From NCBI GenBank assembly GCA_003635315.1, contig PYJD01000027.1, positions 1 to 64,000 on the forward strand: a stretch of 64,000 nt of DNA, read 5' to 3'. Below the pieces are notes generated by a model that was not told the origin of the DNA, searched no databases, and was given only the letters and a program-made list of their open reading frames with translations. This DNA is from Candidatus Poribacteria bacterium. GTDB lineage: Bacteria; Poribacteria; WGA-4E; WGA-3G. Shown here piece by piece: positions 1-64,000 of this stretch. Made by a program: the position numbers and the translations under genes. How positions within the stretch are numbered: the stretch's first letter is position 1; each line of letters starts with the position of its first letter.

Positions 1-1678
1 TTGTCCACTCGAGGTTCTTTTCTTGGCAGACCGTGGGGACAGTTTGCATCCTTACGGAATCCTGTTCACCCTGGGGAGCGTGTTGCACCGGATTTGCCTG
101 GTGCGCTCCGACGGGCTTAACCCAGCATATCCATCAGCTGGTAGTCCTTAATGTCTGCGTCTCCCCTAGTTTCATCCGTGTCATGGTGGTGCAGGAATAT
201 TACGCCTGCTTCCCATCGCCTACGCCTTTCGGCCTCGGCTTAGGATCCGACTAACCCTGGGCGGAATTGCCTTGCCCAGGAACCCTTAGGCTTTCGGCGA
301 ACAAGCTTCTTACTTGTTTTATCGCTACTCATGCCGGCATAATCACTTCTAATTCGTCCAGAGTACCTCACGGTCCTCCTTCAGTCCTACTATAGAACGC
401 TCCCCTACCACATATATTATTACATATACATCCATAGCTTCGGTAATACGCTTAGCCCCGGAAATTTTCGGTGCAAAATCGCTCAACCAGTGAGTTATTA
501 CACACTCTTTAAATGGTTGCCACTTCTACGCCAACATCCTGGCTGTCTCAGCAACAAAACATCCTTTACCACTTAGCGTATATTTAGGGACCTTAGCTGA
601 TGGTCTGGGCTGTTTCCCTTTTGTCAATGGAGCTTATCCCCCACTGACTGACTCCCATGCTTAAGACAATGGCATTTGCAGTTTAACTGGAGTTGCTAAC
701 CTGGTAGGGCCGCGAGTCCAATTAGAGCTCTACCGCCACTGCCAAACACATGAGGCTAGCCCTAAAGCTATTTCGGGGAGAACCAGCTATCACCAGGTTT
801 GATTAGCCTTTCACTCCGACCCACGGGTCATCCCCCAAGTTTTCAGCCTTGGTGGGTTCAGGCCTCCATATACTTTTACGTATACTTCACCTTGCCTATG
901 GGTAGATCACCTGGTTTCGGGTCTACTCCATGCAACTAAACGCCCTATTCAGACTCGCTTTCGCTACGACTCCACATCAAAAATGTTTAATCTGGCTACA
1001 CAGAGTAAGTCACCGGCTCATTATGCAAAAGGCACGCGGTCATGCATGTCACTTGCGTGACTTAGCACTACCACAGATTGTAGGCTATACGGTTTCAGGA
1101 ACTTTTCACTTCCCTAACGGGGGAACTTTTCACCACTTCCTTCACAGTACTTCGTTCACTATCGGTTGCTAGGGAGTATTTAGCCTTAGGAGGTGGTCCT
1201 CCTGGATTCCCACAGGTTTGACCTATCCCGTGGTACTTGGGGTATCCATTAAGGGACTGTTAACTTTCGCTCACGGGACTTTTACCCTCTCTGGTTGCTC
1301 TTTCCAGAGGCATTAAGCTAGTTTTCAGTCTACCTTTTGGTGTGTCTGAACCCACACCGAACGGACCCCGCAACCCCCAATATACAACGCGTTCAGGCTT
1401 GAACATATATCAGGTTTGGGCTATTCCCTTTTCGCTCGCCGCTACTGGGGGAATCGAGGTTTTCTTTCTTTTCCTCAGGTTACTGAGATGTTTCACTTCT
1501 CCTGGTTATCCCTTAGATAAATCTAAGTAACAGGTATTAACCTGTTCGGTTGCCCGATTCGGGAATCTCCGGATCACAGTTTACTATGCAACTCCCCGAA
1601 GCTTATCGCAGCCAGTCACGCCCTTTATCGTCTCCTAGCACCAAGGCATCCACCGTAAGCCCTTAGTAGCTTGATAAG
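1..1678 (-). rRNA. rrl: 23S ribosomal RNA, 5' portion (cut by window edge)
   Basis: Read on the minus strand, the right end matches the conserved 5' start of bacterial 23S rRNA (AAGCTACTAAGGGCTTACGG, then GTGGATGCC). The sequence continues through typical 23S domains I-III without an obvious intron. About 1.68 kb, a little over half of the gene, is inside the window and the 3' half lies beyond position 1. The 5' end is placed near 1678 by similarity and may be off by a few bases. The gene follows tRNA-Ala and a boxA-like site. No 16S gene is found upstream within the window. Confidence 0.95.
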
Positions 1679-1716
1679 GTGATATTGTATTCTACCGATT
1701 TACCCTCTCTATACAG

Positions 1717-1728
1717 TTGTCAAAGAAC
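1717..1728 (-). promoter_or_regulatory. boxA-like antitermination site before 23S
   Basis: The minus strand reads GTTCTTTGACAA between tRNA-Ala and the 23S start. This is close to the rRNA boxA consensus (TGCTCTTTGAAAA in Bacillus), which binds NusB/NusE for processive antitermination. It resembles the boxA commonly found in 16S-23S spacers. The match is by eye. Confidence 0.6.
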
Positions 1729-1769
1729 GCCGTCTAATATACAGAAGTGAAAATACTTCTGATAGACGA

Positions 1770-1842
1770 TGGAGATGAGCGGAGTTGAACCGCTGACCTA
1801 CTGCGTGCAAAGCAGTTGCTCTCCCAGCTGAGCTACACCCCC
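1770..1842 (-). tRNA. tRNA-Ala(TGC)
   Basis: A 73-nt cloverleaf on the minus strand. The acceptor GGGGGTG pairs with CATCTCC (one G-U), the D arm is GCTC..GAGC, the anticodon loop is TTTGCAC with anticodon TGC, the T arm is normal and the discriminator is A. CCA is not encoded. In many bacteria tRNA-Ala(TGC) lies in the 16S-23S spacer. Here it keeps its place in front of 23S but the 16S gene is missing. Confidence 0.95.
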
Positions 1843-1948
1843 TCGCGTATGGTATATTTAATATATACCCTAAAACCTGAACTTAAGTCAAATCCATTCT
1901 CAAATGGAAAAGGTAGTATACCATGCTATTTAACTCAAGTCAAATTTA

Positions 1949-1960
1949 TTTTCAAAGAAC
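1949..1960 (-). promoter_or_regulatory. boxA-like antitermination site in rRNA leader
   Basis: The minus strand reads GTTCTTTGAAAA, nearly the full boxA consensus. It lies about 35 bp downstream of the predicted -10 box and about 105 bp before tRNA-Ala. A leader boxA is expected for a genuine rRNA transcription unit. Confidence 0.6.
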
Positions 1961-1994
1961 GGGATAAACAATGTTAATCCCCGAGCAGATTTTA

Positions 1995-2023
1995 AGTATA
2001 TCACAAAATGAAAACTATGTCAA
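1995..2023 (-). promoter_or_regulatory. Sigma-70-type promoter of tRNA-Ala-23S unit
   Basis: On the minus strand a perfect -35 TTGACA (2018-2023) is followed by a 17-bp spacer and the -10 TATACT (1995-2000). The predicted start is near 1988, giving a leader of about 145 nt before the tRNA. No CDS or 16S gene lies between this promoter and the tRNA. Confidence 0.7.
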
Positions 2024-2166
2024 ATAAATTTCACTATAATTACAATAAAATCCGAATGTGTCTTTATTTTATAATGTTTTATTAAGAACGTAGACGATTG
2101 AACTATTGTTTCAATAAAATAAATATTGCAAGTAATATAGTGTAGAGTGGATAGGACAGATCATCT

Positions 2167-2204
2167 ACAATACCCTTTATACTTTGTCATACAAAGGGTA
2201 TTGT
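2167..2204. terminator. Inverted repeat downstream of BNR gene
   Basis: Perfect 12-bp arms, ACAATACCCTTT (2167-2178) and AAAGGGTATTGT (2193-2204), with a 14-nt loop. It lies just past the stop of the minus-strand gene at 2246. The T-tract on either side is weak, so it may end that transcript or simply be a boundary element between it and the rRNA promoter. Confidence 0.45.
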
Positions 2205-2245
2205 ACTATTATCTATTGAGTCGGTTAGGACGACTACCTATCGTA

Positions 2246-3226
2246 TTAAGCAACAGCTAATGCGCGTACTTCTCCGAATTCGTGTGATAACTTCTCCCAT
2301 GAATCCCCATTGTCTTGACTCAGGAAAAGTTGTCCGCTAACACTACAGGCAATTAGTAATCCGTCGACACTCGGATTATATCCGAAACACCAGATAGTAC
2401 TGTTAGCCGTAATACCGATATCAGAGCGATCCCAGCGAATAGCCTCTGCATCTGAGGCATCACTTGCGTCTTTCATAAAAAATATACCGCCTTGGTCCCC
2501 AGGAGGTCCGTTTCCTGCTCCAATGAAAACCTTAGCGTTGTCGCCGTTAAGATAAAATGCTGCTCGACAATAGGGCCACGGATAATGTTCACGTACATTC
2601 AATGGTGTCCAATTGTGCATATCTGTAGTGATACAAACATCATTATTTGTGGCTGCAACGAGTGTTTTTTGCTCACCCGGTACTACGGTAAGACCGTGTA
2701 TATCTAAGCTGCTCAACCCTTCGCTTCGTTCATCCCATGTTTCACCACCATCAGTGCTGAGACGCATACCATCAATTTCAATCCCTGCATAGATAGTATC
2801 ATGATCTTCTGGGTCAATAATGATAGTTGTAACGCGTGGTATTATGGGAATACCTTCACACTCTTGTGCAAGTTCTGCATGTAGTTTTGTCCATGTTTTT
2901 GCCCCATCAGTTGATTTATAAAAAGCAGAAGGACAAGTTCCAGCAAAAAGTGTTCCTGGAATGGTTGGATGGATTGCAAGGGACCACACCTCCTTACTAT
3001 CCATTTCGCTTGGCATATGCTCCCACATATTACCACCATCAGTAGTTTTCACAACACCTTTTTCTGTACCAGCATACAAGATATTTGAATCTGTAGGATC
3101 AACAACAATAGCGCGAATATCTGCTTCTGGAAAAATTCCATTGCTTGCTCTATCCCACGTTTTACCTACATCCGTGCTTCGCCAAATACTCTGTCCAATT
3201 GTTCCAGCGTATAATGTTTTCGGCAT
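2246..3226 (-). CDS. BNR/sialidase-type beta-propeller protein
   Basis: A 326-residue protein built of about six repeats of the form YAGT-x-GV-KSTDGG-TW, the BNR (Asp-box) signature of sialidase and sortilin/Ycf48-like propellers. Examples are RSTDVGKTW near residue 21 and KSTDGAKTW near 105. It has no signal peptide or membrane segment, so it may be cytoplasmic. Asp boxes alone do not show sialidase activity and no catalytic Arg triad is evident. The start is set by a strong AGGAGGT ribosome site 7 bp before ATG. It is probably transcribed separately from the protease gene upstream (30-bp gap). The specific role is unknown. Confidence 0.8.
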   Translation of the reverse strand: MPKTLYAGTIGQSIWRSTDVGKTWDRASNGIFPEADIRAIVVDPTDSNILYAGTEKGVVKTTDGGNMWEHMPSEMDSKEVWSLAIHPTIPGTLFAGTCPSAFYKSTDGAKTWTKLHAELAQECEGIPIIPRVTTIIIDPEDHDTIYAGIEIDGMRLSTDGGETWDERSEGLSSLDIHGLTVVPGEQKTLVAATNNDVCITTDMHNWTPLNVREHYPWPYCRAAFYLNGDNAKVFIGAGNGPPGDQGGIFFMKDASDASDAEAIRWDRSDIGITANSTIWCFGYNPSVDGLLIACSVSGQLFLSQDNGDSWEKLSHEFGEVRALAVA

Positions 3227-3256
3227 GTATACCTCCTAATTAGTAGTTTTTGGTCA

Positions 3257-4981
3257 TCATTTACCGTTTGTTGTTTTATTTATAAACCCTTCATCAATAA
3301 TAGTATCCCCTCGCTGGATGCTCCATTCTACTGCTTCAGTATCAATCTCCTGATTAAGATGGAAAGCGTAACGATATCGCGTCTTGTCATCGTTTTGGAT
3401 GGAGACCATCGGTTTATCTTCAATAAGATTTCGGTTTTGATAAGTTAAGGTTACTGTGAGTGAGACTATACCTGTCGGTTCATCTGGAACAGCAATTATC
3501 TCCCAATAATTTGGATGAACTGGATTGGGAAGAATTACTGTAGAATAAGTTCCCAAACCTCCTTCAAACACATTATAGTTATATGTTATAGATTGTTGTG
3601 CAAAACTTGGATTCTCAACCTGTAGACTTGGTATAAGTATAGCACGTTTTACAGTAGAACCAAACGTAGGGAGATCAAGCGTAGCTGTACCATCGGTGGT
3701 TCTAAAAGGAAGTGATTGTACAGATATTTCTCCAGAATCCCTTAAATAAGCAACTTTTATATCAATCTTTGTGTTCCGTTGTGTTATAAAGCTTAAGTTA
3801 AGACCAGTCTGATCAGTAGATGCTACCTTACAATCAATTGCATGGGCTGCAAAATTAGCTAATGTCTCATTTCTTCTATTAACTGGATAAGAGTTGTGTA
3901 TAAATTGTGGTGAAATAATGGGTTTGAACGTTATATACCGGTATTGTCTTCCGATAGAACCGAGTAATCTCCATGTAGTAAGATAGTTTGCGACTTTCCA
4001 ATCAGAAAACACATTGGAGAATGTGCTGGACATTCCTCTTGCTTCCAATGTATTGGTAATTCCTGAAATTCCGTCTAATGGATTTTTCACAAGATCGGAA
4101 ATAGTTTCCAAACCACCATAGTGATCATGAAGATACATCATGAATATGAAGGCAGCCCCATAATGTGCAAGTATGTTTGTTTGTGTCGTTTGTGTCCAAT
4201 CAATAAGTGATGTATTGGGTGCTTCCTGAAATGCTTTTACATGCTGATAGATATCATATCCGCATCGAAACGCAGCATAATTTGCGCACCCCTCGTCAAT
4301 CCATGTTTCCTCTTTCGGTGAGTGTTTCCAGTGAATAATATGTTGTAGTTCATGAGCGATAACAGCCTGCATTTGAAAATTGTTCACAAGTTCGTCTCGT
4401 GCATCAATATACAGAATCTCACCAACATTACTATGGAGTGGACCGAGTGTTGGATGTTGAAGAATACCTCGGCGCTGATCAATCGGCATGAAATATCCGA
4501 CTGTAGAATGCGTGTTCCCAACATCACGGATATTTAGGAGGAGTAATATAACTTTTTGGTTTCGGTCAATATCTGGTAGAGTTCCAAGGTCTTCGGTTAA
4601 TATTTGATAGATTCCCCGTCTTGGATCTGCTGGTGTTGAAAAATCAAAGGCGTTTTGGATAGTTTGAACTGTTAGAGGAGAAACATTTCGTCGCCATTCA
4701 GAGTCTTCAACATAAATATAACAGTGGGGTCCACTACCTCGCAATGTCGTATTTATAGTATACTGCTGCTTTTTAGCGAAATCTATGGCAAAGAATGTGC
4801 GTTGGGAACCGATTTGAAGTTCAGGTGCGGCGGGGTGTGCTGGGGCAGATGGTACATCTGGTATAATCTGTGTACCTATATGTTTTTTTAATTGAGGTAC
4901 ACCGCACTGGAACGTTTCACCATACTGTATAAAAAACGTTAGTGTTAATAAGAAGACCTTGATGGTAATATATCGCATCAT
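3257..4981 (-). CDS. Secreted zinc metallopeptidase (HExxH, hyicolysin/M30-like)
   Basis: A 574-residue protein with an N-terminal hydrophobic signal (about residues 5-20). Near residue 210 it has HELQHIIHW followed by ETWIDEGCANYAA. This HExxH plus downstream W-x-x-EG-x-A arrangement is seen in gluzincins such as the hyicolysin (M30) group, where the downstream Glu is the third zinc ligand. The C-terminal 200 residues are beta-rich and have no recognised domain. Its start overlaps the stop of the TPR gene by 4 bp (ATGA), so the two are translationally coupled. It is probably an extracellular or periplasmic protease; the substrate is unknown. Family assignment below the level of HExxH peptidase is tentative. 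Confidence 0.7.
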   Translation of the reverse strand: MMRYITIKVFLLTLTFFIQYGETFQCGVPQLKKHIGTQIIPDVPSAPAHPAAPELQIGSQRTFFAIDFAKKQQYTINTTLRGSGPHCYIYVEDSEWRRNVSPLTVQTIQNAFDFSTPADPRRGIYQILTEDLGTLPDIDRNQKVILLLLNIRDVGNTHSTVGYFMPIDQRRGILQHPTLGPLHSNVGEILYIDARDELVNNFQMQAVIAHELQHIIHWKHSPKEETWIDEGCANYAAFRCGYDIYQHVKAFQEAPNTSLIDWTQTTQTNILAHYGAAFIFMMYLHDHYGGLETISDLVKNPLDGISGITNTLEARGMSSTFSNVFSDWKVANYLTTWRLLGSIGRQYRYITFKPIISPQFIHNSYPVNRRNETLANFAAHAIDCKVASTDQTGLNLSFITQRNTKIDIKVAYLRDSGEISVQSLPFRTTDGTATLDLPTFGSTVKRAILIPSLQVENPSFAQQSITYNYNVFEGGLGTYSTVILPNPVHPNYWEIIAVPDEPTGIVSLTVTLTYQNRNLIEDKPMVSIQNDDKTRYRYAFHLNQEIDTEAVEWSIQRGDTIIDEGFINKTTNGK

Positions 4982-6513
4982 TGATTAAGGCGTTCATGTA
5001 TCTCTTCATTATTTGGTTCGATTGTTTGCGCTTGTTCCCAGACTCTTTGAGCTTTTTCAGGTTCATCAATTTTGAGATAGGCATCCCCAAGATGCATAAG
5101 AATTTCTACGTTATTTGGTGCTTGTTGATTTGCGTTTTCTAAAGTTGTGACAGCTTCAGCAAACTTGCCCTGTTTAAAAAATACCCATCCAAGACTATCA
5201 AGATATGCCCCTTCTGATGGAGCTTTCTTGAGTGCCCGTTTTATTAGTGCTTCAGCTTCATCAAGATGAATGCCTTGTTGTGCATAGAGATACCCGAGTG
5301 CGTTAAGAGCATTTTTATGTGCTGGTTCCATTGCAAGTGTTTTACGTAGATATATCTCTGCATTTTCAAAATTCCCCATCATTTGATAGACAGAACCAAT
5401 AAGGTATGTAGCGCCTACATGGTCTGGTACCTCTTCAAGAAATTTGTTATACACTTCCACAGCATTTTCATGTTTTTCAAATATTGTATATACATTAGCC
5501 AATGCATACTGTGCATCGAGCATTTTTTGCTGATACAATGCATATTGAGGATCATTGTTAGGTTTACTAAGAAATTCTTTTGAAAAGAAGATTGCACGTC
5601 CAAGATATGTCTCTGCATCCCTTATAAGGGTAGTTGGGTCAATCGATTCACCATTAACCTGTTTGTTTTTGAGTGTTTGTATCTCATAAGCCAGTTCTTG
5701 CAGTACCAGTCCAAGACCTAAATTCGCATCAACATTGTTCTGTTCTACTTCAACGGCTTTCATAAAAGATTCTTGTGCTTGTTTAATTTTCCCTATATCA
5801 TAATAGATACGTCCTACAGTGTTTAGCATGTTCAAATCATTTGGTTTAATTTTTATGACCCGTTGATAAGCGTCAACCGCCTCTTGTAATTTGTCTTGTC
5901 TAATATAGAGGTCGCCTAAGGACTTATGAAATTCGGGATGAAAAGGCATAATCCGTGTGAGAGCCTTGAAGGAAGTCTCAGCTGTAGCATAATCTCGAAG
6001 TTGAAATGATATATCGGATAACATTCTGTGCGCCATAAAATGGTCTGCATCTAATTCCGTTACTCTTTTGAGAGTCTGCATTAATTGTCTTATCTCTCGT
6101 CCTCCTGAATATGAGGCACGGTGTGCTAAGATTTGTGCAAGTAGCCATGTTGCCGGCACGTATGATGGGTTAATTTCAAGAGCTTTTTCAACATCCTTCT
6201 GAGCACCTCTGATATCTTGCAAGCGTTGAAACCGGAGTTGTGCTCTCTTGTACCAGACAAAAGCAGAATCCTCAACCTCAATTACTAACTCATCATACAA
6301 CTGCTTTGAGGTTGACAAATCTTTTGTATATCTTTGCAAATAGACGGCTGCCATCATCCGCGAATAGATCTTACTAATATCTGAGACATTGTTTTGAGTT
6401 ACAAGCTCTGGCGTTTCAAGAGGATAAACATCTTGGGCGAATGTATCCATCCTTGTCGTGAAAAGACAAAATATACTAACAAAGAATAATCCCATCCAAT
6501 TTCTCTTTTTCAT
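4978..6513 (-). CDS. Secreted TPR-repeat protein
   Basis: A 511-residue protein with an N-terminal signal peptide (MKKRNWMGLFFVSIFCLF, ending near FAQ) followed by about ten tetratricopeptide repeats. Typical units are LGDLYIRQDKLQEAVDAYQ and LGYLYAQQGIHLDEAEALI. TPR arrays are protein-protein scaffolds, so this is probably a periplasmic or outer-membrane-associated adaptor. ATG at 6513 is preferred over the upstream TTG because AGGAG lies 6-7 bp before it. The stop overlaps the metallopeptidase start by 4 bp, suggesting the two products work together. Confidence 0.8.
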   Translation of the reverse strand: MKKRNWMGLFFVSIFCLFTTRMDTFAQDVYPLETPELVTQNNVSDISKIYSRMMAAVYLQRYTKDLSTSKQLYDELVIEVEDSAFVWYKRAQLRFQRLQDIRGAQKDVEKALEINPSYVPATWLLAQILAHRASYSGGREIRQLMQTLKRVTELDADHFMAHRMLSDISFQLRDYATAETSFKALTRIMPFHPEFHKSLGDLYIRQDKLQEAVDAYQRVIKIKPNDLNMLNTVGRIYYDIGKIKQAQESFMKAVEVEQNNVDANLGLGLVLQELAYEIQTLKNKQVNGESIDPTTLIRDAETYLGRAIFFSKEFLSKPNNDPQYALYQQKMLDAQYALANVYTIFEKHENAVEVYNKFLEEVPDHVGATYLIGSVYQMMGNFENAEIYLRKTLAMEPAHKNALNALGYLYAQQGIHLDEAEALIKRALKKAPSEGAYLDSLGWVFFKQGKFAEAVTTLENANQQAPNNVEILMHLGDAYLKIDEPEKAQRVWEQAQTIEPNNEEIHERLNQ

Positions 6514-6563
6514 CAACTTCTCCTAACTTATTCCTATTCTATCAATGTAAGGGAACTTATTGT

Positions 6564-9020
6564 CTATTCTTCTATTGCGTGTTGGGTAGACGTTATTTTT
6601 GCTACATCTACGAGTTTCTCATCTTCACCTAAAGTCATGAGTCTCACACCTTGTGTCGTTCGTCCAATTACACGAACATCGCTGACAGCCATTCGGGTTA
6701 CATATCCAGCAGAACTAATCAAAACCAGTTCATCTGGATCAGCAACTAATTTTGCAGAAACAATAACCCCATTACGAGTAGAACGTTTAATGGCTGTGAG
6801 TCCGACACCGCCACGTTTCTGAGAACGATATGCTGATAATGCGGTCCGTTTTCCATAACCATTTTCAGTTACAACGAGTAGAGAATCGTTTTCATCTGCC
6901 GAACATACCATATCTACAACATAGTCATCTTCACTACTGAGTCGTATACCTCGCACCCCTCGTGTTGCGCGTCCCATGCTCCGTACTTCAGCTTCGTTAA
7001 ACCGGATAGAGTTCCCGTTATGGCTAACTAAGATAACTTCATAATTTCCATCTGTAAGTTGTGCTCCGATTAACTTGTCTCCATCATCCAATTTTACGGC
7101 TATGATACCACTTGAAAGTCGGTTGCTAAAATCCTCAAGAGCTGTTTTTTTCACAATCCCATTCTTTGTTGCCATAAGTATATATTGATCTGCATTAAAC
7201 TCCCGTACTGGTAAGAATGCGCTAATAGACTCGGAATCTCCAAGTTTTAGCATATTTACTGCAGCCCGACCAGCTGCTGTGCGCGACCCCTCTGGTATTT
7301 CATAAACTTTTTTTACAAAACACTTACCAAGACTGGTAAAGAAGAGCAGAGATTGATGTGCTGTTGCAATAAGCAGCTGTTCTAAAAAATCACCATCTTT
7401 CGGATTTCCACCTTTAATACCAACTCCGCCTCGATTCTGTCTTTGATATGTATCCATTGGAATGCGTTTTAGATATCCTGAGTGTGTGAGGGTAACAACC
7501 ATCTCATCATCGGCAATCAGATCTTCCATTTCAAAACTTCTTACTTCCTCAACGATTTCGGTAAGACGATCATCACTATGATCTTCCTTCAATTCTTCTA
7601 ATTCTTCTCTGATGATATTCGTAACAAGTTCTTCACTTTCAAGAATCGCCCGTAGTTCTGCGATTTCTACAAGGAGGTTTTCGTATTCTTCATTGATCCG
7701 TTGCCGTTCCAAACCGGTCAACTGGCGTAAGGTTAGATCTAAGACTTCGCGAGCTTGAATATCGGTAAGTTCAAACTGTTCCTGAAGTTGTTCTCTGGCA
7801 GCTTGTGGTGTTTCAGCCGTTTGAACAATTTCAATTACCTGGTCTAAATTTTCAAGGGCAATACGGTATCCTTCCAAAACATGCGCTCTATTTTCGCATC
7901 GTGTTAAATCGTACTGTGTGCGTCGACGGATAACATCGCGTCTATGAGCTAAATAATAGTTTAGAATTTCAGGTAGTGTTAATACTTTCGGCAATCCATC
8001 TACAAGACAAAGCAGATTTGCGGAATAATATTCCTGCATCTTTGTGTGTTTGTAGAGCTGATTTAAGATAACCTGCGGCACTTCTCCGCGCTTAAGTTCT
8101 ATGACAACACGTATTTGTTCATCCGACTCGTCCCGAATATCAGAAACACCGGTAATTACCTTTCTCACTTCTACTAATTCATATATTTCATCAAGTAGTT
8201 TATTCTTCTTCACATGGTAAGGTATTTCAGTGACGATAATCTGCTCACGTTCTCCTCGTGATTTATCGTTGGTTAGCGGTTCAATTTCTGCCCTTGCGCG
8301 CATCGCCATATTCCCCTTACCTGTGGTATACATCTTTTTGATTTCACTTTTACCTACGATAATTCCCCCTGTAGGAAAATCAGGTCCGGGAATATATTCA
8401 AGCAATTCGTCAACAGTAGCATCAGGAAAATCAAGTAGGTGTAGGAGTGCATCAACAACTTCGCTAAGATTATGTGGGGGTATTTTTGTTTGATAACCGA
8501 CACCGATCCCAGTCGTTCCGTTAACAAGGATGTTTGGAAGAAGTCCAGGTAACACAGTCGGCTCTTCCATGGAATCCTTATAATTAGGTTGAAAATCAAC
8601 AGTATCCTTATCGATATCCAGCAGAAGTGTTTCGGCAATTTTGGTAAGTCGACATTCGGTATAACGCATTGCGCCAGCCGGATCATCGTCAATTGATCCA
8701 AAGTTGCCTTGACCATCAATTAGTGGGTAGCGTGTGCTAAATTCTTGAGCAAGTCCAACAAGCGTGCCATAAATCGGACCATCCCCATGTGGATGGAAAT
8801 TCTTCATCACCTCACCGACGACCGCAGCACACTTATCGGTAGGACGGTCATTTGTTAGGTTGAGTTCACCCATAGCGTAAATGATCCGTCGTGCACTCGG
8901 CTTTAAACCATCCCGGACATCTGGGATTGCTCTATTCGTATTTACGCTCATAGCGTAGGTGAGATATGAGGTTTGTAATTCAGATTCTATAGTACGCCTG
9001 ATGATATTTTCTTCTTGCAT
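6564..9020 (-). CDS. gyrA: DNA gyrase subunit A
   Basis: An 818-residue GyrA of normal length. The winged-helix cleavage domain has the active-site Tyr120 in AMRYTECRL. A tower/coiled-coil region follows, then a C-terminal beta-pinwheel with a GyrA-box variant QNRGGVG near residue 530, in place of Q(R/K)RGG(R/K)G. With GyrB it introduces negative supercoils at the expense of ATP. In the quinolone-resistance-determining region, the residues after HPHGD are G-P-I-Y-G, so E. coli Ser83 and Asp87 both correspond to Gly (81 and 85). It lies 88 bp downstream of gyrB on the same strand, probably in one operon. Confidence 0.97.
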   Translation of the reverse strand: MQEENIIRRTIESELQTSYLTYAMSVNTNRAIPDVRDGLKPSARRIIYAMGELNLTNDRPTDKCAAVVGEVMKNFHPHGDGPIYGTLVGLAQEFSTRYPLIDGQGNFGSIDDDPAGAMRYTECRLTKIAETLLLDIDKDTVDFQPNYKDSMEEPTVLPGLLPNILVNGTTGIGVGYQTKIPPHNLSEVVDALLHLLDFPDATVDELLEYIPGPDFPTGGIIVGKSEIKKMYTTGKGNMAMRARAEIEPLTNDKSRGEREQIIVTEIPYHVKKNKLLDEIYELVEVRKVITGVSDIRDESDEQIRVVIELKRGEVPQVILNQLYKHTKMQEYYSANLLCLVDGLPKVLTLPEILNYYLAHRRDVIRRRTQYDLTRCENRAHVLEGYRIALENLDQVIEIVQTAETPQAAREQLQEQFELTDIQAREVLDLTLRQLTGLERQRINEEYENLLVEIAELRAILESEELVTNIIREELEELKEDHSDDRLTEIVEEVRSFEMEDLIADDEMVVTLTHSGYLKRIPMDTYQRQNRGGVGIKGGNPKDGDFLEQLLIATAHQSLLFFTSLGKCFVKKVYEIPEGSRTAAGRAAVNMLKLGDSESISAFLPVREFNADQYILMATKNGIVKKTALEDFSNRLSSGIIAVKLDDGDKLIGAQLTDGNYEVILVSHNGNSIRFNEAEVRSMGRATRGVRGIRLSSEDDYVVDMVCSADENDSLLVVTENGYGKRTALSAYRSQKRGGVGLTAIKRSTRNGVIVSAKLVADPDELVLISSAGYVTRMAVSDVRVIGRTTQGVRLMTLGEDEKLVDVAKITSTQHAIEE

Positions 9021-9108
9021 TTCCTTCTCTTATATTCTATTTTGATAATAAAAATAAATCTACCATCTGTGAGTGTTTGGGACGGGAACATACGACTTTT
9101 ATATGGAT

Positions 9109-11667
<2,559 letters not shown>

Positions 11668-11810
11668 TTATTGTTTCCCGTTATCAGTTGCCCAATTAGA
11701 TAATATTTAGAGTATTTACGTATAAAACCGTGGTGAATATTATGGAACAATTCTCTGAGATAAAGCGACGAATCACAAAAACACAGCAACATTACTTATA
11801 GTTATAATAT

Positions 11811-11840
11811 ATTAAGAATATGTATAACAAAATCTGTCAA
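11811..11840 (-). promoter_or_regulatory. Candidate gyrB promoter
   Basis: On the minus strand a perfect -35 TTGACA (11835-11840) is followed at 18 bp by a weak -10 CTTAAT (11811-11816). It lies in the 350-bp gap between dciA and gyrB and points toward gyrB. The weak -10 lowers confidence. Nothing else clear was seen in this gap. Confidence 0.35.
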
Positions 11841-11995
11841 CTAATATGTGTTTTAAAGACTAATCTGTTTTGTAATATTCCTAACATAAAATTGATTTTT
11901 CTTATATCCATTGTAGCATAAGAAACACTATTTTTGCAACCCTATTTTTTATCTATTTTGTGAAAATGTTATAGGACTCATTCTCAAGTGTTCAT

Positions 11996-12568
11996 TTACT
12001 GATTATTGACTTTTTCTGTGTCTGCACATTGTGTTGTAAGGAGTGTTTTTAAGGACTCTCGTAATTCTTGATCGTTTACAACTGAAACCACAGATTCTAT
12101 CTGTTCCTTCATTTCTGGTGGCACCGGTTTTTTGTCCTTTTGAACGGTTTCGGTCTCTGGTCTAACGTTGCCACGATAAGATTTTTCTTTTGGAAACCGT
12201 GGGTTAAAGTTAAAGCGTATATCCACAACTTTGTTTGCTGTCTTTCCGTTTCGAACGTTTGTATTTACTCTATCAAGTTCATTTTTAAGTTTTTCTATAA
12301 TCTTTGTTTTCATCAGAGTCATTTCATTTGCATAAACGGGGTGGGACACATCAACTCGTAAAATCCCCCCATATAATGAAATCGGTGCACTTTGTGCTGC
12401 ATTTGCCTTCCCAACAATCGATTCCCATATATCATAAATTCGCCTCTCATGGAGTTTATCAGACCATCCACGTTTACGTAGTACACCTTCTACGACATTT
12501 TCTATTTTTACTGTACCCTTTTGTATTTGTGTTCTTCGTCTCTGTTTGCCTGATTTTCCAAACTGCAT
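11996..12568 (-). CDS. dciA: DciA-type helicase-loader protein (DUF721)
   Basis: A 190-residue protein with a DUF721/DciA core, about residues 15-90. Its pattern is V-x-x-VLRKRGWSDKL-x-x-x-x-IYDIWESIVG, then Y-x-GILRVDVSHPVYANEM. DciA is the ancestral loader of replicative helicase DnaB in bacteria lacking DnaC/DnaI, and it commonly lies beside recF-gyrB or dnaA. The C-terminal half is charged and low in complexity. ATG at 12568 is chosen because AGGAGA lies 8-9 bp upstream; an in-frame ATG at 12592 has no clear ribosome site. The gene is preceded by a MITE and a repeated non-coding cassette rather than lying close to recF. Confidence 0.8.
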   Translation of the reverse strand: MQFGKSGKQRRRTQIQKGTVKIENVVEGVLRKRGWSDKLHERRIYDIWESIVGKANAAQSAPISLYGGILRVDVSHPVYANEMTLMKTKIIEKLKNELDRVNTNVRNGKTANKVVDIRFNFNPRFPKEKSYRGNVRPETETVQKDKKPVPPEMKEQIESVVSVVNDQELRESLKTLLTTQCADTEKVNNQ

Positions 12569-12620
12569 TTGGTATCTCCTATACACTATCATCTTTGAGA
12601 GTATATGTAGAATTGTGGTA

Positions 12621-12705
12621 ATACCATTTCTAAGAAATGATGATGCATTATAGGTTTATAAGGTTCTGCTACAAAAAAAGAGACATTATCATTTTGAAAT
12701 TGTAT
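12621..12705 (+). mobile_element. MITE copy at the edge of the repeated cassette
   Basis: An 85-bp sequence with ATACCATTTC at one end and GAAATTGTAT at the other, an inverted pair with one mismatch. It contains the family's internal GCTACAAAAAAAGAGACATT. TA flanks both ends (TA-CC...TG-TA), as for IS630/mariner-type elements. Related copies lie at 56695-56806, 60677-60789 and 63715-63827. Confidence 0.65.
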
Positions 12706-13127
12706 TAGAATTCATAGTCGTAAATCTAACTTTTAATCCTAATATACAGACAACCTAATAAGGTGCACAAACAGACCTTTGATCCTAAATTCCCTGCTAA
12801 AAAATCGTGAAAATGTTGAATTTCTCCATGCGTCGAAAAGGGACAAAAAAGGGAAAAAAGTTACACTTTTTGACACATTGTGTGTCATTGAAATTGGTGT
12901 AAATTACCCCTCTAACCACTGTCATAGACTGACTTTACTCCACTTTAAATTAACTTTATAAGAATTTCCAAAAAGTGTGATTTTGTGTTTTTCTTGCCCT
13001 TACGGATTTTGTATTTTTCAAACTGCATATTAAAGCAGATTTTTTGACATAATTAATGTTTTTGTATTTAGGATCGTTTTTATAGATAATCATCGTTTAT
13101 TCTCTATTTATATATTTCCCATAACAG
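12621..13127 (-). repeat. Repeated non-coding cassette, copy 1 (upstream of dciA)
   Basis: This AT-rich stretch fills most of the 690-bp recF-dciA gap. Reverse complemented, it matches 56274-56806 along nearly its whole length. A perfect run of about 39 bp is centred near 12935 and many shorter identical blocks surround it. The two copies are inverted relative to each other, but each has the same orientation to the gene that follows. No ORF is shared between the copies, since indels shift all frames. The function is unknown; a leader, promoter region or mobile cassette are all possible. Confidence 0.75.
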
Positions 13128-13281
13128 TACGGAATTGGAAGATCTAATTTACATCATAAAGATCTACAAACTTTAAGCTTATGTTAAAAGGTAGCACTTG
13201 GTAATATTAGTTGTTAGATATTAAAATTTTCTTCATTTTATTTTAGATTTTAGAAAAATGTGTAAAAACGGGTTTCAACGT

Positions 13282-14442
13282 TTAACTTTCATCAACGATG
13301 ACGCCTTCTTCAACCGTTAACAAATGAACATCTGGGAGTTCGTCTCCCATAACATCTTTATCGGTAGCAGTAATAACTGTTTGAGCAGCAACACCTTGAA
13401 GATAGGATAATAAATAAGCTCGTCTTTTCACATCTAACTCAGATAACACATCATCCAAAAGGATTAGCGGAGCACTTCCTGTATCTTCTCTAATATACTC
13501 TAACTCAGTAAGTTTTAGGGCAAGTGCAATTGTCCTATGCTGTCCTTGTGAGGCATAGGTACGGGCAGTTTCTCGTAGTATTTCTTCTTTAACGTCTACT
13601 TTCTCTAATGCTAATGTAAAGTCATCACGATGTGGACCAACAAGCGTTACCCCACGCCGCATTTCATCACGTCGAACTTGTGTCAATGCTTCACGAAACT
13701 GTTCGGTAAGATCCGTTATATCTGTGATATCCTGTCCACCATTCTCTATACCGGGAATATATTCCAATATAAGCCGTTCCATTCCACCCGTCAAGGATAG
13801 ATGGGTGTTTTCTACGACAACACTCAACCGTTTCAAGGCAGTAAATCGAGCTCCTATTAATGCAACGCCGGATTCAATTAGTAAACCATCCCATACAGAA
13901 ACCTCATTTGCCACGCCTTTTCCTATACTCAGCTGCTTTAATAAGGCATTCCGGTGTTGTAATATTCCACGATAACGTTGAAGTTCTTCTAAATACTCAC
14001 GATTTAGTTGAGATAAGAGTAAATCAATCCATCGTCTGCGGAATGAGGGAGATCCCTTTACAAGATCCAAAGATTCTGGTGAAAAAACGACAACATTAAA
14101 CTGACCGATCCAATCTGACCGTCTTCGTTGGAGCACACCATCTGTTTTTAGACGAAATGGACCTTGACGAGGCTTAATAGCCTCAAGACGGATTTGAGAA
14201 TCTGGTCTTTTATCACTACGAAAATATCCTGTAACAGCAAACCCTTCAGTATCATGACGGATTAACTCTGTCGTAGAATTAGATCGATGGGATTCACCGG
14301 TACATAAAAAATAGACAGATTCCAATAGACTTGTCTTACCCATAGCGTTTCTGCCAACGATCAATGTAACTGGTGAATGAAATGTAATATCACACTCCTC
14401 ATAATTTCTAAAATTTCTCAAGCACAATCGTTCAAGGTACAT
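13282..14442 (-). CDS. recF: DNA replication and repair protein RecF
   Basis: A 386-residue SMC-like ATPase. The Walker A is GRNAMGKTSLLE (about residues 30-41), the N-terminal motif is LRNFRNYE, the signature region is TYASQGQHRTIALALKL near 305 and the Walker B is LILLDDVLSELD near 340. RecF loads RecA at gaps together with RecO and RecR; recR lies in this window at 41.5 kb. The gene follows the origin region directly, so it occupies the position dnaN has in most dnaA regions. ATG 14442 starts MYLERLCLRNFR, the usual RecF N-terminus. Confidence 0.95.
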   Translation of the reverse strand: MYLERLCLRNFRNYEECDITFHSPVTLIVGRNAMGKTSLLESVYFLCTGESHRSNSTTELIRHDTEGFAVTGYFRSDKRPDSQIRLEAIKPRQGPFRLKTDGVLQRRRSDWIGQFNVVVFSPESLDLVKGSPSFRRRWIDLLLSQLNREYLEELQRYRGILQHRNALLKQLSIGKGVANEVSVWDGLLIESGVALIGARFTALKRLSVVVENTHLSLTGGMERLILEYIPGIENGGQDITDITDLTEQFREALTQVRRDEMRRGVTLVGPHRDDFTLALEKVDVKEEILRETARTYASQGQHRTIALALKLTELEYIREDTGSAPLILLDDVLSELDVKRRAYLLSYLQGVAAQTVITATDKDVMGDELPDVHLLTVEEGVIVDES

Positions 14443-14559
14443 CTAAACTCCACTCAGTTAGGTGTATACATTTCTCTTTAGATAAAATTGGACTCTTGTA
14501 TTATCTTCTAACTCATATAAGTTTATTGTTTTAATTTTCTCAATTCAACTAATAAACTA

Positions 14560-14883
14560 TACCACAATGATTCCTTGCAAACATATATATTATTTTGTAC
14601 TCTTCTTATAAATTTAATCCAAGATAATCCGCATATATTAATTATATTAATAATTATTTAAAATTTTAATTTGTAAATTAGGAGTAGTAGTAGGGGGTGT
14701 GCATAAGTTGATAACTGCTCTAACAGCTGACAGTGATTGAGATTAAGGGTGTTGATAACATGTGTATTCAATTATGAAATTATTGACAATTTGTTAAGAC
14801 AATTAACGTGTGTAAGGTTATCAACAAGTTATCAACAAGTTATCAACAATAATTTGAGGGTTATGCACAGTAATTGTGCATAA
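14560..14883. other. oriC: Replication origin (oriC) candidate
   Basis: The dnaA-recF gap contains eight DnaA-box-like 9-mers (TTATCAACA, TTATGCACA or TTATCAACT). Minus strand: 14698-14706, 14706-14714, 14750-14758 and 14875-14883. Plus strand: 14818-14826, 14829-14837, 14840-14848 and 14861-14869. Three of these form a tandem array with an 11-bp period, close to one helical turn. To the left of the 14698 box lie G/C residues, a TAG-trinucleotide tract and about 120 bp of nearly pure A/T that could unwind. The position beside dnaA supports the call. Confidence 0.85.
14679..14714 (-). promoter_or_regulatory. Basal unwinding unit: DnaA boxes, GC spacer, DnaA-trios
   Basis: On the minus strand two abutting DnaA boxes (14706-14714 and 14698-14706) are followed by CCCC and then the trinucleotides CTA-CTA-CTA-CTC-CTA. 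On the plus strand these are TAG-GAG-TAG-TAG-TAG at 14679-14693. AT-rich DNA follows. This order and spacing match the basal unwinding system described for Bacillus subtilis oriC, in which DnaA extends from boxes onto trio repeats of the melted strand. Confidence 0.75.
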
Positions 14884-14921
14884 CATGTGTTTTAAGTGAT
14901 TAAAGTTAGGCAGGGAGCGGA

Positions 14922-16256
14922 CTAAGTCAACTCATCCATCAGCATATTTATTAATTTCTTAGTCTCTTCATCTTCAACACTTAATTTTTCTATCTGTGTG
15001 CATGCATGTATAACGGTCGTATGGTTTTGCCTATGAAATGCTTCTGCAATATCTAATAACGAAAGTTGTGTGAGTTCTCTACATAAATACATTGCAACTT
15101 GCCGGGGGAACGCTATAGCCTTAGTCCGTTTAGCAGAAGTTAGGTCATCGTTATCCAAGTGAAAATGGTCTATAACGATTTTTTGTATTGCGGCTGCAGT
15201 TACCGCTTTTCGACGCGATCCACTTCGGGTGGATGTGTCGTTTAGTGCTGTGCGTGCGAAATCAATATCTAATTTTTCACTGAGAAATGATGCTTGTGTG
15301 TTAAGACGTAATAATGTACCTTCCAATTGACGAATGTTTGAGGTGACTATTTCAGCTATATAATTTAGGACTTCATCTGAAATCTCATCCAAACCTTGCT
15401 CTTGACATTTACCACGTAGGATTGCGAGTCTTAACTCGTAATTAGGTTTATCAATTTCCGCTACCATACCCCATTCAAAACGTGAACTTAATCTTTCTTC
15501 AAGGTTTTCAAGCATACTTGGGGAACGGTCACTTGATAATACGATTTGTCCTGAGTTTAAATACAGATCGTTGAAAGTATTAAAAAATTCTTCTTGCGTG
15601 CCCTCTTTCCGTTGTAAGAACTGAATGTCATCAATTAACAGTAGATCGGTTTTGCGATATTTGTTTCGGAAATCTTGGGCTGAAGTTCGGTTTACAATAG
15701 ATTCAATATACTCGTTCATAAAAGTCTCAGAGGTAACGTAAAGCACTTTACAATCAGGCGTTTTTTCCTGTACTCGGTTGCCAATAGCGTGTAGCAAATG
15801 AGTTTTACCAAGTCCAACACCGCCATAAATAAAAAGTGGATTATATTCTCCGCCAGGGTCATCTGAAACTGAATATGCAGTTGCATGACATATACGATTA
15901 CTTTGACCAACCACAAAATTGTCAAAGACGTAGTTAGGATTTAAACTTGCAGATTCAGGAGAACCGTTTTGAGAAGGAGCTTTGGGTTCTTCAGTTACAG
16001 TTTCATTTTCAAGAGGCGGTTCAACAGCAAATTTTAATGCACAGTCTACACCCATTAGATCGGCTAATAATTTATCAATATTTTTGAGATACCTATTTTC
16101 AATTTCAGCCTGTGTATATGTAGAAGGAACAGCTATGATGAAGGAATCCTCTGTGAGAGTCCGGGGGATTACTTGACGTAAATAGATATCGTTATCTGCT
16201 GAATCGTCAAGCTCCGCTAATATATCTAACCAGAGTTTATCAGGGGTCTGATTCAT
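14922..16256 (-). CDS. dnaA: Chromosomal replication initiator DnaA
   Basis: A 444-residue DnaA. Domain I is at residues 1-80, with a variable linker to about 105. The AAA+ domain has NYVFDNFVVGQSNR, Walker A GGVGLGKTHLL near 145 and Walker B LLLIDDIQFL near 205. The C-terminal DNA-binding helix-turn-helix has FPRQVAMYLCRELT, then NHTTVIHACTQI. The usual signature glycines of the helix-turn-helix (IGxxFGGRDHTTV) read AEAFHRQNHTTV here. It binds the boxes at 14.7-14.9 kb. Start ATG 16256 follows AGGAA. Confidence 0.97.
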   Translation of the reverse strand: MNQTPDKLWLDILAELDDSADNDIYLRQVIPRTLTEDSFIIAVPSTYTQAEIENRYLKNIDKLLADLMGVDCALKFAVEPPLENETVTEEPKAPSQNGSPESASLNPNYVFDNFVVGQSNRICHATAYSVSDDPGGEYNPLFIYGGVGLGKTHLLHAIGNRVQEKTPDCKVLYVTSETFMNEYIESIVNRTSAQDFRNKYRKTDLLLIDDIQFLQRKEGTQEEFFNTFNDLYLNSGQIVLSSDRSPSMLENLEERLSSRFEWGMVAEIDKPNYELRLAILRGKCQEQGLDEISDEVLNYIAEIVTSNIRQLEGTLLRLNTQASFLSEKLDIDFARTALNDTSTRSGSRRKAVTAAAIQKIVIDHFHLDNDDLTSAKRTKAIAFPRQVAMYLCRELTQLSLLDIAEAFHRQNHTTVIHACTQIEKLSVEDEETKKLINMLMDELT

Positions 16257-16339
16257 GAGAATATTCCTATTTTATATATAATATTCCAGCTGTAATTAGT
16301 TGCCAAATTTCCAATTGAATCTTAACGACGCGAACGTGA

Positions 16340-16367
16340 ATTATACAGAATTAAATTTAATTATCAA
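16340..16367 (-). promoter_or_regulatory. dnaA promoter
   Basis: On the minus strand the -35 TTGATA (16362-16367) is followed by a 16-bp spacer and a perfect -10 TATAAT (16340-16345). The predicted start is about 77 bp before the dnaA ATG. It lies in the 455-bp divergent region shared with rpmH. Confidence 0.6.
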
Positions 16368-16609
16368 ATTAAAACAGAGGTGTTTTTACACCCTATATTT
16401 TAACCCAATTGATCATAGAAGATAGACAGGAATATACCTGAATTCTTCCCAGAATTTAACGTCTTCAAATAAAAATTTGGGTCTGTTTTTGGTTTTATAA
16501 AATCACTTAAATGGGTGTTCTCATATACTTAATCTTATAGTTTTTACTCAGTTCACTATAAATAACGTCATTTTTTTGGAATTGATAACGAATCTCTAAA
16601 TAGAATTAT

Positions 16610-16638
16610 TTGACAAATTGGAAAAAATTGGGTATCCT
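16610..16638 (+). promoter_or_regulatory. rpmH promoter
   Basis: TTGACA (16610-16615), 17 bp, TATCCT (16633-16638), giving a 5' leader of about 67 nt before rpmH. It diverges from the dnaA promoter. AT-rich DNA between 16370 and 16609 shows nothing else clear. Confidence 0.65.
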
Positions 16639-16711
16639 TATAGTTGCTGATTTGCTAAAAACCTTATTCCATGCGGTGTCATTAAGTTAAGTAATAGAAA
16701 GGATAAGAGTT

Positions 16712-16846
16712 ATGAAACGTACCTATCAACCCCATAGGCGGAAACGAAAAAATAAACTCGGATTTAGAAAACGTATGTCTACCCGGCATGGAAGAAAAAC
16801 CATCGCCCGCAGGCGCGCTAAAGGTAGAAGAGTCCTCAGTGCATAA
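16712..16846 (+). CDS. rpmH: Ribosomal protein bL34
   Basis: A 44-residue, very basic protein beginning [18 protein letters not shown] and ending [10 protein letters not shown]. It matches bL34 end to end, including [29 protein letters not shown] lies 6-10 bp before the ATG. rpmH divergent from dnaA is a classic origin-region arrangement, but the usual next gene, rnpA, is absent and ispH follows instead. Confidence 0.97.
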
Positions 16847-16864
16847 AGCTGCTTTGGAACAGAG

Positions 16865-18118
16865 ATGCCTCGTACATTTAACATACCTCGTTTTTATGAA
16901 AGTCCAATTATCTCGACCGTTAAGGCATCACGGCGAAATATGGACGCCCGGAAACGTGATCTCTCTCCCTCCGTTTTAGATTTTGGACCGGTCCGTTTTA
17001 AAATCGCACGCCACTTTGGATTCTGTTATGGTGTTGAGAATGCTGTAGAAATAGCATATCGTGCGCTTGAAGAGAATCCTGATAAACGAATCTTTCTCCT
17101 CTCTGAAATAATTCATAATCCTCGTGTCAACGACAATTTACGACATCACGGAGTGCAATTTCTCTCCGATACAGAGGGGAATCCGTTGCTTCCATTTGAT
17201 GTATTAATCCCTGATGATGTTGTGATTGTCCCTGCCTTTGGCACAACTTTAGAGGTAGAGAAAGAACTCAACAATCGTGGTGTGACCCTTTCGTCCTATA
17301 ATACAACATGTCCATTTGTTGAAAAGGTATGGAAACGTAGCCAAGAAATTGGTAAGCAAGATTATACCGTTGTTGTACACGGCAAACGGTATCATGAGGA
17401 GACACGTGCTACTTTTTCACATGCTCAATCGGAAGCACCTGTTGTTGTTGTTCGTGATCTTGCTGAGGCGGAAGACCTTGCGAAAGTGATAAGCGGAGAA
17501 GTGGATGCTGATTTTTTCTTTGAAAAATTTGCTGACCGATATTCCGATGGTTTCCATCCAGATTTACACCTAAAACGGATCGGCGTTGTTAACCAAACAA
17601 CAATGCTTGCTACAGAGACACAAGCGATTGCCGATTTATTGCGAGAGGCTATTGTCTTCCGGTATGGTGAAGATAGTCTTACAGAGCATTTTGCGGATAC
17701 AAAGGATACGTTGTGCTACGCGACAAAAGAGAATCAAGATGCAACGTTAGCCCTCATTTCTGAAGGTGGGGATGTAGCAGTTGTTGTGGGTGGATATAAC
17801 TCATCAAATACGAGCCATCTTGTGGAACTATGCGAGCATAAACTTCCAACCTATTTTGTCCGAGATGCAGATGAATTGCTCAATCCAAAACAGATTCGCC
17901 ATTTAGCCCTTGAAACGAAAGAGGTACAGATTACAGAAGATTGGCTACCGATGAAACATCTGGATGGTAGTCCTGTTGATATTGTACTGACTGCTGGGGC
18001 ATCTTGTCCTGATATTCTTCTGGATGAGGTGCTGCGGAAGATTGTTGGATGGTTTCCGAATACGCGTTCTGTGGATGAAGTGCTTGTACCGTATGAGTTG
18101 GATACTAACTCTGTTTAA
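16865..18118 (+). CDS. ispH: 4-hydroxy-3-methylbut-2-enyl diphosphate reductase
   Basis: A 417-residue IspH/LytB, the last enzyme of the MEP isoprenoid pathway, making IPP and DMAPP with a [4Fe-4S] cluster. The three cluster cysteines are visible in HFGFCYGVENAV, NTTCPFVEKVW and TAGASCPDILL. Also visible are HGKRYHEET and VVGGYNSSNTSHL. It is the long form (about 400 residues, as in cyanobacteria and plants) rather than the roughly 310-residue E. coli form. The first 45 residues are not conserved and have no good ribosome site, so an internal start (for example MDARKRD near 16938) is possible. It lies 18 bp after rpmH and is probably co-transcribed. Confidence 0.93.
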   Translation: MPRTFNIPRFYESPIISTVKASRRNMDARKRDLSPSVLDFGPVRFKIARHFGFCYGVENAVEIAYRALEENPDKRIFLLSEIIHNPRVNDNLRHHGVQFLSDTEGNPLLPFDVLIPDDVVIVPAFGTTLEVEKELNNRGVTLSSYNTTCPFVEKVWKRSQEIGKQDYTVVVHGKRYHEETRATFSHAQSEAPVVVVRDLAEAEDLAKVISGEVDADFFFEKFADRYSDGFHPDLHLKRIGVVNQTTMLATETQAIADLLREAIVFRYGEDSLTEHFADTKDTLCYATKENQDATLALISEGGDVAVVVGGYNSSNTSHLVELCEHKLPTYFVRDADELLNPKQIRHLALETKEVQITEDWLPMKHLDGSPVDIVLTAGASCPDILLDEVLRKIVGWFPNTRSVDEVLVPYELDTNSV

Positions 18119-18324
18119 CTTCGAAAGACCTTTCTATTTTTAACCTATAAAGTCGTACCGTTTGTTCCTATTCCTTGTAAATCAAGTAAACGAGTTTCTT
18201 TGTTGTAAGGTATTTCTTCGCATACTTTTCCTATATTAACGAGAGTTCGGTATAAGAGATATTAGGTATCAACGCTAAATCTTACGTATTGAAATTGTTA
18301 CGGAACTAAACTAAACGTGGGAAA

Positions 18325-18424
18325 GGATGTCCGGAATCGAATCCTCCTCATTGGGAGCAACACCGAACAGGTTTTCACCACTTGGCAGGTTCGGTTTCCT
18401 TACTGTACCTACCAAGGTTGTAAA
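18325..18424. repeat. Composite intergenic palindromic repeat
   Basis: In the 370-bp gap after ispH there is a segment containing GGCAGGTTCGGTTTCC and TACCTACCAAGG. These are variants of the GGTAGGT-CGGTTT motif also found at 34610-34640 and twice at 38338-38460. To its left is a GGAATCGAATCC stretch that resembles a tRNA T-arm, but no cloverleaf can be formed. The rest of the gap shows no gene. Confidence 0.5.
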
Positions 18425-18490
18425 ACCAAAAGTATAAGGAATTAACACATTATTTTCTTACATCGAACTCACGTTATACTAAAGATATTT

Positions 18491-21106
18491 ATGAGAAAAA
18501 CAGTTGTATTTTATACCTTTCTATTTCTTTTTCTGCCGACCTTAGTCTTAGGAGAAGGAATGGTGAAAGTAATTTACTTTGTACCAAGCGACCGGACAGT
18601 CCAATGGGCTGTTCCACAGAAACTGGATACACAGATAAAAAAGGTTCAGACACTCTTTGCTGACCAACTGGAAGCAAATGGGTATGACAGAAAAACCTTT
18701 ACTCTTGAAACTGATGACATGAACATGGATACATTAGTAGTGCATTTTGTTCAGGGACAGTATGTTGATTCACATTACCATGAAGATACGCTTAAGAAAA
18801 TTGAAGACGAAATAAAAACTCGTTTTGACATAGAAACAGATGTGTATATCGTTGTTGTAGATGTTAGCACTGAACGGATTGACGGGAATTGTGGTATAGG
18901 AAGATTTGAAGGCGGTCCTGTTCTGGTTCCTGCTTCTGGTGAATGTGTAGAAGATGACTATGGTATAGCGTTGATTGCACATGAACTTGGACATGCTTTT
19001 AATCTTGTTCACGATTTTCGTAGTGATACATACTTTATGTCTTACGGTTTTGATCGGACTGTGTTTTCGGCTTGTGCTGCATCTCTGTTGAACGTTAATC
19101 CATTCTTTAATAATGTGGGGAACCCTACCAACACATCAGCGACTATTGAAATGTTAACACCTCTGACATATCCTGCGAATGTGGAGAATTGGGTGTCTCG
19201 GTTTACGGTGAGTGACTCCGATGGTATCTATCAAGTCCAATTTGAGCATACCGATACCGTTCATGGGTCAACCTTGTCCGATTGTAAAAAGTTGGATAAC
19301 GTACAAACCGCGACGGTAGAATTCATACTCCCCCCAGATATGACATCTGTCAATAGACTTAGTATCTGGATTCGTGTTGTTGACCAGAACGGATATGTTA
19401 CAACAAAGGAATTTATACTTGAGGCGACGGAAGAGGTGGAAACAACTGATACATCTGAGATAATTACGTATCTCACATTATCCTACAACAGTCCGGATTC
19501 ACTTGTGCCGATTAACAGTCGCAATGAATGGGATAGCTGGTTAGGACATATATGGGAGAAAACACCTGATGGACAAGTATCTAAAAAGCCTCCGTATTAT
19601 ATCACACATCCTTATGTTGATGTATGGGAAAATTGGTTCTATGCTCATGCGGAAAGTCGTTTTGTTTACGATATAAGTAAAAAGGAATATACACGATTTG
19701 AGTGTCTTTTTTACATCGCGCATCCTTGTTCTACTATAACGAAAACAGCGTCAATGGAATTCATTGGGATTGCTGATGGGATAGAGATTTATAATTCTAG
19801 TGTGTTAAGTGGTGTGGCAGAGAAGTTAAAGAACAGACATCAGATCTCTTTTGATATACCAGCGGGGACACAGATGCTTGAGATCCATATAACAGAAGCA
19901 TTGAATGAAGGTAATTGTGATCATTTTGTTATTGGAAATCCTCGCCTTTTTTCTATTGGGACAGAAACCGATACAATAACGGAGACGATTGATACTGATA
20001 GAACAGAGACTTATCTTACGCTCAATTATCATTATCCAGATGCCCTTGTGCCAACGAATATCCGATCAGAATGGCATGGTTGGGATGCAGGCGTCTGGGA
20101 GAAGACACCGAATGGAATATTAAGCAAACCCTCGAAAGGGTTTATGGATCCTGCTTTATCACAGCAATTTTATGATACTTGGGATCACTTTTTCTATTCG
20201 CATGCGATTAGTAAGATTGTTTATGATCTCAGTGGTGGTAATTATGCGAGGTTTGAAACACGTTTTGATATGCCAAATCCTTGCGGAAGCATTGCTTCTG
20301 TAGAACTTATCGTTTTTGCTGACGATGTTGAGATATACAACTCTGGGAAACTTGTTGGTAGGGATACAAGAAACATTCCTATATCTTTTGAAATACCTGA
20401 AAATACCGCTACATTAACGATCAGTGTGACAGATGCTGGAGATGGTAACGGATGTGATCATTTCATATTCGGGAATGCGTACCTTATTCATCGTGAAATG
20501 CCCGAATCAATTACAGATGGCAACACCGATGTCAATAAAGATGGCGTTGTGAATGTGATTGATCTAGTGATTGTTGCCATACGATACGGTGAGATAATTG
20601 TAGGTGATCAGTATCCAAATCCTGATGTCAATCGCGATGGGATTGTTGATATAAACGACATCATCCTCGTGACGCAGGATATGCCTGCCGTCGGAAGTGC
20701 TCCATCCCATTTAGGAGATATGGATTGGGACCAGGCGTATCGTGTTCTACCCGATGCCGTTGTAGATGAAGGAATTGCAGTCCTTGATTCTTTGTTTGGT
20801 TTTACTATTCCGACGAAGACGCTGCTGCTTCCGAACTATCCTAATCCGTTCAATCCAGAGACGTGGATACCGTATCAGTTAGCAACTCCTTCGGATGTTT
20901 ATATTTCTATCTATGCTGCTGATGGACTGTTGCTGCGGACATTGGATTTAGGACATCAACAGGAGGGTATATACAAACATCGTAATAAAGCTGCCCATTG
21001 GGATGGAAGAAATCAGAATGGTGAACCTGTATCAAGTGGTGTTTATTACTATTCACTAACGGCTGACAAATTTACAGCAACACGCAAAATGTTTATCAGG
21101 AAATAA
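18491..21106 (+). CDS. Secreted zinc metalloprotease with NPCBM-like, dockerin-like and sorting domains
   Basis: An 871-residue, multidomain exported protein. A signal peptide occupies residues 1-21. A metzincin-like catalytic region has HELGHAFNLVHD near residue 163 (HExxHxxxxxH zinc site) and a downstream YFMSYG that could be the Met-turn. Two related NPCBM-like domains follow at about 326-486 and 503-666 (both YLTL-Y-x-PD-LVP..W..WEKTP.G, ending GN-CDHF). Next is a dockerin-like pair of calcium loops, DVNKDGVVNVIDLV and DVNRDGIVDINDII (about 675-733). It ends in a FlgD/sorting-type domain with NYPNPFNPETWIPY and WDGRNQNGEPVSSGVYYYSL (776-871). That last domain is characteristic of Poribacteria. 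It is likely a cell-surface protease with carbohydrate-binding parts. Confidence 0.85.
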   Translation: MRKTVVFYTFLFLFLPTLVLGEGMVKVIYFVPSDRTVQWAVPQKLDTQIKKVQTLFADQLEANGYDRKTFTLETDDMNMDTLVVHFVQGQYVDSHYHEDTLKKIEDEIKTRFDIETDVYIVVVDVSTERIDGNCGIGRFEGGPVLVPASGECVEDDYGIALIAHELGHAFNLVHDFRSDTYFMSYGFDRTVFSACAASLLNVNPFFNNVGNPTNTSATIEMLTPLTYPANVENWVSRFTVSDSDGIYQVQFEHTDTVHGSTLSDCKKLDNVQTATVEFILPPDMTSVNRLSIWIRVVDQNGYVTTKEFILEATEEVETTDTSEIITYLTLSYNSPDSLVPINSRNEWDSWLGHIWEKTPDGQVSKKPPYYITHPYVDVWENWFYAHAESRFVYDISKKEYTRFECLFYIAHPCSTITKTASMEFIGIADGIEIYNSSVLSGVAEKLKNRHQISFDIPAGTQMLEIHITEALNEGNCDHFVIGNPRLFSIGTETDTITETIDTDRTETYLTLNYHYPDALVPTNIRSEWHGWDAGVWEKTPNGILSKPSKGFMDPALSQQFYDTWDHFFYSHAISKIVYDLSGGNYARFETRFDMPNPCGSIASVELIVFADDVEIYNSGKLVGRDTRNIPISFEIPENTATLTISVTDAGDGNGCDHFIFGNAYLIHREMPESITDGNTDVNKDGVVNVIDLVIVAIRYGEIIVGDQYPNPDVNRDGIVDINDIILVTQDMPAVGSAPSHLGDMDWDQAYRVLPDAVVDEGIAVLDSLFGFTIPTKTLLLPNYPNPFNPETWIPYQLATPSDVYISIYAADGLLLRTLDLGHQQEGIYKHRNKAAHWDGRNQNGEPVSSGVYYYSLTADKFTATRKMFIRK

Positions 21107-21921
21107 TGTATAAAGAATTACCAGGAATTACAACACCCAATGATGATGATATTTTGTGGCGATATATGAGTTTTGAGAAATTCGTCAATATGTTGGATAC
21201 TAAAACTCTGTTTTTTACAAGAGCTTATAAATATGAAGATCCTTTTGAGGGATATTTACCCCGATGGGTGCAGGAAGTTTATATAGACTCTTTCAAAGAC
21301 CATCCCATTTTAAGTTATAGTGTAGATTGTGCGAAAAAAATAGATGAAATTAGGCACAAATATGTAATGTGCAACTGTTGGCATCAGAATGAAGAAGAAT
21401 CTATGGCAATGTGGCAACAATATCGGATAAGTAATACTGGTATTGCCATAAAAACTACTATGGAAAGATTGAAAAATAGCTTAAAAGACAATATAGAGGT
21501 CTTTATTGGTGAAATTGAATATCTTCAACGTTCGACTTATGCCAATAGGTATGTCCATAAGTATCAAGAATCAAAATCAGATGAAAAGTGGTTATATCTC
21601 CCTTATTTCCATAAGAGAACATGTTATAAATACGAGAATGAAGTCCGGTTAATTATGGATGCTGATCAGATTATAGAGCACGTATTTAATAATACATCTG
21701 TTGAGGATATTTTAAACAATATTTTTATAAAGGAGAATTTACCTGATATTGATAACAAAGGCAGAACCTATAACGTTGATGTCAATACATTGATTGCTGA
21801 AATTGTTATTTCACCGTATGCTGAGAAGTGGATAAAATCAACGGTTCAATCAGTGGTTCACCAATACAAATCTCATATTAAAGTCAAACAATCAACACTG
21901 TTGAAAGGATCTTATTGTTGA
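21106..21921 (+). CDS. DUF2971 family protein
   Basis: A 271-residue protein matching the DUF2971 pattern: an N-terminal LWRYMSFEKFVNMLDTKTLF, then EDPFEGYLP, a central CNCWHQNEEESMAMW-x-x-Y and a C-terminal KYENEVRLIM. The function of the family is unknown; its members are common in accessory and defence-related regions. The start codon overlaps the stop of the metalloprotease gene by one base (TAATG), so it is coupled to it in translation although the products look unrelated. There is no signal peptide. Followed by about 300 bp with decayed HNH fragments. Confidence 0.75.
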   Translation: MYKELPGITTPNDDDILWRYMSFEKFVNMLDTKTLFFTRAYKYEDPFEGYLPRWVQEVYIDSFKDHPILSYSVDCAKKIDEIRHKYVMCNCWHQNEEESMAMWQQYRISNTGIAIKTTMERLKNSLKDNIEVFIGEIEYLQRSTYANRYVHKYQESKSDEKWLYLPYFHKRTCYKYENEVRLIMDADQIIEHVFNNTSVEDILNNIFIKENLPDIDNKGRTYNVDVNTLIAEIVISPYAEKWIKSTVQSVVHQYKSHIKVKQSTLLKGSYC

Positions 21922-21994
21922 ATATGAGTAAAGCAGAAAAGTTTGATTGCATGCCTAATATCAAAGGACTGAACTAAATACTATACACTGTATA

Positions 21995-22400
21995 TCCAAT
22001 CGGATGTGTGAAAAACGCAAAGATATCTTAAGGCGCGATGGATACCTATGTGCTTGCGGATTTAAGGTGCCACATTTGAAACGGACCTCTATAGGATTTG
22101 GTAGCGTTGTGTGAGTATTGTCATAATGATTGTATGAAAGGCGAAATGAATATCGTAGTTGGTGATTATGACAATGCCAAAAAAGAAATTGTTATCAGAT
22201 AAAGAAGAATAGCTGATCTAAGAATTATACTAATGAACCTTGGCATGCCATCCGTAATCACGTCATCAAGCGCGATAAGGGATAGTGCAAAGGATGTGAC
22301 AGACAAACGACTAAAATACACTATATCAAACCACGCCGTCAAGGTGGTTCTAATCGTTTATCAAATCTGGAACCTCTCTGTGGACGATGCCATGACTATA
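21995..22400 (+). pseudogene. Decayed HNH endonuclease remnants
   Basis: Two fragments without an intact reading frame. One, from about 22000, reads MCEKRKDILRRDGYLCACGF, an HNH-like start with a CxC zinc knuckle. The second, in the frame beginning 22232, reads HAIRNHVIKRDKG, then a stop codon, then CKGCDRQTTKIHYIKPRRQG and GSNRLSNLEPLCGRCH. This is the canonical HNH arrangement with paired Cys motifs. The internal stop and lack of a start indicate decay. An overlapping open frame from 22233 runs into the next gene but encodes no recognisable protein in this stretch. Confidence 0.65.
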
Positions 22401-22592
22401 GGTCCAGTTCCTGCATTTGCACTCAGACGGGCTTTTGGTATCAGACAATCCGATATACCTGCTGCTCGACAGAGAATACATAGTAGAATAGCACAATTCC
22501 AACAACGACAGAGAGGACATCAAAGAAGTAAAATCTTATGCATGAGATATGCATTAACATGTGCTTATAGAGAAAGGAGAAAGATATATTTT

Positions 22593-23945
22593 ATGTCAAC
22601 TGAGGTTTCTGTAATTATAGGGTTATTACTTTTAGTGCTTGTTTGTTGTCTCATAACTCTCTTCAAGCAAAAACGAAGTTTACAGCGATTCAATAGTATT
22701 GTTGATTTGGAAGCAGAACAGAACAGAATCCATGAATCTATTGAACAAGACCAAAAAGAAGCCAAAGAAATCTTAGCCTCGTTAAATTCGCAACAAAGTC
22801 GTATTCAATCTGAAATAACTGATGCCCAAGAAACTTTGACAACCCTTAGAGATGAGATTACTGTTGTTCAAGATACTGTAGAAATCCAATCATTTGGACT
22901 TTATGAACCTAAATACGATTTTGGAACTGCTACTGAGTATAAAGAGAAACTTGATGAAATACGAGCAGAACAGAAATATATGATCAAGGAGAAGATTGCG
23001 ATTATCTGTTTCACTGAGTGGACTGTTGATGGTAACAAGGCAAAAGGACGAAGAATGACTGACAGACAAATAAAATTGATGGCGCGTGCTTTTAATGGTG
23101 AATGCGATTCAATAATTCACAAGGTTCGCTTCAATAACTACTACAGTATAGAAAAACGGATTCAGGCAGTCTATAAAGCCATCAACAAACTTGGAGAACC
23201 CAACAATTGTTCTATCCAGACAGATTATCTTAATTTGAAACTTAATGAACTCAGCCTTGTCCATGAATATGAAGAGCAACGCCAAATTGAGATGGAAGAG
23301 CAACGCAGAATTCGTGAACAGATACGCGATGAAGAACGTGCCCAACGTGAAATAGAAAAAGCGCAACAAGAGGCTGAAAAAGAGGAACAACGTTATCAGA
23401 AAGCATTAGAAAAAGCACGTCAAGATGTTGAAGAAGCAACAGGGGCAAGACAGGATAAATTACAATCCGAGATTGAGCGACTGAACGAGTTATTACTGGA
23501 AGCACAGGCAAACAAGGAACGCGCAATGTCAAGGGCACAGATGACGAAATCAGGTCATGTCTACGTTATATCTAATATAGGGTCTTTTGGTGAAAATGTC
23601 TATAAAGTTGGGATGACCCGTAGACTGGAACCGAATGATCGGGTCAGGGAGCTTGGTGACGCTTCTGTTCCATTTCTTTTTGATATTCATGCGATGATCT
23701 ATTCAGAAAATGCACCTGAGCTTGAGAATGAAATACATCGTGTTCTTGAAAAGCGGAGTGTTAATAGGATCAACACACGCAAAGAATTTTTCAACGTTAG
23801 TCTTGATGAGATTGAAGACATCGTTAGAAAGCAAGATGTTAATGCTGAGTTTATTCGTATTCCTGACGCAAAGGAATTTAGAGAAACTCAACTTATAATT
23901 GCAGGGGAACTGGATGCTGCAAATGAGGATATACAGTCAAATTAG
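22593..23945 (+). CDS. DUF4041 / T5orf172 (GIY-YIG-like) domain protein
   Basis: A 450-residue protein. An N-terminal membrane helix (about residues 5-25, IIGLLLLVLVCCLITLF) is followed by a coiled coil, a DUF4041-like region (about 115-226), a long charged coiled coil rich in E, Q and R (220-315), and a C-terminal T5orf172/MUG113 domain (320-415). That last domain includes GHVYVISN and NVYKVGMTRR, the beta-hairpin of the GIY-YIG superfamily. Such proteins occur in phages and mobile regions and are presumed nucleases or DNA-associated factors. The start at 22593 is chosen because AAAGGAGAAAG lies upstream. An upstream extension to 22233 crosses HNH debris. Confidence 0.75.
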   Translation: MSTEVSVIIGLLLLVLVCCLITLFKQKRSLQRFNSIVDLEAEQNRIHESIEQDQKEAKEILASLNSQQSRIQSEITDAQETLTTLRDEITVVQDTVEIQSFGLYEPKYDFGTATEYKEKLDEIRAEQKYMIKEKIAIICFTEWTVDGNKAKGRRMTDRQIKLMARAFNGECDSIIHKVRFNNYYSIEKRIQAVYKAINKLGEPNNCSIQTDYLNLKLNELSLVHEYEEQRQIEMEEQRRIREQIRDEERAQREIEKAQQEAEKEEQRYQKALEKARQDVEEATGARQDKLQSEIERLNELLLEAQANKERAMSRAQMTKSGHVYVISNIGSFGENVYKVGMTRRLEPNDRVRELGDASVPFLFDIHAMIYSENAPELENEIHRVLEKRSVNRINTRKEFFNVSLDEIEDIVRKQDVNAEFIRIPDAKEFRETQLIIAGELDAANEDIQSN

Positions 23946-23959
23946 CACTTAAAAACTAA

Positions 23960-24016
23960 TAGGCACACTCGATACCGCATCCCATGCAGTGGGTATCAGC
24001 ATACAGAGTGTGCCTA
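23960..24016. terminator. Bidirectional hairpin terminator between convergent genes
   Basis: An 11-bp perfect outer stem, TAGGCACACTC (23960-23970) with GAGTGTGCCTA (24006-24016), encloses a second GATACC/GGTATC stem. It lies between the stop of the T5orf172 gene (plus) and the stop of the dehydrogenase gene (minus). There is no long T-run, so Rho-independent action is uncertain. Confidence 0.55.
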
Positions 24017-24033
24017 CGATTATGCAACTAATC

Positions 24034-25113
24034 TTATTCGTGTGGATTATCAGACGTACGAACCTTAATCGCCTCTGGAGTCAACGCACCAAGAGGTTTC
24101 TCTCCCTTAAGCACACGTTCAAAATCGTCAACAATCATATCAGCAACCCGTAGATTCGCATCTTCAGTCCTACCTGCTATATGCGGTGTATGAACCACAT
24201 TATCCCGGTTCCGCAGTTCATCATCGATTGGCACAGGCTCTCTATCATAAACATCAAACGCACCAGCGAGTTCATCTTTCACAATCCGTTCACGCAAAGC
24301 CTCCATATCAACGGCATGTGCACGCGTAATAATTACAACCAACGCACCTTTACGTAGGTGATAGATACGTTCACGGTTCAGCAGGTGTCGTGCTGAAGGT
24401 GTGGGAGGAACAGAGACAAAAACAATATCTGCCCTATCAACCAATGTGTCCATATCTGCGCGTTCTACATCCCATTCTTGTAGCAGTTCATCAGGTACGA
24501 ATGGATCGAATCCCATAACGGTTGCGCCGAATACACTACACCATTTTGCAATCTTTCCGCCAATCTGTCCAAGACCGATAACACCGATCTGTTTTGTACC
24601 GAGATCCCCGTTTACAAAATGAGGATCATCACAGAATTGATGGGCAACGGGAAGTTTTTCTGGTCCCCAGATAGGGTTCTCCCAATCCCACAGTTTTTCA
24701 CCGGTAGCCATCTTCAAATGCCATTGTGCTGTGCGTCGCAACGAAGACAGTGCCAGACCGAAGGCACATTCTGCTACAGATTGGGACCATGCACGCGTGG
24801 ATTCAATCACTGGTATACCACGACTTTGGCATTTTGCGTATGGGATACCGTGTCCCGTGTTATCTGTCATGGTGCCGACTACTTTGAGTTTTGGTGCGTT
24901 ATCTATACACTCTTCAGTGAGACGACCACCCCACTGTGAGATTCCGATGATTTCGCTGAGATCCACCTGTTGGTGGATAGGATCTTGACTGGTGGTATTG
25001 AGAACGAGGGTTACACCTAATTCTTCCAGACGTGTCACCATCTGTTCATGAACAAAGGGCCACGAACGTTCTAAACCCGGATTACGCGTAAATAGAAATT
25101 GGTGTGTTGCCAT
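24034..25113 (-). CDS. D-isomer-specific 2-hydroxyacid dehydrogenase
   Basis: A 359-residue NAD-dependent dehydrogenase. The Rossmann motif is GVIGLGQIGGKIA near residue 178, followed by an acidic residue in FDPF. The catalytic set is the Arg of VVIITRAHAVD, the Glu of DREPVPIDDEL and the His of HTPHIAGRT. The family includes phosphoglycerate, glyoxylate/hydroxypyruvate and sugar-acid dehydrogenases; the substrate cannot be told. It lies 16 bp downstream of the GH2 gene on the same strand, probably one operon, which suggests oxidation or reduction of a sugar acid released by that glycosidase. Confidence 0.88.
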   Translation of the reverse strand: MATHQFLFTRNPGLERSWPFVHEQMVTRLEELGVTLVLNTTSQDPIHQQVDLSEIIGISQWGGRLTEECIDNAPKLKVVGTMTDNTGHGIPYAKCQSRGIPVIESTRAWSQSVAECAFGLALSSLRRTAQWHLKMATGEKLWDWENPIWGPEKLPVAHQFCDDPHFVNGDLGTKQIGVIGLGQIGGKIAKWCSVFGATVMGFDPFVPDELLQEWDVERADMDTLVDRADIVFVSVPPTPSARHLLNRERIYHLRKGALVVIITRAHAVDMEALRERIVKDELAGAFDVYDREPVPIDDELRNRDNVVHTPHIAGRTEDANLRVADMIVDDFERVLKGEKPLGALTPEAIKVRTSDNPHE

Positions 25114-25129
25114 TCAATGAATTCTCCTT

Positions 25130-27799
25130 TTATGAAATGATGATATGTGGTGCAGTAGGATACCTACCGCGACGGTTACCATAAAGTGTAAGTCCACCTC
25201 TGTTTTCGGCATTACCTTTGACTTCATAACGTACAGTAAGTGTATCAGCGTCACCATTCAGACATGTTTCCTTATCTAATGGTATCCGATACAAGTAGCC
25301 GTAGTTACCAAGGTTTTCGTGAATATAGGTGAGGACACCACGGGCATCTGCAGGACAATCGGGAAGTGTCAATGTTTCTACGTCAACCCCGTTAACAGAA
25401 ATTGTAACATCGGATGGAAATTTTTCGGGTTCTGTTTGCCGTGAACCCCCGTTTGATGAAGAAGCTTCAAAAACGAGTTCCAACTTTGTAATCTCTTCAC
25501 GGATTACATCATCAGGGAGAGACACTTGATATTCAACGTATCCGGTGCCTTGTGCTGTAAGACGTTGCTCGGTGATTTCTGATCCAGCATCCCATTTGCT
25601 AATTGAGATGTCTCCTGGAAGATGGGAAAGTGACGTAAGACCTGAAGTGTCTTCTAAGTATATCTCAAAATTGATGTAATTTCGTGCGACAACTGCACCT
25701 GTATCATCAGATACCCATACATGTAACGTGCCAACAGATGCGTTGACTTCTGGGATGGTAAGTTCAAGCTGATGTACATGTTCTACCTGATACTGTGGGA
25801 ACGGAATACCAACACTACCACTCACGCGTCTACGAGTGAGTTCGCCATTTTGCTCAAGTGTGTCCAGTTGCCAATGGAGTGTTGTACCATTAATCGTTTT
25901 GTGTGAGTAGTGACTTGCATAGATATCCGCTTTTATGGTATCACCGGGAGCAACGACTGTACCGGGTGGATAGTCAATGGCAATAAAATCAAGCGTATTG
26001 ATGTCGTTATAGTCGTATCCAAATTCCTTGACGGAACGGTCATAGTTCATAAAACCGTTGTGTTCCCATTCAATATCCTGCAGCTCGGTATAGATGTATC
26101 CGCAGATTTTCGGATGGAGGCGTAACTCGTTTGTCAGATACTTAAAGCACCAAGCGACATCTTTATCACCTGCCCCGGCACTAATGCCACCATATTCACT
26201 ATTAATTAATGGAGCATCCGTTTGCACATTATCACCAGCATAATTAAACTTTGAACCGGGATATGTCTGTTCAACAACGTGAGCGATATGATCTTTAGCA
26301 TGTTTGTAATCATTGATATAGAAATGCCAAGAGTTGATGTCGGTTTCAACGTGGTCATAAAGACACGGAGAATTATCTTCAACAAGACGAGTAGGATCAA
26401 GTGATTTCGCTAAGTGATACATCTCTCTAACCCATTCTTGTCGATCTTTTAGCTCTTTGTATTCTCCTCCACCGAGACCCCACGTTTCATTGAAATTGCA
26501 CCACGAAATGATGGATGGATGATTGAAATCCCGAGCGATGTTGCCCCGTAGTGTTGTTTCTAATCTGCTTTTCGCCAATTCCGTATAGCTACCGAAGTTG
26601 GGAATATCACACATAAAGAGCATACCCAATTTGTCTGCCCAGTAGTAGAGGCGCGGTTCATCAACTTTGATATGGAGACGTAGAAAGTTAAATCCGAATT
26701 CTTTCGCACGTTCAATATCAGTTCGGATTGCCTCATCCGTAAGGAAGGTATATACCCCATCCGGCATGAATGACTGATTGAGTGCACCTAACAGATATAC
26801 CGGACGGTTGTTAAGGCATATATAGTTGTAATCACCACCTGGTGCCTTTTCAATGGAAACTTTCCGCATACCGAAATAGGTGTAAATTCTATCGATGACA
26901 GATTCATCAGACACCAATTTGAGTGTGACATTGTAAAGGTTAGGTGTATCTACATCCCAAAGTCTGAGTTTATCTTCAGGAATATATACGGTAAATTCTG
27001 TTTTGTTTGCAGCGTCAACTTTTCCTGCCATATCTTCACATTCCCAATGTATTTCGGTTCCGGATGCAAACTCACCATCAATTGTTACATCAAAGGTAGC
27101 AGTGCTATTGTCAATATCGGGAGTGATATGGCATTGATTTATATATGTTTCGTTTCTGGGTTCCAGTATAACAGGTTGCCAGATGCCGCTGGTACGAACA
27201 TACCATCCAATCTGTTTTCCGGCAAGTTGTTCCCCGTGGTTTTGTGCATCATACACACGCACAACAATATCTGCTGGTTTTCCGGGTGTAAGGACATCTG
27301 TTATGTCAAATTCGAACGGGAGATATCCGTTTGAATTGCTACCGATGGCTTTACCGTTTACCCACACAGTTGTTTCCCAATCAACAGCACAGAATTTCAA
27401 AATAACACGTTTATTTTCCCAGTTATCCGGTATTGAAACAGTTCTACGATACCATCCGATTGTATGTCGTAGTTCACCCCGGTAATTTCCTTCTCGGCTT
27501 AGACCACCACACGTGACCTCTTGTGGGTTAAGATAGGCATTTGTGCTTAGGTAATTCTCGCTATTAGCTTGGTCTTCTTCTCCCCACGCTGCAAGGCTTT
27601 CCCATGGGTACGGGACCTGTATTTGTAGTGGAAAATCACCACCATTTGGTGAAAACCATTCTTCTTTATTACCGACATCATTTGGGTCAAATGCAAATTC
27701 CCATGTGCCGTTTAGATTTATCCAGTCAATTCCTTCGGAGGTGCCACGTTGAAAATCGGGTCTTGGATATTCTGGGCGTGGTGTTTCAATTTTTGTCAC
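25130..27799 (-). CDS. Glycoside hydrolase family 2 protein
   Basis: An 889-residue GH2 enzyme with the usual order: a sugar-binding jelly-roll (about 25-190, WYRRTVSIPDNWENKRVIL), an Ig-like domain and a TIM barrel. The acid/base Glu is in WCNFNETWG near 436 and the likely nucleophile Glu in INSEYGG near 533. A C-terminal beta-rich extension of about 250 residues follows. The family includes beta-galactosidase, beta-glucuronidase and beta-mannosidase; which one is not decidable here. There is no signal peptide, so it probably acts on imported oligosaccharides. It is first gene of a two-gene operon with the dehydrogenase. Confidence 0.9.
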   Translation of the reverse strand: MTKIETPRPEYPRPDFQRGTSEGIDWINLNGTWEFAFDPNDVGNKEEWFSPNGGDFPLQIQVPYPWESLAAWGEEDQANSENYLSTNAYLNPQEVTCGGLSREGNYRGELRHTIGWYRRTVSIPDNWENKRVILKFCAVDWETTVWVNGKAIGSNSNGYLPFEFDITDVLTPGKPADIVVRVYDAQNHGEQLAGKQIGWYVRTSGIWQPVILEPRNETYINQCHITPDIDNSTATFDVTIDGEFASGTEIHWECEDMAGKVDAANKTEFTVYIPEDKLRLWDVDTPNLYNVTLKLVSDESVIDRIYTYFGMRKVSIEKAPGGDYNYICLNNRPVYLLGALNQSFMPDGVYTFLTDEAIRTDIERAKEFGFNFLRLHIKVDEPRLYYWADKLGMLFMCDIPNFGSYTELAKSRLETTLRGNIARDFNHPSIISWCNFNETWGLGGGEYKELKDRQEWVREMYHLAKSLDPTRLVEDNSPCLYDHVETDINSWHFYINDYKHAKDHIAHVVEQTYPGSKFNYAGDNVQTDAPLINSEYGGISAGAGDKDVAWCFKYLTNELRLHPKICGYIYTELQDIEWEHNGFMNYDRSVKEFGYDYNDINTLDFIAIDYPPGTVVAPGDTIKADIYASHYSHKTINGTTLHWQLDTLEQNGELTRRRVSGSVGIPFPQYQVEHVHQLELTIPEVNASVGTLHVWVSDDTGAVVARNYINFEIYLEDTSGLTSLSHLPGDISISKWDAGSEITEQRLTAQGTGYVEYQVSLPDDVIREEITKLELVFEASSSNGGSRQTEPEKFPSDVTISVNGVDVETLTLPDCPADARGVLTYIHENLGNYGYLYRIPLDKETCLNGDADTLTVRYEVKGNAENRGGLTLYGNRRGRYPTAPHIIIS

Positions 27800-28177
27800 T
27801 ATTAGTCCGTCCTTGTTCTTTTTATATGCGTAGATAAATTTTATTGTACATTATAGGAAATTAGCTGTTTTGATTCAATAGAAATCAAGACTCAAGATAT
27901 GTATAGTTATTTTTACATTAATTCCCTTATATTGTGTTTGGAGTACGTGGATTGCATATATTTAACGTGTTTTAGATCGGCAGATAATGTTTGTTCCTTA
28001 GACGAGTAATGAGAAATCTGATACTTACAATCTTAAAGCTTCTGTAATATATAATTGTATAAAATAAAATATTTTAACTAAAAGTAATCATTTTGATCTC
28101 TTTCTACGTCATGTAAGGTGAATATAGGATATTCTAATGTGAAATATAGATTGTCCTAAAGTTAGTATGGGGTTTAA
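27800..28177. other. Divergent intergenic region, no gene seen
   Basis: 378 bp of AT-rich DNA between the divergent GH2 operon and the sigma-factor gene. It must contain promoters for both sides, but no convincing -35/-10 pair, RNA gene or repeat was found. Confidence 0.5.
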
Positions 28178-28729
28178 ATGTTATCTTTTCCCTCAGATAC
28201 AATTTTATTAAAACAGATTCAAAACGGCAATTTCGATGCTGTGGGTGTTCTTATTAGCAAGTATGAACGTCTGTTACAGACAATCATACGAAACGAAGTT
28301 TTCAATCCTGAAGCAGCTTACGATGTATATAGCGAAACATGCCTTGCTATTATCCGACGGTTTCGTCATAAAGGTGTTACAGATATCGAAGCTGTTAATA
28401 AATGGTTGAAACAGGTTGCTCGGAGCAAATGTCGAGAACATTGGCGAGATGAAGAAAAACGTCGAGAACTAACGGAATTTGCACAAGAAAAACATGCGGC
28501 TGATTTAGAGCAAGAATTTCTTAAAGGGCGACGTCAGAATGAGATATTTGAGGTAATTGATAAAATGAGCTCTATATACAAGATGGTCGTTGAATTATGG
28601 TTTGAAGGATGGACTTCTGTTGAGATCGGTGAGAAGTTGGGCATCCCAGAAAGCACTGTGAAGTCTCGCAAACGTGTGATTATTAGGAAAGTGCGTGAGC
28701 ATTTCGGTGTGTCGCTATTGCAAGAATGA
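28178..28729 (+). CDS. ECF-type RNA polymerase sigma factor
   Basis: A 183-residue sigma-70-family protein. The sigma region 2-like part is at about residues 10-90 (LISKYERLLQTIIRN, then WLKQVARSKCREHWRD). The region 4 helix-turn-helix is at about 120-175 (VVELWFEGWTSVEIGEKLGI, then PESTVKSRKRVIIRKVREHF). There is no adjacent anti-sigma gene. The next gene, 205 bp downstream, encodes a secreted protein. The SD sequence is weak. Assignment as an ECF sigma is by pattern; the subgroup is unknown. Confidence 0.85.
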   Translation: MLSFPSDTILLKQIQNGNFDAVGVLISKYERLLQTIIRNEVFNPEAAYDVYSETCLAIIRRFRHKGVTDIEAVNKWLKQVARSKCREHWRDEEKRRELTEFAQEKHAADLEQEFLKGRRQNEIFEVIDKMSSIYKMVVELWFEGWTSVEIGEKLGIPESTVKSRKRVIIRKVREHFGVSLLQE

Positions 28730-28934
28730 AAATGGTAGTAGTGTATTCAATGACGTTTTGTTTACTGTATACGGGAGATGTGCTAAAATATAGTACTTCT
28801 CCTTCCTTTAGTCATATACATATATTTGAGTAAGGATCAAGTTGTATGCTATAGAGGGTTATCGTACAGACTGTTCAAATCATTAGTAATGTAGAACCCT
28901 CAAATACTAAATAGGAGACAAAAAAATAATCAGA

Positions 28935-29750
28935 TTGAAATCAATCGGCATCGTTCTTACGATGCTACTTTCCATATACCTTATCGGTATTGTCAATAAT
29001 TGTGAGGCAGCGTCTATTACCTATCTGAATGTAACTGCGAATACAGATTATGGCAGTGGCGGGGAGTTCTATGCGTCTCTGTCAGCGAATGAAAATATCA
29101 GTTATATCGACTGGTATGTCAAACATACGTATCCATTAGAAGAAGATGAAGTAAGTGAATATAAGCATGTATTAACCAGTATGCATCATAGTGGTACGAA
29201 AAGTGTCTATGTATACCTTGGTTCGTTCGATGGTAACATAAAGATCGCTGAGTATGATATAAAGGCAGTCGCTACGTTTACGGATGCAGAGAATAATACG
29301 TCCTCTGACACCAGCACTACCTTGACATCTGTATATAAACCTCATATTGCTCCTGATAGCGGAGAAAAAGAAACGGGTGTCTACGGCTACTCAGAACTGA
29401 CAGCACACTACTACGACGGTTCGTATATTGTGATGGACGGGTATGCCTGTTTATATAATAACACCGATGATGATGCGACAGGGTCAGGTAGGTTCAGACA
29501 TACAGCACTTAACAAAGGGTTAGATGAGTTAGAACAGCCATTGCCAATTTCGACCTTTCCATCTGGTCAAGCTTACGGTTATAGTACCAGTGATTGGGGC
29601 ACTTACTTCAATTTTTTTGCTGGGGACCTACGTGATACTGACAGCTGGGAATGTAATGCGTACCTACGAATCGAAGTACAGCAGGGAAACGAAAAAGAGG
29701 ACTGGTTGGCGCAAATGAATAATACGTTTGATCGTAATGACTACCGATAA
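28935..29750 (+). CDS. Secreted protein of unknown function
   Basis: A 271-residue protein. A signal peptide spans residues 1-25 (MKSIGIVLTMLLSIYLIGIV, cleavage likely after NCEA). The mature part is Tyr/Asp/Ser-rich and predicted beta-sheet, with Ig-like patches (YDIKAVATFTDAENNTSS). No family was recognised. The start is TTG at 28935, chosen to retain the signal peptide; AGGAGA lies rather far upstream (about 17 bp), so the start is uncertain. It lies 57 bp before a TolB-like propeller gene on the same strand. Confidence 0.6.
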   Translation: MKSIGIVLTMLLSIYLIGIVNNCEAASITYLNVTANTDYGSGGEFYASLSANENISYIDWYVKHTYPLEEDEVSEYKHVLTSMHHSGTKSVYVYLGSFDGNIKIAEYDIKAVATFTDAENNTSSDTSTTLTSVYKPHIAPDSGEKETGVYGYSELTAHYYDGSYIVMDGYACLYNNTDDDATGSGRFRHTALNKGLDELEQPLPISTFPSGQAYGYSTSDWGTYFNFFAGDLRDTDSWECNAYLRIEVQQGNEKEDWLAQMNNTFDRNDYR

Positions 29751-29807
29751 CCCTATTCTAACGGCAGAGGACACACACCTTTGCCGTTACTTTCAAGGAG
29801 TAAAATC

Positions 29808-30827
29808 ATGGCACTACAAAAAGTAAGTTTGCTTTGTCTACTGCTGCTACTGTTTTACGGGGTAGCGGCAGATGCTAAAATCCTATTTGGTTCCACACGC
29901 GACGGTATACAAGGTGTTTACGTGATGAATGATGATGGTAGCAACCAGACACTACTCATTGAAGAAGGGGAACGATGGCATCCCTTCCCTAATTGCTGGT
30001 CACCAGACGGTAAATTGATACTCTTTATGAAACGTTATACTGAATACTCGATGCACTTAGATGGCACAAACATCCAGAAACTCAATACCCCAAAAGGATA
30101 TATCGGTAGAATGTCGTTTTCTCCAGATAGTAAATCTATCGTTTTTAACATGAGGGTGGAAATAGACGACAAACAGATAAAGACAGTCAACGTGTTGAAT
30201 ATTGAAACTGGTGCGGTAAAAGAAATTGCCGATGTCAATGCAATATATTGTGATTGGTCTCCTGATGGAAAGTTTATTGTGTTTTCAAAACCGGGGGTGG
30301 TCGGAGATGTAGGCGGTTCCCTTTGGATAATGGATTCCGATGGTCATAATCCACGAAAACTATTGAAATCACCTATACTCGGAAGATACAAAGCTCCACG
30401 CTGGTCACCTGATAGCAAACAGATCCTCTATATCCATGACGAGTATGTCTGGGAACCATGGGAAGGACACGCTGGAATAGCTATTGTATACAAGGCACAC
30501 CGCTATCTCATTTGTGATCGGAACGGCGAGAACATCAAACAACTACGGATACCGAAGGACTGGCGACCAATAGAAATTGACTGGATGGATGATGGAAAAT
30601 CAGTTGTTTTCAGCGCGTATGTCGGATTACCTCTAAATGAACCGGGACCACTTCCGGATCAGTTGCCACCCAGCAATATCTATAAGTACCACATACCAAC
30701 CGGAGAGATAACACAACTCACGGACCATCCGGGCAGGGATGGAACGCTTGATTGGATTAGCGATGATGTGTTATCGGTAACACCACAAGGCAAAAAAAAA
30801 GTGGTGTGGGGAGAAATCAAGCACTGA
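29808..30827 (+). CDS. Periplasmic TolB-like WD40 (PD40) propeller protein
   Basis: A 339-residue exported protein. The signal peptide is MALQKVSLLCLLLLLFYG, cleaved near ADA. It is followed by PD40/TolB-type blades of the form W-SPDGK-I-F (NCWSPDGKLILFM, SFSPDSKSIVF, DWSPDGKFIVFS, RWSPDSKQILYI). The start ATG 29808 is preferred over a TTG at 29781 because AAGGAG lies 8 bp before it. There is no Pal/Tol neighbourhood, so it is a propeller of unknown partner rather than TolB itself. A truncated paralogue lies at 32101-32851. Confidence 0.8.
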   Translation: MALQKVSLLCLLLLLFYGVAADAKILFGSTRDGIQGVYVMNDDGSNQTLLIEEGERWHPFPNCWSPDGKLILFMKRYTEYSMHLDGTNIQKLNTPKGYIGRMSFSPDSKSIVFNMRVEIDDKQIKTVNVLNIETGAVKEIADVNAIYCDWSPDGKFIVFSKPGVVGDVGGSLWIMDSDGHNPRKLLKSPILGRYKAPRWSPDSKQILYIHDEYVWEPWEGHAGIAIVYKAHRYLICDRNGENIKQLRIPKDWRPIEIDWMDDGKSVVFSAYVGLPLNEPGPLPDQLPPSNIYKYHIPTGEITQLTDHPGRDGTLDWISDDVLSVTPQGKKKVVWGEIKH

Positions 30828-31383
30828 AACCGTAATCCGTGTACTTGACTTTAATTGACTCCAAGACAACTTATTCAGAGAACTAATTCCATTTCTGATA
30901 ACAATTCCATCGCCAATTATCCTGGCTTTAATTCAGGATGCATGTGATGTAAAGGCAGTACTGCAAACACTCGGTATCCAGTGGTATAAACCGAAATATC
31001 TAACACGCGGGTTGATGGTCACTTTTTTACGACACTGTCTTCAGCAACACTATTTTTCTACGAGTAAAGATACAAAACAGAACTCAATCAAAAATCTAAA
31101 ATAGTGAAAGATACAACATGAGCTATGCAAAATGATGTGTTTTCAAGATTTTATTGAAAAATAGTCCAAAATGCTGTGATTTCTAATATGCTGTGATTTC
31201 TAATATAAAATGAGATAAAAAAAGTGTTTACATAACAATTTTGTTGGCTGTTGCAAGTCCTGACAGGAGAAAACTGTCCAAACTATAGTATTCTTATACC
31301 ATTTATTAAATTAATTCTTCCTTTTAATATTTTTCTATTTCTGTTACACTATTCCTAACTTTAGATCTCAAGGATAGAAATCA
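30828..31383. other. Intergenic region with IS630-type left end
   Basis: 556 bp with no intact gene. Near 30880-31105 there is a short open stretch (LGIQWYKPKYLTRGLMVTFL) that matches nothing recognised. An ATACCATTTA at 31296-31305 matches the end sequence of the MITE family and probably marks the left end of the IS630-type element whose transposase begins at 31384. Confidence 0.5.
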
Positions 31384-32100
31384 ATGAATATCAAAACGCC
31401 TCAGATTACAGAAAGTGTTTCAGAGTTGAAAAACTTGATAAGAAAGACATCAATAGGTTATCAAAAACAGAGACTGACCATGTTATATCTATATCGCAGT
31501 GGTCAGGCTAAAATGCGTAAACAAGCAGCACAGATGATAGGTGTCCATCGAAAAACAGTTGGAGATGGTTAGCAACATACGCGTCCGGTGGACTTGACGC
31601 ACTTTTGGATCGAGCTTATTCTCCAGGGCGTCCTCCCGAACTCACTAAAGAGCAACAAGAAATGTTGCTATCGGAACTACAAAAACCACAAGGTTTATCA
31701 AGTTATCAACAGATAACAGACTATATTGAAGAGACATTCGGTGTGAAAATGAGCTATCCTGCCGTTCATAACTTAATCCGTTATAGATTGAATGCCAAAC
31801 TCAAAGTGCCCCGAAAAAACCATAAAAAAAGATGAAAACGCGTGTGATGATTTCAAACTAAACTTCGAAAAAACAATCAAGACTGCCACTTCCCTGAGAA
31901 CTTCTTCATTTGAAACGATTCGGATCTTTTGCGAAGATGAGTCAAGATTTGGTCTATTTCCTGTTTCATATCGGCGTATTACCTTATCCGGTATCAAACC
32001 GATCACTAAAGTCAGTTATACTTACGAGAACTTTATCTTTATGGTACTGTCGAACCGATAACGGGAGAAAACTTTTTCCTTGAAATGCCGTATCTCAATT
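31296..32100 (+). mobile_element. Truncated IS630-family insertion element
   Basis: It is bounded on the left by a CCATTTA end next to TA and ends abruptly near 32100 within the transposase. The right terminal repeat and the last third of the transposase are missing. The remaining piece is joined directly to a TolB-like coding sequence, so this is a relic. Confidence 0.6.
31384..32100 (+). pseudogene. IS630-family transposase, frameshifted and truncated
   Basis: The protein can be followed through three frames. 31384-31569 encodes an N-terminal helix-turn-helix (RKQAAQMIGVHRKTVG). After a frameshift, about 31566-31832 encodes WLATYASGGLDALLDRAYSP and a winged-helix region ending VPRKNHKK. 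After another shift, about 31840-32100 holds IRIFCEDESRFGLFPV, with the first catalytic Asp of the DDE triad, and then GENFFLEMPYLN. The second Asp and the final Glu regions are gone. Two frameshifts and truncation rule out function. Confidence 0.85.
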
Positions 32101-32851
32101 TACAAATGAAACTTATCCTGCCTTTTCACCAGATGGGAAATACATCGTGTTTAGAAGGTCTGTGATAAGACACGGCAGACCCCCTGATAACAGCACGAAT
32201 GTACTCAATCTTAAAACTGGTAAGATCAAAGAGATTGCTGAGGAGGGTTTTGTTACACCTAAATGGTCGCCAGATGGCAAATATATCGTGGGTGGTTCTG
32301 CAATTGATGTAGATGGATTGGGCAGCAGTATTTGGCGAATGAACTCGGATGGGGGTAACCTGCGGAAACTCATACCTTCACAACGGGTAGGAAAATCTAT
32401 TCTAAGCTACTCAGGTTCTAAATGGTCGCCGGACAGTAGAAAGTTAAAGTTCGTATATTCACGAATGAAATATCACTGGCGACGAATTAACCATAACACT
32501 GAAGCCCTTATCCGAGAAGAATTTAGGTATTTCATCTGTGATCACAACGGTAAAACGTTAGAACGTTTGAATATACCGAAAGATATACAACCTATTGGAG
32601 GTTTTGACTGGATGGATAATGGCAGATCTCTTGTTATATCGGGGGTCAAGTATCCCATCAACGAAGTGCCTCCGCGTTTAGGTGAATATCCTATAAGGAA
32701 GATATATAAATATCATATCGCTACAGGCAAGTTGACAGTATTGATGGATACGGATGAATATAATCCGAGTGGTTTAGATTGGATAAGTGATGATGTGCTT
32801 TCAGTTTCTCCTGACGGTAAGAAACCAACACAATGGGGTGGCATAAAATAG
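32101..32851 (+). pseudogene. TolB-like propeller gene, 5' end lost to IS630 relic
   Basis: From 32101 the reading frame encodes TYPAFSPDGKYIVFRRS and continues to a stop at 32851. It contains PKWSPDGKYIV and SKWSPDSRKLKFVYS and ends with GLDWISDDVLSVSPDGKKP. It is a close paralogue of the gene at 29808-30827; both end DW-ISDDVLSV-P-GKK. The signal peptide and first blades are missing and replaced by transposase sequence. A GTG at 32147 could start a 234-residue fragment, but without an export signal it is probably not functional. Confidence 0.75.
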
Positions 32852-33111
32852 GTTTAACAGAGTTGTAATGAAACCTTCAAATTGTTTCACAAATAGTTAT
32901 TCCATCTACAATTGATTTGAAAAAATTGTAATGAATAAGAGGTATTACGCTTATATAGTGGTCTTGATCGGAATTCAATTTTTCAGGTTTACGTACATTT
33001 TTCTTGATGCTCTGACTTTGTTTCAATTATATGCTATCTGGGATCAATTGCAAGAGAAATAAAAATGCTTTGGGTTTTACTGTTATTGGAACTGGAACAG
33101 TTCTGAAGATT

Positions 33112-34494
33112 TCAACACGGTAACCACATTGTAACCGTTGTCCCTTCACCAAGAGTACTATCAATTTCAATATTACCGTCATGTTCCTCAAGGATTCGTT
33201 TCACATTTGCTAATCCAAGACCTGTGCCTTTATCCTTACGCGTAAAAAACGGCTCAAATAGATGTTCAATATCTTTCTCAGATATACCTATTCCTGTATC
33301 CATAACTTTAAGGCATACAGTGTTTTCCTGTTTAAAGGTAGATACAGTTAATGTACCACCCTCTGGCATCGCTTCCATTCCATTCAAAACCACATTCATA
33401 AATGCTTGTTTGATTTTATCCGCATCAAACTGAAAATCGGTAAGTTCGAGGGAAAAATCAGATACCAAATTAATCTGGTGATGTTCTAAGTTTGCATCCA
33501 TCAAGGCTAAAACGGATTTTAGTACAGGAACTAACGGTTGTTCCTGAAGATTAAGCGTTGAAGGACGTGCAAAATCCATCAAACCTTTGACAATATTATC
33601 AATCCGTTCGATTTCCTCAAGGATATATTCAAGAGATTGTTGCTGCTCAGGAGTGACATCAGGCTTTTTTATTAACATCTGAGATAACATCCGCATAGAT
33701 GATAACGGATTCCGAATTTCGTGTGCAAATGAGGCAGACATTTTCCCAGCTGTGGCTAAACGTTCGGCTTGAATTAACTTATCTCTCGACTGTTTAAGAT
33801 CTTGGGTCATTTGGTTAAACGCCACTGTTAAATCCGCAATTTCATCCTGTGTCTTAATTTCACATGCGTTATCGAGGTTACCATCTGCGACCTGTTCCGT
33901 AAAACCAACTAAGTCTTTTATCGGGTCTGTTAAATTCTTTCCTATCCGGTGACTGATAAACGCTACAAGTGCAATAACAAAAACAGCAATTCCCAACATA
34001 GACCATGTAAGCGTCCGTTTAGCATCCGCTATTTCATCCATAGGACGTAAAAGACAGTAGTATCTACCTTGAGGCAGTATTCGGTAAAAAACTTTGTAGG
34101 GTACACCACCGAGGGTAATGTCTTGTGTGATAGGTGAGGTATTTCCTGCTTGGTCTTCAGATATTTGTTTTATATGTTTAAGGCGGAATAGGTTAGCAAG
34201 ATATTCATAGTTTTGCTCATCATCAGAGAGACCTGTGAGGGTTGTGGAGTTAAGCGTGTAATCCGAACCAAAAATCATGATTTCAACACTATACGCCTGT
34301 TTCACCTTCACAGTATCCAAGAAATATCCTGTGTCTTCAGTGACATTCAGCCACTCTTGTGTTTCACGTATAAACTGCTGATTGTATTTCCACACAAACA
34401 GTTCCACAGTTATCAATGGCACAAGGATCGAAACAAATACGAACAGGAGTAAAAAGGGGAGTACAATTTTGGTTTGAATGCTATAGCGGCGCAT
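33112..34494 (-). CDS. Two-component sensor histidine kinase
   Basis: A 460-residue membrane kinase. Transmembrane helices lie at about 10-30 and 160-182 with an extracytoplasmic sensor of about 130 residues between them. A HAMP linker follows (about 182-235, ending EIADLTVAFNQMTQDL), then HisKA with phosphoacceptor His255 in SFAHEIRNPLSS. The HATPase_c domain has an N-box NVVLNGMEAMPEGG, G1 DTGIGI and G2 GTGLGLANVKRI. It resembles NtrB/AtoS-type kinases. No response regulator is adjacent, so it is an orphan. Confidence 0.92.
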   Translation of the reverse strand: MRRYSIQTKIVLPFLLLFVFVSILVPLITVELFVWKYNQQFIRETQEWLNVTEDTGYFLDTVKVKQAYSVEIMIFGSDYTLNSTTLTGLSDDEQNYEYLANLFRLKHIKQISEDQAGNTSPITQDITLGGVPYKVFYRILPQGRYYCLLRPMDEIADAKRTLTWSMLGIAVFVIALVAFISHRIGKNLTDPIKDLVGFTEQVADGNLDNACEIKTQDEIADLTVAFNQMTQDLKQSRDKLIQAERLATAGKMSASFAHEIRNPLSSMRMLSQMLIKKPDVTPEQQQSLEYILEEIERIDNIVKGLMDFARPSTLNLQEQPLVPVLKSVLALMDANLEHHQINLVSDFSLELTDFQFDADKIKQAFMNVVLNGMEAMPEGGTLTVSTFKQENTVCLKVMDTGIGISEKDIEHLFEPFFTRKDKGTGLGLANVKRILEEHDGNIEIDSTLGEGTTVTMWLPC

Positions 34495-34619
34495 AGGTTT
34501 ACCTTATCTCTAAGCACTATACACACTTTACGCCACCTTATTGTTCTTGTCAAGTAAAAGCAGATTGCATCTTATATACTGAAATATGAAAATAAATATA
34601 CACTTCCATACCACGGTAG

Positions 34620-34638
34620 GTACGGTTTGAAACCGTAC
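34620..34638. repeat. Palindromic repeat of the GGTAGGT-CGGTTT family
   Basis: GTACGGTTT and AAACCGTAC flank a single G, forming a near-perfect palindrome, preceded by ACCACGGTAG. It belongs to the same family as the units at 38338-38460. The surrounding 480-bp gap (34495-34972) shows no gene. Confidence 0.55.
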
Positions 34639-34924
34639 TGGTGTTGATTGTAAAATTAATTCTAAATTCTACTATATCAATAACAAATGTAAATAAGTTT
34701 AAAATAGTATCACAGAATATAACTTTTTCCTTGACTTACGATTTTTATTGTGTTACTATATATATTACAATAAAAACGCCGAAATGATATGATTTATGAG
34801 ATTTGTACTACGAAGGAATCCACCAAGTGAACTTTTTTATTTTTTTACATCTAATTCGTAAATTGACTGTAAACACTGACGGATACTAACATCACAGCGA
34901 CTATACTAAAATTGGGGTGACAGA

Positions 34925-34950
34925 AAAAAGTTACGATTTCGTAACTTTTT
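34925..34950. terminator. Strong hairpin AAAAAGTTACG/CGTAACTTTTT
   Basis: Perfect 11-bp arms (34925-34935 and 34940-34950) with a 4-nt ATTT loop. On both strands the stem ends in a T-run, so it could act as a terminator in either direction. It stands 22 bp before a small ORF start. Confidence 0.5.
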
Positions 34951-34972
34951 ACAAAAAACAGGAAACTTTCTA

Positions 34973-35242
34973 ATGACTATCCAATACATTCAAAATAATC
35001 TTAAAAACAACAACTTCACCTATACCATTTCTGAGAAAAAAAGCTGCCTGGATGGTTTATGGAGATGTCATCTAATAGGAAATAACCTAAGAGGTTATAT
35101 TTCAATAATGAGATATTATTTTTTAGAAATTGTATTACAAAAGTCTGTATCAGATAGTCTCAAAAAAATAAGAAGGACACAAATTACACAATTTAAGAAA
35201 TTCTACTATTCTATAAAAAACAAGGACGAACATAGACTGTGA
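34973..35242 (+). CDS. Small hypothetical ORF, doubtful
   Basis: An 89-residue lysine- and asparagine-rich ORF beginning MTIQYIQNNLKNNNFTYTIS, with AGGAAA 7 bp before the ATG. No domain, signal or homologue was recognised. AT-rich composition makes a chance ORF plausible, and the neighbouring DNA is repeat-rich. It lies just after a strong hairpin. Confidence 0.3.
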   Translation: MTIQYIQNNLKNNNFTYTISEKKSCLDGLWRCHLIGNNLRGYISIMRYYFLEIVLQKSVSDSLKKIRRTQITQFKKFYYSIKNKDEHRL

Positions 35243-35487
35243 CAGGGCGGACAGCCGTTTTACTAATGACACACAATATGTCAAAAAGTGTAACATTTTT
35301 AACATAATAGATAATAATTATTACATATGTGATAATTGAAAAGCCAATAAAAAAGAAGGTTTTTTATACTAAATTCTATATAATCAGTTCCCATTACGCG
35401 CACTCTTTATAGTCGCTCTGATAATGGGCAGGAAGGTCCTAATAGCATTCATAAGAAAAACAACCTTCGTGAACCCAAATCAGGTCG

Positions 35488-35585
35488 GAGCTGTTTGGAA
35501 CCACTCCATAGTCATCAATTTAAGGATTTCCCAATCATATTTGGGTGATTTCAGCTCTCTTGTAGGTCGGGTAGAGGAACGAAAC
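35488..35585 (+). repeat. 98-bp direct repeat, copy 1
   Basis: Begins GAGCTGTTTGGAACCACTCC and continues through TTGTAGGT-GGGT-GAGG-ACGAAAC. It matches 35746-35843 with scattered differences. The left terminal repeat present in copy 2 is missing. It is followed by palindromic segments, for example GCATGC...GCATGC near 35680-35700. Confidence 0.7.
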
Positions 35586-35733
35586 CCGACGAACTCCATA
35601 CGCGGATTCGGCGTTGATTTGGAGATGAGACGCTTTTGTAACCTGGAAATGTTTGTTTTCCCTTCGATTCGACCGCAGCATGCCATACGCGCATGCTGCG
35701 TTGATTCCCTACGAGGACATGTCATCACTAAAT

Positions 35734-35856
35734 TGACACCTATGGAGCTGTTTGGAACCACTCCATAGTCATCAATTTTGGGAATTCTCCAATCATTTTT
35801 CGGCGATTTCTACCCTTTTGTAGGTTGGGTTGAGGTACGAAACCTATAGGTGTCAA
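35734..35856 (+). mobile_element. 123-bp MITE-like element with 11-bp terminal repeats
   Basis: The ends TTGACACCTAT (35734-35744) and ATAGGTGTCAA (35846-35856) are perfect inverted repeats. The interior is copy 2 of the 98-bp repeat and has a CTATGGAG/CTCCATAG hairpin near the left end. It is distinct from the CCATTTC family. No transposase with these ends is in the window. Confidence 0.55.
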
Positions 35857-36074
35857 CTTAAGGAATTTTCAAATGCAGAAAACCTCCTCAGTCCCGCCAA
35901 ATGCCAAATGCGCATTTGGCGTTGATAAAGTAGACCATAGCGAAGATTAATATTCTCATACGGATCTCCAGTAATTACAAAATTTCGGGAACATTTTTCG
36001 ACTTTACGTGTGAATATATAATGATGTACCTAATCACTTCGGATAATAAACCCACTGCACAAGGAGAGAGAAGT

Positions 36075-36713
36075 ATGCAAAAAACAAAAAGAACTGTAGA
36101 TATGTTGTCAGCTAATGAACTTGAATCAATTGATGAACTCACACTCGTTACACGATTCCAAAACGGGGATACATCGGCATTTAACACCTTAGTACTCAAA
36201 TACCAGACGCAGATTGCCAAACTAATATATAAACACGTAAAAGACGCTGAAACCACAAAAGATCTCTCACAAGAAGTATTTCTAAAAGCATATAAAGCAC
36301 TACCAAGATTTAAACGTGATTCTGCATTTTATAGTTGGTTATACCGGATCGCTACAAATTGCTGCATCGATTTTCTGAGAAAAAAGAAAAGACGACAAGA
36401 TTTTCTATATGATGAATTACCTGGAACACCAGAAGAATTTCTGTTATTTGGTAGATTTCCATCCCCTTCCCACATTGTAGAGATGGAGGAACTTGGGAAC
36501 ATGATAGCCAAAGCAATAAATCATCTTCCCCCAAAGCAACAGGAAGTTTTCAAACTACGGTATGATCAGAAACTTCCCATTAAAGAGATCGCTCTCCATA
36601 TTAATCGATCAGAGGGTACGGTAAAAACCCATTTACACAACGCCCATCGAAATCTACGTGAACTTCTCCGTCCCTATTTAGAGAACAAACCTGTGGAATG
36701 GGATGAAAAGTGA
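36075..36713 (+). CDS. ECF-type RNA polymerase sigma factor
   Basis: A 212-residue sigma-70-family protein. Region 2 (about residues 25-95) contains DTSAFNTLVLKYQTQI, KDLSQEVFLKAYKALP and FYSWLYRIATNCCIDFLRKK. Region 4 (about 145-195) contains LPPKQQEVFKLRYDQKLPIK, then EIALHINRSEGTVKTHLHNA. It closely resembles the RpoE-like ECF group. ATG 36075 is preferred because AAGGAGAG lies 7 bp before it; upstream ATGs at 36021 and 36024 lack ribosome sites. No anti-sigma gene is adjacent. Confidence 0.92.
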   Translation: MQKTKRTVDMLSANELESIDELTLVTRFQNGDTSAFNTLVLKYQTQIAKLIYKHVKDAETTKDLSQEVFLKAYKALPRFKRDSAFYSWLYRIATNCCIDFLRKKKRRQDFLYDELPGTPEEFLLFGRFPSPSHIVEMEELGNMIAKAINHLPPKQQEVFKLRYDQKLPIKEIALHINRSEGTVKTHLHNAHRNLRELLRPYLENKPVEWDEK

Positions 36714-37026
36714 TTTCACTTTTCTATACCACGGGAGGTCGTGTTTGCATCACATTCCATAAGGTAAATCTGTGGTGAATGCCTTGGAAACCACCTACAG
36801 GGGTTCATACGGCTGATTACTTGATTTGGTGGATTCCCTGTATCTTCCACATTGACCCAAATATAGTTTATACCGAACCCACCTTTTTGTAACTCACATT
36901 CATATTGAATTACTTAGGAATTAATATGCAAAAAAACGCAAGCAAACAACCCGTAACTACCCCTTAAAATCACTTGACAAAAGGTATTGTCTATGTTATA
37001 ATTAGAATTTGCTATTTAAACAGAAT

Positions 37027-37114
37027 GGTGGGATGGCTGAGTGGACGAAAGCGGCGGTCTTGAAAACCGTTGTGGCGAAAGTCACCGTGGGTTCGAATCC
37101 TACTCCCACCGCCA
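37027..37114 (+). tRNA. tRNA-Ser(TGA)
   Basis: A class II tRNA with a long variable arm. The acceptor GGTGGGA pairs with TCCCACC, the anticodon loop is CTTGAAA (TGA), the T arm is GTGGGTTCGAATCCTAC and the discriminator is G. CCA is encoded. It is first of a cluster holding all four serine isoacceptor families. Confidence 0.95.
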
Positions 37115-37121
37115 TATTATT

Positions 37122-37206
37122 GGAGAGGTGCAGGAGTGGTTGAACTGGACTGCCTGCTAAGCAGTTATGGCGTAAGCCATCGTGGGTTCGAATCCCACCC
37201 TCTCCG
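37122..37206 (+). tRNA. tRNA-Ser(GCT)
   Basis: A class II tRNA. The acceptor GGAGAGG pairs with CCTCTCC, the anticodon loop is CTGCTAA (GCT) and there is a long variable arm. The discriminator is G and CCA is not encoded. It begins 7 bp after tRNA-Ser(TGA), so the two are co-transcribed. Confidence 0.95.
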
Positions 37207-37338
37207 TTTTTTATTATGAAATCGTGTATCAATACCTACAAATTGATGGTATATACATGATATAAACTGAAGGTTGGGTTTAACAATACTGTGAAATCCA
37301 ACTGAATTTATTTTGATTGCCAGAATTTTGGCAAAGAT

Positions 37339-37412
37339 GCGCCTGTAGCTCAGTGGATTAGAGCATCTGACTACGGATCAGAAGGCCGGGGGTTCGAATC
37401 CTCTCAGGCGCT
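37339..37412 (+). tRNA. tRNA-Arg(ACG)
   Basis: The acceptor GCGCCTG pairs with CAGGCGC and the anticodon loop is CTACGGA (ACG). CCA is not encoded. A34 of this tRNA is normally converted to inosine by TadA, whose gene begins 24 bp downstream. Confidence 0.95.
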
Positions 37413-37435
37413 TTTTTGAATCTTAGGGCATACAA

Positions 37436-37951
37436 GTGAGTGCTCAAGAATCAGACAACAACATACAGACACCTTCAAATTCTTCCACAAATAGCCACAC
37501 ATTAGATAACGATATTTTGTGGATGAAGAAGGCACTACAGTTTGCAAAACAAGCTGGCGAAATAGGTGAAGTCCCAGTAGGGGCTATAATTGTTAAAGAT
37601 AATACGGAATTAGCCGCTGCATATAACCTACGGGAACAAACTGGGAACCCAATTGCACACGCTGAAATGCTTGCTATACAGGAAGCATCGAAAAGGATTG
37701 GGAACTGGCGACTAACGGATACGATCCTATATGTAACTTTAGAACCGTGTCCGATGTGTGCTGGAGCAATAGTGCAAGCACGAATTCCCAGAATTGTTTA
37801 CGCAACCGCAGATCCAAAAGCAGGAGCAGCAGGTACACTTTACAATATTTTACAAGATGAACGGTTGAATCACCAAGTTGAAGTGGTTAGCGGAGTATGT
37901 GCTGAGGAGAGCAGTTCACTCTTGAAATCGTTCTTTAAAAACAGACGTTAA
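37436..37951 (+). CDS. tadA: tRNA-specific adenosine deaminase
   Basis: A 171-residue deaminase that converts A34 to inosine in tRNA-Arg(ACG). Zinc and catalytic residues are in NPIAHAEML (HAE) and LEPCPMCAGAIVQARI (PCxxC), and ADPKAGAAGTL is also conserved. The GTG start at 37436 gives a 29-residue Ser/Asn-rich N-terminal extension; the ATG at 37523 (MKKALQFAKQAG) would give a conventional-length enzyme and may be the true start. It sits between its own substrate tRNA and more tRNAs, upstream of the SRP RNA, as in Bacillus. Confidence 0.95.
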   Translation: MSAQESDNNIQTPSNSSTNSHTLDNDILWMKKALQFAKQAGEIGEVPVGAIIVKDNTELAAAYNLREQTGNPIAHAEMLAIQEASKRIGNWRLTDTILYVTLEPCPMCAGAIVQARIPRIVYATADPKAGAAGTLYNILQDERLNHQVEVVSGVCAEESSSLLKSFFKNRR

Positions 37952-38017
37952 CCTCTAATATCCTATAAATTCAATGTCAGGTTAGCATTATAGAATATTG
38001 TTCACCGAGAGCCATAA

Positions 38018-38102
38018 GGAGAGATGCAGGAGCGGTTGAACTGGACAGTCTCGAAAACTGTTGTAGCGCAAGCTACCGTGGGTTCGAATCCCACTCTCTC
38101 CG
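38018..38102 (+). tRNA. tRNA-Ser(CGA)
   Basis: A class II tRNA. The acceptor GGAGAGA pairs with TCTCTCC, the anticodon loop is CTCGAAA (CGA), there is a long variable arm and the discriminator is G. CCA is not encoded. It begins 66 bp after tadA. Confidence 0.95.
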
Positions 38103-38202
38103 TTTTGTATATTATTAGGTGTTTGTTAAGTTCTTTAACATGAGTTTGATGTAAGACAATTGACGATTCTATGGTGAAATATTGACATAATTACACACCT
38201 TA

Positions 38203-38304
38203 CTTGTAGGCGGGGAATGCCATAAGGCATTCATACCGTTGATTCGATCTCCGAATCGCGATCAAACCTTTTGATAATCGGGAATCGGAATTCCCTCCTA
38301 CAAG
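38203..38304. repeat. Palindromic repeat bounded by CTTGTAGG/CCTACAAG
   Basis: About 102 bp whose ends are inverted repeats, with several inner hairpins (for example AATGCC..GGCATT and CGATCTCC..ATCG). Related sequences with TGTAGGAG and TCGGGAATCGGA occur at 39116-39183 and near 56180-56215. Confidence 0.6.
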
Positions 38305-38337
38305 ACAGTATGTGGAATTAATTATATAATCAACCAT

Positions 38338-38460
38338 AATACCATGGTAGGTTCGGTTTCTAACCGAACCGTTGCCAAAATTGCTACACCGATGACGATT
38401 CTAATACCATGGTAGGTTCGGTTTCTAACCGAACCGTTGCTAAAATTGCCACGCCGAACT
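38338..38460 (+). repeat. Two tandem 65-bp units with GGTTCGG hairpins
   Basis: Units start at 38338 and 38403, each beginning AATACCATGGTAGGTTCGGT and containing a GTTCGG-TTTCTAA-CCGAAC hairpin. The second unit is nearly identical for about 55 bp and then diverges. Only two copies and no spacers, so this is not CRISPR. It lies between tRNA-Ser(CGA) and tRNA-Ala(CGC). Confidence 0.7.
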
Positions 38461-38485
38461 CAGGTTATATTTTAATGATAATATT

Positions 38486-38558
38486 GGGGCAGTAGCTCAG
38501 TTGGGAGAGCGCATCCCTCGCACGGATGAGGTCACGGGTTCAACTCCCGTCTGCTCCA
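38486..38558 (+). tRNA. tRNA-Ala(CGC)
   Basis: A 73-nt tRNA. The acceptor GGGGCAG pairs with CTGCTCC (one G-U), the anticodon loop is CTCGCAC (CGC) and the discriminator is A. CCA is not encoded. It begins 20 bp before tRNA-Ser(GGA) in the direction of transcription. Confidence 0.95.
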
Positions 38559-38577
38559 TTTATTTTAGTGTGTTTCT

Positions 38578-38669
38578 GGAGAGATGCAGGAGATGGCTGA
38601 ACTGGCATGCCTGGAAAGCATGTGTGCTGTTATACAGTACCGTGGGTTCGAATCCCACTCTCTCCGCCA
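38578..38669 (+). tRNA. tRNA-Ser(GGA)
   Basis: A class II tRNA. The acceptor GGAGAGA pairs with TCTCTCC, the anticodon loop is CTGGAAA (GGA), there is a long variable arm and the discriminator is G. CCA is encoded. It completes the set of four serine tRNAs. Confidence 0.95.
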
Positions 38670-38741
38670 GTTGTAAGAACAATCGTCGGGTGGGAACTAT
38701 CACACCGACGATTACCACATCAACGAATGAGTTTTACGGTT

Positions 38742-39013
38742 TGGCTATGCTAAGTGGGGAGGTAGCGGTGCCCTGTATCTGCAATCCGCTATAGCAGAAC
38801 TGAATCCCCAGCATGCGGCCTATCTTTGTGGGGTCTGTCCCATGCACGTGGCGTTGATAGTTGGGTCTTGAGCAACGAAAGCTTATTGAACCCCGTCAGA
38901 TCCGGAAGGAAGCAGCGGTAAATAGGTCTTTTCGTGTGACGCAAGGTAGCCTAACTTGAGCAAACGACATGGGCAACGCTCGGAAAGGTTTGTCAACTCT
39001 GGGTGCATAGCCA
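38742..39013 (+). ncRNA. ffs: Signal recognition particle RNA, large type with Alu domain
   Basis: The S-domain tip, TCAGATCCGGAAGGAAGCAG (38895-38914), is the Ffh-binding core. The 5' part has GGGGAGGTAGCGGTGCCCTG and CTGCAATCCGCTATAGCAG, which match the Alu domain of the Bacillus scRNA. The ends pair perfectly, TGGCTATGC (38742-38750) with GCATAGCCA (39005-39013), fixing a length near 272 nt. It therefore belongs to the large Firmicutes-like class rather than the 4.5S type. It lies between tRNA-Ser and dnaX, as in Bacillus. Confidence 0.93.
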
Positions 39014-39115
39014 TTATATTCCTTGATCAGATCGGTGGTGTTTACTCCTAACCATTCGTCATTATCCTAAATATGGATCTTTATAGTGAACATTGAAAAT
39101 AATAACACAAAATCC

Positions 39116-39183
39116 CTGTAGGAGCGATTTCCAAATCGCGATTTAACTCAGTGATAGTCGGGAATCGGATTTCCCTCTTACAT
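39116..39183. repeat. TGTAGGAG-type intergenic repeat
   Basis: Runs from CTGTAGGAGCGATTTC to TTCCCTCTTACA with nested hairpins (GCGATTTCC/AAATCGC and TCGGGAATCGGA). It belongs to the same family as 38203-38304. It lies in the 277-bp gap between the SRP RNA and dnaX, which holds no gene. Confidence 0.55.
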
Positions 39184-39290
39184 CTCAAAATGTTCCATTA
39201 ATTCAAAAGTTTACTATAATAATGTGTTCACTGGGATTGTCGATTATGGATTAATGTAGAATCTTATCTTTACCACCGAAGGTATGAAGT

Positions 39291-41054
39291 ATGTCATACG
39301 AAGTCCTTGCACAAAAATGGCGTCCTCAAAGTTTCAGCGATGTTGTTGGGCAAACGCATGTAACCACTACGTTACAGAACCAAATACGATCAGAACGCAT
39401 CGGACATGCCTACCTATTTTGGGGACCGAGAGGCACAGGTAAAACCACTGTTGCGCGACTCTTTGCTAAAACTGTTAACTGTCTGAATCCCACAAAAGAA
39501 ACAGAATTTGAAAAAGTCGTTACAGGTGAACCGTGTAATGAATGCCAAGCTTGTAAAGAGATTACAAATGGTTCATCTTTTGATGTCATAGAGATGGATG
39601 CAGCCTCCAACCGTGGAATTGATACGATCCGAGACTTGCGCGAAAACGTTAAACTCTCCCCTGCAGCCTACAAATATAAAATCTACATTATTGATGAAGT
39701 ACACATGCTCACAACGGAAGGTTTTAATGCCCTCCTAAAAACCCTCGAAGAACCCCCATCGCATGTTATTTTTATCATGGCAACAACCGAACATGGCAGT
39801 ATTCCAAAAACGATCATATCCCGTTGTCAAGATTTTGATTTCCGCCATATAAACACCGAGCAGATAATTGACCGTTTACAACTTATTGCCAACGATGAAG
39901 AGATATCAGCAGACAACGACGTGCTTTCACTCATTGCACGCCAATCCGAAGGATGTCTTCGGGACGCAGAAAACTTACTGGAGAGATTAGTCGCTTCCGC
40001 AGGAAAAGAGTTAAACACCACAAATGTAGAAGAAACCCTTGGACTCGGTTCAAGTTACCTGTTACACGAACTTACTGAGGCAATCACAGGACGGAACCTT
40101 GCTGCGGGACTTGCTACATTAGACAAGTTATCTAAACAAGGCATAGATTTAGCACAATGCATTAGCCAACTCATCGTCTATTTCCGGGACCTAAGACTTT
40201 TGGCAATTGATAATCAACTTGAAGAGCATATTCAGAGCCCAAAGTCCGATCTGCCGAATCTTAAAGAGAAAGCAGAACAAATTTCTGTAGAGAGGTTATC
40301 TCGGATTGTAAAGATATTAATGCACACGAATCGAGAAATAAGAGAATACGGATACCCTCAGTTGCAACTTGAAAGTGCTTTAGTTCAGATTAATGCAATC
40401 AATGAAACTATTCCTCTTGATGAAATTGTTAACAAACTGATTGAAATTGAACAGAAAATTGAAACTTCCGAAACCTCTTCACCACCCCCGCTCTCAAATA
40501 TTCCTCAAAGGAATACCCCCGAACCAACCCAGAATATTGATAGTCCTCCCCAAGATACAGAAGAACCGAAAACACATTCACAAACAACTACAGAACCTGA
40601 ACCTGAACCTGAACCTGAGAAAAATACATCGACTTCAAATAGCGTTCAGTCTGATCAAGCACCTGTTCGTAGTTTAGATGAATTGCCTGTTATTTGGGAA
40701 GAGGCAAAAGCAATACTTAAGGATGTTTCACCTTTATTAATTCACGGTATATTTAAGGATGCTGTTCCAGATTTGGATGGTGAAGATCGGATAAAGATAT
40801 CTTGTCCACATGGGAGTTTCTCTTTAGTTGATGATGAAGCAAGGAAAAACATAACGAAAATTTTTTCTGATATCATCGGAAAACCTGTACAGGTTGAATT
40901 GGTTAAAGGGGAAGTAATACCCTCAGAAGAAACCGATGAACAACCTGAAGAAATTACGACTACACCTATGATGCGTAGACGACAAGTCGAAGAAGATGAA
41001 AAGATCAGACCCGTGCTTGAACTGTTTGACGCAAAAATATTAGACACGCAATAA
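39291..41054 (+). CDS. dnaX: DNA polymerase III subunit gamma/tau
   Basis: A 587-residue clamp-loader ATPase. Visible are YEVLAQKWRPQSFSDVVGQ, Walker A GPRGTGKTT near 45, a four-cysteine zinc module (C of NCLNP, then CNECQAC), Walker B IYIIDEVHML and a sensor ISRCQDFDF. A domain III follows at about 240-370. The C-terminal part (about 385-460) is a Pro/Glu/Thr-rich linker with an EPEPEPEPE run, followed by a tau-like domain. No obvious A-rich slippery heptamer with stimulatory hairpin was found. Start of the dnaX-ybaB-recR operon. Confidence 0.95.
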   Translation: MSYEVLAQKWRPQSFSDVVGQTHVTTTLQNQIRSERIGHAYLFWGPRGTGKTTVARLFAKTVNCLNPTKETEFEKVVTGEPCNECQACKEITNGSSFDVIEMDAASNRGIDTIRDLRENVKLSPAAYKYKIYIIDEVHMLTTEGFNALLKTLEEPPSHVIFIMATTEHGSIPKTIISRCQDFDFRHINTEQIIDRLQLIANDEEISADNDVLSLIARQSEGCLRDAENLLERLVASAGKELNTTNVEETLGLGSSYLLHELTEAITGRNLAAGLATLDKLSKQGIDLAQCISQLIVYFRDLRLLAIDNQLEEHIQSPKSDLPNLKEKAEQISVERLSRIVKILMHTNREIREYGYPQLQLESALVQINAINETIPLDEIVNKLIEIEQKIETSETSSPPPLSNIPQRNTPEPTQNIDSPPQDTEEPKTHSQTTTEPEPEPEPEKNTSTSNSVQSDQAPVRSLDELPVIWEEAKAILKDVSPLLIHGIFKDAVPDLDGEDRIKISCPHGSFSLVDDEARKNITKIFSDIIGKPVQVELVKGEVIPSEETDEQPEEITTTPMMRRRQVEEDEKIRPVLELFDAKILDTQ

Positions 41055-41096
41055 GGAGATTTCCAATTCTCTTTGAGAACTGGTCCACTTTCTACT

Positions 41097-41405
41097 ATGA
41101 AAATGAATGACTTGATGAAACAAGCGCAACAGATGCAGAAGCGAATGCTTGAAATTCGAGAAGAACTCGCTAACCAGACTATTGAAGCAACTGTCGGTGG
41201 GGATATGGTCACTGCGGTTGTGAATGGACAGCAAGAGCTTGTATCAATACGTATTACACCTGAAGTTGTTGATCCTGATGACACGGAGATGTTGGAAGAT
41301 TTGGTTGTGGCAGCTGTAAATGAAGCACTACAAAAATCACAAGATCTGATGTCGGAAGAAATGAGTAAACTTACGGGTGGTCTTAAAATTCCAGGCTTAC
41401 CATAA
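41097..41405 (+). CDS. ybaB: YbaB/EbfC nucleoid-associated protein
   Basis: About 102 residues with the family's MKMNDLMKQAQQMQKRM N-terminus, a central ANQTIEATVGGDMVTAVVNG and a C-terminal LSEEMSKLTGGLKIPGLP-like tail. It is a small dimeric DNA-binding protein. AAGGAGA lies at 41053-41059, far from this ATG; a TTG at 41073 is closer to it and would add 8 residues, so the start is uncertain. It sits between dnaX and recR, the usual order. Confidence 0.92.
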   Translation: MKMNDLMKQAQQMQKRMLEIREELANQTIEATVGGDMVTAVVNGQQELVSIRITPEVVDPDDTEMLEDLVVAAVNEALQKSQDLMSEEMSKLTGGLKIPGLP

Positions 41406-41523
41406 TTTATGGGCAGTTCATAGGCTAACATCCATGTTAGTAACTATTACAGATTGAAGAACCAATATATCAAGGACATCTTAAGATAGGCATTTTTACA
41501 ACAATCTAAACGTTAGGCAAAAC

Positions 41524-42123
41524 ATGCAAGGCTACCCGCAACCATTGGAACGGCTCATTCTGCAGCTTCAAAAACTCCCAACAGTTGGTCCCAAAACCGC
41601 ACAACGTTTAGCATTTTTTATGTTAACATTGCCAGATATTGAGACCAACCAAATTGCAGAAGCTATTTTGGAAGTAAAAGAGAATCTGTCTGACTGCAAT
41701 ATATGTGGCACTATTACGGATATTAATCCGTGTCGAATTTGTTCAAATCCAAGACGAGATCAAGAAAAAATATGTGTCGTTGAACAACCGGATGATCTAT
41801 GGGCGATTGAGCGTACCGAGATATTTCCTGGACTTTACCATGTACTCGGTGGTGTGTTATCACCATTAGATGGCGTGGGTCCAGATTCTTTGAGGATTGA
41901 TTCACTCTTTAACCGTGTTGGCAATGGCGATGTCAATGAGGTTATTCTTGCGACTAATTGGGATACAGAAGGACAAGCAACGGCTCTCTATCTTACACAA
42001 CACCTTGAACAATATGAGGTCTCAGTGACCAGAATAGCGTATGGTATTCCTGTTGGAGGCGATTTAGAATACATTGACGAAGTGACCCTCGCGAAGGCAT
42101 TGGAAGGTAGACGCGCAGTATAG
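41524..42123 (+). CDS. recR: Recombination protein RecR
   Basis: A 199-residue protein. It has a helix-hairpin-helix (LQKLPTVGPKTAQRLAFFML), a C4 zinc finger (CNICGTITDINPCRICSNPR) and a Toprim domain (ICVVEQPDDLWAIERTEIF, then YHVLGGVLSPLDGVGPD). A C-terminal Walker B-like segment, VTRIAYGIPVGGDLEYIDE, follows. It works with RecO and RecF in gap repair. It lies 118 bp downstream of ybaB. Confidence 0.96.
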   Translation: MQGYPQPLERLILQLQKLPTVGPKTAQRLAFFMLTLPDIETNQIAEAILEVKENLSDCNICGTITDINPCRICSNPRRDQEKICVVEQPDDLWAIERTEIFPGLYHVLGGVLSPLDGVGPDSLRIDSLFNRVGNGDVNEVILATNWDTEGQATALYLTQHLEQYEVSVTRIAYGIPVGGDLEYIDEVTLAKALEGRRAV

Positions 42124-42179
42124 GCTCCTCCTAAGAGAACCGTATGCTTATACCGTATGCTTATACATGGTGAGTTGAG

Positions 42180-43121
42180 ATGAAAATTATACGAATTGCC
42201 TTTCTTATTTTTTTTCTATATTTCGGATTAATAAATTTCGCATGTATAGAGTCGTCAACTTCACCATCTGATGATCCTACACTCCTTTTTGATAGTATTC
42301 AAGCCTTTAGTATTCTGAAAAAGCAGTGTGAATTTGGACCTAGACCACCGAATTCTGAAGCACATCGCAAAACCAGAGATTATCTTTTAGCAGAACTTAA
42401 AAAATACACTGATACAGCGACCCTCCAACCCTACACCTCCGAAGTAGATACGAATAGCACTCCCCCTGAACGTATCACGCTTCATATGAATAACATTATC
42501 GCTGAATTTGGTAATGAACATAGCGAAACACTTCTCCTTGCCGCCCATTGGGATACGCGTCCTTGTGCAGATAAAGATCCGAATCCTGACAAACAACGTG
42601 AACCTATTTTGGGGGCAAATGATGGTGCATCAGGGGTAGCTGTTTTGCTGGAGGTTGCCCGGATTTTGAAAGAGGTACCACCACCACGTCGGGTCATCAT
42701 TGTTCTGTTTGATGGTGAAGACTATGGGAAAACAGCGGAACAAATGTTTCTCGGATCACGATATTTCGCAAAAAACATGGGGAAATGGAGACCTGATTAC
42801 GGTATTCTATTGGATATGATAGGAGACAAAGATCTACAAATACCGATAGAACTATTTTCGTGGAATGCCAACCGAGAATATGCTGATGCTATATGGCGAC
42901 GAGCTAAGAAACTCGGTTTAGCCCCCTTTCAATACAAATTAGGGGATGCCATAATGGATGATCATGTACCATTAATTGAAGCTGGCATACCGATGGTTAA
43001 TATCATCGACTTCGATTATCCTCATTGGCATACACTTGAAGATACTGTAGATAAATGTAGTCCAAAGAGTTTAGAAGTTGTAGGGAAACTCGTTATCAAT
43101 ATAATATATGAAGGATTATAA
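42180..43121 (+). CDS. M28-family peptidase, glutaminyl cyclase-like
   Basis: A 313-residue protein with an N-terminal hydrophobic signal; the Cys22 of LINFAC may be a lipoprotein Cys although the lipobox is imperfect. The M28 zinc-site pattern is visible: AAHWDTRP (His and Asp), GANDGASGVAVLLEVAR (bridging Asp), FDGEDYG (Glu), then DMIGDKD and FPHWHT-like DYPHWHTLEDT. The set matches bacterial glutaminyl-peptide cyclotransferases as well as aminopeptidases. It is probably periplasmic. It lies 57 bp after recR and 26 bp before mnmG. Confidence 0.85.
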   Translation: MKIIRIAFLIFFLYFGLINFACIESSTSPSDDPTLLFDSIQAFSILKKQCEFGPRPPNSEAHRKTRDYLLAELKKYTDTATLQPYTSEVDTNSTPPERITLHMNNIIAEFGNEHSETLLLAAHWDTRPCADKDPNPDKQREPILGANDGASGVAVLLEVARILKEVPPPRRVIIVLFDGEDYGKTAEQMFLGSRYFAKNMGKWRPDYGILLDMIGDKDLQIPIELFSWNANREYADAIWRRAKKLGLAPFQYKLGDAIMDDHVPLIEAGIPMVNIIDFDYPHWHTLEDTVDKCSPKSLEVVGKLVINIIYEGL

Positions 43122-43146
43122 CGATTTGAGGATAAGGTAACCGAGG

Positions 43147-45012
43147 ATGAACACATACCATAAGAGATATGATGTTATTGTTGTTGGTGCAGGTCATGCA
43201 GGCTGTGAAGCTGCGCTTGCTGCTGCACGTATGGGGTGTGAAACACTCATCGTAACTATCAATTTAGATACTATTGCTAAAATGTCGTGCAATCCTGCAA
43301 TCGGTGGGTTGGCAAAAGGACATCTTGTTAAGGAGATTGATGCTCTTGGTGGAGAGATGGCAAAGAATATTGACAAGACCGGCATACAATTCCGTCGTTT
43401 AAACACGAAAAAAGGTCCAGCTGTTCGGTCAAGTCGTGCACAAGCAGATAAAAAAGCCTACCAAGATGAAATGAAGCGTGTCTTGGAACAACAAGATAAA
43501 CTCGACATAAAACAGGTATTAGTAGAAGAATTACTCACCGATGATGGTCAGTGTATTGGGATTAAGAGTCAAACACAAACCGCATATCTTGCAGAAACCG
43601 TTATTCTGACAACTGGGACTTTCCTGAGAGGACTTATCCATATTGGCGATGTGTGCTATAGTGCTGGAAGGGCTGGAGAATCATCCGCAGAAAAACTCTC
43701 TGAAAGTTTCCTTAACCTCGGATTTGAAATTGGAAGGTTAAAAACAGGTACACCCCCACGTGTCAACGCACACACTATTAACACAAACCAAATGGAAATC
43801 CAACCAGGGGATGAAAACCCGCTTCCGTTCTCATTTTCCACCGAACAGATCACACAACAACAAGTGCCATGTTATCTTACCTACACAAATGAAAAAACTC
43901 ATGAAGTAATTCGAGAAAATCTACACCGTTCTGCAATGTATAGTGGTCGCATTGTTGGTATTGGACCACGATATTGTCCGTCAATTGAAGATAAAGTTGT
44001 CCGTTTTGCTGAAAAAACGGAACATCAGGTATTTGTTGAACCAGAAGGCATGGATACAGATGAGATTTATCTAAACGGTATATCTGCCAGTTTGCCAGAA
44101 GATGTACAAGTGCAAATGGTGCATAGTATCAAAGGATTAGAGGATGCAGAGATCATGCGTTTTGGATATGCCGTTGAATATGACTTTGCCCCTGCAACGC
44201 AACTTCAACCTACACTCGAAACCAAGGAGGTTTCAGGTCTCTATTTTGCGGGACAGCTTAACGGAACGACCGGTTATGAAGAAGCCGCTGCACAAGGACT
44301 CATGGCTGGTATTAATGCTGCATTAAAGGTAAAAGCGGAGAATCCACTAATACTTGATAGATCACAAGCCTATATTGCTGTACTTCTTGACGATCTGGTT
44401 ACCTTAGATATCCGTGAACCTTACCGAATGTTCACATCACGAGCGGAATATCGATTAGCCTTACGAGAAGATAACGCAGATTTACGTCTTACTGAGATTG
44501 GTAGGAAAATTGGTCTTGTTAAGGATGATGTATATGAAAAATTTCAGAAGAAAGCATCTTCCATAGAGTCTGAACTAAAACGATTAGACGAAACACGATT
44601 AGTGCCGAATGCCTCTACTGTTGATAGATTGGCTACTATCGTTGAGACAGGGGAGTTAAAACAGCCGACGCTATTAGCAGATTTGCTTAAACGTCCTGAA
44701 CTCCGCTATGAACACATAGTTGGTTTGGTCCCCCCACCACAAGAATTGCCACACGACGTAAAAGAACAGGTTGAAATCCAGATTAAATACGATGGGTATA
44801 TCCAACGTCAACAACGTCAGATTCATCAGTTTAAAAGATTAGAGAACCTTAGAATACCTGATACCTTTAGTTATGCCGACGTACGAGGACTCAAGACGGA
44901 AGCACGTGAGAAACTTGAAAAAATACGTCCTGCTTCTATTGGACAAGCCTCGCGTCTACCGGGTGTGTCCCCGGCGGATATATCTATATTAATGGTTATG
45001 CTGCATCAGTAA
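43147..45012 (+). CDS. mnmG: tRNA uridine-34 carboxymethylaminomethyl modification enzyme MnmG
   Basis: A 621-residue FAD protein. The dinucleotide-binding [19 protein letters not shown] is at residues 11-29, followed by [20 protein letters not shown] and [30 protein letters not shown] and GRAGE lie in the middle and [20 protein letters not shown] near 360. The C-terminal helical domain ends [18 protein letters not shown]. With MnmE it forms cmnm5U34; mnmE is not in this window. rsmG follows, the classical gidA-gidB pair. Confidence 0.97.
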
Positions 45013-45077
45013 ATACAATACATTTTAAGGTTTTCACAGCACGAGAATTACAGATCATTGCCAACGGGAAGAGAGGC

Positions 45078-45746
45078 GTGTTATTCCACCATCAATTAGA
45101 ACAGGTGTTTGATAATTACGGGTATCCATTGACACAAAATCAAATCGAACAATTGGTTTTGTATAGTGTCGAATTACAACGGTGGAATCACCATATAAAT
45201 CTCACTACAATTAATGAGGACGTAGATGTAATTTATAAGCATTTCCTCGATTCTGTTAGTGTACTTGAACATTGCATAATTGAGGAAGAACACAACCTTA
45301 TTGATATAGGCACTGGAGCGGGATTTCCGGGGGTTGTGCTTAAAATATACATACCTAATATTCGTCTGACGCTTGTTGAAGCTTCTCATAAGAAGGTAGC
45401 ATTTCTTAAATATCTTATTTCCCAATTAGGTATGGATTCATCCGTACAAGTTTTGCCGGAACGAGCGGAAATTTGTGCTGAAACAGATACATATAGAAAT
45501 GCCTATGACTGGGTTATGACACGTTACGTTGCTTCGTTGGCGAAGTCGGTAAAATACTGTCTGCCCTTGCTAAATGAAACAGGTAGATGGGTTGCATATA
45601 AATCTAATGAAACAGATGTAGAGATTCAGGAGAGCGAATCTGCACTGAAGGAACATAGCGGAAAAATTGAAGATATCCATGATAGCCGTATTGCACTATT
45701 AAATCGTTCTTATATTATTATTCGCAGGCTTGGCAATGGGATATAA
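45078..45746 (+). CDS. rsmG: 16S rRNA (guanine527-N7)-methyltransferase RsmG
   Basis: A 222-residue SAM methyltransferase. Visible are WNHHINLTTI, the motif I IDIGTGAGFPG near 78 and the post-I region LTLVEASHKKVAFLKYL. The later motif is WVMTRYVASLAKSVKYCLPL. It starts with GTG at 45078, 65 bp after mnmG. It methylates G527 of 16S rRNA, loss of which is known to give low-level streptomycin resistance. Confidence 0.95.
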   Translation: MLFHHQLEQVFDNYGYPLTQNQIEQLVLYSVELQRWNHHINLTTINEDVDVIYKHFLDSVSVLEHCIIEEEHNLIDIGTGAGFPGVVLKIYIPNIRLTLVEASHKKVAFLKYLISQLGMDSSVQVLPERAEICAETDTYRNAYDWVMTRYVASLAKSVKYCLPLLNETGRWVAYKSNETDVEIQESESALKEHSGKIEDIHDSRIALLNRSYIIIRRLGNGI

Positions 45747-45825
45747 GATTAATGTCTATGTGTAGTTCCACCCAGAGTAATGTGTTGAGTTCCAAAGCAG
45801 TTTGCTACTGAAGGAGTTTTATGGA

Positions 45826-46161
45826 ATGATTGATATCACGATAGATGCTCAAAATACAGCTATTGTTCATGTAGATGGAAAAATAATCGGCAACACTGTT
45901 GTAGAGTTTCGGCAGGCACTACAACAGCAAATGGATATTGGGAATAGTAATCTGATAATTGATCTAACGAATGTTCCGTTGCTTGACAGTACTGCCCTTG
46001 GTGTCATAATTATTACATTGCAAATTCTACAAAGATCGGAAGGTAAATTGGTGCTGCTGAATCCCCAGCAAGCAGTTAGTAGTATACTGGAAATTACGCG
46101 TCTTACAACAATTTTAGAAGTATACGATAGTAAAGAAGCTGCCCTTAATGCCTTTACATAG
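45826..46161 (+). CDS. STAS-domain anti-sigma factor antagonist (first copy)
   Basis: A 111-residue STAS protein of the SpoIIAA/RsbV type. The phosphorylatable serine is in VPLLDSTALGVIII near residue 50. The start ATG 45826 is set by AAGGAG 9 bp upstream. In partner switching, the unphosphorylated form binds the HATPase anti-sigma protein and frees its target. It begins a five-gene signalling module ending at 51015. A second STAS gene lies at its far end. Confidence 0.9.
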   Translation: MIDITIDAQNTAIVHVDGKIIGNTVVEFRQALQQQMDIGNSNLIIDLTNVPLLDSTALGVIIITLQILQRSEGKLVLLNPQQAVSSILEITRLTTILEVYDSKEAALNAFT

Positions 46162-46236
46162 GGCAGGAAATGCAACTCTTAGAATGTTATCTGAGTTCTG
46201 CAAGGATGTGTATGTGGATATTATAGGAGAGCATCA

Positions 46237-48711
46237 ATGAAAAACGAAAAACCTGTAAAACGTGCTTGGTTTAAGATGGGACTGCGTGGACAACAGGTTG
46301 TTTTGTTTCTGCTTGTATCACTCACTCCCCTGTTAGTGGTATCGTTAACCATAAAATTCCTTGGTACAAGCACATTGAAAGGTAGTGTTGGAGAAGGTTT
46401 AGTGCAGTTAGCACAAGAAAAACTTTTCCGTATTGACCGTGCAATTTCCGATAAGATAGGAAAAATATATACAGAACTACCGAATATAAGATCAGTTGTC
46501 GCAGAGTCTAATAGTGCAAATGGGGACAGGAATGTATATGTGGATGCCTGGGTACGTTTAGAGGATAGTGTGCGGTTGTTTGAATCTTATGCAGGGAGTG
46601 GATATAGAAGACGAGGGTATAGGCGCGGTAGTCGAGGTGAAGTCACTATTACAAATTCTGTAGGGGATGTACTTTGCTCGAATAATAATACGTTTGAAGA
46701 TAATTATAGAAATAATATAACTTCTAATGTTAATGACCAAATTTGGTGGAAAAGAGCATTTAGTAACAATAGAGGTTATCAGTATATTCAAGATGTTGAG
46801 TATGATGAGACACAGAATATACATTTGATTTCAGCTGCCTTACCAATACGTACAGGAAATCCAAGAACTCCTATTGAAGAAAGAGAAACTGTCGGTATAC
46901 TTAGGGTCGTCTTAAACTTACGGGAACTTACTCATCTCGTAGAATTGCGTCCAGAGATGGAAAAGACATACACTATTCTCACAAGTCAATCTGGGAGAAT
47001 CATTGCCGCTTCATCAGAGAGTAATTATAAAGTAAATGATCAGATGCAAATAGAAAATGCTACAGCAAGAGCGATTATTGAAGCGAAAAAAGGTAGAGAA
47101 GGCGATTTCTACGGCTATGAAGCAGAAGGTGAAGAAGATCGAAACTCTGAATCCCGTGTATATGGATGGGCAAGAACAAGACCTTCAAGACGACAACCTT
47201 GGAAAAATGATCAAAATTTCGCAAACTGGATTGTATTTGTTTCATATCCAACTTCTCAAGCCTTCGCAGGGGTCGTTAAACTCAATCAGTATGTTTTATG
47301 GGTTACGCTTGCTTCATGTGTAATTGTTGTTCCAATCGCCTATATGGTGGCACAACGAATCACCCAACCTGTTATGCAACTTACCGAAACCGCAAAACTG
47401 ATTGGACAAGAAGCTAAAAATGTAATTCAACAAGAATCAGATCAAGTTCGTAAACAGATTGCAAAGATGCAATGGTATCAAGATGAAGATTATGAAGTGA
47501 TTTCTGTGGACAGTCAGAACGAAGTTGGCATGCTTGCCAAAGAATTCAACGACATGCACCATAGCCTGAAAGTTGCTGTCGAAAAATTAATTAATGCCGA
47601 AGAACAGATGACGACTATAGTCGATTGTCTTGGTGAAGGTTTAATTGTCGTTGATACAACAGATCAGATACTCTACTTCAATCCTGCAGCAAAATATCTG
47701 CTCAATTTTGACGAAACTTCTGAGTTTCCCAAAAAATTCACTGATTTGCTCCGAGCTACTAATCTAACTGTTTTGGAGAATGCCCAAGGTCAGGATACCC
47801 GCGCAACTGTAGAAATAAATTTAGATAAAGAAGGAGAAAATCGTATTCTAAGGGTTGTTTCCAGTCAATTTGCTTCTACTGGGGTTACTACTAATAATGG
47901 AGATACATCTAATGATAACCCAAATATGGCTGGTATGATCTATGTTTTTGACGATATAACGCGGGAGCATGAAATTGATAATATGAAATCCGATTTTGTC
48001 GCTCTTGTTTCCCATGAATTACGTACCCCGTTAACATCAATCATCGGATTCATATCTCTTATACTTGATGGAAAAGCAGGACCTTTAAACGAAGTTCAGA
48101 AACAAAGTTTAACCCGCGCGCATCGACAATCCCAACGACTTGCTACAATGATTAATGATCTCCTTGATATTTCTCGTATTGAAGCAGGACGAATTGTTAT
48201 GAAGCTTGAACCTGTAAATATTGCTGAGATCGCTGAGCAGCGAGTTGAGGAGCTTAAGCCGCAAGCAGATGAAAAGACTGTAAAATTAGATTTAAATATC
48301 GAATCAGAATTACCTCAACCCAGTGGCGATGCAGAGTATCTTGGGCAGATTCTAACGAATCTGGTTGGAAATGCCATTAAATTCACACCAGAAAACGGTG
48401 AAGTAGATATTCATATATCTCGTAAAGGATACCCGCGAGATGAAGTTCTATCTGAGAATATTGATGATGAGGATGGCATCCATGTTGAGGTAATAGATAC
48501 CGGTCCGGGTATTCCCGAACAAGATAGAGAAACTGTATTTGATAAATTCAGACAACTAAGTAATATACAAACGCGTGAACAAGGTGGTAGCGGTTTAGGC
48601 CTTTCTATCGCACAAGGGTTTGTAGAAGCACATAATGGAAAAATTTGGGTTGATTCTGGAAAAAATAATATGGGATGCAACTTTCAATTCTGGATTCCGT
48701 TTTTATCTTAG
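46237..48711 (+). CDS. Membrane sensor histidine kinase (dCACHE-HAMP-PAS)
   Basis: An 824-residue protein. TM1 is at about 18-42 and TM2 at about 348-372, with a 300-residue extracytoplasmic sensor (Cache-like) between. A HAMP follows near 370-450. A PAS domain is at about 465-585 (CLGEGLIVVDTTDQILYFNP). HisKA has the phosphoacceptor His in LVSHELRTPLTSIIGF near 594. HATPase_c has NLVGNAIKFTPENG, DTGPGIPEQ and GGSGLGLSIAQGF. It probably senses an external signal and drives the receiver-phosphatase encoded next (66 bp downstream). Confidence 0.93.
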   Translation: MKNEKPVKRAWFKMGLRGQQVVLFLLVSLTPLLVVSLTIKFLGTSTLKGSVGEGLVQLAQEKLFRIDRAISDKIGKIYTELPNIRSVVAESNSANGDRNVYVDAWVRLEDSVRLFESYAGSGYRRRGYRRGSRGEVTITNSVGDVLCSNNNTFEDNYRNNITSNVNDQIWWKRAFSNNRGYQYIQDVEYDETQNIHLISAALPIRTGNPRTPIEERETVGILRVVLNLRELTHLVELRPEMEKTYTILTSQSGRIIAASSESNYKVNDQMQIENATARAIIEAKKGREGDFYGYEAEGEEDRNSESRVYGWARTRPSRRQPWKNDQNFANWIVFVSYPTSQAFAGVVKLNQYVLWVTLASCVIVVPIAYMVAQRITQPVMQLTETAKLIGQEAKNVIQQESDQVRKQIAKMQWYQDEDYEVISVDSQNEVGMLAKEFNDMHHSLKVAVEKLINAEEQMTTIVDCLGEGLIVVDTTDQILYFNPAAKYLLNFDETSEFPKKFTDLLRATNLTVLENAQGQDTRATVEINLDKEGENRILRVVSSQFASTGVTTNNGDTSNDNPNMAGMIYVFDDITREHEIDNMKSDFVALVSHELRTPLTSIIGFISLILDGKAGPLNEVQKQSLTRAHRQSQRLATMINDLLDISRIEAGRIVMKLEPVNIAEIAEQRVEELKPQADEKTVKLDLNIESELPQPSGDAEYLGQILTNLVGNAIKFTPENGEVDIHISRKGYPRDEVLSENIDDEDGIHVEVIDTGPGIPEQDRETVFDKFRQLSNIQTREQGGSGLGLSIAQGFVEAHNGKIWVDSGKNNMGCNFQFWIPFLS

Positions 48712-48777
48712 ACGACTTGAAATCGAAATTTCCTGTGTGCTGATGTCAAGAAATAACTAACATAAAGAGCAAGGAAT

Positions 48778-50019
48778 ATGTCTGAAACTATTTTCCAATC
48801 TGATGAGACATCATCAAATGAAACTATCTTAGTCATTGATGACGATACTGATATACTTGAACTCCTGAAAATCAGTTTAACATCAGATGGATTCAAAGTC
48901 ATCACAGCTAATAATGGGCTAACCGGACTCCAACATGCAAAGGATGAACAACCGGATCTAATATTGCTTGATGTTATGATGCCACAAATGGATGGCTTAG
49001 AAGTTATTGGGAAGTTAAAAGAAGATACAGAGACAAATACAATTCCCGTTTTATGGATAACAGCACGCACACAAACCGAAGATAAATTAGTCGGCTTAGA
49101 ACTCGGTGCTGACGATTATATTACAAAGCCATTTGATTTGCGTGAGGTGACTGCTCGTATTAACGCAGTTTTGGGACGAACCCGTCCCGTAAAATATATT
49201 AATCCGTTGATAAATGCAATGGGAGATAGTTTTACGGAAGCGGGTGTCGCGGAGCTCGGATCCCATCTCCAAGCAGCTGCAGAAATACAACAGAGATTGC
49301 TACCCGAAAAACCGCCAACATTTCCTGGATATGACTTTGCTACCCTGTTCCGAAGTTCTACCTCTGTTTCCGGAGATTTTTATGATTTTATACCACTTGG
49401 TGATTCACGGCTCGGTGTTGTTTTGGGGGACGTGAAAGGACATGGAATACCTGCTGCGCTGCTAATGGTTATGATTCAAACTGCATCCCGTTTACTGAGT
49501 AATGAAGCAGACAGTCCGGCGACAATTTTGAAACGTATAAATACATTACTTTTTCATAACACCGATCTTGAGCAATTTGCAACAATGGTATACGGTATAT
49601 TAGAAATAGACACAGGCACTTTTACATATTCTAATGGAGGACATTGTCCACCGATTCATTTCATTACTGGTACACAAAATACTGACGGCGTGACTCAAAA
49701 TGGTTGTCAAGTAGATTTACTGGATACGGGTGGGATGTTGATAGGCGCGTTTGATATTGCCACATTTTCATCGGCAACTTGTCAATTAGCAAGAGGCAAT
49801 GTCTTGTTGCTTTATACCGACGGTGTGACAGAAACAGAAGGAAAAACACCAAATGAATTCTATGGAGAAGAACGTTTGATTGAGTATATGGGAAAAAACT
49901 TGGCACTGACTGCAGAAGAACTTTGTGATGCATTACAAAAGGATCTTATGGAATATAGCGGAACCACACAACTCAAAGATGACCGCGCAGTGGTTGTAAT
50001 TAAGCGTATAGAAGGATAG
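48778..50019 (+). CDS. Response regulator with PP2C (SpoIIE/RsbU) phosphatase domain
   Basis: A 413-residue protein. The receiver domain (about 15-135) has acidic DDD near 21-23, phospho-acceptor Asp in LILLDVMMPQMDG near 64 and Lys in YITKPFD. The PP2C domain (about 185-410) has metal-binding Asps in SGDFYDF, LGDVKGHGIPAAL, LLLYTDGVTE and KDDRAVVV. Dephosphorylation of a STAS protein is the usual role. It therefore links the two-component input to the STAS/HATPase switch. Confidence 0.94.
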   Translation: MSETIFQSDETSSNETILVIDDDTDILELLKISLTSDGFKVITANNGLTGLQHAKDEQPDLILLDVMMPQMDGLEVIGKLKEDTETNTIPVLWITARTQTEDKLVGLELGADDYITKPFDLREVTARINAVLGRTRPVKYINPLINAMGDSFTEAGVAELGSHLQAAAEIQQRLLPEKPPTFPGYDFATLFRSSTSVSGDFYDFIPLGDSRLGVVLGDVKGHGIPAALLMVMIQTASRLLSNEADSPATILKRINTLLFHNTDLEQFATMVYGILEIDTGTFTYSNGGHCPPIHFITGTQNTDGVTQNGCQVDLLDTGGMLIGAFDIATFSSATCQLARGNVLLLYTDGVTETEGKTPNEFYGEERLIEYMGKNLALTAEELCDALQKDLMEYSGTTQLKDDRAVVVIKRIEG

Positions 50020-50113
50020 GTAGAATCTGTACAATAGCATATTAGTATACAGCAAGACGCATTTACTATGGTATAATCTAAATGAATAATTAACACCGGA
50101 AGGAGCTTAACAC

Positions 50114-50539
50114 GTGGGCGGGAAAACTCAATGGAGAATATTTCTTTCTCTCCCAAGCACAATGCATCTAATTTATTTGCTTGATACTGTCATTAGCGAC
50201 ATTCTTAGAGAGATGAAGTTTGATGAGGAAACGCAAGAGCATGTAAATTTGGCTGTTATTGAAGCAGGGACAAATGCAATCAAGCACGGCAATAAGGAAG
50301 ATGCAGAGAAGACAGCGACATTTGAGTTCCTTATTGATGATAGTCAACTTACGATTATCGTAACAGATGAAGGATCTGGGTTTCAACGCGAAGATGTCGC
50401 AAATCCACTTGAACCAGAAAACCTACTAAAAAGTAGCGGAAGAGGTCTTTTTCTCATGGAAGCTTACATGGATGAGGTGGATTACGAAGCAGACGGCACC
50501 ATTGTCAAGATGGTGAAATATAGACAAACTGAGAATTAA
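50114..50539 (+). CDS. RsbW/SpoIIAB-like anti-sigma serine kinase
   Basis: A 141-residue stand-alone HATPase_c protein. The N-box is VIEAGTNAIKHGN near 55, G1 is DEGSGF and G2 is SGRGLFLMEAYMDEV. It is predicted to bind and phosphorylate STAS partners and, when free, to sequester an output protein. GTG start at 50114 follows AAGGAG. No sigma factor is encoded nearby; the output may be either ECF sigma of this window or something else. Confidence 0.9.
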   Translation: MGGKTQWRIFLSLPSTMHLIYLLDTVISDILREMKFDEETQEHVNLAVIEAGTNAIKHGNKEDAEKTATFEFLIDDSQLTIIVTDEGSGFQREDVANPLEPENLLKSSGRGLFLMEAYMDEVDYEADGTIVKMVKYRQTEN

Positions 50540-50670
50540 AGTTTGATTGACGGTCAGTTTCTTATCCCCAGAACATCGTAATAACATGTAGCCTTACTTG
50601 ACGACTGCTGTTATCCATCTATCGGTGTGATTATGTCTAAGCGAAGAATATAAAAGAGAAAGGATCTTTT

Positions 50671-51015
50671 ATGAAGATTAACCAAAGAAATAAAGGGAAT
50701 GTCACTATATTGGATATTGAAGGTAACCTTGTAGGTCCGAATACTGTTGAACTAAAAAAACTAATAGATAATCAAATTCGAACTGCTGAAGGTGAACCGG
50801 TGTCCATGATACTAAATATGGAACGTGTCCAAATGATGGATAGTTCAGGCTTAGGTGTCATTGTTGCTGCATACGCTTCTATACGACGCAATGATGGTAG
50901 AGTTGTTCTACTTAATATCGGTGGGAACATCAGAAGTCTTATCATCATGGCGAAACTTGTAACAATTTTTGATAGGTATGATACAGAGGCTGAAGCATTA
51001 GCAAGTTTTCAATAA
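50671..51015 (+). CDS. STAS-domain anti-sigma factor antagonist (second copy)
   Basis: A 114-residue STAS protein with the phosphorylatable serine in VQMMDSSGLGVIVAAY near 59. It resembles the copy at 45826, but they are clearly diverged, which suggests distinct partners or an insulated switch with two antagonists. AAAGGA lies 7-10 bp before the ATG. Confidence 0.93.
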   Translation: MKINQRNKGNVTILDIEGNLVGPNTVELKKLIDNQIRTAEGEPVSMILNMERVQMMDSSGLGVIVAAYASIRRNDGRVVLLNIGGNIRSLIIMAKLVTIFDRYDTEAEALASFQ

Positions 51016-51069
51016 CATCCATATATGCTATGCAGATAATGGCTACTTTACCTACCGGATGGATCCACT

Positions 51070-51834
51070 ATGGAAATCACAAGAAATACCGAAATTACCG
51101 AGGAAAACATTAGTTTATGGCATAAATGCACACAATGTAGTGAAGTTTCTTTCCGAGGTGAATTAGAACGGAACGGTTTTATCTGTCCGAAGTGTAAGGG
51201 ATTGTTTCCGTTGTCTCTTGAAAGTAGGTTCAATCTTTTATTGGATATACAACCTACTAATGAAGAAGAGTTTCTAAGTGAGAAGGATAACCCGGATCAT
51301 TTTGTCAGTGATGTACTTGCCATTGAGGAAAATATCGCGCAGCATCCCGTCAGTCTATTTATTCTTGAACCCGTTTCCATTTTGGAACAACGTCACTTAA
51401 AATTGTTTTCTGAAGCAATTTTAACCGCGGTAAATAAATCTATTCCATTACTCTCTATTTTTACCGCTGATCCTGTTGAATCAGAACTCTCTTTCCCTGA
51501 TATTGTACCGTTACTCCTTCAGTTAGAGAAATTATCGGATACATCGCTTGCATATATAACAGTTTTGACCGAAACAGGAAATGGACAGTTGAGATCACAT
51601 CTGCCAGTTGGTGAAATTGTTATCGCTGAATGTACCTCTGAATTATATAATACGTCACGGTCTCATCCCCAACCAGCTTTACATGCTCCCGAAGAACAAC
51701 TCCTACCTGAAAAGTATCGGGATACCAACCTAAATATGCCAGATATTTCTGTGGATATCTATGTTCCACGCACAGAATTGCATATGGTAGTATCTCGTTT
51801 TTTGAAGTTTTTTTCATCTGCCGCATCTAAATGA
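51070..51834 (+). CDS. Degenerate AccD-like protein with zinc ribbon
   Basis: A 254-residue protein. Its N-terminus closely matches the AccD zinc ribbon: LWHKCTQCSEVSFRGELERN then ICPKC (C-x2-C..C-x2-C). The next 190 residues follow the AccD carboxyltransferase outline (LLLQLEKLSDTSLAYITVLT, then DIYVPRTELHMVVSRFLKFF). However, they lack the glycine-rich active-site motifs (GGSMG and SGGARM) that hold carboxybiotin and acyl-CoA. It is probably not an active carboxyltransferase. It lies 54 bp after the second STAS gene and 49 bp before galK. Confidence 0.7.
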   Translation: MEITRNTEITEENISLWHKCTQCSEVSFRGELERNGFICPKCKGLFPLSLESRFNLLLDIQPTNEEEFLSEKDNPDHFVSDVLAIEENIAQHPVSLFILEPVSILEQRHLKLFSEAILTAVNKSIPLLSIFTADPVESELSFPDIVPLLLQLEKLSDTSLAYITVLTETGNGQLRSHLPVGEIVIAECTSELYNTSRSHPQPALHAPEEQLLPEKYRDTNLNMPDISVDIYVPRTELHMVVSRFLKFFSSAASK

Positions 51835-51883
51835 TTGAGCGTATTGTCTCATCATACACACATGTATACAACGAGGGAATCGG

Positions 51884-53134
51884 ATGATACAGGATGAATC
51901 TATTTTTAGCGATAGATTGGTACAAGATTTTAACCAACGTTTTGGATACCCACCAGAATTCATGGTTTCTGCTCCAGGAAGAGTAAACCTAATTGGTGAA
52001 CATACCGATTATAATGATGGGTATGTATTTCCTGTTGCAATTGATAAATACCTACGTATTGCAGCCTCCAAACGGTCTGATAAAGAAGTACATCTTTACG
52101 CATTAGACATGGATGAGGAATGTGTGTTTAATCTGGAATCAATTCGTGATTCCAAGACACCCCCTTGGAGTAATTATTTGAAAGGTGTCGCACATTTCTT
52201 ACAAGAGGAGGTGCTACAGGGGAGTGAACACACACTCAATGGAATTACTGCAGTCATCACAGGGAATGTGCCTATTGGAGCAGGATTGAGTTCTTCCGCT
52301 GCACTTGAAGTTGCAAGTACATTGGCATTTTTAGGAGGCTGCGGTTTAGAAATTCCATATTCAAGTATTAATACAAATAACGAAATTGAATTACTTCATA
52401 GCTCTCCGCTTGAATTAGCCTCTATATGTCAACGCGCAGAAAACGAATTCGCTGGAGTCAACTGTGGTATTATGGATCCGACTATATCGTTATTGGGGAA
52501 AGCAGATCATGCCCTGTTTTTGGATTGTCGGTCTTTGGACTACAATCATATACCGCTTAACCTAACAGATATTCTGATCGTAATCTGCAACACAAACGTT
52601 AAACGCGAACTGGCTGCCTCAGAGTATAATAAACGACGGTCTGAATGCGAGAATGGGGTGAAGATGATCCAACAATGGATGCCTTCTATTACATCACTTC
52701 GAGATGTAACGGTAGAAGATTTTAAAAAATATGAAGAAAAACTACCCGAAATTACACAAAAAAGGTGTAGATATGTAGTGGAGGAAAATAACCGTGTTCT
52801 GAAAGCTGTTTCCGCGCTTACAGCTAATGATCTTGACACTTTCGGAATTCTGATGAATGCCTCCCATGCGGGGTTACGTTATGCCTACGAAGTGAGTTGC
52901 GATGAGTTAGATCTGTTAACTGAGATTGCACAAAATATTGAAGGTGTTATTGGGGCACGTATGACAGGTGCAGGTTTCGGTGGATGCACAGTGAATTTGG
53001 TATATCAAGATGCAGTAGAAGAATTTCAAAACAAGGTTAGCAACGAGTATCCTAAACACACTGGCATAGAACCAGATACTTATATTTGTAACGCGGGTGA
53101 CGGTGCTCGTATAAAATGGTTATCTAATCAATAG
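51884..53134 (+). CDS. galK: Galactokinase
   Basis: A 416-residue GHMP kinase. The N-terminal substrate signature is APGRVNLIGEHTDYNDGYVF (about 29-48), the ATP loop is VPIGAGLSSSAALEVAS near 135 and the C-terminal motif is ARMTGAGFGGCTVNLV near 370. It phosphorylates galactose at C1. Somewhat longer than E. coli GalK (382). No galT, galE or regulator is adjacent. It is followed 85 bp later by a ROK sugar kinase. Confidence 0.93.
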   Translation: MIQDESIFSDRLVQDFNQRFGYPPEFMVSAPGRVNLIGEHTDYNDGYVFPVAIDKYLRIAASKRSDKEVHLYALDMDEECVFNLESIRDSKTPPWSNYLKGVAHFLQEEVLQGSEHTLNGITAVITGNVPIGAGLSSSAALEVASTLAFLGGCGLEIPYSSINTNNEIELLHSSPLELASICQRAENEFAGVNCGIMDPTISLLGKADHALFLDCRSLDYNHIPLNLTDILIVICNTNVKRELAASEYNKRRSECENGVKMIQQWMPSITSLRDVTVEDFKKYEEKLPEITQKRCRYVVEENNRVLKAVSALTANDLDTFGILMNASHAGLRYAYEVSCDELDLLTEIAQNIEGVIGARMTGAGFGGCTVNLVYQDAVEEFQNKVSNEYPKHTGIEPDTYICNAGDGARIKWLSNQ

Positions 53135-53219
53135 ACCGGTAGAAGTAGATGAGGTTATCTGTCTCGCTTGTCTTAGCAATTACTCTAACAAAACTATTCT
53201 TTATCAACAAAACCAATAT

Positions 53220-54170
53220 ATGAAATATAGTATAGGCATTGATCTCGGTGGAACAGACATTAAAGCTGGATTGTTATGTGAAGATGGGTCGCTTTCGTGT
53301 CGCTTGGTTGTTTCAACAAAAGTAGATGAGGGAGTAAAACCTATATCTACTCGTATTGCACAAACAATCCGAAAGATCATAAATGCTACAGAATCTGAAT
53401 CATCACGAAATAAGAAGATAATTGGAATCGGTATAGGTGCACCCGGACTTATCATAGCAAATTCCGGTATTATACATTTTTCGCCTAATTTTCCAGGATG
53501 GACAGATATCCCATTACTTGATTATGTATTAACCGAACTTGGTGATATTAATCTACCACTATATATTGATAATGATGTAAATGTGATGGTATTGGGTGAA
53601 CTGCACCATGGCGCAGGTGTGGGATATGAAAATGTTATAGCACTCACTCTCGGCACCGGGGTTGGTGGCGGTGTTGTTATTGATAGACAGGTTTACCACG
53701 GAAGTTGGAATACTGCTGGTGAACTGGGACACACAATTGTCCAACCAAAGGGTCGTAAGTGTGGGTGTGGTAATAGGGGATGTCTTGAGGCATACGCAGG
53801 AGCAAAGGGGATTGTTGAAAGAACACAACAACGGATAGCAGAAGGTAAGAACACATCTTTGAATACTGATGATTTAACCCCAAAGCAGATAGCCGATGCC
53901 GCTAACGACGGTGATGAACTTGCTGTTGAGATTTTTTCTGAGACTGGAAGATACATTGGAATCGCACTTACATCTATAGCACACATTCTAAATCCACAGA
54001 TTGCTATCATCGGCGGTGGAATTGCAGCCGCAGGAGAGAGTTTACTGTTTCAACATATTCGTAAGGAATTTAAACAACGGACAATGGATATCCCGAGCGA
54101 CATGGAGATTGTTCCAGCAAAATTAGGGAATCAAGCGGGAATTGTCGGTGCAGCGATGTTAGCATATTAG
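53220..54170 (+). CDS. ROK-family sugar kinase (glucokinase-like)
   Basis: A 316-residue ROK protein. The phosphate-1 motif is IGIDLGGTDIKAGLL, the sugar-binding region ends YIDNDVNVMVLGE, followed by LTLGTGVGGGVV. The ROK zinc motif GRKCGCGNRGCLEAYAG has the expected His (ELGHT) and three Cys. NPQIAIIGGGIAAAGE closes the ATP site. Glucose, N-acetylmannosamine or other hexoses are possible substrates. No helix-turn-helix domain, so it is an enzyme, not a repressor. Confidence 0.93.
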   Translation: MKYSIGIDLGGTDIKAGLLCEDGSLSCRLVVSTKVDEGVKPISTRIAQTIRKIINATESESSRNKKIIGIGIGAPGLIIANSGIIHFSPNFPGWTDIPLLDYVLTELGDINLPLYIDNDVNVMVLGELHHGAGVGYENVIALTLGTGVGGGVVIDRQVYHGSWNTAGELGHTIVQPKGRKCGCGNRGCLEAYAGAKGIVERTQQRIAEGKNTSLNTDDLTPKQIADAANDGDELAVEIFSETGRYIGIALTSIAHILNPQIAIIGGGIAAAGESLLFQHIRKEFKQRTMDIPSDMEIVPAKLGNQAGIVGAAMLAY

Positions 54171-54246
54171 AATAGGGTGAGACAACGCTAATATAGACTA
54201 CTGACAACTGATTTATATATAAGACATATAAGGAGGAACACTATCA

Positions 54247-54924
54247 ATGAGGTGTTTTTGTAAAATGACGAAATCTGGACAGAAGTTATCTATTATTGGG
54301 ATCTATATTTCGCAGATGTTCATGATATTAACTATTTCAGTTTTTTTAGGTGGTTGTGCATCTTTTATAGATTCAGTGAATGATTTCTTACGTCCAGAAC
54401 GGCTTGTTCCAGTTTTTGACCCAGATGCACATATAACCCCCCAAACAGGGGCAGTAATTTATGCGAAAAACGGCATAGTTGCAATAGCTGTTCCTCTCCA
54501 TGATGTTAAGAATGTAGATGGGTTCGCGATCATCCTTCACAACCGAACAAATCACTGGGTTAGCCTAATAAAAGAAGATTGTCAGATGCTTGACCAATCA
54601 GGTGAAATCGTTAAACAGATAGATAAATCACAATACTCTTTCTACTTCAGTAAGAATTTTAAACCAAAATTACCTCCTGAATTCGCAGCAGATGTTTTTC
54701 GATGGGATAAGACTATTCGTATACAGGGTGATCCTGCTGTCCTACCGACTGAAGATTTCAAAAAAACAAACATTATGCCGAAAAACACACACAAATTCTT
54801 TGTTTATTTTAAAAAACGGATTAATAAATCTAAAAACCTAAGAATCATTGTTCCCAGAATAACGAGTGAATTCAATGACGATCAAACGACGTTTGTTTTC
54901 AAATTTAGGATGCAGCGGATGTAA
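54247..54924 (+). CDS. Lipoprotein of unknown function
   Basis: A 225-residue protein. The lipoprotein signal ends in FLGGCAS with Cys near 38. Mature protein has a predicted beta-rich domain (AVIYAKNGIVAIAVPLHDV, then GFAIILHNRTNHWVSL). No family was recognised. AGGAGGA lies 11 bp upstream of the ATG. The following gene starts 59 bp before this stop, so the two are probably coupled. Confidence 0.7.
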   Translation: MRCFCKMTKSGQKLSIIGIYISQMFMILTISVFLGGCASFIDSVNDFLRPERLVPVFDPDAHITPQTGAVIYAKNGIVAIAVPLHDVKNVDGFAIILHNRTNHWVSLIKEDCQMLDQSGEIVKQIDKSQYSFYFSKNFKPKLPPEFAADVFRWDKTIRIQGDPAVLPTEDFKKTNIMPKNTHKFFVYFKKRINKSKNLRIIVPRITSEFNDDQTTFVFKFRMQRM

Positions 54925-56017
54925 AGTTGTACCAAAACAACATACCCATACAGCATTCACGAATAGGATACACTCTATACTGTCTTTTTTGATTTACGCT
55001 TCAAAAAGAATACTCATCATAGCAGTGCTTTTCTGCTTAATGAGTTGTGCAATTCCTGAAACCAATAACCTTCCCACATCCAAAAAACCGATTTCCAATG
55101 TTGACTTCGTTCCATCAATACGAACACGCAAGGCACCACCTATATTGACAGTCAACTATCTGAAAACAATCGGTAGAACTGGACAAGCACCCGGTGAATT
55201 TCTAAATCCTATGGGACTAATTATTGATGCCTATGGGCAGCTATACGTCGCGGATGCTGGAAATAACAGAGTGCAAGTTATTGATGGTAATGGACATTTC
55301 GTTACTGAATTAGGAAGTCACGGATGGCGAGAAGGTGAGTTTGACTTTCCAAGTGACGTCGCACTCAGTTTTGATACACTCTATGTGGCAGATACTGGTA
55401 ACAATAGAGTGCAGTTCTGCAATCTACTGAGTCGAACATTTTACTCTATTACCTCTACTACACAAGATATTCAATTTGATGCACCAGAGGGAATTGGTAT
55501 TGGACGGAATGGCGAAGTGTTTGTGATTGATACATTAAATCATCGTTGGATACAATTCAACAGAAACCTTGTCCCGGTTATGAAAATGGGAACTTTTGGA
55601 AGCAGTCGAGAACAGTTCTGGAATCCTACTGACCTTGTTGTAAATCCTCATGGCACTATGTATGTTGTTGATACTGGAAATCATAGTATAAAAAGTTTTG
55701 ATTTTAGCGGGAACCCTATACGGACATGGGGTAAGAAAGGAAGCGAGCTTGGACAATTTATTGAACCAAAAAGGATTACCACAGACCAATGGAATTATCT
55801 GTATGTCACAGACAGTGGAAATAGAAGGGTTCAGGTTTTTACCCAAGAAGGCGATCTTGTTATTGATTTCTCTGTAAATACATTATTGAACCCGTGCGGT
55901 ATAGCTGTTTCTGATAGCGGACAAGTATATGTTACGGATACGGATGCAGGGGATATTAAAGTCTTCAATGTGATCTTCAAGGCAAATTCAACCTCAGATG
56001 CGAACCAGCCAGAATAA
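54875..56017 (+). CDS. NHL-repeat lipoprotein
   Basis: A protein of about 380 residues. A hydrophobic signal (ILIIAVLFCLMSC, lipobox LMSC) is preceded by an unusually long N-terminal segment, so a TTG at 54989 (IYASKRILIIAVLF follows) may be the true start. It has six NHL blades of the form P-G-V-GQ-YVADAGNNRVQVID (LYVADAGNNRVQV, LYVADTGNNRVQF, LYVTDSGNRRVQVF). NHL propellers bind proteins or ligands in the periplasm or outside. It overlaps the end of the preceding lipoprotein gene by about 50 bp in another frame. Confidence 0.75.
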   Translation: MTIKRRLFSNLGCSGCKVVPKQHTHTAFTNRIHSILSFLIYASKRILIIAVLFCLMSCAIPETNNLPTSKKPISNVDFVPSIRTRKAPPILTVNYLKTIGRTGQAPGEFLNPMGLIIDAYGQLYVADAGNNRVQVIDGNGHFVTELGSHGWREGEFDFPSDVALSFDTLYVADTGNNRVQFCNLLSRTFYSITSTTQDIQFDAPEGIGIGRNGEVFVIDTLNHRWIQFNRNLVPVMKMGTFGSSREQFWNPTDLVVNPHGTMYVVDTGNHSIKSFDFSGNPIRTWGKKGSELGQFIEPKRITTDQWNYLYVTDSGNRRVQVFTQEGDLVIDFSVNTLLNPCGIAVSDSGQVYVTDTDAGDIKVFNVIFKANSTSDANQPE

Positions 56018-56251
56018 TACCATTTCAAAAAAATTTAACTTCATTATACATTTTTCTACAAAAATCAAAATAAAATGAAGAAAATTTTAACATCCAACAA
56101 CTTACATTACCAAGAGCTGCTTTTTAGCAAAAACATACAGTTTTTACATCTTTTTTATGCCATTATATCACACTCTCCTCTGTAGGAGGGAATTCCGATT
56201 CCCGATCTTCTTTACAACGGATAATGGCAAAACTATTATTTGAAATGGTAT
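56017..56251 (+). mobile_element. Candidate 235-bp element with CCATTTC/GAAATGG ends
   Basis: ATACCATTTC (56017-56026) and GAAATGGTAT (56242-56251) form perfect 10-bp inverted ends with TA flanks. The interior is unlike the 113-bp MITEs and contains a TGTAGGAGGG palindromic repeat near 56181. It begins at the NHL gene's stop. It could be a separate element or simply the space between two unrelated MITE ends. Confidence 0.45.
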
Positions 56252-56273
56252 AAACCCTACTTCAAAATCATAA

Positions 56274-56806
56274 CCTTTATGAGAAATAAATAATTAGAGA
56301 ATAAATGATGACTATTAATAAAAACGATCCTAAATACCATAACTTTCTTTATGTGAAAAATCACCATTATTTTGGAGGTATTATGCAGGTTGGAATTGTC
56401 AAAATCAGCAAGAACAACAAAAATACAAAATCACACTTTTTGCAAATTCTTAAAAAGTTAATTTAAAGTGGAGTAAAGTCAGTCTATGACAGCGGTTAGA
56501 GAGGTAATTTACATCAATTTAAATCCTACAAAATGTAGGAAAAAGTGTAACTTTTTTCACTTTTTCGACACATGGAAAAAATCAACATTTTCACGATTTT
56601 TTATATGGGAATTTAGGATTAAAGGTCTGTTTTTGCACCTTATTTGGTTGTCTGTATATTAGGATTAAAAGTTAATTTATTACTATTATTTCTAATACTA
56701 TTTCAAAATAAAAATGTCTCTTTTGTAGCATAAAATTTGGGTTGTGTACAAATAGATGACATCCCACATAAACATATAATGCATCATCATTTCTTAGAAA
56801 TGGTAT
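56274..56806 (+). repeat. Repeated non-coding cassette, copy 2 (upstream of outer-membrane gene)
   Basis: Reverse complement of the cassette at 12621-13127, with its MITE end nearest the downstream gene start (46 bp). It includes the block AAAGTGGAGTAAAGTCAGTC near 56465, part of a perfect match of about 39 bp, and AATCACCATTATTTTGGAGG, which is not in copy 1. No shared ORF. Function unknown. Confidence 0.75.
56695..56806 (-). mobile_element. MITE copy at the edge of cassette copy 2
   Basis: A 112-bp sequence with ATACTATTTC at 56695-56704 and GAAATGGTAT at 56797-56806. It contains the family's internal TGTCTCTTTTGTAGC. It corresponds to the MITE at 12621-12705 but is 27 bp longer. Confidence 0.65.
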
Positions 56807-56851
56807 AAGATAATCAAGAATGAAAGGATTAAAGGATGGAATGGTAGGAAA

Positions 56852-59800
56852 ATGGCAGGACATATAAGATTCCTACTTTCTGTACATATTTTTATAATAT
56901 TCTTCTTCTGTTGGATAAACAGGGCATACACACAAGCAGAATCGAAAAATCCAGATTCTTCCCTTAAATTACCAACTTTCTCCATAATTAATAAGACAGA
57001 AAAAATAGAATTAGATTCAGGTAAACTGGAGTGGACACTCAAATATCCACCTGTAATTGAAAAAAGTGAAAAGATTAGCAATAATAGCGGAGATATTCTC
57101 GAAAGAGGAAAAGACTACAAGATCGATTACGTGTCAGGTAAGATAATCTTTGATAAGAGTCTAAGTGAAAAGAAAGATATTGAATGGATAATTACTTACC
57201 GTTCATTCCCCTTCAATATCCTAAAGATATATAAGCGTGACATCTTTAAGAATCCTCTGTCAGATGTTCCCACCCAAGAACAGAAAGAAGATACTTCTGC
57301 TGATTTAGAGAGTAGACCGAAACCTACCCCAACCGTTTCCAGTACACCATCTTCAACCACACCATCCCAATTAGAGTATTCTGGCAATCGAACTTTCGGT
57401 ATTTCTGTCGGTAGTGGTCGTGCATTTTCTCAAAACCAAGAATTTCGCATCAATGTTAGAGGGAATGTCTCAGATAATATCCAAGTATTGGCTATGTTGT
57501 CTGATCAAGATTTACCTATTCAACCGGAAGGAATGACGGAAGATATTCAGGATATTAACCAAAAACTAATTCGCATAACACATCCAAACGTGATAGGTAC
57601 ATTAGGTGATTTTGACGCATCCTTAGGTCCATCGGAATTTATATTCTTCCCTCGGGCATTAGAAGGTGTTAAAGTAGAAGGTGATTTCGATTGGGGTAAA
57701 TTCCATCTAATCCCAAGTGCACTTCCGAAAGGACAATCAACAAGTAAAGTCATTCGTGGCGTAGAAGGACGAAGTGAATATCGTCTCAATGTAGACAATA
57801 GGTTTGTTATCGTTAAAGCAGGTAGTGAAATTGTTTGGCTAAATGGAGAGAAAATGCGTCGCGGTGAAAACAATGATTACATCATACGGGAATATGGGGA
57901 TCCTATTATAGAATTTAACAGCAAACACCTCATAACAAGCAACGATGTCATCCGTGTTGATTTTGAATATATACCAGAAGATCGTTCCTATCAACAAAAC
58001 CTATATGGTATCAATAGTGTTTTTACGCTCCCGAGGGATTGGTTGTCATTTGGAGCATCTTACGCCGTGGAATCGGATATTGATGATCCTGAACAGGTAT
58101 TGGTTCTTTTTAATGACGATGATCTGTTTGCTCTCAAACAAAACATGCTTGACCCTGATGGAGATGGATTTCTACTTACACCACCCCAAAAACACACTGT
58201 CTGGGGATTGGAGAGTCAACTAAAACTTACTGAACAGACTTGGTTCAACGGAGAAATGGCATTTAGCACAATTGATAAGAATACATATTCTACTATTGAC
58301 AGAAAAGATGTAAATCAGGCATGGAAGTTTCATGGATATACAGGATGGGATATTCCAACATGGTCTAATAAGTTCAATCCAAAACTGGTTGGAAATCTGG
58401 ATGTCCGTACAATGGATGCTAATTTTCTACCTGTTGGTGCATCGAGCAACAACAGGAGCAGAGATCGGTATGGAACACAATACGCCACAGAAGGTTTCGA
58501 GGATGCATTACTGTTCGACCCAAGTGCAATCTCACAAGCAACGGATGAGAAGACTGTAAACCTCGATTTTAAATTACTACCGTACCAATGGTTACAATTT
58601 GTGTTGGGTGGTGGTAGATCTGTAGAAGATGTGGTGGAAGGACAGACAACACTAAAAAATAACTTCAATTGGGGTGCCAACTTTACACCACGGGTGAGGC
58701 GTGGAGGTACATATTTACCTACTTTCACACGGGGAACTGGTCTAAACAGATCCACATTTCAACCTGACACGATACGAAGACCAACTACAATAGAAAACAA
58801 TACGACAAGTAAACCTACTGAAAAAACATCAATTCTAACAAGATTGCCAAATATACGTTGGAATGAATATCGTAGTACATCTATAATTGATCCTAACAAA
58901 GAAGATATAGGTATAGATGAGAATATACAGAAATCTCGACAAGAAGGGAGTTTGTCCTATCTTCTTTCCCCTTTTGAATTTATTGCCACACTCAATAGGT
59001 TTTCCTCAATTGATGATTACAATGCAGCACGAAACAGAAGACGCAACCGTTCTTCGGGGAGTATTAATCTTGTTGAATTCAAATGGGTTTCTATTAACAC
59101 AAACTACGAACTGGAACAGACACATGCTAAAGAGCCTTTATTAACCCTTGATGGTGAAAATATAGGGATTTCTGATTGGATACGTGCTACTACAGCACGT
59201 ACATGGAAAGTAGGTCTATTTTCACAACAAGCACAATGGGTAAATTTAAAAACAAACTTGGCACGTCGTATGGTGAAAGCACATTCTAATCTCGGTACGG
59301 ATACAACTACCCAATTAGCAGATACAACACTTCATTTTACACCGTTCAATCGTGCAGTTGATGCTGAAATTACCTATGAATTAGATAAGAAACTAACAAC
59401 CCAACGTCGTGAATTCTACACGGATATTCATCCACTCACGGGACATCGGATCCAACCCGGTGAAGGTTTCTATGTTAGACTGGATGACCTACGATATGTG
59501 GAAGATGCAGAAGAAGGAACATATATTAAAATATATCAAAATGTCGGCGATAAACCTACTACAGCAGTCGATGCTGCGTTTCGATTACGACTACAACCGC
59601 GTCTGTTCCTTGCACGCCGTGCCAGAAACCAATTCAATGCAATCAGAACACAGGCTACAGAAAAAACCTTTCGTACAACAACAACTCCTGCGATCACAGC
59701 AAAACCGGTAGATGAAAAACAGAATCCATTCACATGGTTTCTCAACGCATTGAGAATACAAACGCGTCTATGGTTAACAGAAGAACAGGAAGCAGAAGAT

Positions 59801-60571
59801 GCAATTTCACTTTACCTACTTCAAAGTCTACAGGGTTCACAAACACTCTTCGGACGTGTCAATCAACATCATCGTGTGGAAATTTCCCCTTCACCTCGGT
59901 TTAGTTTTGAAGTAAATCTTAGGTCTGGACGATCGCTCAACAGAAGGATCAATACACAGGAAAGACATAGAAACCACCAGACCTGGGATATTGCTTTTTC
60001 TGTAAATCCAACACAACGTATCTCTGTTGGTGCAAACTGGGAACAACGTAGAGAAAAGGAGAGGTATAGTCAACTGAATCTTCAAGGATTTGATGAAATA
60101 AATGTAGGTGAGAATTCTAACATGGATGCCAATGATCTGCCACCTACACCGATTTCCGATCTACGCCAATATGAGAGGACAACAGAATTAAAATTACAGT
60201 ATGAAATCAGTCGCGAAATACGGTGGAGAGGTGTCGGGGGATACAATCGTACAATTGACACAGAGCAGCTGGATGAAGAGCCTGATGCAAAGACACGGAC
60301 GTTTTCCTTTGAGAATCAGTTTATCTATAGTATTTTTGGGAAAGGACGGATTCAAATTAACCACAAACTCGGCTATGGTAAAAGCGATGGAGGTATTCCA
60401 TTTGCACAATACTATTTTTATGAAGGAGTTAGTCATGAGGTACGCACCTTAGCAGATTATAAGTTACGCAAATTCACGGATCTACTATTCAGGTTCAATT
60501 ATCGTCTCCTCTCAACAAAACAACGAAAACCTGAACACCGGTTGGAGATGACCGTAAGTGCAGAACTATAA
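56852..60571 (+). CDS. Large predicted outer-membrane beta-barrel protein (SprA/Sov-like, tentative)
   Basis: A 1239-residue protein with a hydrophobic signal (about residues 5-22). An N-terminal domain has SGDILERGKDYKIDYVSGKI. A region at about 175-400 has GNRTFGISVGSGRAFSQNQE, QVLAMLSDQDLPIQPEGMT, RGVEGRSEYRLN and WLNGEKMRRGENNDYIIREY. Then about 800 residues of alternating aromatic/polar beta-strands lead to a C-terminal barrel-like end (LFRFNYRLLSTK). The DYTVDY-SG-I repeats recall surface proteins related to SprA, the type IX secretion translocon, but this protein is half that size, so the homology is a hypothesis. The upstream region is the repeated cassette. Confidence 0.6.
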   Translation: MAGHIRFLLSVHIFIIFFFCWINRAYTQAESKNPDSSLKLPTFSIINKTEKIELDSGKLEWTLKYPPVIEKSEKISNNSGDILERGKDYKIDYVSGKIIFDKSLSEKKDIEWIITYRSFPFNILKIYKRDIFKNPLSDVPTQEQKEDTSADLESRPKPTPTVSSTPSSTTPSQLEYSGNRTFGISVGSGRAFSQNQEFRINVRGNVSDNIQVLAMLSDQDLPIQPEGMTEDIQDINQKLIRITHPNVIGTLGDFDASLGPSEFIFFPRALEGVKVEGDFDWGKFHLIPSALPKGQSTSKVIRGVEGRSEYRLNVDNRFVIVKAGSEIVWLNGEKMRRGENNDYIIREYGDPIIEFNSKHLITSNDVIRVDFEYIPEDRSYQQNLYGINSVFTLPRDWLSFGASYAVESDIDDPEQVLVLFNDDDLFALKQNMLDPDGDGFLLTPPQKHTVWGLESQLKLTEQTWFNGEMAFSTIDKNTYSTIDRKDVNQAWKFHGYTGWDIPTWSNKFNPKLVGNLDVRTMDANFLPVGASSNNRSRDRYGTQYATEGFEDALLFDPSAISQATDEKTVNLDFKLLPYQWLQFVLGGGRSVEDVVEGQTTLKNNFNWGANFTPRVRRGGTYLPTFTRGTGLNRSTFQPDTIRRPTTIENNTTSKPTEKTSILTRLPNIRWNEYRSTSIIDPNKEDIGIDENIQKSRQEGSLSYLLSPFEFIATLNRFSSIDDYNAARNRRRNRSSGSINLVEFKWVSINTNYELEQTHAKEPLLTLDGENIGISDWIRATTARTWKVGLFSQQAQWVNLKTNLARRMVKAHSNLGTDTTTQLADTTLHFTPFNRAVDAEITYELDKKLTTQRREFYTDIHPLTGHRIQPGEGFYVRLDDLRYVEDAEEGTYIKIYQNVGDKPTTAVDAAFRLRLQPRLFLARRARNQFNAIRTQATEKTFRTTTTPAITAKPVDEKQNPFTWFLNALRIQTRLWLTEEQEAEDAISLYLLQSLQGSQTLFGRVNQHHRVEISPSPRFSFEVNLRSGRSLNRRINTQERHRNHQTWDIAFSVNPTQRISVGANWEQRREKERYSQLNLQGFDEINVGENSNMDANDLPPTPISDLRQYERTTELKLQYEISREIRWRGVGGYNRTIDTEQLDEEPDAKTRTFSFENQFIYSIFGKGRIQINHKLGYGKSDGGIPFAQYYFYEGVSHEVRTLADYKLRKFTDLLFRFNYRLLSTKQRKPEHRLEMTVSAEL

Positions 60572-60676
60572 TTGTGTAATGATTTTCTATTTCAAAGATA
60601 GTTCTATATTCTGATCGTTTTCTTTGCCTATACACAAACTGTAATTTTGCAGCTAATACCCGTTTCGAGACATGTC

Positions 60677-60789
60677 ATACCATATCTATTAATTATTATC
60701 TCATTAGCGGTTGTTAGAAATGAAGCGTAATGTAGCACAAACTAACAGTTTATGCTACAAATAGAGACATTATATATCAGAAATGGTAT
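60677..60789 (+). mobile_element. MITE, 113 bp
   Basis: The ends ATACCATATC (60677-60686) and GAAATGGTAT (60780-60789) carry TA flanks. An internal hairpin is GTAGCACAAACT/AGTTTATGCTAC. It aligns end to end with the copy at 63715-63827, the same length. It lies in the gap between two convergent genes, which holds nothing else obvious. Confidence 0.75.
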
Positions 60790-60866
60790 CAGTATGATGT
60801 ATGATACGTTAATTTAAACCTGGATTGTCCACGAATCCTAAGAGAAAGGTATCCTACCGAATTTCA

Positions 60867-63701
60867 TCACTTAGATGGAACATCCCACAGATAGATAATA
60901 CCACCTTGATCTATGGAAGAATAACTTCCCGCATGTCCATTTGTAGTGGCAAAGGTCTTACTGTCAGGGGCAAATACGATCTTGTTGATATGTCCACCAA
61001 CGGATTTGAATTTTGCAAGATGACGGAAACCTGGCAAGCTCCATAAATGAATATCACCACCCCCATCCCCACTGGCAAGGATTGTGTTATCAGGTGAAAA
61101 TGCCATTCGACATACAGGATATTCATGCCCTCTCAGTACTGCAATACTTGATTGATTCGCAATATCCCATAAGAACAGTGAGTTATTCCTATAACTACCA
61201 CCAACTGCGAGTATGTTGCTATTATGGGTAAAAGCACCTGCATAAATATTCGGAGGTAAAGCATGTTTATTTGTGGGTATCAGATCTTTAGGTATATTAA
61301 AAGTGGTAAGTTTTTCACCTGTATGTGTATTCCACAAAGACACTCTACCCTCTCCTTGAGTAGCAAACGTTTTTCCATCGTATGAACAGGCTAATATGAA
61401 GGCTCTGAATGGCGTATCAGTGATAGTGGAAAGGTGTTGACGAGTAGCAATATCCCATACTCCGATCTGATGGTTTTGTAGTGCAACGAGTTTTCCTCCA
61501 TTTGGAGTTAACGCTGTTATCCCCATAGGATAGCTAAAAGATATGAAACGTAAACTTACGGTAGCCTGTGAACTGATTCCTTCTGGAGCTGTAGGTTGAT
61601 CTACCACTCCTGGAACAGTGTAATAGTTAATCTGGTTTCCTGTAGTAGTATCCCATACCTCAATGTGTCCATCACTTTCACTGGTAAGGGTTTGGTTATT
61701 TGTAGAAAAAGTGAGTCCACCGATAAAGCCTTTTTGCTGTGATGTAAATGTTGTGCGAATTTTTCCTGTTTTTAGATCCCAAATTTGAATGTTACCGTAA
61801 CCATCTCCACTGGCAAGGGTGTTACCATCGTTTGCAAAGGCTAATGTCGTAAATGGGTTTGTATAACTTGTGGTGAGGGTGCGTAATTTTGATGATTTCT
61901 TAGATTGCCATAAATCAGCGGAACCAAATCGATCTAATGCTGCAATTATATCACCTGACCATGAAATCGCTGTGTGGTTCGGTTTTTGCCTAAAAAATGC
62001 TGAGTTTTTCTGTTTATAAGTATATTGTCCAGGAACTGTATTGATAGATGCGATTTCACTTTGTGTAGCGATATCCCATATTTCCATCTTTTCATTTTTT
62101 ATTAGACAGAATTGCTTACTATTACCGGAAAATATAACATCCAATTCTCCTTGGAATAGAGCGATTTCACGCTTGGTAGTCATATCCCATATTGTACATC
62201 CACCACTACCGGTAATGGCGAGGGTTTTCCCATCTTGAGTAAATAAAACGTCTACATCTGACCAACGCATTTCGTAAAGTGACAGAATACCAAGGCGTTT
62301 TCCTGACGCGACATCCCAAAGTTCCGTTGGTCCTTGACGAGCTGACCATCTTCCGTTCAATCTATCTACATACCGGTGGTGGCTCCAACTCACAAGTGTT
62401 TTTCCATCCGGAGAGAATTCAATCTTCGTTATCCATTTCACCCAGTCATAAGGTAGTTTATTTGGAATTTGACGAACTTTGCCCGGACGTTTCACTCTGT
62501 CTACAATTGGTAGCCCCACTCCCATGGCAGCGTCCTTTTTTGATCGATTTTCGCGTGAAAGTATACTTATCTGTCTATCAGTATGTCCATCTCTGATACT
62601 CATTGTGCCATTCTTATCACCAATTGCGAATGCAATAATTACCTGAGTACCACCTAAGGTTGTATTGACAAAAGTATTCGTTGCTAACGTCCATCTGGAT
62701 GGAATAGGAAGTTCTTCTAACTGCATCAAAGTCTGGTAGGTATCAAGATCGGGATCAGGTAGGTTTGGACTGAAAGTAGATATCTGTTCTCCTGTATTGA
62801 TATCCCAAAGCCAAATTGTCCCGTTTGAATTTTGAATCACAAGTGTCTTACCATCAGGTAAATATTTTATAGATTGAAGGTATCTACCACCTTGAATTTC
62901 AATTCCGATTGTTTTACCATTAGGTATGAAATTAAAAGATTCCACTTCATTTGCTGGAATAATATTGGTTGACCAAGAACCATCTTTTTCGAATTTGAAC
63001 AGCCTTGCAGGTCCGATTGGCATCTCAAGTGAGAATAAATTCTTGCCTGACTTAGTTTCATATATTCGGATGATATTGTCATATCCTGTACTGGCGAATG
63101 TTTTACCGTCAGGGGAGAAAAGCACACGTGGTAATGCTTCCTCGGTTTTACGGGTATGTTCAGTGAGACGTGCAATTTCAGCACCTGTGTCAACATCATA
63201 AAGCCATATACCGACAGTGTCTGCAAGCGCAACGCGTGTATTGTCCGGAGAGAATTGAATGTCGGTTATTCTACCTTTCCCTAACTTCCGCTTTGCACCT
63301 TCTGGTAAATTCCATCGGGTATAGTCTCCTATATCACCTGATGCTTGATTTGATTTCTCATCATCAGCATTTTCTCTACCATCTCTATTCGCATTCTGTT
63401 GATTGAATTGATTTAGTACACTCGGGTCTGCGTCAAGATTTTGGATTACTTGTGCATCAACAAGTTCCACTGTGGTTTCGGTTTGTGCTTCTAAACTATA
63501 AGGTTTCTGGAATAATCCTAAGTATTGGCTCCCGAATCCCAATAGTAAAACAATAAAAACAACACTTGATGCTCCAATTGCCCAAGGGATTAAAGGTTTG
63601 CTACCAGAGGGTGTAGTGGGTTCCAAACGCGATACCTCTTGCATGATATTTTCTGTTAGGGTTGGTGAAATTTGGAAGTTCGTGATTGCTTCTCGGATCA
63701 T
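60867..63701 (-). CDS. Membrane-anchored WD40 propeller protein
   Basis: A 944-residue protein. A short N-terminal cytoplasmic segment (ISPTLTENIMQEVSRLEP) is followed by a transmembrane helix (about 39-61, IPWAIGASSVVFIVLLLGFG), a Ser/Asn/Asp linker and then WD40 repeats in at least two propellers from about 140 (SPDGKTFASTGYDN-I-I-Y, NGTIWLWDINTG, GYGNIQIWDLKTGK, GGDIHLWSLPGF). WD40 proteins are scaffolds for partner proteins. The N-terminal pattern resembles the C-terminal parts of sigma/anti-sigma fusions in related genomes, so the protein may lack an ancestral N-terminal domain. Its ATG is only 14 bp from a MITE. Confidence 0.8.
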   Translation of the reverse strand: MIREAITNFQISPTLTENIMQEVSRLEPTTPSGSKPLIPWAIGASSVVFIVLLLGFGSQYLGLFQKPYSLEAQTETTVELVDAQVIQNLDADPSVLNQFNQQNANRDGRENADDEKSNQASGDIGDYTRWNLPEGAKRKLGKGRITDIQFSPDNTRVALADTVGIWLYDVDTGAEIARLTEHTRKTEEALPRVLFSPDGKTFASTGYDNIIRIYETKSGKNLFSLEMPIGPARLFKFEKDGSWSTNIIPANEVESFNFIPNGKTIGIEIQGGRYLQSIKYLPDGKTLVIQNSNGTIWLWDINTGEQISTFSPNLPDPDLDTYQTLMQLEELPIPSRWTLATNTFVNTTLGGTQVIIAFAIGDKNGTMSIRDGHTDRQISILSRENRSKKDAAMGVGLPIVDRVKRPGKVRQIPNKLPYDWVKWITKIEFSPDGKTLVSWSHHRYVDRLNGRWSARQGPTELWDVASGKRLGILSLYEMRWSDVDVLFTQDGKTLAITGSGGCTIWDMTTKREIALFQGELDVIFSGNSKQFCLIKNEKMEIWDIATQSEIASINTVPGQYTYKQKNSAFFRQKPNHTAISWSGDIIAALDRFGSADLWQSKKSSKLRTLTTSYTNPFTTLAFANDGNTLASGDGYGNIQIWDLKTGKIRTTFTSQQKGFIGGLTFSTNNQTLTSESDGHIEVWDTTTGNQINYYTVPGVVDQPTAPEGISSQATVSLRFISFSYPMGITALTPNGGKLVALQNHQIGVWDIATRQHLSTITDTPFRAFILACSYDGKTFATQGEGRVSLWNTHTGEKLTTFNIPKDLIPTNKHALPPNIYAGAFTHNSNILAVGGSYRNNSLFLWDIANQSSIAVLRGHEYPVCRMAFSPDNTILASGDGGGDIHLWSLPGFRHLAKFKSVGGHINKIVFAPDSKTFATTNGHAGSYSSIDQGGIIYLWDVPSK

Positions 63702-63711
63702 CGGTGTCGAT

Positions 63712-63740
63712 ATTATACCATATCTATTTATTATTGTCTC
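63712..63740 (-). promoter_or_regulatory. Candidate MITE-borne promoter
   Basis: On the minus strand the MITE end and its flank read GAGACA (63735-63740), 17 bp, TATAAT (63712-63717). Transcription would start about 4 bp before the WD40 gene ATG, making a nearly leaderless mRNA. The -10 is created partly by flanking DNA. There is no other room for a promoter between the gene and the MITE. Confidence 0.35.
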
Positions 63741-63827
63741 ATTACCGACTGTTAGGAATGAAATGGGGAATGCACAAACTGAAAGTTTGTGCTACAAAAA
63801 AGAGAGTTTTTTAATTGGAAATGGTAT
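63715..63827 (+). mobile_element. MITE, 113 bp
   Basis: The ends ATACCATATC (63715-63724) and GAAATGGTAT (63818-63827) carry TA flanks, with an internal hairpin GCACAAACT/AGTTTGTGC. It is inserted between the stop of an upstream WD40 gene (63832) and the start of the next (63701). Confidence 0.75.
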
Positions 63828-63831
63828 AACT

Positions 63832-64000
63832 TTAGTTTGTTGGTGTAGGGGTGATGTTCCACAAGAGTATGGTGCCATCTCTACTACCACTTACCAGTGT
63901 ATTGCCATCCGGACTGAACGCGACACTACGGACCCAATATGTATGACCTGTGAGTGTATTACGATGCATACCCGTCTCTACATCCCACAGATGGATGCTC
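63832..64000 (-). CDS. WD40-repeat protein, C-terminal end (cut by window edge)
   Basis: The minus strand reads SIHLWDVETGMHRNTLTGHT, then WVRSVAFSPDGNTLVSGSSR and DGTILLWNITPTPTN followed by a stop at 63832-63834. These are the last one and a half WD40 repeats of a gene continuing past 64000. Same strand and type as the 60867-63701 gene, which follows after a MITE. Confidence 0.8.
   Translation of the reverse strand, partial: SIHLWDVETGMHRNTLTGHTYWVRSVAFSPDGNTLVSGSRDGTILLWNITPTPTN

Follow-up and report, generated by a model that had tools for sequence, protein, structure and literature searches.

A non-coding cassette repeated in one orientation before unrelated genes of a Candidatus Poribacteria genome: a candidate mobile promoter unit

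The window analysed here comprises 64,000 nucleotides from the draft genome of a sponge-associated bacterial lineage, Candidatus Poribacteria. Between its recF-like gene and dciA lies a non-coding stretch that returns, inverted, in front of a second, large gene, and this raises the question of why nearly the same DNA should precede two unrelated genes. An earlier reading made from the sequence alone had taken the repeat for a mobile regulatory leader or a structured RNA and not for a random duplication. The recurrence itself is confirmed: the recF-dciA gap (12593-13281) corresponds to the region at about 56018-56805 in six inverted blocks arranged in the same order, which are 78-97% complementary between copy 1 and copy 2, with the 39-nt end block at 97%. 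The end of the cassette had been placed at 13127, which does not hold, as the match runs on to about 13262. The two distances given for it are correct, 46 bp for the second gene (56805 to 56852) and 53 bp for dciA provided that the ATG at 12568 is its start. The window also contains a third relative of the cassette, which is more diverged (type II in Table 1).

Table 1. Features of the two cassette copies, their neighbouring genes and the third relative in the window
Feature	Position	Strand	Remarks
Type I cassette, copy 1	12622..13262	-	641 bp; sense toward dciA
Ends and flanks, copy 1	12619-12621 and 13263-13265 (TAA flanks)		ends TACCATTTC and decayed partner GAAAAATGTG
Conserved core, copy 1	12729..13093	-	part common to the congener G011
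MITE-like end module, copy 1	12622..12705	.	between core and gene; TACCATTTCT...GAAATTGTAT
Box P1, copy 1	12732..12746	-	TATATTAGGATTAAA; candidate -10 region toward dciA; columns in lowest change class
Box P2, copy 1	12778..12792	-	second TTTAGGAT box, same direction as P1
Dyad, copy 1, GACACA form	12871..12887	-	TGACACA-N3-TGTGTCA, beside AAAAAGTGTAACTTTTT
Box P3, copy 1	13065..13076	+	TATTTAGGATCG after TTGACA; divergent, away from dciA
dciA	11996..12592	-	gene downstream of copy 1; Pfam DciA PF05258, 6.2e-14
Probable start of dciA	12568		ATG after AGGAGA (our own reading); longest ORF starts at 12592
recF-like gene	13282..14442	-	Pfam SMC_N (RecF/RecN/SMC), 2.6e-20; upstream neighbour, split from dciA by the cassette
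Type II cassette signature	35241..35299	+	dyad and GTGTAAC module in a different context; sense toward the + strand ORF at 35424
Type I cassette, copy 2	56018..56805	+	788 bp; TACCATTTC...GAAATGGTA
Flanks, copy 2	56015-56017 and 56806-56808		TAA; left TAA is the stop codon of the upstream ORF
Conserved core, copy 2	56308..56672	+	
Dyad, copy 2, CCTACA form	56524..56540	+	TCCTACA-N3-TGTAGGA
Box P2, copy 2	56609..56623	+	
Box P1, copy 2	56655..56669	+	promoter scanner: TTTGCA-N17-TATATT
Large gene downstream of copy 2	56852..60571	+	no Pfam match at 1e-6

A dispersed family and its insertion into two compact gene pairs

The core pattern (28 specified bases, up to 3 mismatches) occurs at 65 places in the 4.33 Mb host draft genome, 35 in forward and 30 in reverse orientation, against none for the reversed control pattern, and chance is thus no explanation for the repeat, as the sequence-only reading had held. 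Searching the whole genome with either copy also returned many matches among the best 40 candidates scored per search, and further diverged copies exist beyond the 65 (L230, L263, L269). The core pattern had no match in 144 other genomes, 17 of them from the same genus; a related core was detected in one congener, G011, mostly at 69-82% identity. No description of repeats of this kind in Poribacteria was found in the open-access literature searched. A reading of the boxes as Bacteroidetes promoters was dropped, the only named match to the pattern being Candidatus Poribacteria.

At the two sites compared, the cassette sits in gene pairs that relatives keep compact and that are probably operons. 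Of 17 relatives in the genus, 15 yielded dciA; their recF-dciA gap ranges from -7 to 74 bp in 14 (20-74 bp in 13) and measures 196 bp in the remaining one, against 689 bp in the host. For the second gene, detected in 16 of the 17 relatives, the distance to the nearest co-directional upstream ORF is 26-49 bp in 13 cases and 102, 146 and 151 bp in the others, against 834 bp in the host. For copy 2, an empty site is preserved in G011 (L210), which reads GAATAAGAT with a single TAA; the host reads GAATAA-TACCATTTC...GAAATGGTA-TAAGAT at this site, and the TAA, the stop codon of the upstream ORF, is duplicated. Copy 1 is consistent with the same kind of insertion, if less sharply so.

The sequence-only reading had called the end of the repeat that faces the gene a MITE, which is appropriate for the outer ends: copy 2 carries the terminal inverted repeats TACCATTTC and GAAATGGTA, one end is decayed in copy 1, and no coding capacity was found (tested on the core). 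According to an exact-string scan, most of 43 copies have no intact end pair around the core, and the ends are thus often eroded or missing. The name does not fit the conserved core, which is a separate unit. Column identity is about 0.9 in the core and about 0.6 in the end modules, partly since some copies lack end modules. The full TACCATTTC end is absent from 18 G011 extracts, one of which held a partial string, and at the G011 locus L176 the P1 box is exactly where the core stops, homology to the host counterpart starting right after it. A congener core without MITE ends, together with this boundary, indicates that the core is older than the MITE vehicle or independent of it.

Among the 30 PF01609 loci examined (of 33 matches), no transposase gene could be tied to the cassette ends; TACCATTTC-like strings occur at several of these loci, none of them placeable at the two ends of an element, and many of the loci stop at contig ends. 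An IS5-like parent was likewise not found among them. Many DDE_Tnp_1 matches lie at host contig ends (L314-L342), and the assembly is therefore probably broken at insertion sequences. The window contains other small repeats. Two 111-bp MITEs with the TACCAT-type ends of the cassette (60678-60788 and 63716-63826) flank the gene at 60867-63701, one of them in a convergent gap. A dispersed element at 38245-38341 and 39125-39221 carries a GGGAATCGGAATTCCC-type inverted repeat, and a terminator-like stem akin to it is found inside cassette copy 2 (56188-56203). Two 56-bp direct repeats, 95% alike and with GGTTCGGTTTCTAACCGAACC hairpins, lie beside tRNA genes at 38337-38457.

Orientation of the cassette and the genes it precedes

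All 65 copies were taken together with flanks of 3.5 kb, or less near contig ends, and the closest ORFs of 90 aa or more were considered. The gene on the dciA side of the cassette (the P1 side) points away from it in 63 of 65 copies (the exceptions are L143 and L166), a location upstream of genes as expected for a promoter MITE of the Correia type; genes on the other side are of mixed orientation (36 vs 29). The count of 63 overstates the orientation test, because copies in divergent gaps (28 of 65) satisfy it either way and are informative through distance alone. Where both neighbouring genes run in the same direction, the P1 side faces the gene start in 35 of 36 gaps (binomial 1e-9); for divergent gaps, the distance to the cassette is shorter for the P1-side gene in 26 of 28 cases (3e-6). 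In G011, 17 of 17 core hits at 15 loci agree in orientation (counting hits that reach model position 350, with one partial hit at L190 dropped); tandem gaps agree in 5 of 5 and divergent gaps, by distance, in 8 of 9, three further cases having no gene seen on the other side, for loci that were picked from the better hits and whose flanking ORFs are in part short or overlap the core. Of 63 cassettes, 1 lies in a convergent gap, compared with 19 convergent ones among 141 further gaps of the surrounding stretches (Fisher 0.009; the gap table covers 63 of the 65 copies, and the control gaps come from stretches chosen around cassettes). Copies are thus not randomly placed relative to genes in the host draft genome, and the strict orientation in tandem and divergent gaps and the two empty sites strongly support the earlier proposal of a mobile regulatory cassette with a fixed orientation.

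Random insertion followed by the purging of harmful copies only, with the cassette itself having no used function, would be in line with the frequency of non-autonomous repeats in bacterial intergenic DNA, as stated in the available part of one account (PMC10969869). Neutral copies should, however, gather in convergent gaps, as BOX, RUP and SPRITE repeats of the pneumococcus do according to the part of their description we draw on (PMC3049150), and a single cassette was found there; the heterogeneity among columns on the terminal branches of the core tree, described below, also speaks against this explanation. We disfavour it and consider it very improbable.

Pfam searches with 64 downstream proteins (one of the 65 copies gave none) left 11 of the 64 without a match at 1e-6. 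Matches among the others include DciA, GlyRS, a class I tRNA synthetase, an FtsH-like protein, LepA, cytochrome bd subunit I, Dus, a SurA-like protein and sulfatases, and the genes thus have mixed roles in replication, translation, respiration, proteolysis and the cell envelope, in addition to sulfatases and unknowns. A regulon with a shared function was rejected, as the downstream genes show no common theme by Pfam; their unrelated functions speak for a general supply of promoters and not for a classical regulon.

Conserved boxes, a two-form dyad and further cassette types

The tree of the core is star-like (terminal branches 6.07, internal branches 0.98), with 11 of 62 internal nodes having a support of at least 0.9. 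On the terminal branches 100 of 370 columns are unchanged versus 10.7 expected (dispersion 4.8), and substitutions crowd into spacers while boxes are fixed, a pattern that gene conversion between copies would blur and in which, given the weak resolution of the tree, parsimony may assign changes to the wrong branches. It looks like the conservation of protein-binding or promoter boxes in DNA. Read toward the gene, the core consists of the divergent box P3, a long near-invariant block with the dyad and AAAAAGTGTAACTTTTT, then P2 and P1; the consensus sequences of P2 and P1 both end in TTAGGATTAAA. With up to 2 mismatches P1 is found in 64 of 65 copies and P2 in 64 of 64, and P3 in 51 of 64 with up to 1 mismatch; in the window, a mismatch-free box occurs at the two cassettes alone. 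The best -35-like hexamer within 15-19 nt of P1 is TTTGCA, located 16 or 17 nt before the box in 52 of 64 copies across a variable spacer.

A generic sigma-70 scan revealed no excess over shuffled sequences for either copy (2 vs 4.6 for copy 1, 5 vs 6.0 for copy 2), and the promoter claim thus rests on conservation and direction and not on consensus strength. The distance from P1 to the start of the gene, which is long and variable (median 248 nt, range -59 to 1065, 63 copies), counts against reading the boxes as promoters; the negative value probably belongs to L118, whose start is doubtful. The same is true for one congener locus read closely, in which the TTAGGAT box is kept and the -35-like half of P1 is lost. 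In addition, with a divergent P3 the cassette should be of use in either orientation, but the orientation is fixed.

Could the conservation serve mobility alone? A selfish MITE with target-directed insertion beside start codons, in one orientation, would explain the MITE-like ends with the TAA duplication, the strict orientation, and the one insertion located exactly at an upstream stop codon. The most constrained part, however, is the interior and not the ends, in the congener both core and orientation occur in the absence of such ends, and the substitution pattern lies on terminal branches, that is, it arose largely after insertion. Moreover, two short, solitary MITEs with ends of this kind are situated in convergent gaps (in a small control of 10 such elements outside cassette gaps, of 29 hits). 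Taken together, we regard a purely selfish element as unlikely.

Coding capacity does not account for the conservation either. The sequence-only reading had seen no frame conserved between the copies, in agreement with our finding of no coding constraint in any of the six frames of the 365-bp core (dN/dS 0.91 in the whole open frame and 0.66-1.6 in the other five). The open frame in question is a sense ORF of about 58 codons that begins with ATGACAG; of the 57 copies with the ATG, many keep this frame open (mean 55 codons), and dN/dS is somewhat lower, 0.78, in the first 25 codons. Over its whole length, though, the ratio is within the span of the other frames and purifying selection on the frame was not found, several copies are truncated or shifted, and 11 of the 13 G011 copies shown lack the ATG, those of the CC form having one A fewer, which shifts the frame. 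A small protein encoded in the core is thereby in effect refuted. An open frame that matches in type II was discarded as a by-product of the shared DNA module, a judgement based on the frameshift in G011 copies of the CC form.

The suggestion of a structured RNA was not supported. A gathering scan of the window with Rfam gave 9 matches, none of them at the element, and three copies searched at E values up to 1 had no match. On both strands of 78 aligned copies (those of 91 hits whose central block holds over 200 residues), alifold predicted one hairpin of 6-7 bp, the dyad, in 374 columns, and the single-sequence fold of one copy was no better than shuffles (z -0.71). Neither a match to a described family nor a conserved multi-helix structure with covariation was thus obtained, and an RNA family was rejected on the Rfam scans and on an alifold result showing the dyad alone.

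The dyad occurs in two forms, GACACA/TGTGTC in 41 (5 of them with TGTGAC as the right arm) and CCTACA/TGTAGG in 24 of the 65 host copies. Its six columns are linked near-completely (mutual information 0.95), compared with 0.49 for the loop column and 0.14 for the next-best core column; the G011 dyads read GTCACA/TGTGAC and CCTACA/TGTAGG. Two putative operator types fit these data best, although a hairpin, formed either in RNA or in extruded DNA, may be an alternative. As RNA, the dyad could act in a transcribed leader or attenuator, in which the mRNA starts upstream of it and the dyad with outer TTACAC/GTGTAA arms forms a hairpin before a T-run that controls read-through. The fixed orientation of the cassette to the gene, the joint change of both dyad arms, with more paired variants in G011, and the T-run that follows the dyad in the sense direction would all suit such a leader, as would a terminator scan that flags the copy 2 dyad, though on the antisense strand. 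Consensus pairing is nevertheless limited to the dyad, single changes on one of the possible outer arms go unmatched on the other, and the Rfam and folding results above speak against it; furthermore, a hairpin kept for its structure alone would be expected to pass through many stems, not two main forms. We therefore see little likelihood that the cassette works in this way.

The dyad is not confined to type I cassettes. A signature of the dyad plus GTGTAAC has 145 matches in the host genome (up to 2 mismatches; control 0), 12 in G011 and one or two in 8 other genomes, with none in the remaining 78 of 88 genomes searched. Type II cassettes are found at 36 places in the host, and their downstream gene is co-directional in 25 of 29 cases with a downstream ORF (30 of the 36 loci were read). 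Type III comprises six loci with a TTGACA-N17/18-TATAGT-like sequence downstream; its promoter pattern has 3 matches in the genome at up to 3 mismatches, which makes it a small group. Both dyad forms are present in types II and III. Signature loci outside the 65 have a co-directional downstream gene in 19 of 22 examined, a set that overlaps the type II set and includes 2 diverged type I copies (L263, L269) and 4 loci sharing a gap with a type I copy. Seven loci (L125, L174, L116, L146, L131, L148, L171) show a second, stand-alone dyad module of about 50 bp, which lies further upstream within the same intergenic region and has the same orientation. The type II consensus (L281-L310) is interrupted midway by a MITE-like insert and also has a second dyad, GTTACGA-TT-TCGTAAC.

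A candidate mobile promoter and its relation to known repeats

The mobile regulatory part of the sequence-only reading is well supported and its structured-RNA part is not. We think it probable, with some reservation, that the cassette is a portable, mobile promoter/operator unit carried in a MITE-like element. A vehicle with TACCATTTC ends, TAA target duplication and no coding capacity, presumably moved by a trans-acting transposase, would have carried it to at least 65 sites. Placed between two genes, it would cut the downstream gene off from its old promoter or operon and at the same time supply new transcription starts, with P1 and P2 directed toward the gene and P3 away from it. The conserved cluster of sites between these boxes would include the two-form dyad, most simply as two operators for two related dimeric regulators. 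Copies would be retained only if they serve a downstream gene, and such retention would give rise to the fixed orientation, to the near-lack of copies in convergent gaps, and to the conservation of footprints. We put forward a broader scheme tentatively and hold it to be rather doubtful: several promoter cassettes unrelated to one another would have acquired the same control module, whose two operator codes are interchangeable. Spreading by transposition and splitting operons, these cassettes might have put about a hundred genes of unrelated function, among them core genes of replication, translation and respiration, under one two-regulator system.

The copying of promoters to new genes has been termed promoter propagation, or mobile promoters, in prokaryotes, and we liken the cassette to these by concept alone. 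The Chunjie MITE of Geobacter uraniireducens reportedly left the structure of an operon undisturbed, as the title of a cited paper has it. Like the cassette, this MITE was inserted inside an operon; it measures 178-235 bp, and the available part of its description mentions no directional promoter role (PMC10969869). The closest likeness is to the Correia elements (CREE/NEMIS) of Neisseria, described in the parts of the reports available to us as non-coding, multi-copy MITEs of 105-204 bp with terminal inverted repeats that lie mostly upstream of genes, for which inversion has been reported and which carry sigma-70-like and putative divergent promoters and a protein-binding (IHF) site (PMC10969869, PMC2229807); the poribacterial cassette has promoter-like boxes. 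Compared with these descriptions, the cassette is set apart by the size of its copies in the window, by its one-way placement in tandem gaps, by a core that exists outside the MITE, and by its exchangeable two-form dyad. We tentatively file the cassette as a promoter-bearing MITE that may work like Correia elements, its new features being directionality, the independent conserved core, and the exchangeable dyad. BOX, RUP and SPRITE, of which dozens of intergenic, non-autonomous copies are described in the part of the pneumococcal account used here, share this dispersed character, and parts of BOX can alter downstream expression in Streptococcus pneumoniae; in contrast to the cassette, for which no global fold was detected, BOX and RUP are described there as tightly folded (PMC3049150).

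Promoter-bearing MITEs are known, and pneumococcal repeats, as far as this partial source goes, are enriched between convergent genes, where they are least harmful (PMC3049150). The cassette family does the opposite: it avoids convergent gaps, lies almost only before genes and in one direction, breaks up compact gene pairs, and selection seems to act on its copies. Should this be confirmed, the family would represent a natural case in which transposition has rewired transcription genome-wide in an uncultured phylum, and the two-form dyad would provide a direct handle for finding the regulators.
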